From contig VGIC01000019.1 of the NCBI GenBank assembly GCA_016867975.1, positions 1 to 40,326 of the forward strand: a stretch of 40,326 bases of DNA, read 5' to 3'. The translations under genes were made by a program, and so were the position numbers. This DNA is from Betaproteobacteria bacterium. Its GTDB lineage: Bacteria; Pseudomonadota; Gammaproteobacteria; Burkholderiales; Methylophilaceae. Below the pieces are notes generated by a model. That model made no database searches and was not told the origin of the DNA. It was given only the letters and a program-made list of their open reading frames with translations. Shown here piece by piece: positions 1 through 40,326 of the stretch; positions within the stretch are counted from its first letter, which is position 1, and every line of letters begins with the position of its first letter.

Positions 1-91
1 AGTCCATTAAAACAATGGTTGCGAGTGCGACCATCTTCATTCATCATGCAACACACTTTAAGCGCAGAAGAAATCTGCTAAAATTCGCACC

Positions 92-406
92 ATGTTGCAA
101 CGCTTTGTCATACAGTTAGCATTCATTCTTCTATTCGCTTTCACGCAAATAGGCGTTGTCACGCATGAAATCAGCCACGTAGTTGGTGCTGAGAAACACA
201 GTCAGCAAGACAAAAACACTTCGGCAGAGCAATGCGAACAGTGTCTCAGCTATGTAAAAGTAGCAAGCGGGTTGCCATGGTCTCCTTTTGTTATCCCAGA
301 AATCGTAGCCGAGACATCAGCAGAAGCCACTTCCCTTTCAGGGGTCCAATCATTCACATTAGCGGCTTATGTAGCGCGCGCACCACCTCAAATAACAAGC
401 ATTTAG
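92..406 (+). CDS. Small secreted His/Cys protein upstream of a TonB receptor (DUF2946-like)
   Basis: This encodes 104 residues with a hydrophobic N-terminal segment (residues 5-24) that looks like a signal peptide or membrane anchor. It is followed by a His-containing stretch (THEISH, about 25-30) and a CEQC pair near residue 48. The C-terminal ARAPP string recalls the short DUF2946-type proteins often found next to metal-responsive TonB receptors; I assign the family only loosely. The gene ends 67 bp before the ATG of the receptor on the same strand, so they probably share a transcript. The spaced His and Cys residues suggest metal binding, which is inference. No clear ribosome binding site precedes the ATG. 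A TAAAAT hexamer at 79-84 would place a transcript start almost on the ATG. An in-frame stop at 59-61 rules out a longer start. Confidence 0.6.
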   Translation: MLQRFVIQLAFILLFAFTQIGVVTHEISHVVGAEKHSQQDKNTSAEQCEQCLSYVKVASGLPWSPFVIPEIVAETSAEATSLSGVQSFTLAAYVARAPPQITSI

Positions 407-473
407 AAATTCAACGCTTGGCACCTACACCAAAAGGTTGCCCGCTTTTGCTATTATTTTTGAGGTTATTCAT

Positions 474-2498
474 ATGCATTACAAATCCAGCCAGCAGATG
501 CTAAAAGCATTTGCGTTAAATCCAATTTTACTTGCGCTGACTGCCCTTTATGCACACAGCACGATTGCAGCTGAGTCAGATACATCCATTGATTTACCTG
601 TCGTGGCTGTCACAGGCAACCCCCTCGGCGTTGGCTCTGACCAGCTTGTCGTACCGGTTTCGGTATTGAGCGGTCGCGAGCTTATCCTGCGCCGTGAAGG
701 TACACTGGGGGAGACGTTGAATGGTACTCCAGGGGTGACAGCCACCCAGTTTGGTCCCAACGCCTCACGCCCAGTCATCAGGGGGCTGGATGGTGAACGT
801 GTCCGCATCATGCAAAACGGTGTAGGCATTTTAGATGCCTCTAGTCTGAGCTTTGACCATGCGGTGGGCATAGACCCACTGATTATTGAGCAGATTGACG
901 TGGTGCGCGGACCCGCTGCTTTACTTTATGGCGGTAGCGCAATGGGTGGGGTGGTCAATGCGATCGACCACCGCATCCCCAAAGAAAAACTGGAAGGCAT
1001 TATTGGCCGGACAGAGGCACGCTTTGGCGGGCCGGATAGCACACGCAATGGTGCTGCCGTGATCGATGTCGGCAATGGCAAATTTGCCATCCATGCCGAT
1101 GCATACACCCGCAAGACCAGCGATTTGGATATCCCCGGTTTTGCAGTATCCAGCCGTAAAAACAGAGCCGATAGCACTTTGCGTGAAAACCGCGGAAAAC
1201 TGGTGAATAGCGCATCTGAAGGCGATGGCGGCGCACTAGGTGCCTCACTCACTTTTGATAATGGTTATGTCGGGCTTTCATACTCAACACTGAATTACGA
1301 CTACGGCGTGGTGGCAGAAAAAAGCGTCAGAAGCGACATGAAAAGTGACCGCTGGGATTTAGCCACCGAGTTCACTGACTTGGGCACTTTCATCAATCGT
1401 GTAAAAGTTCGCATGGCGCATACTGACTATGAACACAGCGAGATAGATGCTGGCGTTGTCGGCACCACTTTTAAGAACCGCGGCCTGGAAGGTAATCTTG
1501 AAGCAGGCCACGCCAAATTTGGTAACTTAAACGGTGTGCTTGGCTATCAGTTTAGCAATACCAACTTTGAAGCCCTGGGAGACGAGGCTTTCGTACCCAG
1601 TGTGAACACGCAAAATCATGCGCTTTATCTCTATGAGGAATTAGGGCTTGGTGACCATAAAATCACCTTTGGTGGTCGCTTAGGCCGTAGCCAGGTAGAT
1701 TCCAAAGACAGCGCAGGCTTTGGTGCAGGGCAGAACAACAGCTTCAACCCCAATAGCTTTGCTTTAGGTTGCTTATACAAACTCAATGACAACTGGTCCG
1801 TTACCAGCAACCTGTCGCACAATGAACGTGCACCGAGCTATTTCGAGCTATATGCCAATGGCGCACACGTAGCGACTGGGCAATTTGAAGTGGGCAATGC
1901 TACTTTCAACAAAGAACGCTCTAATGGTATTGATGCGCAACTACGCTGGAAAGATGCAAAAAACAGCTTCAACTTGGGTGCGTATTACACACGCTTCAGC
2001 AACTTTATCGGCTTATTTGACACAGGAACTACAGATGATGACTCTAGGTTGCCGATTGCCCAGTTTACCGCTGTACCGGCAGCATTTAAAGGGCTGGAAG
2101 CAGAGGGTAAGTTCAGCCTCACCGACAATCTAGATCTGAACGTACGTGGCGACTATGTGCATGCAAAAGATAAGCGCAACAATGACTATTTACCACGCAT
2201 CTCACCGTTACGCTTAGGCGCTGGTTTGCAGTACCGCTTGAATGGTTTTAGTGCGCGCTTAGATGTATTACGCGCATTCAAGCAAAACAATACTGCTGAC
2301 AATGAGCTTGATACCGACGGTTACACCAACGTCACTGCAATGCTGGCTTACAAACTACCTACAAAACTCAATGTAGAACTGTTTGCAAAAGCCAACAACT
2401 TGCTGAACGATGAAATACGTGAGCATGCCTCTTTCTTGAAAGACATCTCGCCCGCAGGTGAGCGCTCACTATTACTGGGCGCACGTGCTGACTTCTAG
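474..2498 (+). CDS. TonB-dependent outer-membrane receptor, ZnuD-like
   Basis: The 674-residue protein has a signal peptide (about 1-32, ending STIAA) and then a plug domain. The plug includes RPVIRGLDGERVRIMQNG and a VRGPAALLYGG segment typical of the ZnuD-like branch of TonB receptors, followed by a long beta-barrel ending in an aromatic residue (GARADF). It should import a metal or metal complex across the outer membrane using TonB energy. Zinc is the best guess from family resemblance, but the barrel shows no obvious His-rich loop, so the substrate is open. I chose the ATG at 474 because TGAGG lies 8 bases upstream; a TTG at 438 would add 12 residues in front of the signal peptide. It follows the small His/Cys gene and ends at a terminator shared with dgkA. 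Confidence 0.85.
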   Translation: MHYKSSQQMLKAFALNPILLALTALYAHSTIAAESDTSIDLPVVAVTGNPLGVGSDQLVVPVSVLSGRELILRREGTLGETLNGTPGVTATQFGPNASRPVIRGLDGERVRIMQNGVGILDASSLSFDHAVGIDPLIIEQIDVVRGPAALLYGGSAMGGVVNAIDHRIPKEKLEGIIGRTEARFGGPDSTRNGAAVIDVGNGKFAIHADAYTRKTSDLDIPGFAVSSRKNRADSTLRENRGKLVNSASEGDGGALGASLTFDNGYVGLSYSTLNYDYGVVAEKSVRSDMKSDRWDLATEFTDLGTFINRVKVRMAHTDYEHSEIDAGVVGTTFKNRGLEGNLEAGHAKFGNLNGVLGYQFSNTNFEALGDEAFVPSVNTQNHALYLYEELGLGDHKITFGGRLGRSQVDSKDSAGFGAGQNNSFNPNSFALGCLYKLNDNWSVTSNLSHNERAPSYFELYANGAHVATGQFEVGNATFNKERSNGIDAQLRWKDAKNSFNLGAYYTRFSNFIGLFDTGTTDDDSRLPIAQFTAVPAAFKGLEAEGKFSLTDNLDLNVRGDYVHAKDKRNNDYLPRISPLRLGAGLQYRLNGFSARLDVLRAFKQNNTADNELDTDGYTNVTAMLAYKLPTKLNVELFAKANNLLNDEIREHASFLKDISPAGERSLLLGARADF

Positions 2499-2511
2499 TT
2501 CTAATAAACAT

Positions 2512-2540
2512 CAGGGGCATCAACACGATGCTCCTGTTTT
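2512..2540. terminator. Bidirectional terminator between the TonB receptor gene and dgkA
   Basis: A 10-bp stem (2512-2521 with 2527-2536, one G-U pair) encloses a 5-base loop and is followed by TTTT on the plus strand. It sits between two convergent stop codons. The minus-strand side runs into an AT-rich tract, so it probably serves both genes. Confidence 0.8.
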
Positions 2541-2973
2541 AACCAAAGAGCACCAAGCCCCAAACGACAGCAACAATGACCAGTGCAATAAACACCGCTG
2601 CACTGCCAATATCCTTTGCTTGTTTAGCCAGTGGATGATGTTCAGTTGAGGTGTGGTCCACCGCCGCTTCAATCGCAGAATTCAGCAATTCAACAATCAT
2701 CACCAGCAAAATACTCGAAATCAACAATGCCTTTTCTACTGGACTCTTATGCAAGAATAGCGCCAGTGGGATTAGCACAACAGCTAAAAACACCTCCTGC
2801 CGAAAGGCGTCTTCATGCACAAAAGCCGCTCTTAAGCCATGAGCAGAATATTTCATGGCATTGATCAAGCGGCGTATCCCTGTTTTTCCCTTAAAAGGAC
2901 TAACTGCCGTTTCTAGATGCTTAGAGGGTGAGCGTTGCCCATTACTAGATGATTCAGGTTGAGAGTTCTGCAT
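2539..2973 (-). CDS. dgkA: Diacylglycerol kinase, prokaryotic integral-membrane type
   Basis: This 144-residue inner-membrane enzyme would phosphorylate diacylglycerol, released by periplasmic glycan synthesis, to phosphatidic acid using ATP. The core aligns with the 121-residue E. coli enzyme: GLRAAF near residue 47, FRQE at 57-60, the signature ELLNSAIEAAVD (95-106, containing the two acidic active-site glutamates E95 and E102) and AKDIGSAAV at 119-127. Three hydrophobic helices are visible. The N-terminus carries about 24 extra polar residues (Ser/Gln/Pro-rich) not present in E. coli. The gene is convergent with the TonB receptor gene; the ribosome binding site is weak. Confidence 0.93.
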   Translation of the reverse strand: MQNSQPESSSNGQRSPSKHLETAVSPFKGKTGIRRLINAMKYSAHGLRAAFVHEDAFRQEVFLAVVLIPLALFLHKSPVEKALLISSILLVMIVELLNSAIEAAVDHTSTEHHPLAKQAKDIGSAAVFIALVIVAVVWGLVLFG

Positions 2974-3071
2974 CAGAGGCTTTCTAAAGTAATAATTTTA
3001 TGCACCATTCTAACATGCGCTATCATAACGCCTTAACTTGAGAACCGCCGATTAAATGCGGCAAGCTACAA

Positions 3072-3212
3072 GAGACCTTTGCACGGATAGGCGAACGCAG
3101 TGAAGACAAGGCAAAAATTGACAAAAAACCGGAGTTTACATGGGGTAAATGAGGATTTTGAGTCAATTTTTAACACCGTATTCACAAGTGCAGGCATTCG
3201 TGCAAAGGCCTC
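3072..3212. mobile_element. MITE-like element, 141 bp, with inverted ends and flanking duplication
   Basis: The left end GAGACCTTTGCACG (3072-3085) is the inverse of the right end (3199-3212) with one mismatch. The element is flanked by perfect 5-bp direct repeats TACAA (3067-3071 and 3213-3217), as expected for a transposed segment. Inside is a further perfect inverted pair, AAAAATTGAC and GTCAATTTTT. There is no reading frame for a transposase. The ends resemble those of IS5-family elements (ends of the type GAGACCTTTGCA), so mobilisation by such an IS is likely but inferred. It lies between the 5' end of dgkA and the start of yggX, with its right end only 21 bp before the yggX ATG. Confidence 0.8.
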
Positions 3213-3233
3213 TACAAATAATAAAGGGCAATC

Positions 3234-3506
3234 ATGGCACACACAGTCAACTGCATCAAATTAGGTAAAGAAGCTGAAGGTATGGATTTTCCTCCCTATC
3301 CAGGCGAGCTCGGAAAACGCATTTACATGAACGTCTCAAAAGAGGCTTGGGGCACGTGGCTCAAACAACAGACCATGCTGGTGAATGAGAATCGCCTGAG
3401 TTTGGCCGACCCCTCAGCGCGCAAATATTTGGCCGAACAAACTGAAAAATATTTCTTCGGCAGTGGTGCCGACATTGCCAGCGGCTACATTCCGCCAAAG
3501 AACTGA
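3234..3506 (+). CDS. yggX: Fe(II)-trafficking / oxidative damage protection protein YggX
   Basis: The 90-residue cytoplasmic protein matches the YggX family over its full length: [23 protein letters not shown] at the N-terminus with the single conserved Cys at position 7, the W-containing helix ([16 protein letters not shown]), and the C-terminal EKYFFG segment. Family members help protect or repair iron-sulfur clusters and move ferrous iron. The start is the ATG at 3234 behind AAAGGG. The right end of a MITE-like element lies 21 bp upstream, so transcription signals for this gene are probably inside or beyond that element. It is probably monocistronic; no clear T-tailed terminator follows. 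Confidence 0.95.
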
Positions 3507-3521
3507 ATGGCGGCTTAGCGC

Positions 3522-3560
3522 CTGGAAAGCGTGGTAATCCAGCTAAAAAATATGGATTGC
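3522..3560. other. Imperfect hairpin downstream of yggX
   Basis: GTGGTAATCC is followed about 14 bases later by GGATTGCCAC, giving a 10-bp stem with one G-U pair in the 110 bp between the yggX stop codon and the repeat element. There is no T-run, so it is not a standard intrinsic terminator. Confidence 0.4.
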
Positions 3561-3615
3561 CACTTCGCTCATCGCAATGATGGCGCTCAACTGCGCACCA
3601 TTCATTCATGTCGCT

Positions 3616-3960
3616 AGGGCGCTTCTACAAATGCAAAGTTTGAGATACAGCATTACCCGTGAAGGGCATGTCCGTGGAATATATGCGCTGAAGCGCATTA
3701 TTCACACGCCAAAGGCGCACACCCGCACGGGGCGTCCCCAACCTTACTAGATGCTGAAGCATCAAGTCGGTTGTGACGGAACGCAGAAACCGAGAAAACT
3801 TTAGTTTCAGTGAAGACTTACCTTTAGGTTAGTCGGAGCTATAGTATGCGTTATACAGCGAGGTTACGAGTACAGCGCAACGCTGTAATGCACTCAAGTG
3901 GTTTAAGCAGGCAATCAGAGAAGCTGATGCTCGCAAAAAATGTATTTATAGAAGTGCCCT
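3616..3960 (-). repeat. Hairpin-mosaic repeat element, copy A (345 bp, terminal inverted repeats)
   Basis: The ends at 3616-3635 and 3941-3960 are 20-bp inverted repeats with 17 matches. The interior holds successive small stem-loops: 3683-3698 (6-bp stem, TGAA loop), 3707-3717 (AAA loop), 3750-3763 (5-bp, TGAA), 3871-3887 (7-bp, CAA) and 3914-3928 (5-bp). Positions 3664-3799 match 30080-30215 on the opposite strand with 6 differences in 136. On the minus strand a 45-codon frame (3762 down to 3625) is open in both copies, with no ribosome binding site. The element starts at the base after the rpiA stop codon. It fills most of the gap between yggX and rpiA. No transposase is present. Confidence 0.8.
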
Positions 3961-4620
3961 CTATTTTTTGTAAGTTTTTACACCCTCAGCAGTTGCCAGC
4001 AACAAAACATTCGCTGGACGGGCTGCGAACAGACCGTTCGTCACCACGCCCACGATCTGGTTGATCTTAGCTTCCATCGCCACAGGATCAGTAATCGTCA
4101 GGCCATGGACATCCAGAATCACATTGCCGTTATCTGTCGTAAAATCACGCAATTTCGGCTGACCACCCAACTTCACCAGCTCACGCGCTACTTGGCTTTT
4201 CGCCATGGGTAGCACCTCTACTGGCAATGGGAATTTGCCCAGAACAGGGACATACTTACTTGCATCGCAGATGCAAATAAACTGTTTTGCCACCGCAGCC
4301 ACGATTTTCTCACGTGTCAAAGCACCGCCACCGCCTTTGAGCATATGCATGTGCTCGGTAATCTCATCGGCACCATCCACATAGATGTCTAGGCTATCTA
4401 CAGTGTTGAGGTCAAACACTTCAATGCCATGACCGCGCAAGCGTGATGCGGTCGCCTCAGAGCTTGCTACGGCCCCATCAATCTTATGTTTCACCTTCGC
4501 CAGCTCTTCTATGAAGAAGTTGGCTGTCGATCCCGTGCCAACACCAATAATGCCGCTTTTAACATATTCAACCGCAGCCTTCGCAACCTGTTGCTTTAAT
4601 TCGTCTTGTGTGTATGCCAT
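3961..4620 (-). CDS. rpiA: Ribose-5-phosphate isomerase A
   Basis: The 219-residue cytosolic enzyme interconverts ribose 5-phosphate and ribulose 5-phosphate in the pentose phosphate pathway. In methylotrophs this feeds the ribulose monophosphate cycle. The family motifs are all present: [13 protein letters not shown] (phosphate binding, near 28-40), DGADEI (near 82-87) and [11 protein letters not shown] (near 95-105). Its length equals that of E. coli RpiA. The start is the ATG at 4620 with AAGGA upstream. It is divergent from ilvA with 95 bp between starts. Its TAG stop codon abuts the terminal inverted repeat of copy A of the hairpin-mosaic element. Confidence 0.96.
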
Positions 4621-4685
4621 TTGAGTTAATTCCTTACAAAATCTTTATAATATGAGTTATCGGATTCAGGATAATCCAACACTAT

Positions 4686-4699
4686 ACACTGCTCAGTGT
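4686..4699. promoter_or_regulatory. Palindrome between divergent rpiA and ilvA
   Basis: ACACTGCTCAGTGT is a near-perfect dyad (6-bp arms, 2-bp centre) in the 95-bp divergent intergenic region, 17 bp before the ilvA ATG. It could be an operator for ilvA. No regulator is identified and it could be chance. Confidence 0.3.
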
Positions 4700-4715
4700 G
4701 AATTAAAAATAACAC

Positions 4716-6242
4716 ATGACGATAAATTCAAACATCAATTACCGCGACAAAATCGAGCACACCCGTGTCTATGACATCGCAAAGAAAACGCCACTCGATT
4801 TTCAGCCCAACCTCTCTTCCCGCATTGGCAACCGTGTGCTGCTCAAACGCGAAGACATGCAACCGGTCTTCTCATTTAAATTACGCGGCGCTTATAACAA
4901 AATGGTGCATTTACCAGCAGAGGCACTGAAGCGCGGTGTCATCTGCGCTAGTGCTGGCAATCATGCGCAGGGCGTTGCGTTGAGTGCACAAAAGCTAGGC
5001 TGCCCAGCAGTCATTGTGATGCCCACCACCACGCCCGCCATTAAAATTGAGGCCGTTAAACGGCGCGGGGCACAAGTCGTGCTGTTTGGGGACAGCTATT
5101 CTGATGCTTATGTTCATGCGCTGGCGTTGGGAGAATCCCAGCAGCTGACTTTCGTCCACCCTTATGATGACCCTGATGTTATTGCTGGACAAGGCACTAT
5201 CGCCTTGGAAATCTTACTAGACCACCCGCAGCCAATCGAAGCCATTTTCTGTTGTGTCGGTGGGGGTGGGCTTGCGGCCGGTATCGCGACCTACATTAAA
5301 GCGTTACGTCCAGAGATCAAAGTCATTGGGGTGGAAGCTCAGGACGCCGAAGCCATGACAGAGTCGATCAAAAAAGGTAAACGCATCATGCTGGAGCAAG
5401 TCGGACTGTTTGCCGACGGCGCTGCCGTTAAGCAAGTCGGTGAATATACGTTCGACCTGTGCCAACAACATGTCGATGCGATGATCGTTGTCGATAACGA
5501 TGCCATCTGCGCAGCGATTAAGGACGTGTTTGAAGACACCCGTAGCATTCTGGAGCCAGCTGGAGCGCTGGCCATCGCCGGGCTTAAAGCTTACGCAGAG
5601 CGCGAAGGTCTGAGTGACAAAACCCTGATTGCCATCGCCTCTGGCGCCAATATGAATTTTGATCGCTTGCGCTTCATTGCAGAGCGTGCGGAGATTGGTG
5701 AGAAGCGAGAAGTTGTATTAGCAGTGACCATCCCTGAAAGACCCGGGGCGTTCAAAGCCTTCTGCCGCTTGCTGGGTAACCGAAACATCACCGAGTTCAA
5801 CTATCGTTACTCAACCCCTGAAAATGCACACATTTTTGTCGGTATAGCCATTAGCGCCCTCTCTGAATTAGCCCACCTCGTTGAGGTGCTAAAAGCACAG
5901 GGCTTGCCGACCATTGATCTCACCGATAATGAGGTCGCCAAGTTGCATGTGCGGCATTTAGTCGGCGGTCATGCACCGCAGGCGACTCATGAAAAAGTAT
6001 ATCGCTTCGAATTCCCGGAAAAACCCGGCGCGCTGATGAACTTTCTGGACACCATGGGGCATAACTGGAATATCAGTCTATTCCATTATCGTAATCATGG
6101 TTCAGATTTCGGTCGAGTGCTGGTGGGCATACAGGTGCCGCCGAATGAACTCACGGAGTTTTACGATTTCTTAAATTACTTGGGATATCCGTATTGGGAT
6201 GAAACGCAAAACCCAGCTTACCAATTATTTTTAGGCCGATGA
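4716..6242 (+). CDS. ilvA: Biosynthetic threonine deaminase (threonine ammonia-lyase)
   Basis: The 508-residue PLP enzyme converts threonine to 2-oxobutanoate, the first step toward isoleucine. The PLP lysine is K55 in SFKLRGAY, and the glycine-rich phosphate-binding loop VGGGGLAAG lies near residues 176-184. After the catalytic domain (about 1-325) come two ACT-like regulatory domains (about 330-410 and 425-505). These mark the isoleucine-inhibited biosynthetic form, as in E. coli IlvA (514 residues). The ATG at 4716 has no good ribosome binding site (AT-rich leader). It is the first gene rightward of a divergent promoter region and appears monocistronic. Confidence 0.96.
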   Translation: MTINSNINYRDKIEHTRVYDIAKKTPLDFQPNLSSRIGNRVLLKREDMQPVFSFKLRGAYNKMVHLPAEALKRGVICASAGNHAQGVALSAQKLGCPAVIVMPTTTPAIKIEAVKRRGAQVVLFGDSYSDAYVHALALGESQQLTFVHPYDDPDVIAGQGTIALEILLDHPQPIEAIFCCVGGGGLAAGIATYIKALRPEIKVIGVEAQDAEAMTESIKKGKRIMLEQVGLFADGAAVKQVGEYTFDLCQQHVDAMIVVDNDAICAAIKDVFEDTRSILEPAGALAIAGLKAYAEREGLSDKTLIAIASGANMNFDRLRFIAERAEIGEKREVVLAVTIPERPGAFKAFCRLLGNRNITEFNYRYSTPENAHIFVGIAISALSELAHLVEVLKAQGLPTIDLTDNEVAKLHVRHLVGGHAPQATHEKVYRFEFPEKPGALMNFLDTMGHNWNISLFHYRNHGSDFGRVLVGIQVPPNELTEFYDFLNYLGYPYWDETQNPAYQLFLGR

Positions 6243-6329
6243 CCAGAATGCACTATTTGACGGGGATTAACGAATCAGCCAACAAGACATGGCGTAGTGC
6301 CTAAGTTTTTATTTAACCAAGCGTGATAA

Positions 6330-6348
6330 CGTGTACAGATTGTGCACG
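6330..6348 (+). other. Hairpin downstream of ilvA
   Basis: An 8-bp stem (CGTGTACA with TGTGCACG, one G-U pair) with a 3-base loop lies 88 bp after the ilvA stop. It is followed by CTTTGAT rather than a T-run, so it is at best a weak terminator. An overlapping alternative stem (AAGCGTG with the complementary CACGCTT) can also form. Confidence 0.35.
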
Positions 6349-6381
6349 CTTTGATACAGTTGAAGTTAGTAAAACCATATT

Positions 6382-6438
6382 GCAGGCAATCAGCGAAGCT
6401 GATGCTCGCGAAAAATGTATTTATAGAAGTGCCCTTTA
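6382..6438 (+). repeat. Solo end of the hairpin-mosaic repeat
   Basis: This 57-bp stretch matches 3907-3963 (the right end of copy A) at 54 positions. It includes the terminal repeat ending in GAAGTGCCCT and an internal stem-loop ATCAGC-GAA-GCTGAT that is perfect here but has one unpaired position in copy A. No partner left end is visible upstream. It ends about 25 bp before the ATG of the beta-propeller lipoprotein gene, inside its 5' leader or promoter. Confidence 0.75.
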
Positions 6439-6463
6439 AAAATTACTTTGGAGATTAAAGTGT

Positions 6464-7573
6464 ATGAAACTAAAACCCACATATGACAAACCACGTATCA
6501 GCTTGGTGCTACTAGCATTGATGGCAAGTATTATTGGTTGTAGCAAGGAGCCAGCCAATGAAGCTACGGTAGATGAGAACGCCAATCAAAAAGCAGTTGC
6601 CTACGTCACACGTCAAGATGCGGGAGTGAGCGTCATTGACCTCGCAACTATGGAGGTCATCAAGGAGTTTGATGTGAAGGCAGAGGGGCCGCGAGGGCTT
6701 GGGGTAACCGATGACGGTAAAAAGCTGATTGTTGCCACGCGTGAGAATGAAAGCATTTCAGTCATTGACACTACCACCGGTGAAGTGTTGCAGAAAATTT
6801 CAGTTGGCAAGAATCCTGAGTTTGTGCGTGTTAAGGGTAACTACGTATTCATTTCATCGGAACCAAGCTCTGTTGGTGGACCTCCATCGAAACCGGGTCA
6901 AAAACCAGCGGAAGACGACGACGATGAGGATGCTGAACCAGCACGTATCGCCATTGTTGATTTGGTTCAGGGTAAAAAGATTCGTGATATTGTCGGTGGG
7001 CCAGAAACCGAAGGGATAGAGTTTTCAGCAGATGGCAAACATCTGATTATCACAAATGAAGCCGACAATACGGTGACGGTGCACAACATTGAAGATGGCA
7101 GCCTGATTAAAACCATTCACACACATGAGCACGGCGACCGCCCACGCGGAATCAAAGTTTCTCCTGATGGCAACACTTATCTGGCGACATTAGAGTACGG
7201 CAATAAATTTATGGTACTGGATAAAGAGTACAACTTGGTGCGTACGGTGGATACCGGTGAGACCCCATATGGCATAACTTACGATAAAAAAGGCGAGCGC
7301 ATTTTTGTGGCTACAAATAAACAAAAAGCGTTGCAGGTATTTGATGCCAAAACCTATGAAAAAGTAAAAGACATTCCTACCGGTAACCGCTGCTGGCACT
7401 TCACATTCACACCTGATGACAAGCAGTTGCTACTTGCCTGTGGCAAATCAGATGCCGTATTTGTGATCGATGCTGAAAAGCTGGAAGTCAGCAAACAAAT
7501 TGCCGTCAAAGATATGCCTTGGGGTATCGTAACCTATCCAAAATCAGTCGGCAGTCTAGATAAACCCCTCTGA
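6464..7573 (+). CDS. YncE-like beta-propeller lipoprotein (PQQ-catabolism-associated type)
   Basis: The 369-residue protein starts with a lipoprotein signal (hydrophobic 12-24, Cys26 in SIIGC), so it should be lipid-anchored facing the periplasm. The rest is made of repeated blades such as VSVIDLATMEVIKEFDV, ISVIDTTTGEVLQKISVG and VTVHNIEDGSLIKTI, typical of YVTN/YncE seven-bladed propellers. The segment GNRCWHFTFTPDDKQLLLACG resembles the family named PQQ-dependent catabolism-associated beta-propeller proteins. An acidic Pro/Asp/Glu insertion (about 140-160) interrupts one blade and may be a surface loop. The ligand is unknown; a role beside quinoprotein dehydrogenases is inferred. GGAG precedes the ATG by 10 bases. 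The promoter region contains a solo end of the repeat family. Confidence 0.8.
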   Translation: MKLKPTYDKPRISLVLLALMASIIGCSKEPANEATVDENANQKAVAYVTRQDAGVSVIDLATMEVIKEFDVKAEGPRGLGVTDDGKKLIVATRENESISVIDTTTGEVLQKISVGKNPEFVRVKGNYVFISSEPSSVGGPPSKPGQKPAEDDDDEDAEPARIAIVDLVQGKKIRDIVGGPETEGIEFSADGKHLIITNEADNTVTVHNIEDGSLIKTIHTHEHGDRPRGIKVSPDGNTYLATLEYGNKFMVLDKEYNLVRTVDTGETPYGITYDKKGERIFVATNKQKALQVFDAKTYEKVKDIPTGNRCWHFTFTPDDKQLLLACGKSDAVFVIDAEKLEVSKQIAVKDMPWGIVTYPKSVGSLDKPL

Positions 7574-7598
7574 CCTTAGACTTTCTCGGCAGATTAAC

Positions 7599-7619
7599 AA
7601 ACCCCGCAATGCGGGGTTT
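7599..7619. terminator. Bidirectional terminator
   Basis: AAACCCCGC and GCGGGGTTT form a 9-bp perfect stem with loop AAT, followed by a T-run on the plus strand and an A-run to the left. It lies between the convergent beta-propeller and EVE genes and can serve both. Confidence 0.88.
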
Positions 7620-7620
7620 T

Positions 7621-8079
7621 CTACTTTAGCTTATCCAGAATAAAAGCCCACTCGTTAGGATCTACCGGTGTAATCGAAAGCCGATTCCCTTTTTGCAACA
7701 CGCGCATATGCGCTAGTTCAGGATATTCACGCAACTCTTTTAAACTCAGTAGCCGAGTCTTACGCACTAGCCTGACATCCACATTTAACCATCGCGGATT
7801 CTCTGGGGTGGATTTTGGGTCGTAGTACTTATGCCCCTCTATGAACTGTAAACGGTCCGGATAAGCCAGCTTACCCACCTCTGCTATGCCGGCGATACCG
7901 GGCATGTCACAATTGGAATGATAAAAAAGCACACCATCGCCCAGCTTCATTTGATCACGCATGAAGTTTCTGGCCTGATAGTTACGCACCCCATACCAAT
8001 CTACAGTCTGATTTGGAAAACCAGCCAAGTCATCTATAGAAACATCTGAAGGCTCAGATTTCATCAGCCAATAACGCAT
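7621..8079 (-). CDS. EVE domain protein
   Basis: This 152-residue single-domain protein belongs to the EVE (PUA-like) family. It shows the N-terminal YWLMKSEPS, WYGVRNYQARNFMRD near residues 28-43, and FYHSNCDMPGIAGIAEV near 52-68. EVE domains bind modified nucleobases in DNA or RNA; the human relative is thymocyte nuclear protein 1. The bacterial role is not well defined. The gene is convergent with the beta-propeller gene and shares its terminator. Upstream is a 700-bp region without genes, so its promoter must lie there, but I see no clear one. Confidence 0.9.
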   Translation of the reverse strand: MRYWLMKSEPSDVSIDDLAGFPNQTVDWYGVRNYQARNFMRDQMKLGDGVLFYHSNCDMPGIAGIAEVGKLAYPDRLQFIEGHKYYDPKSTPENPRWLNVDVRLVRKTRLLSLKELREYPELAHMRVLQKGNRLSITPVDPNEWAFILDKLK

Positions 8080-8784
8080 AAAGCCTAACCAGTTTAAAAT
8101 GATTCGCTATGATAGTTTAGGTGTTCCCCACGGGCATAACCAAGACCAGCATCCTGAACCAAAAAGGCTCAAGTGGTAATAGTCTAGAGTGCATTAGGTA
8201 CACCAACTCAGTGGCGCGCGCACCGCGACTCGAATAACCAAAACCGATGCTATAGACTAGTTCAAGGAATTATTAGCCTTAGCCATGCCGTAGGGAACAA
8301 ACTTTAAAACCTGACGTTCCATGTATTCGATATATAGAACGACAGGAATGATTTTACTCCATGTCCAGCCAAACTTTAAGCCAAACGGGACTCAAAATGG
8401 CATATAGGCAGTAAAGAACGAGCAGAAACTGGTGGGCGCTAGGGAATCACCGGTACTTAAATAACCGTTACTTGGGGTTGCCATCTAAAAAACAGTCCGT
8501 TCCAGGTAAGTTCCACTACTTCAGGACAGGCCGCCTTTTGCGTTAAGCATTAAAATCTCGTAACTATATGATTGTAAATTAAATTATTTGTGTTAGCTTG
8601 GCTGTGATGCCTACAATTATGGCAGTTATTAGTCGAAGGTGTTTTTTTGGTAAGGGATTTTTATCAAAATCGTAATGATAGGCCACAGTATTCTGCAGGC
8701 ATAGTTGGTAAAAATGAGCATCTTGCTTTATTAGAAATTAGAAGTATTTTCTTCACATTCTTTGCTGAAATGCGTTTTCTATAC
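8080..8784. other. Gene-poor region between the EVE gene and the pnp terminator
   Basis: About 700 bp with no supported gene. Both strands are broken by stops; the longest frames are under 45 codons, lack ribosome binding sites and resemble nothing I know. It shows none of the landmark sequences of RNase P RNA, tmRNA, SRP RNA or a riboswitch. The right part (8540-8780) is markedly AT-rich. It must contain the EVE gene promoter. It could be a decayed gene or a small-RNA locus; the sequence alone does not decide. Confidence 0.5.
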
Positions 8785-8820
8785 TTAGCAAAAAGCCCGC
8801 ATCAGCGGGCTTTTTGCTAA
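8785..8820 (-). terminator. Strong terminator after pnp
   Basis: A perfect 16-bp stem (8785-8800 with 8805-8820) with the tetraloop ATCA contains a GC-rich core flanked by A5 and T5. It therefore works as an intrinsic terminator for pnp on the minus strand, 15 bp after its stop codon. It ends the whole rimP-to-pnp transcription unit. Confidence 0.92.
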
Positions 8821-8835
8821 CTCTGGCTAACGAAA

Positions 8836-10965
8836 TTATTCGTCTGCTTCTGTCTCAACTTTTGCTTCAGGCGCTGGAGGATCGATCAAAGCTTTCATGC
8901 TCAAGCGTACGCGACCTTTTTCATCCGCCTCAACCACCTTCACTCTTACCACATCCCCTTCTTTCAAGAAGTCACCCACAGCATTCACACGTTGATGTGC
9001 AATTTGCGAGATGTGCAACAAACCATCTTTACCTGGCAACAATGTGACGATTGCACCAAAATCTAGCAATTTGATGACAGTGCCCTCGTAAGTTTGCCCC
9101 ACTTCCACTTCTGCAGTGATCTCAGCGATACGGCGTTGCGCTTCCGCGCCTTGCTCAGCACTGGTGCATGCGATCTTTACTGTACCATCATCGTCAATAT
9201 CAATCGTTGTGCCAGTTTCTTCAGTCAAGGCACGAATCACCGCACCACCCTTACCAATCACATCACGAATCTTCTCTGGATTGATCTTCATAGTGATGAT
9301 ACGTGGCGCAAATTGTGACATTTGTGTATTCGCACCGCTCACTGCTTGCTTCATGATGCCCAAGATGTGCTGACGACCTTCTTTAGCCTGCGCCAATGCC
9401 GCCTGCATAATTTGTGCCGTAATGCCTGTGATCTTGATATCCATCTGCAAAGCGGTAATACCATCTTCTGTACCCGCCACTTTGAAGTCCATGTCGCCCA
9501 AGTGATCTTCGTCACCCAGAATGTCCGTTAGCACCGCAACGCGGTTACCTTCTTTGATTAAGCCCATTGCAATACCGGCTACATGATTCTTCATCGGCAC
9601 GCCTGCATCCATCAATGCCAAACATCCACCGCATACTGAAGCCATTGAGCTAGAGCCATTGGACTCTGTGATCTCAGACACCACGCGCATGGTGTAGTCG
9701 AACTCTTCTTTTGTTGGTAGTGCTGCAACTAAAGCGCGTTTGGCCAAGCGACCGTGACCAATTTCACGACGCTTGGGTGTGCCGACACGTCCAGTTTCGC
9801 CAGTCGCGTACGGCGGCATGTTGTAGTGCAACATAAAGCGGTCACTGTATTCACCTTGTAGCGCATCGATGATTTGCTCATCACGGCCTGTGCCTAAAGT
9901 GGCCACTACCAACGCTTGTGTCTCGCCGCGCGTGAACAAGGCCGAGCCGTGCGTGCGTGGGAGCACGCCGGTACGGATGCTGATGGGACGTACAGTGCGG
10001 GTGTCACGACCATCGATACGTGGCTCACCGTTCAAGATCTGGCTACGCACAGTCTTGGCTTCTAACTTGAAGAACTCGTCTTTAATCTTGTTCGCTTCAA
10101 CTGTTGAAGTATTTTCATTGATTAACTCGCTCATTACGCGATTCTTAATCTCATCCAATTTCGCAGAACGTGCACCTTTTGCCTTGATTTGGAAAGCAGC
10201 ATACACATCAGTAGCGGCCAACGTAGCCACTTTCTCTGTCAATGCTGTGTCTGGCTCTGGAGCGACCCAGTCCCAAGCATCTTTTCCTGCTTCTGCAGCC
10301 AGCTCATTGATCATTGTAATGACCGCTTGCATCTGCTCATGACCATAAACAACAGAGCCCAACATCACTTCTTCTGAAAGCTCTTTTGCTTCTGACTCCA
10401 CCATCATCACGGCTGTTTCTGTCGCTGCCACCACTAAATCTAACTCGGTTTCTTCCAACTGAGACTTAGTCGGGTTCAATACGTACTCGTCATTGATGTA
10501 ACCCACGCGCGCCGCACCTAACGGGCCGTAGAATGGGATGCCAGAAATCGCCATTGCAGCCGAGGCGCCAATAATGGCAGGAATGTCGGCATCGATTTCA
10601 GGATCTGATGACAACACCGTTGCCACCACCTGCACTTCGTTATAGAACGCTTCTGGGAATAATGGGCGCAGAGGACGGTCAATCAGACGGCTGGTTAAAG
10701 TTTCCTTCTCTGAAGGGCGACCTTCACGTTTGAAGAACCCACCTGGGATTTTGCCTGCTGCGTAGGTTTTTTCCATGTAATCCACAGTCAATGGGAAAAA
10801 GTCTTGGCCTTCTTTGACTTCTCTTTTGCTGGTGACAGCAACCAATACCACTGTGTCACCGTAGCTCACCATTACGGCAGCATCTGCCTGACGTGAGATT
10901 TCTCCTGTTTCTAGGGTGAGCGTATGCGCACCGTATTGAATACTCTTCGTTACTTTATTAAACAT
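8836..10965 (-). CDS. pnp: Polynucleotide phosphorylase
   Basis: The 709-residue phosphorolytic 3'-5' exoribonuclease is the degradosome-type RNA decay enzyme. Two RNase PH domains occupy about 1-230 and 310-550. They are joined by an alpha-helical linker and followed by a KH domain with [15 protein letters not shown] (near 565-580) and an S1 domain ([18 protein letters not shown], about 625-690). The length matches E. coli PNPase (711). The ATG at 10965 has AAGGAAA upstream. It is the last gene of the operon after rpsO, with a terminator hairpin between them and a strong terminator after it. This rpsO-pnp pairing is conserved in proteobacteria. Confidence 0.98.
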
Positions 10966-11020
10966 TTAATTTCCTTTTTTTCATTCGTTGCTATTCACTA
11001 CCCAATAGCCACTCAACAAT

Positions 11021-11055
11021 AAAAAAAGCCGATGCAAATCCATGCAATCGGCTTT
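11021..11055 (-). terminator. rpsO-pnp intergenic terminator
   Basis: On the minus strand AAAGCCGATTGCA pairs with TGCATCGGCTTT (one bulged base, 6-base loop), followed by TTTT and an AT tract. It lies 50 bp after the rpsO stop and 55 bp before pnp. It should give partial termination that uncouples rpsO from pnp, as known for E. coli. The stem may also be an RNase III or RNase E target, which is inference. Confidence 0.82.
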
Positions 11056-11106
11056 CTACTACTACGATAAATGCGAGTCCAATTAAGACGCTGGCACTTA
11101 TTGTAA

Positions 11107-11376
11107 TTATTTACGCAAACCTAAACGTTGAATCAATGTTTGATAACGTGTTGCGTCTTTACGTTTCAAGTAGTCCAACAGGCTACGACGTTGGCTAACC
11201 AATGCCAACAGACCGCGACGTGAGTGATTGTCTTTTTTGTTGGTTTTGAAGTGCTCAGTCAGATAGCTGATACGGCTGGTTAAAAGTGCCACTTGTACTT
11301 CTGGACTGCCTGTATCTTTTGGTGCGCGTTGATATTCTGCTACGATTTTTGCTGAATCTTGTGCTGTAAGTGCCAT
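11107..11376 (-). CDS. rpsO: 30S ribosomal protein S15
   Basis: At 89 residues this is the standard S15 length. It contains the conserved [22 protein letters not shown] and [21 protein letters not shown] segments that bind the 16S rRNA three-way junction in the central domain. The ATG at 11376 has AGGAAAAG upstream. It has its own promoter in the 152-bp gap after truB and a leader of about 80 nt that can form small hairpins. S15 commonly represses its own translation through such leaders. Confidence 0.98.
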
Positions 11377-11463
11377 AACTTTTCCTAAAATTTAATGTTT
11401 TGCGTCAATGTAAAAGTAGCCAACCAAACAACCGCTCATACATTCATTTACAATGAACCGCGC

Positions 11464-11492
11464 ATTTTATAGATAACACAATGATTTATCAA
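11464..11492 (-). promoter_or_regulatory. Promoter for rpsO
   Basis: On the minus strand TTGATA (11492-11487) is followed after exactly 17 bp by TAAAAT (11469-11464); each hexamer matches the sigma-70 consensus at 5 of 6 positions. Transcription would start near 11456, about 80 nt before the rpsO ATG. This makes rpsO-pnp partly independent of the upstream operon. Confidence 0.72.
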
Positions 11493-11528
11493 CATCTTTT
11501 TAGATTATTTTTGGGACAGAGCCTGAGG

Positions 11529-12440
11529 TTAAACATCTATTTTTTCTACCACTAGCCTTTTAGGTGCGATTTTTCCGTCAGCCAGCCGTTCGCCCAAGCC
11601 TAAGAACTCCCCTTGTTCACTGTAAAGTCTGAGCAGGCCTGCTGGTACAACTCCGCCGCGCCAGACAGATTGCCCCTGTCGTAGATAATAAGTACTGTCG
11701 CTATCCAATGCTACGGCGGGGAGATGTAATACGGCACTGTCTGCTGGCTGCAATGCGGCGATGCGCTCGTCTGTCGACAGCGACTCAAAGGCCTCCAACG
11801 TCATCGACTGATGAATTTGATAATTTGCGGTTGCGATTCTACGCAATCCGATGAGGTGAGCGCCGCAGCCCAGTTGCTTCCCGATATCTTCAGCTAAGGT
11901 GCGGATATACGTGCCTTTGCTACAGGTCACGGTGATTGTAGCAATATCCTCTGAAAAGTCATTGAGCTCAATGTGATCTATGCGTACTAGGCGTGGTTTA
12001 CGCTCAATGTCGACGCCAGCCCTTGCATATTCGTACAGTGCTTTACCCTCATGCTTCAGCGCCGAATACATAGGTGGCACTTGGCTGATCGCGCCGATGA
12101 ATTGCTGACACACTTCCAGCAATTGAGGCTTGCTAACATTGACAGGCAAGCTGTGCAACGCTTCGCCCTCTGCATCGCCAGTGGTTGTGGTTACCCCTAG
12201 CTTCAGCGTCGCTACATAGGTCTTGTCTGCGTCGGTCAGATAATGCGCGAACTTGGTGGCTTCACCAAAGCAAAGTGGCAACAGCCCTGTCGCCAGCGGA
12301 TCTAATGTGCCGGTATGCCCTGCCTTGGCTGCCTGTAAAAGCCATTTCACTCTTTGCAATGCTTGGTTTGAAGAGAATCCTAGCGGTTTATCCAGCAACA
12401 AGATGCCACTGATGTGTCGTTTCACACGTTTTATTTGCAC
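11529..12440 (-). CDS. truB: tRNA pseudouridine-55 synthase
   Basis: The enzyme makes pseudouridine 55 in the T-loop of most tRNAs and also acts as a tRNA chaperone. The catalytic motif AGHTGTLDPLATGLLPLC, with the nucleophilic Asp, and KTYVATLKLG are present. The C-terminal PUA-like domain runs to the end. I start it at the GTG at 12440 (303 residues, first residues VQIKRVKRHISGILLLDKP), directly behind GAAGAAGAG and 4 bases after the upstream stop codon. A TTG at 12458 would add six residues and overlap the preceding gene by 14 bases. It is translationally coupled to the nitroreductase gene. Confidence 0.93.
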   Translation of the reverse strand: MQIKRVKRHISGILLLDKPLGFSSNQALQRVKWLLQAAKAGHTGTLDPLATGLLPLCFGEATKFAHYLTDADKTYVATLKLGVTTTTGDAEGEALHSLPVNVSKPQLLEVCQQFIGAISQVPPMYSALKHEGKALYEYARAGVDIERKPRLVRIDHIELNDFSEDIATITVTCSKGTYIRTLAEDIGKQLGCGAHLIGLRRIATANYQIHQSMTLEAFESLSTDERIAALQPADSAVLHLPAVALDSDSTYYLRQGQSVWRGGVVPAGLLRLYSEQGEFLGLGERLADGKIAPKRLVVEKIDV

Positions 12441-12444
12441 GTAT

Positions 12445-13188
12445 TCACTCTTCTTCAAAGGTGCTCAGAAACCCCTGGCGTCTTAAGAGTGCGGTGTTTC
12501 TTGGGGCAAATGACTGTTGATAATAATGGGAGATCTTTTGCCGGAATGGTAACTTCTCCCGCACTTCATTAAAGTCCAGCATCGTTTGCTCGTATTGTGC
12601 CAACTGCTCTGCCAGCGACTGCGTCTGATATTGGTTCTGATGGACTACCGCAGACTGAGGCAATCGAGGCTTAATACGCATCTCGACACTGGGTTTGCCG
12701 ATACACAGACCAAACAATGGAAAAGTGTAAAGAGGCAGGTTAAGCAACGCCACCAACTCAGGAGCTACTAATCGTAGCCCTCCTATCGGACAGGTGCCAT
12801 ACCCCAAGCTCTCCGCCGCGATCAGTGCATTTTGTGCAGCAAGCGAGGTATCTACCGTCATCGTGAACATCGTGTCTGGCATGCTCGCTGCATCAAAACT
12901 TCCATCACAGGCATCACTCGCCAGTTTTGCGCGATATAAGTCTGCCACAAAGATTAGGAAGGCACTGCAAGTGCCGATTTGGGGATTGCGTGGTTGTAGC
13001 GCAACGATTTTGTCACGCAACTGAGTATCCGTGACATGAATGATGCTGTAATGTTGACCATTCATCCATGAAGGCGCCTGCTGCGCACACGCAAGGATTG
13101 CCGCCAATGCTTGCTCTGGAATCACTACATCTGGTTGAAAATCACGGTAGGTACGGTGATTCAGGATGGTATCAATGACCGCATTCAT
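12445..13188 (-). CDS. Nitroreductase-family flavoprotein (NfsA/Frp-like)
   Basis: The 247-residue protein matches the FMN-dependent nitroreductase superfamily, NfsA/Frp branch. Seen are the N-terminal NHRTYRDFQPDVVIPEQ (FMN-phosphate arginine), QQAPSWMNGQHYSIIHV, and ALIAAESLGYGTCPIGGLR. These enzymes reduce nitro compounds, quinones or flavins with NAD(P)H; the natural substrate here is unknown. Unusually, it sits between rbfA and truB inside the translation-factor operon, 21 bp after rbfA. Its TGA stop is 4 bases before the truB GTG, so it is co-transcribed with them. The start is the ATG at 13188 with AAAAGG upstream. Confidence 0.85.
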   Translation of the reverse strand: MNAVIDTILNHRTYRDFQPDVVIPEQALAAILACAQQAPSWMNGQHYSIIHVTDTQLRDKIVALQPRNPQIGTCSAFLIFVADLYRAKLASDACDGSFDAASMPDTMFTMTVDTSLAAQNALIAAESLGYGTCPIGGLRLVAPELVALLNLPLYTFPLFGLCIGKPSVEMRIKPRLPQSAVVHQNQYQTQSLAEQLAQYEQTMLDFNEVREKLPFRQKISHYYQQSFAPRNTALLRRQGFLSTFEEE

Positions 13189-13209
13189 GAGGGCGCCTTT
13201 TCAGGGTAA

Positions 13210-13554
13210 CTATGAATGCTTTAAAGCCTGCGCTATCAAAGCATCCATCTTCTGCCCATTATCCATCGAAACATCATAGACAAAATGGAGTTGTGGTATG
13301 GTGCGGAGTAACATGCGCTTGGCCAGTTGGGTGCGCAAGAAACCAGCTGACTTCTCTAAACCCTGTTGAATGCTATCATTGGCTTTGCTTGCGGTGTAGT
13401 AGACCTTGGCATGCGCCATATCGCCTGCCACCTCAACTGCAGTGATCGTCACCATCCCAATGCGGGGATCTTTTACTTCGAACATGAGCAGATCTGCCAA
13501 CTCTCGTTGCATTTGCTCCGCCACTCGGTGGCTACGGGAAAAGTCTTTAGCCAT
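13210..13554 (-). CDS. rbfA: Ribosome-binding factor A
   Basis: This 114-residue KH-like protein binds the immature 30S subunit and aids 16S 5'-end processing and cold adaptation. Recognised from RSHRVAEQMQRELADLLMFEVKDPRIGMVTITAVEVAGDMAHAKVY at the N-terminus and the LRTIPQLHFVYD segment near residues 83-94. It is somewhat shorter than E. coli RbfA (133 residues), lacking part of the C-terminal tail, as is common in betaproteobacteria. It follows infB after a 135-bp gap that contains a strong RNA hairpin. Confidence 0.96.
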   Translation of the reverse strand: MAKDFSRSHRVAEQMQRELADLLMFEVKDPRIGMVTITAVEVAGDMAHAKVYYTASKANDSIQQGLEKSAGFLRTQLAKRMLLRTIPQLHFVYDVSMDNGQKMDALIAQALKHS

Positions 13555-13632
13555 CTCAGATTCCTTTAATCCGTGACTTTAGAATCCAAATGAGGCGGGT
13601 TTTACAATAAAAACAGGACGCTTCATTCGGTT

Positions 13633-13678
13633 GATGTCTATGCAAACATGGGTATTACACAAGTTTGCACAGCACATC
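13633..13678 (-). other. Imperfect hairpin in the infB-rbfA intergenic transcript
   Basis: On the minus-strand RNA GATGT pairs with ACATC and TGCAAAC with GTTTGCA, giving a 46-nt imperfect stem-loop starting 12 nt after the infB stop. No T-run follows, so it is not an intrinsic terminator. An RNase processing site or 3'-end stabiliser for infB is a reasonable guess. Confidence 0.5.
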
Positions 13679-13689
13679 GAATTTTAAAG

Positions 13690-16356
13690 TTACAGCGTGC
13701 GTGCAACTTCGACCATTTCATACACTTCAAGGATGTCACCCACTTCGATATCATTGTAGTTCTTAAGAGACAGACCGCACTCAAAATTGTTTTTTACTTC
13801 TTTTACGTCATCCTTGAAGCGCTTGAGTGAATCCAGCTCGCCAGTGTGTACGATGACGTTGTTACGCAACACGCGCACTTTAGAGTTACGTTTGACCATA
13901 CCATCCTGCACGTAGCAACCTGCAATCGCGCCCACCTTAGAAATGCGGAATACTTCACGCACTTCCACAGTACCGATCATTTGTTCTTTGTGCTCTGGCG
14001 CCAACATGCCACTTAAAGCCGCTTTCACTTCGTCTACTGCTTCGTAGATGATGTTGTAATAGCGCACATCCACACCCAGGTTGTCTACCAGTTTGCGTGC
14101 ACTTGAATCCGCGCGCACGTTAAAGCCGATCAAGACCGCTTTAGAGGCGGCCGCCAAGTTGATATCCGACTCACTGATTGCACCTACACCCGTATGAATA
14201 ATGTGCACTTTAACTTCGCTGGTCGATAGTTTCTGTAGACTGCCTGCCAGCGCTTCATATGAGCCCTGAACATCTGATTTTATGATCAGGTTTAATGTCT
14301 GCACTTCACCTGATTCCATTTGTTCAAACATATTTTCCAGTTTGGCTGCTTGCTGCTTAGCCAGCTTCACGTCACGGAACTTACCCTGACGGAACAAGGC
14401 GATCTCACGTGCTTTACGCTCATCATTCAGCACAATCACCTCTTCACCCGCGCTGGGCACATCAGATAAACCTAAAATCTCTACTGGAATCGATGGTCCG
14501 GCCTCCTGAATGTCGTTACCCGACTCATCCAACATTGCACGTACTTTACCGAAGGTAGTGCCGGCTAGAATCATATCGCCACGCTTCAAGGTGCCGGACT
14601 GCACCAGAATGGTCGCCACAGAACCACGACCTTTATCTAAGCGACCTTCAATCACCAAACCTTTGGCTGGAGTATTTTTGGGCGCCTTTAACTCTAACAC
14701 TTCAGCTTGCAGTAACACTGCCTCTAACAACTCATCAATCCCTTTGCCAGTCTTGGCGGATACTTCACGGAACATGGCATCGCCACCAAACTCCTCCGGC
14801 ACGACCTCATGATTGACCAGTTCCATTTTGACTCGCTCCGGCTGCGCCTCTGGCTTGTCTATCTTGTTGATGGCAACAACTAAGGGAACATTCGCTGCTT
14901 TTGCATGGTGAATCGCCTCAATCGTCTGCGGCATCACACCATCATCGGCTGAAACCACTAGAATCACGATGTCTGTCGCTTTGGCACCACGGGCGCGCAT
15001 GGCAGTGAACGCCTCGTGACCAGGCGTATCCAGAAAGGTCACCATACCCTTTTGCGTTTCTACATGGTAAGCGCCGATATGTTGCGTAATGCCGCCCGCC
15101 TCACCTGTCGCTACACGAGTCCGGCGTATATAGTCCAGCAGCGAGGTTTTACCATGGTCCACGTGACCCATGACAGTGACTACCGGTGGTCGCGTCTCTA
15201 ATATCGCTTCTGCATGATCAGTTTCTTCAATAAAGGCATCAGGATCATTAGGCGCCGCCGCTTTGGCTTTATGCCCCATTTCTTCTACCAAGATAATGGC
15301 TGTTTCCTGATCCAATACCTGATTGATGGTGACCATCATGCCCATGCCCATGAGCACCTTGATAACCTCGCCTGATTTGACCGCCATCTTGTGCGCCAAA
15401 TCTGCGACGGTAATCGTTTCTGGCACCAAGACCTCATAGATGATCGCCTCGGTTGGCGCAGTAAAGCCGTGCTGCTGATCTTCCGCATGATGGTGCTTAT
15501 GCTGCTTGCCCTTAGGTGCACGCCAGCCCGCTTTGCCACTAGCAACGTCTCCTCGCGTTTTTATGCCACGCCTCTTATTCTCAGCCTCATTCCAATCATT
15601 GTTACTGCCTTTATCTTTCTTGGACTCTTTCGCGCCTGGTTTATCTGAGCCTTCTTTGGCTGGCTTATGCAACGTCCCCTCTGAAAGCTTAGCAGCCTTG
15701 GCTTTTGCTGCCTCTGTCTCGGCAGCTTTCTTCTTCTCTTCTTCCAAGCGCCGCTGCATCAACTCTTCTTTCTTGCGCTTGTCTTCTGCCTGTAGCGCTA
15801 ACAAAGTGGCCTGACGCTTTGCCTCCTGCGCACGCAACGCGATTTCGTCGGCGCCCAACAAGTCCTCGCGACTGTTGGTGCTAATTTTTTCCACCATGAC
15901 GGGTTCGGGAGTTGGAACTTGCTCCATTTCCACGGCTGCAGCGACAATCTCAGTCGCCACTTCTACAGGTTCAATAGGTACGGCTTCAACAGGCGCTACA
16001 GTCTCAACCATTGCATTTGACACCGTATCCATCGGAGCCACTTCAACTAAGCTAACATCATCGCGTTGCTCGATAACGCGTTTCTTACGCACTTCAACCT
16101 GAATGGTGCGTGCCTTACCGGTGTTGTCCGTCTTCTTAATTTCTGTACTAGATTTTCGAGTCAAAGTAATTTTGTTCTTGGGTGCCTGTGTCCCATGCTC
16201 TTTACGCAAGTACTCAAGTAGTGCGGTTTTATCACTCTCACTCAGTTGGTCGCTCGGGGCCGACCTTTGCACGCCAGCACTTTTCAGCTGCTCTAATAAC
16301 AATTGCGTGGGCAGTTTTAATTCACTAGCAAATTGTTCTACGGTTATTTGTGCCAT
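13690..16356 (-). CDS. infB: Translation initiation factor IF-2
   Basis: The 888-residue GTPase brings fMet-tRNA to the 30S P site and promotes subunit joining. An IF2_N domain (1-55) is followed by a long charged linker: Lys/Glu/Ala-rich about 185-255, with a [14 protein letters not shown] patch near 283-296. A second IF2_N-like domain covers about 305-360. The G domain has G1 GHVDHGKT (397-404), G3 DTPGH (443-447) and G4 NKID (497-500), and is followed by domains II-IV. The ATG at 16356 has CTGGAGTAAC upstream. nusA precedes it by 76 bp and rbfA follows, the standard proteobacterial order. In E. coli internal starts give shorter isoforms; I did not identify one here. Confidence 0.98.
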
Positions 16357-16432
16357 GTTGTTACTCCAGTATTCTTTGCCAGACGCTATCGCCCAGACAT
16401 TTCCTGATTACCCTTATTGTTGATTCAGTTCT

Positions 16433-17899
16433 TTATTTGAACCACGGTGCGCGTGCCGTCATAATCAGTGCTTTGGCGCGCTCATCATCCAAGCCGACCA
16501 TTTCAATCAGATCATCCACGGCCAAGTCAGCAAGATCCTCTATCGTCGCCACGCCATTGGCTGCAAGCTTATGTGCAGTATCGGCGTCCATCCCTTCCAT
16601 CGCCAATAATTCCTCCGAAGCCTCTTCGACTTTTTCTTCTTTAGCAATCGCTTCTGTCAACAAGGCAGCACGCGCTCTCTTACGCAACTCTTCGACGGTG
16701 TCTTCATCGAAAGCTTCGATTTCATTCATCTCCGCCAATGGAACATAAGCGATCTCTTCCAAAGTGGTAAAGCCTTCTTGAACAAGAATTTCCGCCACTT
16801 CTTCATCCACATCCAGTTTTTGCATGAACAACTGTGCCACGCCCGCAAATTCTTCCTGGCTTTTTTGAGCTGCTTGATCAGCTGTCAGGATATTGAGCGT
16901 CCAGCCCGTTAACTCAGAGGCTAAACGCACATTTTGCCCATTTCGACCAATCGCCAACGCCAATTGCTCTTCATCTACCACGACATCCATGCTGTGAGCA
17001 TCTTCATCCACTACGATACTGGACACTTCTGCTGGAGACATGGCATTGATCACAAACTGTGCCGACTCCATGCTCCACAATACAATATCGACGCGCTCTC
17101 CGGCCAACTCGCCGGTGACAGCCTGTACTCTTGAGCCTCGCATCCCAACACAAGTCCCCACCGGATCTAAGCGCTGGTCATTGCTCTTTACCGCAATCTT
17201 TGAGCGCAGACCTGGATCACGTGCCGCTGAACGAATCTCTAACAAACCTTCTTCGATTTCTGGAACTTCTAATTCAAATAAACGAATGAGGAATTCAGGC
17301 GTGATTCTAGAAAGAATCAGTTGCGGCCCACGACCTGTGCGCTCGACACGCAACAAATAGGCACGCACACGATCGCCCACGCGCAGATTTTCTTTCGGGA
17401 TCATTTGCTCACGCGGCAACAAAGCCTCAATGCGTCCTACTTCAATGATCGCACTCCCCTTCTCCATGCGCTTGATCACCCCAGTGACCAGCTTCTCATC
17501 ACGCGCCAAGAAATCTTGCAGAATTTGTTCGCGCTCAGCCTCTCGCACTTTTTGCAGAATAACCTGTTTAGCAGCCTGTGCCCCAATACGGCCGAACTCA
17601 ATATTTTCTAGCGGCTCTTCATAGTAGTCACCAATACTCAAGCCTTTGGATCGATCATCTTCCTCATCCATTTGATAGGCTGAGTTCTCTAACAGATCAT
17701 ACTCAACAAACTGCCATCGCCTAAATGTCTTATACTCGCCACTCTCACGGCTGATCTCAACACGCACATCCGCATCGTCGTGATGTTTTTTCTTAGTTGC
17801 TGAAGCTAACGCGAGTTCCAGTGCGGTAAAAATAACCTCTTTACTGACGTTTTTTTCGTGTGCCAGGGCATCTACCAACAATAAAATTTCACGACTCAT
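16433..17899 (-). CDS. nusA: Transcription termination/antitermination factor NusA
   Basis: The 488-residue protein binds RNA polymerase and modulates pausing, termination and rRNA antitermination. Its layout is an N-terminal RNAP-binding domain (1-125), an S1 domain (about 136-200, [22 protein letters not shown]), two KH domains ([11 protein letters not shown] near 251-261 and [12 protein letters not shown] near 318-329), and two C-terminal helix-hairpin-helix acidic repeats (about 360-488). The latter are found in proteobacterial NusA. E. coli NusA is 495 residues. The ATG at 17899 has CGGAGATAC upstream. It lies 70 bp after rimP and 76 bp before infB, in the same transcript. Confidence 0.98.
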
Positions 17900-17969
17900 T
17901 TTGTATCTCCGACTCTCTAATTGCAGATCAACTGCTTAATTTTGTTAAAAACCGACAAAAAATTATTCA

Positions 17970-18455
17970 CTAAAATACTGGGCTTAAACGCGCCTTATCT
18001 ATGTTGCTGAGTGGCATTTTGTATATTGCGCCCTCAAACTCTAAAAGAAGATGCCCGTCCTCAACGCCCTTGATCACACCAAGGAACGTCTTGCGTGGTA
18101 ACGTTGTTTCAATTGCATTCGCACTTAAATCCTTCATCCCCACACGTAGCCTGATGGACGCACGCTCACCTATAAACCTCTGAAAATCAGCCTCTTTTTT
18201 CAGCACACGATCCATGCCAGGAGAAGACACCTCCAAGCGATCATAATCAATGTCATGCTCTACCGATAGCACATTCCCGAGCTGATTACTCACCAGCACA
18301 CAATCATCAATGTTGACGCTGTCCTTGGCATCAACGGGGTTCAATTTGTCAATAAACACTCGCAACAGCTTGCCGCGTTGAGAAATCTCAAGGTCAACCA
18401 GCTCAAAGCCCAATTGATTGACTGATTTTTCAACCAAAGTATGCAAATCCTGCAT
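17970..18455 (-). CDS. rimP: Ribosome maturation factor RimP
   Basis: The 161-residue protein assists 30S assembly. Its N-terminal half shows [31 protein letters not shown] and the [42 protein letters not shown] stretch, both diagnostic; the C-terminal half is the Sm-like domain. I start it at the ATG at 18455, which has GGGAG 7 bases upstream. A longer frame from 18536 would run through the promoter-proximal hairpin and adds unrelated residues. It is the first gene of the nusA-infB operon, whose promoter and leader hairpins lie within 100 bp upstream. Confidence 0.94.
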   Translation of the reverse strand: [161 protein letters not shown]

Positions 18456-18512
18456 GCGCTCACTCCCTACTCTTCTACTTTCATCACGCATTGCTATGCG
18501 TAAGTTCCAGAA

Positions 18513-18536
18513 ACAAAAAATGGGCTCAAGGCCCAT
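18513..18536 (-). terminator. Attenuator-like hairpin in the rimP-nusA leader
   Basis: On the minus strand ATGGGC pairs with GCCCAT around the loop CTTGA, followed by TTTTTTG. This fits a short intrinsic terminator placed only about 10 nt after the predicted transcript start and about 60 nt before rimP. A second small hairpin (ACGCAT-AGCA-ATGCGT) follows at about 18485-18500. A premature terminator here would let NusA levels feed back on its own operon; that is inference. Confidence 0.6.
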
Positions 18537-18551
18537 CAGAAAATCCTGCGC

Positions 18552-18580
18552 ATTATACCAATCAATTCAACGAATTGGAA
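18552..18580 (-). promoter_or_regulatory. Extended -10 promoter of the rimP-nusA-infB operon
   Basis: On the minus strand the hexamer TATAAT (18557-18552) is a perfect consensus -10 preceded by TGG (extended -10 element). The -35 region is poor (TTTCCA at about 18 bp spacing). Predicted transcript start is near 18545, placing the attenuator hairpin at the very 5' end of the RNA. Confidence 0.7.
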
Positions 18581-18709
18581 ATATTAATAAGAAAGCGAGT
18601 TGCCTCAAGATAAAAGTTACCGAAAGGAGCCGTGAAAAGGGATCGATCTAAGAAACTTTTGTGGTGGTTCTGTTAAGCTTATGCTTTTCTAATACTCTAA
18701 AGTTTCATC

Positions 18710-20374
18710 ATGGCTCAATATGTAATGTCAATGCTCCGTGTGAGCAAGATCGTTCCTCCTAAAAGACAAATCATTAAAGATATTTCATTATCGTTTTTTC
18801 CCGGAGCAAAGATCGGCCTATTAGGGTTGAACGGTGCCGGAAAATCGACTGTTTTACGCATCATGGCGGGGGTGGATAAGGAGTTTGAAGGCGAGGTGCA
18901 GTGGCAACCAGGGATTGCGATCGGCTATTTGTCACAAGAGCCACAACTGGATGCCAACAAAACGGTGCGTGAAGAGGTTGAAAGCGGCATGGGGGAGGTC
19001 ATGGAGGCACAGGCTAAGCTGGAAGCAGTATATGCCGCCTATGCTGAGCCAGATGCTGATTTTGACAAGTTGGCAGAGGAGCAAGCCAAGTGGGAAAACA
19101 TCATCGCTGCCAGTGGGGCGGATGTGACCACACAATTAGAAATTGCGGCGGATGCCCTGCGTCTACCGTCTTGGGATGCCAAAATCGGCCCCCTTTCAGG
19201 CGGCGAGAAGCGCCGCGTGGCTTTGTGTAAATTGCTGCTTTCCAAACCGGATATGCTGTTGTTAGATGAGCCAACCAACCATTTGGATGCTGAATCAGTC
19301 GAGTGGTTAGAGCAGTTTTTGGTGCGATTCCCTGGCACTGTAGTGGCGGTGACGCATGATCGTTACTTCCTTGATAACGCGGCGGAATGGATATTGGAGC
19401 TAGATCGTGGGCAAGGTATTCCATGGAAAGGCAATTATTCAAGCTGGCTGGAGCAGAAGGAGGAGCGGCTAAAACAGGAAGAATCTCAAGAATCAGCCCG
19501 CCGCAAAGCGCTGCATACCGAGCTCGAGTGGGTACGTCAGAACCCGAAAGCCCGTCAGGCCAAGAGCAAGGCACGTATTGCACGTTATGAAGAGTTGGCA
19601 AGTGCCGAATATCAAAAACGCAATGAAACGCAGGAGATCTTTATTCCTGCTGGTGAGCGCCTGGGCGACCAAGTCATCGAGTTTAACGGGGTGAGCAAAG
19701 CATTCAATGATCGATTGTTGATCGACAATTTGAGTTTCACCATTCCTGCGGGTGCGATTGTGGGCATTATCGGCCCTAATGGTGCAGGTAAATCTACCCT
19801 GTTCAGGATGATTACTGGCAAAGAGCAAGCAGATAGTGGTGAGGTGAACATTGGTCAAACCGTAAAACTCGCCTATGTGGATCAAAGCCGAGATGCGCTG
19901 AGCGCCGATAAAACTGTATTCGATGAGATTTCAGGCGGATCAGACATCTTGCAGGTTGGTCGTTATGAAACGCCATCACGCGCTTATATAGGCCGTTTTA
20001 ATTTCAAAGGTGCGGACCAGCAAAAAATTGTCGGCAATCTTTCTGGCGGTGAGCGCGGCCGTCTTCATCTCGCCAAAACGCTCATCTCTGGCGGCAATGT
20101 ATTGTTACTGGATGAACCGTCAAACGATCTGGATGTAGAAACATTGCGCGCGCTGGAAGATGCGTTACTTGAGTTCGCAGGTAGCGTATTGGTGATTTCT
20201 CACGATCGCTGGTTCTTGGATCGGATCGCCACCCATATATTAGCCGCCGAGGGCGAGTCGCAATGGACATTCTTTAACGGCAATTATCAGGAATATGAAG
20301 CGGATAAAAAGAAACGGTTGGGTGAGGAGGGTGCTAAGCCTAAACGTATCCGCTACAAACCTATCAGTAGATGA
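18710..20374 (+). CDS. ettA: ABC-F protein, energy-dependent translational throttle EttA
   Basis: The 554-residue soluble ABC-F ATPase is essentially the length of E. coli EttA (555) and should act at the ribosomal E site to couple translation to ATP/ADP ratio. Two nucleotide-binding domains each carry a Walker A (GLNGAGKS 39-46; GPNGAGKS near 354), a signature LSGGE (near 162 and 443) and a DEPTNHLD or DEPSNDLD Walker B. Between them lies the basic linker (about 250-300, KARQAKSKARIARYEEL). There is no transmembrane domain. The ATG at 18710 lacks a strong ribosome binding site. It is divergent from rimP and convergent with the SDR gene. Confidence 0.95.
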   Translation: MAQYVMSMLRVSKIVPPKRQIIKDISLSFFPGAKIGLLGLNGAGKSTVLRIMAGVDKEFEGEVQWQPGIAIGYLSQEPQLDANKTVREEVESGMGEVMEAQAKLEAVYAAYAEPDADFDKLAEEQAKWENIIAASGADVTTQLEIAADALRLPSWDAKIGPLSGGEKRRVALCKLLLSKPDMLLLDEPTNHLDAESVEWLEQFLVRFPGTVVAVTHDRYFLDNAAEWILELDRGQGIPWKGNYSSWLEQKEERLKQEESQESARRKALHTELEWVRQNPKARQAKSKARIARYEELASAEYQKRNETQEIFIPAGERLGDQVIEFNGVSKAFNDRLLIDNLSFTIPAGAIVGIIGPNGAGKSTLFRMITGKEQADSGEVNIGQTVKLAYVDQSRDALSADKTVFDEISGGSDILQVGRYETPSRAYIGRFNFKGADQQKIVGNLSGGERGRLHLAKTLISGGNVLLLDEPSNDLDVETLRALEDALLEFAGSVLVISHDRWFLDRIATHILAAEGESQWTFFNGNYQEYEADKKKRLGEEGAKPKRIRYKPISR

Positions 20375-20486
20375 TAAGCCGATTACGCGCCGTACTACCC
20401 GTACTGTTTTCAGCGGAATGTCTAGTATTCAGCTTATTTGAAGCATCTGAGAAATTTGAAAACTTGTCAAAATTTAGCCGATTTTA

Positions 20487-20566
20487 GTAGGGTAGGTTAG
20501 CGAAGCGTAACCCACGCGGTGTAAGGCAGTGCTTATTTCCGCGTGGGTAACAAGTTGCCACCCTAC
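20487..20566. repeat. Intergenic palindromic repeat, 80 bp
   Basis: The ends GTAGGGT and ACCCTAC are inverse, and an inner pair ACCCACGCGG / CCGCGTGGGT is a perfect 10-bp stem, separated by about 19 bases. GTAGGGT..GGTTAGCGAAGCGTAACCCACG is a type of repeat seen between genes in many proteobacteria. It lies in the 254-bp gap between the convergent ettA and SDR genes, where it could also serve as a terminator-like structure. Confidence 0.6.
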
Positions 20567-20628
20567 CTGGCTATGGTCACCTTTGCATGAGCGATTTTTT
20601 CCTTAAAATCGTGTCTGACCCTGAAATT

Positions 20629-21426
20629 CTATTCAACGCGGATGCGTGACTTATGCGGGGCATTTTTTGCCAGCAAGTCCCACAATACAGGCGGAATTAA
20701 GCGCATGAGTTTGGCAACCCAGCTCATTTGCCAAGGAATAATCACGAAGCGTCGTTTACGCTCAATGGCGTTCAAAAACTTTGTTGCGGCGATGTCAGCG
20801 TCCATCAAAAACGGCATTTTATAGCTGTTAATGTCTGTCATTGGCGTGCGAATGTAGCCTGGGGCAATAGTGGTCACCGCAATGTTGTGGTGTAGCATCT
20901 CGACCCGCAAGCTTTCTAGATAGGCGATTGTGGCGGCTTTTGATGCGCTATATGCGCCAGCCCCTGGTAGACCACGGATGCCCGCTACACTGGCGATGCC
21001 TACCAATTGTGCTATGTCGCCATTTTGAGTCGCTTGGCGCATGGCAGAAATAAACGGCTGAAATGTGTTCACCATACCAAGCACGTTAATGTCCATCACC
21101 GACTGAAAAGCGGTGGTATCTTCGGCGCATTCGGTGAGTGTGCCGCTGCTCACGCCGGCATTGGCAATCACGACATTGGGTGCGCCATGCTGTTGGATGA
21201 AATCGGTAGCAGCAGATGAAAGCGCTACGCTATCTCGTACATCTAGGGCATAAACGATGCACTTGATGTTGTAGCTCGTTTCTAATTGATGTTGTAACTT
21301 TTGTAAGTGCTCACTGCGTCTAGCAGCTAACCCTATTACTGCATTATTATCTTTATAGCGCTTAGCATATTCGTGCGCAAGTGCCTCACCTATGCCGCTA
21401 GAGGCGCCAGTAATAAAAACTTTCAT
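20629..21426 (-). CDS. Short-chain dehydrogenase/reductase
   Basis: This 265-residue classical SDR shows the NAD(P)-binding TGASSGIG at 6-13, NAG at 89-91, catalytic Ser146, and the YSASK motif with Tyr159 and Lys163. The C-terminus, after PGYIRTPMT, includes a hydrophobic stretch (LMRLIPPVLWDLLAKN) that could associate with the membrane. The substrate is unknown. It lies 46 bp downstream of dsbA on the same strand, so it likely shares the argS-SPOR-dsbA transcript. The ATG at 21426 follows a weak ribosome binding site. Confidence 0.88.
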   Translation of the reverse strand: MKVFITGASSGIGEALAHEYAKRYKDNNAVIGLAARRSEHLQKLQHQLETSYNIKCIVYALDVRDSVALSSAATDFIQQHGAPNVVIANAGVSSGTLTECAEDTTAFQSVMDINVLGMVNTFQPFISAMRQATQNGDIAQLVGIASVAGIRGLPGAGAYSASKAATIAYLESLRVEMLHHNIAVTTIAPGYIRTPMTDINSYKMPFLMDADIAATKFLNAIERKRRFVIIPWQMSWVAKLMRLIPPVLWDLLAKNAPHKSRIRVE

Positions 21427-21472
21427 AAAAAATCCTAGAGGGCTTCTAGGTTAAATCAGTGAGTGGGTTCGG

Positions 21473-22120
21473 TTACCTTTTTGTTGCAGCACCGGCTTTC
21501 ACCTTGTCAGCACGGATGTTTGTGATGATGTAGTCTGCAGTACTCAACGCGGTCTCGTTGTTACCAGCCATGGTGCTGGAGGTGATGTATTGACCATTGA
21601 TAATTAGGCTGGGTACGCCGGTTGCGCCAGAGGCGCGGAAAATATTAGCGGCCCGATTGAGGCTAGTGTTCATAGAGAATGAACCGAAAGCTTCTTCGAC
21701 TTTTTTTCTATCCAGACCACTTTGTTTGGTGACCCAGTCAATAGCTGCTTTTTCATTGGTTGGGTCTAGTGCTTTTTGTTTATGAATAGCGTCAAATAGC
21801 GGTGTGTGTAATTTCTCTAAGACGCCCAATGTTTCCATGGCGTAATAAGCTTTAGCCATAGGCGCCCATTTTGCGTGTGGTAGGCCGGGTACACGTTTAA
21901 AAGTCACATCTGCTGGTAATTTTTTAACCCATGCATTGAGGGGCTGTTCCATTTGATGACAATGACCGCAGCCATACCAAAATAACTCAATAACTTCGAT
22001 TTTATTGGGGGTGTCAGGGGCAATCGCTTGAGCCGTTTTATCAAATTCTTTGCCCATTTGTGGTTCAGCCATCACGTTGAACGAAACGAGCAACATTAAG
22101 GCGGCGAGTAATTTTTTCAT
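21473..22120 (-). CDS. dsbA: Periplasmic thiol:disulfide interchange protein DsbA
   Basis: The 215-residue exported oxidase introduces disulfides into periplasmic proteins and would be re-oxidised by DsbB. A signal peptide (about 1-18, ending NVMA) is followed by the thioredoxin fold with active site C51-G-H-C54 in FWYGCGHCHQMEQPL. The conserved cis-proline loop GVPSLIING lies near residues 166-174. It sits 123 bp after the SPOR gene and before the SDR gene on the minus strand. This neighbourhood (argS, SPOR protein, dsbA, SDR) is common in betaproteobacteria. Confidence 0.95.
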   Translation of the reverse strand: MKKLLAALMLLVSFNVMAEPQMGKEFDKTAQAIAPDTPNKIEVIELFWYGCGHCHQMEQPLNAWVKKLPADVTFKRVPGLPHAKWAPMAKAYYAMETLGVLEKLHTPLFDAIHKQKALDPTNEKAAIDWVTKQSGLDRKKVEEAFGSFSMNTSLNRAANIFRASGATGVPSLIINGQYITSSTMAGNNETALSTADYIITNIRADKVKAGAATKR

Positions 22121-22243
22121 TGACTTTGATCCTTTGTTCTAAATTTAATAAACTAACTTAACACTTGAGTTGAAACGTGCAACATATTCAAATCGCTGAC
22201 ATCCCTCTCTAAAATACTGCAAAGTAGACCGCATTCAAGCGGA

Positions 22244-22876
22244 TTAGTTTTGCTGTAGGTCTTTCACTAGATCTGCTTTAAAACCATTGTTGAGTAAATC
22301 GGCTTTTACTTTGCTGATTTGGTCAAAGTTTTTGAGCGGCCCCACTCGGACGCGATGCCAGATACCTTTATCAGAGTAGGGAGCGGTCTGCACAACGGCC
22401 TCAAATCCTTGTAAGGCTAAGTTAGCTTTGATGTTGTCGGCTTCTTCAGCAGTGCGGTATGCGCCTATTTGCAGATAGTAAATCGTGGCCTGATCTGCAG
22501 GAGTGGCGTTTTCCTTCAAGGTGTCATCTTTTGCATCTTGCTTAGGTGCACTTTCCGGCAGAATGTTATAAAAGTCAAAACGTGTGCCATCTTCCTTTGG
22601 TGGAGTGTTCTCGTTTTGCTGATTCTGGTCAGTTGTGGTGCCCGCTTCATCGGGTGCTTGTATCTGGTTTTTCTGATCTTCAATTATCTTTTCAGCGAGA
22701 GGTTTGCCGGGCTTGCTGATCAGGGTAAATGGGTTTTCACCCCCCTTGATGAATACTACCACGCTTAAAGAGGCGGCAACGCCCAGCAGAAATCCTACCA
22801 ATAGACCGGTTAAGAAAGGGCTACCCTTGTTTACTTTCTTAGGGCGTTCTGGGTTGGGTTTATAATCTTTACTCAT
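22244..22876 (-). CDS. SPOR-domain membrane protein (FtsN-like)
   Basis: The 210-residue protein has a short cytoplasmic N-terminus with basic residues, one transmembrane helix (about 20-45, FLTGLLVGFLLGVAASLSVVVFI), a Pro/Gln/Asp-rich periplasmic linker, and a C-terminal SPOR domain (about 130-205, YYLQIGAYRTAEEADNIKANLALQGFEA). SPOR domains bind denuded peptidoglycan at the division septum, so a role in division or septal wall processing is likely. The topology is that of FtsN, but sequence identity to FtsN cannot be asserted. It follows argS after 12 bp and is surely co-transcribed with it. Confidence 0.85.
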   Translation of the reverse strand: MSKDYKPNPERPKKVNKGSPFLTGLLVGFLLGVAASLSVVVFIKGGENPFTLISKPGKPLAEKIIEDQKNQIQAPDEAGTTTDQNQQNENTPPKEDGTRFDFYNILPESAPKQDAKDDTLKENATPADQATIYYLQIGAYRTAEEADNIKANLALQGFEAVVQTAPYSDKGIWHRVRVGPLKNFDQISKVKADLLNNGFKADLVKDLQQN

Positions 22877-22888
22877 GCGATTCCATCC

Positions 22889-24562
22889 TTACATTTTTTT
22901 AGGTGCGCTAACACCAAGCAGATCAAGCCCATTTTTGAGCACCTGTTGCGTGGCGCAGATGAGGCTTAGTCGCGCCATTTTGAGCTGTTCATCATCAATC
23001 AGAAATTTATATTCGTTGTAATAGCTATGTAAATCACTGGCCAGTTCTTTGAGATAGTTGGCAATGATATGGGGGGCAAGTTCGTGAGCTGCATTCGCGA
23101 CTACTTCCGGAAATTCGCTCAAGCGCTGCATCAACGCGGTCTCGTGCTGGTTGCCAAGCGGTGTTAAATCAACATGTGCTAATTTAGCCGGGTCGTCATT
23201 CCATTGACCAAGCACGCTGCAAATACGCGCATGGGCATATTGAATGTAATAGACGGGGTTGTCATTACTCTGACTACGCGCCAGATCGATGTCAAAAACC
23301 AATTGCGAATCGGCACGCCGTGCCGCTAAAAAGTAACGCGTAGCGTCACAGCCGACTTCTTCAATCAGGTCGCGCAACGTCACATAACTACCGGCACGTT
23401 TGGAAAGCTTTACCTCTTCGCCGCCGCGCATTACGGTCACCATCTGGTGAAGCACATAGTCTGGCCAGCCTTGGGGGATGCCAATATCCAAAGCCTGCAA
23501 CCCAGCCCTGACGCGGGTGATGGTGCTGTGGTGGTCTGCGCCCTGCTCGTTGATAACGCGCACGAAGCCCCGATTCCATTTCTCTGTATGGTAGGCAACG
23601 TCAGGGACGAAATAGGTATAGCCGCCATCCGTTTTTCGCATGACGCGGTCTTTGTCGTCACCAAAATCGGTGGTTTTGAGCCACAACGCATCGTCTTGTT
23701 CGTAGGTGTGCCCACTTTTAATCAAAGCCTGTACGGTTTTCTCTACTGTGCCGTTAGCGTATAGCGCACTCTCCAACGAGAATACATCAAATTGGATTTG
23801 AAAAGCCTTCAGATCCAGATCCTGTTCATGACGAAGATACGCGACACTGAAAGCGCGGATAGAGTTCAAGTCATTGATGTCGCCACTGGCAGTGACTTCA
23901 ATGTCATCTGCAACCACGGTATGTTTTGTGAGAAATGCAGCCGCAATATCGTTGATATATTCGCCACGGTAGCCGTCTTCAGGAAAATGCTCATGTTCGG
24001 TGGAAATGCCCTTGCAGCGAGCAAGCACTGAAACGGTGAGGTTGTCGATCTGTGCACCAGCATCGTTGTAATAGAATTCGCGCGTCACATCCCAGCCGTT
24101 GGCATCCAGTAAGCGTGCCAGGCAGTCACCCACTGCAGCCCCGCGCCCATGACCGACATGTAGCGGTCCTGTTGGGTTGGCAGAAACGAATTCTACTTGC
24201 ACCTTTTGTGTTTTGCCATTTGCATCATGTCCAGACTGATTGCAACCATACCGTTTGCCTGCCCTTAAGATGTCTTTGATGACGGCCTGTTTGGATTGGG
24301 TGTTGAGAAAAAAGTTGATAAAACCGGCGCCTGCAATTTCGGTTTTGGCAATGTAATCGCTGGTTGGCAGCGCATCAATGATTTGTGTAGCAAGCACGCG
24401 CGGATTTTGTTTTAATGGTTTTGCTAACACCATGGCGAGATTGCTTGCAAAATCGCCATGCTCAGCAGATTTTGGGCGTTCAAGTACGATATTCAGATTT
24501 GCAACATCGGGGGCGATAGTCTTTGCGGCAGTAGCTAATAATTCGGTAAGATGTGTTTTCAC
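22889..24562 (-). CDS. argS: Arginyl-tRNA synthetase
   Basis: This 557-residue class I synthetase charges tRNA-Arg. The HIGH-type motif is HVGH (135-138) within [19 protein letters not shown]. As usual for ArgRS, the KMSKS loop is degenerate ([14 protein letters not shown]). The N-terminal additional domain (1-105) and the C-terminal anticodon-binding helical domain with the family ending [10 protein letters not shown] are complete. The only plausible start is the GTG at 24562, with no recognisable ribosome binding site. It is divergent from priA, whose start is 71 bp away, and leads the argS-SPOR-dsbA-SDR unit. Confidence 0.97.
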
Positions 24563-24633
24563 AATAATTGCATAAAATGCTAAAACACGTATTTTAACCT
24601 ACTGCTGTCATTTTTACTTAAAGTCCTGTTCCA

Positions 24634-26865
24634 TTGACCCAAACCATTTTAAAAGTTGCACTCGATGTTCCGTTAGACCGTTTCTTTGATTATGCAAGCA
24701 ACGGAGAGTTGGTGTGTGTTGGTCAACGGGTGCTAGTTCCTTTCGGTAAGCGCCAACAGGTTGGCATTGTCATGGAAATAGCCAAGACCAGTGATATTGC
24801 GATAGAAAAACTCAAACCGATTATTCGGGCATTCGTGGAAGAGGCGCCACTAGATGCTGAACTGCTCAATCTGGTGAGATTTTGCGCGAACTACTATCAT
24901 CACCCTTTTGGTCAAGCATTGCTATCTAGTTTGCCGACCCGTCTGCGTCAGATAGCCCCGGCTGTTTCGCGAAAACAGTATCTCTATAGTCTCACCGACC
25001 TAGGAAGCAAGGTCGATTTAACGCAGTGGTCCAAACGACAGAAGGTGCTTAGTCGAGTATGGACCGCGCTACAGTCAGCCACACATCTCACCGAAACGGA
25101 ATTGGGCACAATCTCATCCAGCGCAAGAAAAGCGGCCAAACAACTGGTCGATCTTGGGTATGCGCGCAGTGAGCAGGTAATGGCGCAGCAACGCGTGCCG
25201 ATGATGCCAGTGGTTGCCGAACCGCAATTGAATGATGAGCAGTCGCATGCAGTCAGCACCATCGTGCAGGTGTTACACGAGTTCAAGCCATGGTTACTTT
25301 ATGGGGTGACAGGGAGTGGCAAGACCGAAGTCTATATCCGCTTGATGCAACAGGTGCTTCAGCAACAGAGTGCGCAAGTGTTGGTGCTCGTTCCAGAAAT
25401 CAACCTAACGCCACAACTGGAGGCACGTTTTAGAAGTCGACTACCTCAGTATGTATTGGTTAGTTTGCATAGCGGTCTAAGTGATAGTGAACGCTTACAT
25501 CATTGGCAGCTGGCGCAGTCTGGAGCGGCGCAGATTGTCATTGGCACCCGGCTTGCAATTTTTACACCGCTACCCGATTTAAAGCTGATGATTATTGACG
25601 AAGAGCATGACAGCTCATACAAGCAGCAGGATAGTATGCGTTACCATGCGCGCGATGTGGCAATGGTGCGGGCAAAACGGTTAAATATTCCCGTTGTGCT
25701 GGGTTCGGCAACACCCGCACTTGAAAGCTGGTATAACGCAACTGGTACCTCTGCGCGCGCGAACGGTACCGCCCAAGCCAATAGGTACGGCTTGCTTGCT
25801 TTAAAACAGCGTGCGGTTAGTGCTGCACAGCTACCGCAGATTGATTGCATTGATACAAGCAAAGTGCATTTGCAACATGGCCTAACGCCTCAGCTTATTG
25901 CGGCTTTGCGAGCCAGGTTGGAGCGTAAAGAGCAGTCTCTGCTTTTTATCAATCGCCGTGGTTACTCGCCAGTGCTGTTGTGTTCAGCCTGTCACTGGAT
26001 AGCGCCTTGCACACGTTGCAGTAGCAGGCTGGTGGTGCATTTAGGGCAACGAAAACTGCGCTGTCACCACTGTGGGCATGAGCAACGCATTCCCCATCAG
26101 TGCCCGAGTTGCGGTAATGCAGACCTGCATCCTACTGGACATGGCACACAGCGATTAGAGCAGACGCTGGCACAATTACTGCCTGATGCGCGTATTGCCA
26201 GAGTGGATAGAGATAGCATCAGTCGCAAACAAGCCTTGGTTGAAATTCTGGATAAAGTGCATCAGCAGGAGATTGATATTCTAGTCGGCACGCAGATGCT
26301 GGCCAAGGGGCATGACTTTCCCAATCTCACGCTGGTCGGCGTGATTGATACTGACAGCGCATTGCATAGTCCGGATTTCAGAGCAAGTGAACGCTTGTTT
26401 GCCCAATTAATGCAAGTGGCAGGCCGCGCTGGCCGTGCCGATAAGCCAGGACGGGTGATTATTCAGACGGCATTTCCAGAGCATGATTTATTTCATGCCT
26501 TACGACAACATGACTATGCAAGTTATGCCAATGCGTTGCTACAGGAGCGCGAGGTAGTTCAGTTTCCCCCCTATGTGTTTACGGCGCTCATACGGGCGGA
26601 GGCCCACGAATATGCGTTGGTGCAACAATTTCTGCAGTATGCGTACCAGCAGGCGCGCAGCTTGGGCGAGACGGTGATAGTGTATGATCCGGTGCGTCCG
26701 CACATGGAGCGATTAAAGGGAATGGAGCGAGGATATATTGCGCTGCAATCATCCCAGCGCCCTGCTCTGCAAAGATTGCTCATGTTCCTTGTGAGCCAGT
26801 TAAGGGCGCATAAGCTTTCAGCTAAAGTGAGATGGGCGGTCGATGTCAACCCGCTAGAGTTCTAA
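24634..26865 (+). CDS. priA: Primosomal protein N' (replication restart helicase PriA)
   Basis: The 743-residue superfamily 2 helicase reloads the replisome at collapsed forks. The N-terminal DNA-binding domain (1-200) precedes the helicase core with Walker A GVTGSGKT (224-231) and DEEH box (322-325). A zinc-binding insert follows (CSACHWIAPCTRCSSR and CHHCGHEQRIPHQCPSCG, eight cysteines in CxxC pairs), then the C-terminal helicase lobe with QVAGRAGR. E. coli PriA has 732 residues. The start is a TTG at 24634, the only possible start after an in-frame stop at 24619-24621 and needed to keep the N-terminal fold. No clear ribosome binding site is seen. Confidence 0.96.
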   Translation: MTQTILKVALDVPLDRFFDYASNGELVCVGQRVLVPFGKRQQVGIVMEIAKTSDIAIEKLKPIIRAFVEEAPLDAELLNLVRFCANYYHHPFGQALLSSLPTRLRQIAPAVSRKQYLYSLTDLGSKVDLTQWSKRQKVLSRVWTALQSATHLTETELGTISSSARKAAKQLVDLGYARSEQVMAQQRVPMMPVVAEPQLNDEQSHAVSTIVQVLHEFKPWLLYGVTGSGKTEVYIRLMQQVLQQQSAQVLVLVPEINLTPQLEARFRSRLPQYVLVSLHSGLSDSERLHHWQLAQSGAAQIVIGTRLAIFTPLPDLKLMIIDEEHDSSYKQQDSMRYHARDVAMVRAKRLNIPVVLGSATPALESWYNATGTSARANGTAQANRYGLLALKQRAVSAAQLPQIDCIDTSKVHLQHGLTPQLIAALRARLERKEQSLLFINRRGYSPVLLCSACHWIAPCTRCSSRLVVHLGQRKLRCHHCGHEQRIPHQCPSCGNADLHPTGHGTQRLEQTLAQLLPDARIARVDRDSISRKQALVEILDKVHQQEIDILVGTQMLAKGHDFPNLTLVGVIDTDSALHSPDFRASERLFAQLMQVAGRAGRADKPGRVIIQTAFPEHDLFHALRQHDYASYANALLQEREVVQFPPYVFTALIRAEAHEYALVQQFLQYAYQQARSLGETVIVYDPVRPHMERLKGMERGYIALQSSQRPALQRLLMFLVSQLRAHKLSAKVRWAVDVNPLEF

Positions 26866-26888
26866 GCACTCGTTTAGAGTGTGTGCAA

Positions 26889-26917
26889 TTGGTGGCAAGG
26901 GTGACCTAAAATACAGT
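26889..26917 (+). promoter_or_regulatory. Probable promoter of the tRNA-Gly gene
   Basis: TTGGTG (26889-26894) and TACAGT (26912-26917) are separated by 17 bp. The predicted start near 26925 is about 8 bases before the mature tRNA. The thiD-thiE-hemL genes downstream may also be read from here. Confidence 0.5.
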
Positions 26918-26932
26918 AAAATGTCAGTTTTC

Positions 26933-27006
26933 GCGGGTGTAGTTCAATGGTAGAACGCCAGCTTCCCAAGCTTGATACGCGGGTTCGATTCCCGTCACCC
27001 GCTCCA
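26933..27006 (+). tRNA. tRNA-Gly (anticodon CCC)
   Basis: The 74-nt cloverleaf has a 7-bp acceptor stem GCGGGTG/CACCCGC, D-arm GTTC/GAAC, anticodon loop TTCCCAA (CCC at 26965-26967), T-arm with GGTTCGATTCC, discriminator T and an encoded CCA (27004-27006). It reads GGG codons. The anticodon stem CCAGC/GCTTG contains one C-U mismatch at the second pair. It lies 35 bp before thiD. Confidence 0.95.
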
Positions 27007-27041
27007 GTGACCTGATTAAATTAATCAAACGGTAGAGACCC

Positions 27042-27902
27042 ATGTCCAATCTAACTCCCCCATGTGTGATGACATTTGCTGGAGCTGACCCCAGTGGTGG
27101 CGCAGGAATGCAGGCTGACATTTTGACGTTTGCTAGTATAGGGTGTCATCCGCTCTCGGTGGTGACGGCTATTACGGCGCAAGATACGGTGGGTGTGGAA
27201 GGTGTGATGGCGGTTGATGCAGATTGGGTGAATGACCAGGCACGCGCGATTCTGGAAGATGTGCAGGTTTCAGCCTTTAAGCTAGGGTTACTTGGATCGG
27301 TTGAAAATGTGGCTGTGATAGCAGAGATCATGGCCGACTATCCCGACATTCCATTGCTGATCGACCCTATCCTGACCTCGGGTCGTGGTGATGATTTGAG
27401 TAATGAAGAAATGATGGAGGCGATGACAGAACTGCTCTTTCCACAGGCGACATTGATTACACCTAATAGCCTGGAGGCGCGCAGATTCGCATTCGCTGAG
27501 GAGGTGGAAGAAATTGCCTCAGGGACACTGGATGAGTGCGCGGCCCGATTGTTGGCAATGGGTATGGAGTATGTGCTGATTACAGGTACCCACGAGCGCA
27601 CTGCTGAAGTCACCAATATCTTGTATGGGGCAGAAAAGACTATTAAAGCTTATAAATGGGAGCGCTTGCCAGGCAGTTATCATGGGTCGGGTTGCACCCT
27701 GACTAGCGCTATTGCCGCTTGCATGGCACATGGGCTCAGTGTTGAAGATGCGGTACTAGAGGCGCAGGAGTACACTTGGCAAACCCTAAAGAATGGGTTC
27801 AGACCTGGCATGGGACAGTACATCCCTGACCGTATGTTTTGGGCAAGAGATGAAGAGGAGTCGGGAGTGAATGCCGGCGATGGAAGTGTCAAAGCGCATT
27901 AG
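27042..27902 (+). CDS. thiD: Hydroxymethylpyrimidine / phosphomethylpyrimidine kinase
   Basis: This 286-residue ribokinase-fold enzyme phosphorylates HMP and HMP-P to HMP-PP for thiamine synthesis. The N-terminal substrate motif FAGADPSGGAGMQADI, the SVVTAITAQDT segment and the catalytic anion-hole motif GSGCTLTSAIAACMA (near 215-229) are present. Length is slightly above E. coli ThiD (266), mainly through the acidic C-terminal tail. The ATG at 27042 follows GGTAGAG. No TPP riboswitch precedes it; the upstream sequence is the tRNA-Gly gene. thiE follows after 11 bp. Confidence 0.93.
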   Translation: MSNLTPPCVMTFAGADPSGGAGMQADILTFASIGCHPLSVVTAITAQDTVGVEGVMAVDADWVNDQARAILEDVQVSAFKLGLLGSVENVAVIAEIMADYPDIPLLIDPILTSGRGDDLSNEEMMEAMTELLFPQATLITPNSLEARRFAFAEEVEEIASGTLDECAARLLAMGMEYVLITGTHERTAEVTNILYGAEKTIKAYKWERLPGSYHGSGCTLTSAIAACMAHGLSVEDAVLEAQEYTWQTLKNGFRPGMGQYIPDRMFWARDEEESGVNAGDGSVKAH

Positions 27903-27913
27903 AAGTATTCCGT

Positions 27914-28558
27914 ATGATTAAGATAGCTGGGCTTTATGCCATCACGCCCGATGAAGCGAGCACCGACTTATTGTTAGCCAAAGTAGAGGCGGCTTTGCAG
28001 GGCGGTGTTAGCATATTGCAATATCGCAACAAGCAGGCAAGCCATCAATTGCGGACCCGGCAGGCACGTGCTATTTTGCCGCTGTGTAGGGATTATCAAG
28101 TGCCGCTTATCATCAATGACTCCATTAAGCTCTGTCTCGCGTTAGATGCAGATGGCGTGCATTTGGGGGCGGATGATGGAAACTTACAAGTAGCCCGCAC
28201 GCGATTAGGTAGCAATAAAATTTTAGGTGTATCTTGCTATAACCGGTTTGAATTAGCCGAATCAGCACAAGAGGCAGGGGCAGATTATGTGGCCTTTGGT
28301 GCCTGTTTTAGCTCCAGCACTAAACCGAATGCCCCGGTCGCCAGCTTAGATTTATTCAAACGTGCTCAGGCACAATTAAAAATCCCATCCGTGGCCATCG
28401 GTGGCATCACGCTAGAAAATGCGACACAGGTGATAAACGCGAGGGCGAGCGCCATTGCGGTGATTAATGCCATTTTTAGCGCAGATGATATAACATTAAC
28501 CGCTCAACAATTTATTAAGTTTTTTAGCCATGACATCAATCAATCAAACATTATTTGA
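27914..28558 (+). CDS. thiE: Thiamine-phosphate synthase
   Basis: This 214-residue TIM-barrel enzyme joins HMP-PP with thiazole phosphate to form thiamine monophosphate. Motifs seen are [12 protein letters not shown] (near 31-42), the [24 protein letters not shown] segment (near 66-88), LGVSCYN and the C-terminal phosphate loop [11 protein letters not shown]. It is directly coupled to thiD (11-bp gap). Its 3' end overlaps the start of hemL by 29 bases in another frame, placing thiamine and tetrapyrrole genes on one transcript. Confidence 0.94.
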
Positions 28559-29837
28559 AAAATCTCAACAATTGATTCCTGGGGGTGTCAATTCCCCTGT
28601 GCGTGCGTTCCGCAGTGTGGGGGGTACGCCCATTTTCTTCAAAAAAGGGTCTGGTTCAAAGTTATGGGATGTAGATGGTAAAGAATATATCGACTACATC
28701 AATTCTTGGGGTCCGATGATTGTAGGGCATGCGCATCCTGAAGTCACTCAAGCGGTGCAAGAGGTGGTGGCGAATAGCCTTTCTTTTGGTGCGCCAACTG
28801 GCTTGGAGTTGGAGATGGCAGTGCTTATTAATAAGCTTGTCCCCAGCATGGAGCAGGTGCGTTTAGTGAGTAGCGGCACGGAGGCGACCATGAGCGCCAT
28901 TCGTGTAGCGCGTGGTTTTACCGGGCGCAATAAGCTAGTGAAGTTTGAAGGGTGTTACCACGGACATTCCGATGCGCTGCTAGTCAAAGCGGGTTCCGGT
29001 CTGCTGACTTTTGGTAAAAGCAATGAGCTGGGGGTCCCAAGTTCTGCGGGTGTTCCAGCGGAAGTGGCCGCTCACACTTTGACGCTAGAGTACAACAACA
29101 CGCAGCAATTAAAAGACATGTTCTCAAAAATCGGCGACGAAATCGCCTGTGTGATTCTGGAACCGGTGGTAGGCAACATGAACTTAATCGTGCCGCATCC
29201 TGAATTTTTACAAACTCTACGTGAGCTCTGTACGCAGCATGGTGCAGTGTTGGTTTTTGATGAGGTGATGACGGGCTTCCGCGTAGCGCTGGGTGGCGCA
29301 CAAGCGTTGTACAACATCAAGCCTGATATGACAACGTTGGGTAAGGTGATTGGTGGGGGGCTTCCCGTAGGGGCATTCGGTGGGCGTAAGGATATCATGC
29401 AGCGCCTTGCGCCGTTGGGGCCAGTGTATCAGGCAGGCACGCTGTCGGGAAATCCTGTTGCGGTCACAGCGGGTTTGGCTACTTTGAAATTGATTCAGGC
29501 ACCGGACTTTCATGCAAAACTTGCCGCACAAACCAAGAAGCTGGTGGATGGTCTGATTGCGGCAGCTAAAGAAGCGGGTGTGGTATTTAGTGCGCAAAGT
29601 GTTGGAGGAATGTTTGGACTATACTTCAGTGAGAAATGTCCAACGAGCTTTGCAGAAGTAATGCTATCCAATAAGGAAAATTTCAATAAATTCTTCCATC
29701 TGATGTTAGATGCAGGAGTTTATTTTGGTCCATCGGCATTTGAAGCAGGTTTTGTTTCTGCTGCCCACAGTGATGCAGACATTACTTTTACGTTGGAAGT
29801 AGCCAGGAAAGCATTTTCTGCATTGGCAAAAAATTAA
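28530..29837 (+). CDS. hemL: Glutamate-1-semialdehyde 2,1-aminomutase
   Basis: The 435-residue PLP enzyme converts glutamate-1-semialdehyde to 5-aminolevulinate in the C5 route to heme. The N-terminal [20 protein letters not shown] is diagnostic, and the PLP lysine is K272 in [17 protein letters not shown]. The ATG at 28530 lies inside the end of thiE (29-base overlap), and the encoded N-terminus matches the family length (E. coli 426). The TAA stop codon directly abuts the inverted terminal repeat of element copy B. Its presence with hemE suggests ALA is made from glutamyl-tRNA, as in most betaproteobacteria. Confidence 0.97.
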
Positions 29838-30264
29838 AGGCCACTTCTTAAATACTTTTTAAATACTTTCTTGAGCGCATTACTGCGTTACGCGGTTTTC
29901 TGGTTACGGCATAACCTTAAGGTTATGCTTACACCGCAACTTCGTTGTGCGAGCTTTGAGCTACGCTCAAATGCCTGCCAAAAACAAATTCTCAACCTCG
30001 CTGTATACTGCATACTATGGCTTCGGCCGCTACGCTTAACATCGCTTCGCGAGTTAGTCTACGCCGAAACACTGCGTTGGTTTTCTCGGTTTCTGCGTTC
30101 CGTCACAACCGACTTAATGCTTCAGCATCTAGCGAGGTTGGGGACGCCCCGTGTGGGTGTGCGCCTTTGGCGTGTGAATAATGCGCTTCAGCGTATATAT
30201 CCCACGGACATGCCCTTTACGGGCAGTGCCGCGTCTCAAGCTCTGCGTTTATAGAATGCACCCT
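29838..30264 (+). repeat. Hairpin-mosaic repeat element, copy B (427 bp)
   Basis: The ends AGGCCACTTCTTAAATACTT (29838-29857) and the inverse of AGGGTGCATTCTATAAACGCA (30244-30264) match the terminal repeats of copy A, in opposite overall orientation. The interior contains a perfect 20-bp palindrome (29909-29928), TTTGAGC/GCTCAAA with a 3-base loop, and the 136-bp core shared with copy A (30080-30215). A 128-codon frame (29871-30254, TTG start) spans most of it. Its last 45 codons from the ATG at 30117 stay open in copy A, but there is no ribosome binding site. The base pair AA flanks both ends, a possible 2-bp duplication. Confidence 0.8.
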
Positions 30265-30308
30265 AAAGCACACTTTATTAAAAAACTTTGTCTTTAGTGG
30301 CTACCTTG

Positions 30309-30337
30309 TTGAACTCATAGGCATTTGGCGGTAAACT
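30309..30337 (+). promoter_or_regulatory. Candidate gltB promoter
   Basis: TTGAAC (30309-30314) and TAAACT (30332-30337) are 17 bp apart, 37 bp before the gltB ATG. The -10 overlaps an inverted repeat (GCGG..AACTT / AAGTT.CCGC) that could form a hairpin or operator. Each hexamer matches consensus at 4 of 6 positions. Confidence 0.45.
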
Positions 30338-30373
30338 TAAAAGTTCCGCTAAATGTTTTGTGATTAAGAGAAT

Positions 30374-33300
30374 ATGGCAACAGATTTAAGTAACACAATT
30401 GGTTTTGAGAATTCAAATGTAGGGTCTGACGTTTATTCAGGCCAACCAGTCGAACAAGGCTTGTATAGCCCATCCAATGAGCGCGATGCTTGTGGTGTGG
30501 GTTTTGTGGCGCATATCAAAGGCGTAAAAAGTCATAAGATCGTGCAGCAAGGTTTGGAGTTGTTGACCAATCTTACGCACCGTGGTGCGACCGGCTATGA
30601 TCCGAAATTGGGTGATGGGGCTGGTTTGCTCATGCAAATGCCGGATGCGTTCATGCGCAAAGAGGCAGCAAAATTGAATATCAATCTGCCAGTAGCAGGG
30701 CAATATGCGGTTGGTAATGTATTTTTACCAAAAGAGATCAATAATCGCGCCGCATGCGAAGCCATATTTTCAAAAATTATTGCGGAAGAAAATCAGACTT
30801 TCTTAGGCTGGCGTAATGTGCCAGTGGATAACAGTAATATCGCTCAAGCTGCGCGTGATGTTGAGCCGATAATGCGTCAGGTATTTATTGCATCAACGGG
30901 TACAGATCAAAATGTGTTCGAGCGTAAATTGTTTGTGATCCGCAAGCGTATCGAGCACGCGGTTAGAGCGCTTAATCTGCAAGATAAAGCCGCATTCTAT
31001 ATGCCATCGCTTTCATCGCGGACGATTGTTTATAAAGGGATGTTGCTTGCGAATGAGGTGGGCGTTTATTACACCGACTTGAACGATGAGAGTATCGTTT
31101 CTGCGCTGGCGCTCGTGCATCAGCGCTTTTCTACCAACACCTTCCCGGCTTGGGATTTAGCTCATCCATTCCGCATGATTGCGCACAACGGTGAAATTAA
31201 CACGGTACAGGGCAATGTAAACTGGATGGCGGCTCGTCATGAAGCCATGCGCTCAACCTTGCTGGGGGCAGATTTGGAAAAACTATGGCCGTTAATTGCG
31301 GATGGTCAGTCTGACTCAGCTTGTTTCGATAACTGTCTAGAACTTTTAGTGGCGGGTGGTTATAGTCTGCCTCACGCCATGATGATGTTGATTCCAGAGG
31401 CTTGGGGCAATAATCCATTGATGGATGAAGACCGCCGTGCGTTCTATGAATATCACGCTGCGTTAATGGAGCCATGGGATGGTCCGGCTGCGGTCGCGTT
31501 CACAGATGGCCGCATGATAGGTGCAACATTGGATCGAAATGGTCTGCGTCCTGCGCGTTACTTAGTGACGGAGGATGACATCGTAATGATGGCCTCTGAA
31601 ATGGGTGTGCTGACCTTTCCGCAAGAAAAAATCGTAAAAAAATGGCGCTTGCAGCCGGGCAAAATGTTGTTGATCGATATGGAACAAGGTCGCATCATTG
31701 ATGATGCAGAAGTGAAAAATGCGCTTGCAACCGCTAAACCATACAAACAGTGGATTGAAAAATCACGCTATTTCTTGAGTGATATGCCTAAAGTCGACGG
31801 TCAGTTAGAAATGGCTGCGGACTTGCTGGACTTACAGCAAGCCTTTGGATACACGCAAGAGGATATCAAGTTTGTATTGCAGCCAATGGTACAAAATGGT
31901 GAAGAGGGTTCGGGCTCTATGGGTAACGACGCTGCCTTGCCGGTGCTGTCAGCAAAACCAAAAGTACTGTATAACTACTTCAAACAGCTATTCGCACAAG
32001 TGACTAATCCGCCTATTGATCCGATTCGGGAAGAGCTGGTGATGTCATTGGTGACATTTATTGGGCCTAAGCCGAATCTGTTGGGTTTGGATGAGTCTAC
32101 CCCGCCTATGCGTTTAGAGGCCAGTCAGCCGGTGCTGATGCTGGATGAGCTTGATCAATTGAAAGCCATCGCAACGCTGACTCAGAACCAGTACAAATCG
32201 TTGGTGCTGGATATGACTTATCCGGCAAACCAAGGTAAAGCGGGTATGGCCGCTGCAGTAGCAAGTATCACTAAAGCGGCTTCTGATGCAGTACAAAATG
32301 GATTTAATATTCTGATATTGTCTGACCGCAATGTGAGCGAGAGTCGTGTGGCAATTCCCGCGCTGTTGGCATGTTCTGCAACGCATGAACATTTGGTAAA
32401 AGCAGGCTTGAGAACCAGCACAGGCTTGGTGGTTGATACTGGCTCTGCACGTGAAGTACATCATTTTGCATTGCTTGCAGGCTATGGTGCAGAGGCCGTT
32501 TGCCCTTGGCTCACATTTGAAACGATTAAAGGCATGGCGGCTGATAACTACACTGCCAATAAAAACTTTGTCAAAGCCATCAGCAAAGGCTTGTATAAAG
32601 TCATGTCCAAGATGGGCATTTCGACTTATCAATCCTACTGCGGAGCGCAGATTTTTGAAGCGATCGGTTTAAATAGTGAGTTTGTAGAGAAGTATTTCAC
32701 AGGCACTGCCTCACAAATTGAAGGCATTGGTTTGCAGCATGTGGCCGAAGAGTCAGTACGCTTGCATGCCGCCGCTTTTGGTGCTGATCCAGTACTGGTA
32801 AATCAATTGGATGCGGGTGGTGAATACGCTTTCCGCGTGCGTGGTGAAGAGCATACCTGGACACCTGACTCTATTGCAAAATTGCAGAACGCAACGCGTA
32901 CCGGAAAGTATGAGACCTACAAAGAATATGCCAAGTTGATCAACGACCAAAGTCGTCGTCATATGACCTTGCGCGGTTTGTTTGAAATCAAACCAGCCGG
33001 TGTCGCGATTCCTTTGGATCAAGTTGAGCCAGCAAAAGAAATTGTGAAAAGATTTGCAACTGGCGCGATGTCTTTGGGCTCGATCTCGACTGAGGCACAT
33101 GCGACGCTGGCAATTGCCATGAATCGTATCGGCGGTAAGTCGAACACAGGCGAAGGTGGTGAAGATGCAAAACGCTTTATCCCCGTGGCAAATGCAACCA
33201 GCATGGCTGCCGTATTGGGTAGCAAGCTGATTGAAAAAGATATTGCCTTGCAAGCGGGCGATTCTATGCGCTCCAGCATCAAGCAGGTGGCATCAGGCCG

Positions 33301-35038
33301 TTTTGGGGTGACGGCTGAATATCTGGCGAATGCGGATCAAATTCAAATCAAAATGGCGCAAGGTGCAAAACCGGGTGAAGGCGGCCAATTGCCAGGTCAT
33401 AAGGTGTCTGAGTACATCGCCAAGTTGCGTTTCTCAGTGCCGGGTGTAGGCTTGATCTCGCCTCCTCCGCACCATGATATTTACTCGATTGAAGACTTGG
33501 CGCAGCTGATTCATGACCTGAAAAATGCCAATCCAAAAGCATCGATTTCAGTGAAGCTGGTTTCTGAAACTGGCGTGGGTACTGTGGCGGCAGGTGTGGC
33601 GAAAGCCAAATCCGACCATATCGTGATTGCTGGCCATGATGGTGGTACTGGTGCATCGCCAATCTCGTCAATTAAACATGCGGGTACGCCTTGGGAATTA
33701 GGTTTGTCTGAGACTCAGCAAACGCTAGTATTGAACCAGTTGCGTGGTCGCGTCATCGTGCAGGTCGATGGTCAAATGAAAACAGGTCGCGACGTCGTCA
33801 TCGGTGCGCTGTTAGGTGCGGATGAATTCGGCTTTGCGACAGCGCCGCTGGTGGTTGAAGGCTGTATCATGATGCGTAAGTGTCATTTGAACACTTGCCC
33901 TGTTGGTGTGGCAACGCAAGACCCAGAACTGCGTAAACGGTTTACTGGTCAGCCTGAGCACGTGGTGAATTACTTCTTCTTCGTTGCAGAGGAGGTGCGT
34001 GAGTTGATGGCATCGATGGGTATCGCGAAATTTGACGATTTGATCGGTCGCCCGGAACTGTTGGATATGCAGGCTGGCATCGAGCATTGGAAGATTAATG
34101 GCTTAGATTTCAGCAAAGTGTTCCATCAGCCAGATATGCCAGCCAGTGTTTCACGCAAAAATAATGATGTGCAAGACCATGGCTTGGTGAATGCGCTGGA
34201 TAACAAGCTGGTTGAGCTGGCTAAACCAGCGTTGGAAAAAGGTGAAAAAGTGGTATTGGATATTCCTATCACCAATACCAACCGCACTGTGGGTACAATG
34301 CTGTCCAATCAAATCGCGACACGTTATGGCAATGCAGGACTGCCAAATGACACCATTCACGTGAATTTCACTGGGACATCGGGGCAAAGTTTTGCAGCAT
34401 TCCTGGCGAAGGGCATCACTTTCGATTTAACGGGTGAAGGTAACGATTATGTAGGTAAAGGCATGTGTGGCGGTCGTATTGTGATTAAACCGCCAAAAAC
34501 ATTCCGCGGTATTGCGCATGAGAACATCATCGTTGGTAATACCGTGATGTTTGGTGCAACAACTGGCGAGAGCTATTTCAGCGGCGTTGCGGGTGAGCGT
34601 TTCTGTGTGCGTAACTCAGGTGCTACCGCGGTGGTTGAAGGCGTGGGCAACCATGGATGTGAATACATGACCGGTGGTACCGTGGTGGTACTAGGTGTGA
34701 CAGGTCTGAACTTCGCAGCGGGTATGAGCGGAGGCGTGGCTTATGTGTATGATGAGGACGGCATGTTTGCGAAGCGTTGCAACATGGGCATGGTTGCACT
34801 GGAGAAGGTGGAAGCAGCGGAAGCAGACGTTGGTAAAGTCCTGCATCTGAATCAGCCGGATGAAGTGACATTGAAAACCTTGATTGAAAATCATGCAAAC
34901 TACACAAGTAGCGTGCGTGCAAAATCGCTGTTAGAAAACTGGACAGTTTCACGTGCTAAATTTGTTAAAGTCATGCCAAACGAATATAAACGCGCCTTAA
35001 CAGAATTGGCCGCAGCAGCAAGTAAGGAAGTAGCATAA
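30374..35038 (+). CDS. gltB: Glutamate synthase (NADPH), large subunit
   Basis: The 1554-residue flavoprotein combines glutamine and 2-oxoglutarate to give two glutamates, the assimilation step after glutamine synthetase. The N-terminal propeptide of 39 residues ends before the catalytic Cys40 (RDACGVGF), which becomes residue 1 after autoprocessing. The glutaminase domain runs to about 440, followed by a central domain and the FMN-binding synthase domain (about 850-1230). The 3Fe-4S ligands are C1164, C1170 and C1175. The C-terminal GXGXG helix domain ([11 protein letters not shown] onwards) completes it. It overlaps gltD by one base (TAATG), so the subunits are translationally coupled. Confidence 0.98.
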
Positions 35039-36465
35039 TGGGTAAAGTGACAGGTTTTATGGAGTTTGACCGTCTCTCCGAGGCAAATCTGCCGGTGGTG
35101 GAGCGTGTTAAGAATTACAAAGAGTTTGTATTGCATCTCACTGATGATCAAGCTAAGGTACAGGGTGCACGCTGTATGGATTGCGGCATTCCGTTTTGTA
35201 CAACGGGTTGCCCAATCAACAATATCATCCCAGATTGGAATGATTTGGTCTACCATCAGAATTGGCGTAGTGCGATTGATGTATTGCACTCCACCAATAA
35301 CTTCCCAGAGTTTACTGGCCGCATCTGCCCTGCGCCGTGTGAAGCTGCCTGTACGCTCAATATCAATGATGATGCTGTCGGCATCAAATCGATCGAACAC
35401 GCGATTATCGATAAGGCTTGGGAAAATGGCTGGGTTCAACCGCAAATCAACCCGAACAAAACGGGTAAAAAAATCGCGATTGTTGGTTCTGGACCTGCTG
35501 GTTTGGCAGCCGCACAGCAATTAGCGCGTGCGGGTCATAGCGTGGTGGTGTTTGAGAAGAACAGCCGCATTGGTGGTTTGCTACGCTACGGTATTCCTGA
35601 TTTCAAATTTGAGAAATCGCACATTGATCGCCGCATGGCGCAAATGCAAGCCGAAGGGGTTGAGTTCAAAGTCAATCAGCATGTAGGCGAGAATGTGTCA
35701 GCCGATGATTTGGTGAAAAGCTATGATGCCGTGATTTTGGCAGGCGGTGCAGAGTTGCCACGTGATTTGCCAGTGCCAGGTCGTGAGCTAGATGGCGTGT
35801 ATTTTGCAATGGACTTTTTGACGCCGCAGAATCGGGTTGTGGCAGGTGATTTAATTCCTAATCAGATCCGAGCAACCGGTAAGCATGTTGTGGTAATTGG
35901 TGGTGGCGATACAGGCTCTGACTGTGTGGGGACGTCAAACCGTCATGGTGCGGCGAGCATTACACAGTTTGAATTAATGCCACAACCGCCTGAAAAAGAG
36001 AATAAAGCGCTGGTTTGGCCTAACTGGCCGCTGAAAATGCGTACTTCAAGCTCACACGAAGAAGGTGCGAATCGTGACTGGTCTATCACCACTAAAGAGC
36101 TGATAGGCGAAAACGGCAAGGTGGTCGCGCTTAAAGGCGCACGCGTAGAGTGGAAAGACGGCAAGATGACGGAGATTGCGGGTTCTGAATTTACCATTAA
36201 AGCAGATTTAGTATTTTTAGCCATGGGCTTTGTTTCACCCATTCAAAAATTACTGAACGCTTTTGGCGTTGAGAAAGATAACCGTGGCAATGCCAAAGCT
36301 GAGACAGAGGGTGCGACCAGCTACCAAACCAGCAAAGCCAAGATTTTTGCGGCAGGCGATGTGCGTCGTGGTCAATCTCTGGTTGTTTGGGCAATCCGCG
36401 AAGGTCGTCAAGCTGCACGTGCCGTGGATGAATTCTTGATGGGGTCATCTGTTCTGCCTCGTTAA
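35038..36465 (+). CDS. gltD: Glutamate synthase (NADPH), small subunit
   Basis: The 475-residue subunit passes electrons from NADPH via FAD to GltB. The N-terminal cysteines C46, C49, C54, C58 and C97, C101, C105 provide the 4Fe-4S ligands in [14 protein letters not shown] and CPAPCEAAC. The FAD-binding [17 protein letters not shown] begins at residue 150, and an NADPH site [21 protein letters not shown] lies near 283-303. The ATG at 35038 shares one base with the gltB stop. A terminator follows its stop codon, separating it from hemE. Confidence 0.97.
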
Positions 36466-36494
36466 TGAGCGGTGCAAATCGATGTAGAATCAAA

Positions 36495-36526
36495 GGGCGC
36501 AAGGTATTCGACTTTGCGTCCTTTTT
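36495..36526 (+). terminator. Terminator after gltBD
   Basis: GGGCGCAAGG (36495-36504) pairs with CTTTGCGTCC (36512-36521) with two G-U pairs and a 7-base loop, followed by TTTTT. It lies 30 bp after gltD and just before the hemE ribosome binding site, so hemE must be read by read-through or a very short promoter region. Confidence 0.82.
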
Positions 36527-36541
36527 GTTTAGGGATATGAA

Positions 36542-37606
36542 ATGAATCAATTAAAAAACGACACCTTTCTCCGTGCGCTCATGCGCCAACCGACAGAATA
36601 TACTCCTGTTTGGATGATGCGTCAGGCAGGCCGTTATTTGCCGGAGTATCGTGAAAGCCGCAAAACAGCGGGGAGTTTTATGGATTTGTGCAAGAGCGCG
36701 CAATTTGCCACTGATGTGACTTTGCAACCGCTGGATCGTTATCCTGAAATTGATGCAGCGATTTTATTCTCGGATATCCTGACCATTCCCGATGCGATGG
36801 GCTTAGGTTTGTCTTTTGAGGCGGGTGAAGGCCCAAGGTTTGCCAAGACATTGCAGGAAGAAGCTGATATCAAACAATTGACGGTGCCAGACATGGCCTC
36901 ATTGCAATATGTATTTAATGCTGTCAGTAGCATACGCAAGGCATTGAATGGTCGTGTACCGCTGATTGGCTTTTCAGGTAGCCCGTGGACACTGGCAACT
37001 TATATGGTGGAAGGTAAAGGTGGTACGGATTTCTTGACCACGAAAAAGATGGCGTATGCACGGCCTGACTTATTACATCACATCTTGGAAACCACTGCGC
37101 AAACAGTGATCCAGTATTTGAACGCGCAAATCGCTGCTGGTGCGCAAGCCGTGATGATCTTTGACTCATGGGGCGGAGCACTTTCACACAATGCTTACAC
37201 TGAATTTTCACTGAATTACATGCAGAAAATCGTCGCTGGGTTAACTAAAACAAGTGAGGGGCGCATTGTGCCTAGCATTGTATTTACCAAAGGTGGAGCA
37301 TTGTGGTTAGAAGCGCAGGCTGAAATCGGTGCTGATGCGCTAGGGCTGGACTGGACGGTAGATATTGGCAGCGCACGCAAGCGCGTGGGCAATAAGGTGG
37401 CGTTGCAAGGTAATATGGATCCTGCTATTTTACTCAGCACACCAGAAGCCATTGAAAAGGAAGTCGCTCATATATTGGCAAGCTATGGTAATGGCAATGG
37501 GCATGTGTTTAATTTGGGACACGGCATTACACAATGGACCCCACCTGAAAACGCCGCCGCGATGCTGGAAGCTGTCAGGAACCTAAGCAAGCCCTACCAT
37601 GTTTAA
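36542..37606 (+). CDS. hemE: Uroporphyrinogen decarboxylase
   Basis: The 354-residue enzyme decarboxylates uroporphyrinogen III to coproporphyrinogen III in heme synthesis; E. coli HemE has exactly 354. The N-terminal signature [16 protein letters not shown] (22-37), the key Asp78 in [12 protein letters not shown] and the [14 protein letters not shown]-like segment [16 protein letters not shown] are present, as is the C-terminal [17 protein letters not shown] lies 7 bases before the ATG at 36542. It follows the gltBD terminator. A 19-bp piece of its 3' end is repeated exactly 120 bp downstream. Confidence 0.97.
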
Positions 37607-37630
37607 TTTGTGAACCGTGATGCAATGAGC

Positions 37631-37705
37631 GTTTCAGCGGAGACTAACCGTAGGTTATGTCAGAGCTAAAACGCCGCCGCGATGCTAAATGCGGTAGGGG
37701 AGCAT
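37631..37705. repeat. Diverged fragment of the hairpin-mosaic repeat plus hemE-end duplication
   Basis: Positions 37631-37669 align to 3804-3842 inside copy A at roughly 80 percent identity with two one-base gaps, including TAACC-GTA-GGTTA, a small stem-loop of the same style. It is followed at 37668-37686 by an exact 19-bp copy of 37548-37566, from near the hemE 3' end. No terminal inverted repeat is visible here, so it is a partial copy in the hemE-PepSY gap. Confidence 0.55.
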
Positions 37706-37779
37706 AGCTGTCAATATCATATTTGATACACTTGGTGTAAAATCTGCCGAGTCTCATAAAGAAATTAATCAGGAGAGAG

Positions 37780-38100
37780 ATGATGAAAAAAATCGTTTTA
37801 GCCTTAGTAGCCGTTGCATTAGTGGGTTTTGGCGCAGCAGGTACCATTCTATGGAAAAAAGAAAATCGCCATTATGTCAGACCGTCTATCACAGATGTCG
37901 AGTTACATAACGAAAAAATGAATGATTGCATCAGGACTGCGTTAGAGCGCCATCCTGGTGCCGTGCTGGAAGTTGAGATGGAGCAAGATGATGGGCGCAT
38001 TCTGTTTGATATTGATATTCAAGGTAAGGATGGCAAAAATTGGGAGTTAGAGTGTGATGCAGTGACGGCTGAAATTGTAGAAGACGGTCTGGATCGATAA
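37780..38100 (+). CDS. PepSY-domain membrane or exported protein
   Basis: The 106-residue protein has an N-terminal hydrophobic segment (about 4-24) that is either an uncleaved anchor or a signal peptide. A single PepSY-like domain follows (LERHPGAVLEVEMEQDDGRILFDIDIQGKDGKNWELECDAVTAEIVE). PepSY modules are found in peptidase propeptides and in membrane redox or metal systems; this one's role is unknown. Tandem ATGs occur at 37780 and 37783 behind AGGAG. It is convergent with the cytochrome b561 gene and shares a terminator with it. Confidence 0.82.
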   Translation: MMKKIVLALVAVALVGFGAAGTILWKKENRHYVRPSITDVELHNEKMNDCIRTALERHPGAVLEVEMEQDDGRILFDIDIQGKDGKNWELECDAVTAEIVEDGLDR

Positions 38101-38110
38101 CATTAAGCCT

Positions 38111-38142
38111 AAAAAAAGCCCATCGTTTGATGGGCTTTTTTT
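38111..38142. terminator. Bidirectional terminator
   Basis: A perfect 14-bp stem (38111-38124 with 38129-38142; loop GTTT) has A7 on the left and T7 on the right. It lies between the convergent PepSY and cytochrome b561 genes and should serve both. Confidence 0.93.
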
Positions 38143-38146
38143 GTTT

Positions 38147-38746
38147 TTATTTCAATGACATGCGCTTCATCGTATCATCTTTGTCGATGAATCTGTGCTT
38201 CAGCGCTCCCACGATATGGAGGATGATGGTCAGCAGGAATATCACGCCGACGCTTTCGTGAATCTCTTCAAATAAATCACGCAGTTCTTTATTGTCCAGA
38301 CCTGAGAGCAAGTCGATTCCGAACCACATTAAGCCATATTTACTGAATACAGACATAATCACACCCGTGATAGGTACGACAATCATCAAAAGATAGAGCA
38401 GATGGTGGGTGCCGGTAGCGAGTTTCTTTTCCCATACCTTGTATGAACTCAGCATCGCCGGAGGCTGGTGCGTAATGCGCCAGAAAACGCGGAAAAGGAT
38501 TAGCGTTAATAGCGTAACGCCAACAGATTTGTGTAGATTGAAGTAGAAAGTTCTGGGGCTCACTTCCTCTGTGAGTTGCCAATTGTAGATGCCTAAATCG
38601 AACAAGTCATATGCCATCTGCTTTGCAGCGTCCTTAGGTAACTCGGCCATATACCAGCCCAGCGCAAACATGACAAAAACACCTAGCGCGATCACCCCAT
38701 GCAGAATAATAGCGACTTTAGTATAACGAGTAGAGGATGAATTCAT
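38147..38746 (-). CDS. Cytochrome b561 family membrane protein
   Basis: The 199-residue protein has four predicted transmembrane helices (about 10-32, 50-72, 90-118 and 155-180) and is of the bacterial di-heme cytochrome b561 type. Candidate heme ligands are the His residues in helix 1 (ILHGVIALG), helix 2 region (NLHKSVGV), and helix 4 (ILHIVGALKHRF), plus GTHHLLYLLM. Such proteins pass electrons between quinol or superoxide and periplasmic acceptors. The ATG at 38746 has only a weak ribosome binding site. It is divergent from the MBL-fold gene, with 105 bp between starts. Confidence 0.88.
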   Translation of the reverse strand: MNSSSTRYTKVAIILHGVIALGVFVMFALGWYMAELPKDAAKQMAYDLFDLGIYNWQLTEEVSPRTFYFNLHKSVGVTLLTLILFRVFWRITHQPPAMLSSYKVWEKKLATGTHHLLYLLMIVVPITGVIMSVFSKYGLMWFGIDLLSGLDNKELRDLFEEIHESVGVIFLLTIILHIVGALKHRFIDKDDTMKRMSLK

Positions 38747-38851
38747 AGTAATATCCGTGTAGTGAACAGCAAACTATGTGACTAGTATCGCTGTGTAAAA
38801 TTTCATGAAACCATACTATTCTATACGGTAACCCTAGTTAGAGGAATATAT

Positions 38852-39793
38852 ATGCGTATTTTAATGATTACCATGAGCTTGTTAGGCATGATGAGTTGCA
38901 CCCATTTACAAGCGGGGGCACAACAAAATACGGCTCAAGAAACATTCACCGTTGAAAATGTTGGCGACGGTGTTTATGTTCACCACGGTGTTCATCTGGA
39001 CATTGATGAGGGCTATCAGGGTGATATCTGCAATATCAGCTTTATCGTGGGCAGTCGAGGGGTGGCGGTGATTGACACCGGGGGCAGTTTTAAAGTGGGT
39101 CAGCAGCTACGAGAGGCGATCCGTAAGGTGACACCGTTACCGGTGCTGTACGTCATCAATACCCATGTGCATCCTGACCATGTTTACGGGAATGCGGCCT
39201 TTCTTGCAGACAAAGCGGAGTTTGTAGGGCATGAAAAATTGGCAAACGCAATGGAAACACGCCGTGAACAGTATGCAAAACTTAATGCCCGCTTATTGCA
39301 TGAGGATGCCAACGGTAGTGAGTTAATCAAACCGACGATAGCAGTGAAAAGTAACTTGGAGTTGGATCTCGGGGACAGGAAACTTGAATTGACGGCGCAT
39401 CCGGCCGCACATACCAATACCGATCTTTCACTAATCGAAACCAGAACCAGTACGCTGTTCACAGGCGACCTGCTCTTTATAGAACGCATCCCTGTGGTGG
39501 AAATGGACATCAAAGGCCTAATTGCAGAAATAGAAAAGTTAAAGACAAGCCCGGTCAAGCAAGTAGTGCCGGGGCATGGGCCAGTGACCAAGCGCTGGAT
39601 TGAGGCGTTGAACGATGCTCAGCGTTATTTAGATGTGTTGCTCAAAGATGTGCGTGCCAGCATAAAAAAGGGTGAAAGCATGGAGTCTGCCATGAACTCC
39701 GCCGCTGCCAGCGAAAAAGCTAAATGGAAGTTATTTGACATTGCGAATCGGCGCAATGTGAATACGATTTATCCCGCACTGGAATGGGAATAA
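38852..39793 (+). CDS. Exported MBL-fold hydrolase, quinoprotein relay system type
   Basis: The 313-residue exported protein has a short signal sequence; Cys16 in MMSC could be lipidated, but the lipobox is weak. The metallo-beta-lactamase fold shows the metal motif H105-x-H107-x-D109-H110 (THVHPDHVYGN), His187, Asp206 (FTGD) and His242 (VPGHGPV). The dinuclear zinc site is therefore complete. The sequence resembles the family annotated as quinoprotein relay system zinc metallohydrolases, proposed partners of PQQ enzymes. The substrate is unknown. GAGG lies 7 bases before the ATG at 38852. No other quinoprotein gene adjoins it here; the cytochrome b561 gene is divergent from it. Confidence 0.82.
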   Translation: MRILMITMSLLGMMSCTHLQAGAQQNTAQETFTVENVGDGVYVHHGVHLDIDEGYQGDICNISFIVGSRGVAVIDTGGSFKVGQQLREAIRKVTPLPVLYVINTHVHPDHVYGNAAFLADKAEFVGHEKLANAMETRREQYAKLNARLLHEDANGSELIKPTIAVKSNLELDLGDRKLELTAHPAAHTNTDLSLIETRTSTLFTGDLLFIERIPVVEMDIKGLIAEIEKLKTSPVKQVVPGHGPVTKRWIEALNDAQRYLDVLLKDVRASIKKGESMESAMNSAAASEKAKWKLFDIANRRNVNTIYPALEWE

Positions 39794-40199
39794 GATATGA
39801 AGCGTGCTGCTGGGAGCCTCATGGATACTGCCTCGCAACGGTAGCGTTGCAATTCGGAAATCACCCATGCCGCACCACTTTGTCGTGAGCACAATGCGGC
39901 TGATGCGGTCGTTTCCCAATGCGACTTTCAATCAGCTTAAGGTGAAGTCTCTGATTGCCCCGCAGTACGAAATTTGTTCGCCAATATGATTCTGCCGTGG
40001 CGTCAGACCTCCTAGTGCTTGCGCGACCCTCCTGAAATCTTCTGCTTTTTTCTCGCTGTTAACTAACTGATATATAAGGCGTTATTACATATCAATAATT
40101 AACGGTTACATGGTCTTTTTTCTTGAAAAAGAGACTTAAATCTTTTACTAGTTGCAGTAGAGCTGACTTCTTATTTTCTAACAAAAGTCGATGTTCTTC
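39794..40199. other. Region without a supported gene before the insertion sequence
   Basis: About 400 bp lie between the MBL-fold gene and the IS. A perfect stem-loop GCAACG-GTAG-CGTTGC sits at 39835-39850, and CAATCAG/CTGATTG flank a larger loop near 39930-39960. A 61-codon frame (39804-39989) has no recognised family. The stretch 40050-40200 is AT-rich. It may be an eroded gene end or repeat remnants. Confidence 0.4.
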
Positions 40200-40326
40200 T
40201 GTAATCCCCCCTAAAAATAGTCACATTTAAAAGTAGAAATTTCTCGTAAACTACTCACAGGAGAATTTCTATGAAGACCTCGAAATACACAGACACACAA
40301 ATATTAAGCATTCTTAAACAAAATGA
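40200..40326 (+). mobile_element. Left end of an IS3-type insertion sequence (cut by the window)
   Basis: The segment beginning about TGTAATCCCCCC and the AGGAG-preceded ATG at 40271 resemble the left end of IS3-family elements (IS407-like group). The exact end is a guess because the right end and flanking duplication lie outside the window. Confidence 0.55.
40271..40326 (+). CDS. IS3-family transposase OrfA, 5' fragment
   Basis: Only the first 18 codons are in the window (MKTSKYTDTQILSILKQN). This matches the typical start of IS3-family OrfA, a helix-turn-helix protein (K-Y-T-D-x-Q-I-L-x-I-L-K pattern). AGGAG lies 8 bases before the ATG. OrfA and OrfB are normally joined by frameshifting; none of that is visible here. 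Confidence 0.75.
   Translation, partial: MKTSKYTDTQILSILKQN

Follow-up and report, generated by a model that had tools for sequence, protein, structure and literature searches.

What is the chain of small hairpins that separates two genes in the genome of a methanol-eating bacterium, and how did it come about? The chain lies in a 40,326-bp stretch of DNA (here referred to as the window), and an earlier note made from its letters had proposed either a structured RNA or an element that grows by inverted duplication. The origin and movement of the smallest bacterial repeats, the REPs and the MITEs, are largely open. We report that the repeat combines known kinds, i.e. a MITE and a REP-like mobile hairpin, and that its point of interest is a self-nesting module defined by its structure. 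The MITE of this host has been enlarged by several smaller hairpin elements.

Position, ends and fold of the element

The 20-bp inverted ends described in the earlier note (17 of 20 positions matching, 3616-3635 against 3941-3960) were confirmed, and with the same spacing none of the other positions exceeded 13 of 20 matches (39,981 window positions tested). The outermost base at either end is flanking sequence, and the element proper therefore spans 3617-3959 (copy A; Table 1). It is situated between two convergent genes, one at 3234-3506 on the plus strand that we take to be yggX (product, oxidative damage protection protein) and rpiA (3961-4620, minus strand), and no ORF of at least 80 aa overlapping 3617-3959 was found.

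The note had also listed at least five chained stem-loops. Perfect stems of at least 5 bp with loops of 3-5 nt have four centres (loops TGAA, TGAA, CAA and AGAAG) compared to a mean of 0.92 over 1000 dinucleotide shuffles, four being reached by 15 of these; the row of hairpins exceeds chance. The hairpin with the AAA loop has a stem of only 4 bp and falls outside this count. The predicted fold of 3610-3966 has an energy of -126.8 kcal/mol (z = -6.35).

The yggX-rpiA spacer is 454 bp here, or 107 bp after subtraction of 343 and 4 bp. It is 78-104 bp in the sisters G027, G020 and G015 and approximately 700-1000 bp in most of the other sisters listed; the spacers do not align, and the short ones are only suggestive of an empty site. 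At 3067-3214, 400 bp to the left of the element, lies another MITE-like repeat, whose ends are of the GAGACCTTTGCAC type; it matches two further places in the genome, at 96% and 88% identity.

Table 1 Coordinates of copy A, its parts and related copies in the window
Feature	Position	Strand	Remarks
Whole element, copy A	3617..3959	+	343-bp MITE; from repeat matches and backbone alignment
Left target-site duplication	3613..3616	.	GCTA; 3/4 match with right TCTA
Right target-site duplication	3960..3963	.	TCTA; overlaps rpiA stop codon (3961-3963)
Left terminal inverted repeat	3617..3635	+	family consensus GGGCACTTCTATAAATRCA
Right terminal inverted repeat	3941..3959	-	
Insert M	3654..3711	+	58-nt two-hairpin module; model match 3654-3716
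Insert N	3719..3775	+	57-nt two-hairpin module; model match 3719-3781
Insert K	3795..3840	+	46-nt hairpin insert, backbone position 63
Insert X	3895..3933	+	39-nt hairpin insert, backbone position 117
Largest unbroken backbone piece	3841..3894	+	
Remaining backbone pieces	3617-3646, 3650-3656, 3712-3718, 3776-3794, 3934-3959		
Truncated copy	6382..6434	+	insert X and right end only
Copy B	29839..30263	-	425-bp member; exact 4-bp duplication TTTA (30264-30267 / 29835-29838)
Module N in copy B	30098..30160	-	covariance model match
Module M in copy B	30163..30226	-	covariance model match
End sequences of the MITE repeats			GGGCACTTCTATAAAT and GAGACCTTTGCAAAAGTGCTT, the latter being shell B

Copies and spread of the MITE

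BLAST searches with the 3617-3959 element returned 65 pieces in its own genome. Pieces were present in 33 of the 61 genomes searched. These comprise its own genome, 30 of 36 same-genus relatives and, among 24 genomes outside the genus, only G051, which belongs to a different family of the same order, and G060. An end with at most one mismatch occurs in 16 of 200 genomes of the order, again including its own. The blastn check suggested in the earlier note hence speaks for a mobile family, with copies elsewhere and conserved ends.

Pairing of ends across loci, with length limits of 90-450 bp, gave 105 distinct elements that span 108-394 bp with a length peak at 141-143 bp. The 4 bp on the two sides are identical for 52 of the 105 copies, where 5.1 would be expected from mixed flanks, while 26 copies match at three of four positions and 27 at two or fewer; copy A's own duplication is of the three-of-four kind and not exact. 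For the control lengths of 3 and 5 bp the corresponding numbers were 9 (8.8 expected) and 0 (0.4 expected). The target is A+T-rich (ATAA, TAAA, TTTA and TTAT among others). Bare backbones of 142-143 bp occur in the same genus, and short forms with the same ends (110-187 bp) in Sideroxydans, Nitrosomonadaceae, Comamonadaceae, Thiobacillus and Thiohalomonas; in G051, of 14 distinct short elements with lengths of 128-190 bp, 12 are flanked by an exact 4-bp duplication. Moreover, for the 26 complete shell-A copies of the own genome (the pair at C7:23876 left out), the joined flanks fall within an ORF of at least 100 aa in four cases compared to 51 of 104 nearby control positions, and the copies are thus mostly intergenic.

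The element at 3617-3959 is a dispersed non-coding terminal-inverted-repeat element, a MITE: it is short and non-coding, its ends are conserved between copies and the family duplicates its target. An autonomous partner with the same ends was not treated as a required feature. In line with the earlier note, which had seen no transposase that explains the element, no convincing transposase-bearing element with these ends was detected among end pairs spanning at most 4 kb in the loci examined. In L031-L059, L076-L243 and four stretches of G109 the search extended to pairs of 3.5-4 kb, and in L244-L279 to pairs of 450 bp. An autonomous IS with end A was rejected, the searched pairs being short MITEs or chance pairs only, and a 1.9-kb pair in L232 that was considered as such an IS consists of two MITEs round one gene, whose predicted product looks like a sugar dehydrogenase. 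A phage or plasmid origin was also rejected, with zero matches of narrow queries in phages, plasmids and viral contigs. In G109, which has 41 end matches, loci L387 and L389 hold a 134-bp MITE with GGGCACTTCTATAAAC ends, and its two complete copies contain no transposase.

Hairpin inserts in the 143-bp backbone

Aligned over its full length with the 143-bp backbone consensus, copy A matches at 133 of 143 positions, and the remainder forms four blocks, the inserts M, N, K and X (for M, the alignment separates 3 nt at 3647-3649 from the other 55 nt, which it puts at 3657-3711). These differ mutually in sequence, and in the backbone alignment each is present or absent independently across the other copies. 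Specifically, L310 has M alone, L022 has N together with 48 nt at backbone positions 92-94, L015 and L016 have N and a 66-nt block at backbone position 63, and L315, L316, L199, L086 and L088 have zero inserts; several more diverged copies did not resolve cleanly. The inserts are whole-unit insertions at fixed sites, two of which, 36 and 117, are part of a paired stem when the backbone is folded. X-like hairpins are also present in the 141-bp-type MITEs of G051. In L164 (Sideroxydans) and L193 we observed MITE inserts that resemble the 46/48-nt block and have a TAACCTTTAGGTTA-like core; such inserts in the MITEs of other groups suggest that another small hairpin may likewise move over a wide range.

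A family of two-hairpin modules

The recognised module types (M, N, P, Q, R, S, T, U and V) have a common layout of approximately 60 nt consisting of hairpin 1, a linker, hairpin 2 with a small bulge, and a tail. The hairpin-1 loop (GTAAA-like), linker (TCNCC-like), hairpin-2 loop (TNAA-like) and tail (GYGAAA-like) are constant, and the stems vary by compensating pairs. A GTRG or GCAG tetranucleotide precedes hairpin 2 in M types; N, P, Q, R, S, T, U and V do not have it. At the module junctions there is no clear duplication, and the exact ends are ambiguous by a few bases.

Among 32 distinct units 89.8% of the cells are paired, compared to 61.8% when shuffled and 26-38% when slid, with two-sided changes at 14 of 16 pairs; these figures are inflated as the units were chosen by a regex and a fold-energy filter. 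The less biased set, 46 distinct 32-mers selected by sequence pattern alone, has 31 two-sided, 10 one-sided and 23 broken cells, where its shuffles give a mean of 7.9 two-sided (maximum 15 in 500) and 54 broken (minimum 46). Compensating changes, which the earlier note had suggested looking for, are therefore present, and they reside in the module inserts. Such covariation could result from selection acting on the folded form, or from a repair process in which one arm of a hairpin serves as template for the other.

Tested on 21 hand-picked sources (92 kb), a covariance model built on M units alone detects units of types S, P, N, U and R at E-values from 6e-14 to 0.005; in 48 hand-picked background loci (364 kb; 41 titled outside Methylotenera and 7 others) it gave zero matches at E ≤ 1. 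The same model misses Q and T, reaches V only at E = 0.067 and some N and U units only at 0.02-0.3, and gives 0.32 for the N unit of the window. Rfam returned no match for the element nor, even at E ≤ 1, for the module.

Distribution and nesting of the modules

Using a general covariance model (E ≤ 0.01) we identified 548 modules in 38 of 41 same-genus genomes, own included, each of these having 1-53; outside the genus, matches were weaker (best E-value 1.2e-7) and were seen in 7 of 79 genomes of the order, at 1-5 per genome. For the own genome the placement listing holds 52 modules (53 in the genus-wide count). Complete shell-A MITEs contain 26 of them and complete shell-B MITEs 9, and the other 17 lie in partial copies or at other places. 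The two modules of copy B, which was delimited by eye and is not among the end pairs of this listing, are counted with these 17, as the divergence of its ends kept it from being detected. Shell B, with GAGACCTTTGCAAAAGTGCTT ends, is flanked by an exact 5-bp duplication in four of seven cases (CTTAG, CTTCA, TGATG or AGAAA), an uncontrolled count. Shells A and B have the interior core and the modules in common and differ in their ends, which suggests that cores or ends have probably been exchanged. In L033, L034, L038 and L328 the same interior core was observed between GGAAGCGCTGATTAAAT-like and CGGAATAAG-like inverted ends, and its presence between at least two further kinds of ends suggests exchange of MITE ends.

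Modules are found in two MITE families, as solitary units, in other palindromes and in one another's loops, and in other genomes also within further shells and CATTCC-type palindromes. Nested modules occupy hairpin-1 loops as well as hairpin-2 tips of their hosts: L090, L343 and L053 are cases of a module in another's tip, and the hairpin-1 loop of M takes up three different types (R, P and Q) at the identical point. L124 and L125 each have occupied as well as unoccupied copies of the recipient hairpin. The recipient test started from 85 model matches in 70 hand-picked loci, which were reduced to 67 (7 duplicates and 11 weak, partial or overlapping matches left out), to 61 of the same genus and to 48 after merging similar flanks. 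Flanking stems score at least 6 for 8 of these 48 recipients where 1.6 would be expected (maximum 5 in 200 permutations). Loop insertion by modules is real, yet by this measure concerns a minority of sites; as a general rule it was rejected, given the 8 of 48 recipients and the paired-stem location of sites 36 and 117.

Y1 transposase genes and the modules

Thirty PF01797 loci (88 kb) contain five modules while approximately 0.5 would be expected from the density of 548 modules in ~94 Mb, and 29 rpiA loci (99 kb), used as control, hold zero. The modules belong to four of the 30 Y1 loci, i.e. one each in L120 (weak), L122 and L124, and one on both sides in L125; an earlier BLAST with 19 own-genome elements gave Y1-locus matches only in L122-L124. 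Across genomes, all 17 same-genus genomes without a PF01797 match carry modules, the three module-less same-genus genomes all have such a match, and the sole match in the own genome contains a stop. Because of the module excess near Y1 genes, the Y1 transposase (RAYT) is kept as a candidate mover despite the lack of a cross-genome association.

In L125 (G020) the Y1 match is contained in a 147-aa ORF at 1345-1788, with modules ~40 bp away on one side and 30 bp on the other, in opposite orientations. Each is within the loop of a GTAG-type hairpin having a GTCGG...CCGAC core and GTAGGTCGG or CCGACCTAC outside, and empty copies of the same hairpins are present in the locus. Modules inside ordinary GTAG hairpins may favour REP loops, or travel with REPs. 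The Y1 ORF of L125 and its two bracketing hairpins are located at 1232-1890; the Y1 genes of L128 and L129 have GTAG hairpins that are module-free.

Discussion

The repeat is probably a two-layer MITE, that is a backbone with target duplication that later received discrete hairpin inserts. Layer 1 is the non-coding backbone of 141-143 bp with inverted ends of ~19 bp, which duplicates 4 bp of an A+T-rich target. By analogy with other MITEs, its mover may have been a DDE transposase that acted in trans and has since been lost or escapes recognition. In layer 2, hairpin elements of 39-66 bp entered this backbone at fixed sites, and copy A reached 343 bp by acquiring four, two of which belong to the ~60-nt two-hairpin family with compensating stems. 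At a minority of sites the modules have entered loops, those of fellow modules as well as those of further palindromes, which makes the elements grow as nested hairpins. With IS200/IS605- or REP-type elements as precedent, the module would most likely be recognised as a folded single strand and insert without target duplication, and the Y1 (REP-associated) transposase would be the first candidate for its mover. The inserts would probably have spread by exchange between homologous cores of MITEs with different ends. We also put forward, tentatively, a wider idea: that a mobile element of ~60 nt, whose identity is its folded shape (two hairpins with fixed loops, linker and tail) and not the sequence of its stems, exists throughout the genus and inserts into hairpin loops, those of REPs as well as its own, to give self-nesting trees that are carried by MITEs.

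A mosaic could also arise if each insert entered the backbone once and recombination or gene conversion between MITE cores did the rest, with no active hairpin element. The identical placement of M and N in shells A and B would fit such a history, as would own-genome copies that are alike enough to recombine; we nevertheless regard it as unlikely given that modules are also located outside the cores (solitary, in other palindromes and nested) and that R, P and Q types share one hairpin-1 loop. The structured RNA proposed in the earlier note does not describe the whole repeat, which behaves as a MITE, and is retained for the inserted module as an improbable alternative, i.e. that it was selected for an RNA function, e.g. 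as 3' untranslated hairpins. The compensating stem changes, the constant loops, linker and tail, and the intergenic location of the MITE copies are in keeping with this, while the absence of an Rfam match even at E ≤ 1 and the modules being present or absent from copy to copy and nested in other repeats argue against it; moreover, a folded DNA substrate or arm-copying repair predicts the same covariation. The other proposal of the note, growth by inverted duplication, would account for several short perfect stems in series but is hardly credible, being contradicted by discrete inserts set against bare 142-143 bp copies: the inserts are mutually unlike, and since each is missing as a whole unit elsewhere we reject it.

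The two-layer MITE illustrates that serial insertion can yield hairpin strings that resemble designed RNA. With hundreds of units in one genus, and with nested, filled and empty sites, it becomes possible to test how sites are chosen, how far structure matters and which enzyme is missing.

Comparison with known systems

Searches of an open-access library returned no paper that, judged by its title, deals with repeats of Methylotenera, the putative genus of the host. The backbone is like the bacterial MITEs Correia/NEMIS, ERIC and RUP as these are described in PMC2229807, i.e. short, non-coding and mostly intergenic with inverted ends and a target duplication. For the Correia elements two sizes are given there, ~107 bp and ~155 bp, the longer one with an internal sequence of 50 bp (PMC2229807). 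Unlike Correia/NEMIS, ERIC and RUP, the present repeat has several independent inserts, two of which are from a covarying hairpin family that also occurs in other MITEs and alone; its duplication is of 4 bp, and its ends could be tied to no named family. The Tn3-derived TIMEs are similar as non-autonomous inverted-repeat elements giving mosaics (PMC4133298). These TIMEs have Tn3 ends and a 5-bp duplication and are not known to contain hairpin modules.

Compared to IS200/IS605-type elements, which have subterminal hairpins and do not duplicate their target, the module consists of two hairpins, its junctions are without clear duplication and its exact ends are ambiguous. The double-hairpin elements of Allomyces mitochondria reportedly consist of two tandem hairpins. 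According to work cited in PMC2800124 these hairpin elements lack flanking duplication, and like the yeast GC clusters they are small hairpins thought to be mobile (PMC2800124), as the modules may be; unlike the modules both are mitochondrial, and the likeness is by description only.

The modules share with REPs of the GTAG and CGTC superfamilies, as outlined in PMC3733652, small palindromes with variable stems and a constant tag, and in L125 they occupy GTAG-type hairpin loops on both sides of a Y1 gene. They differ from REP dimers in having two different hairpins in tandem, in a ~60-nt unit that is not an inverted dimer, and from REPs in that 26 of 30 Y1 loci are module-free. The copy number of REPs is stated to be usually >100 per genome (PMC2817692), that of modules being 0-53. 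With respect to the GTAG/GTGG tetranucleotide that REPs have at the foot of an imperfect palindrome, the tetranucleotide in front of hairpin 2 of M types is GTRG or GCAG, and the other types are without it. Finally, REP dimers or elements within palindromes are reported for A. variabilis, T. roseum and H. neapolitanus (PMC3733652), and REPs inside palindromes in these three species are the nearest bacterial precedent for a hairpin within a hairpin.
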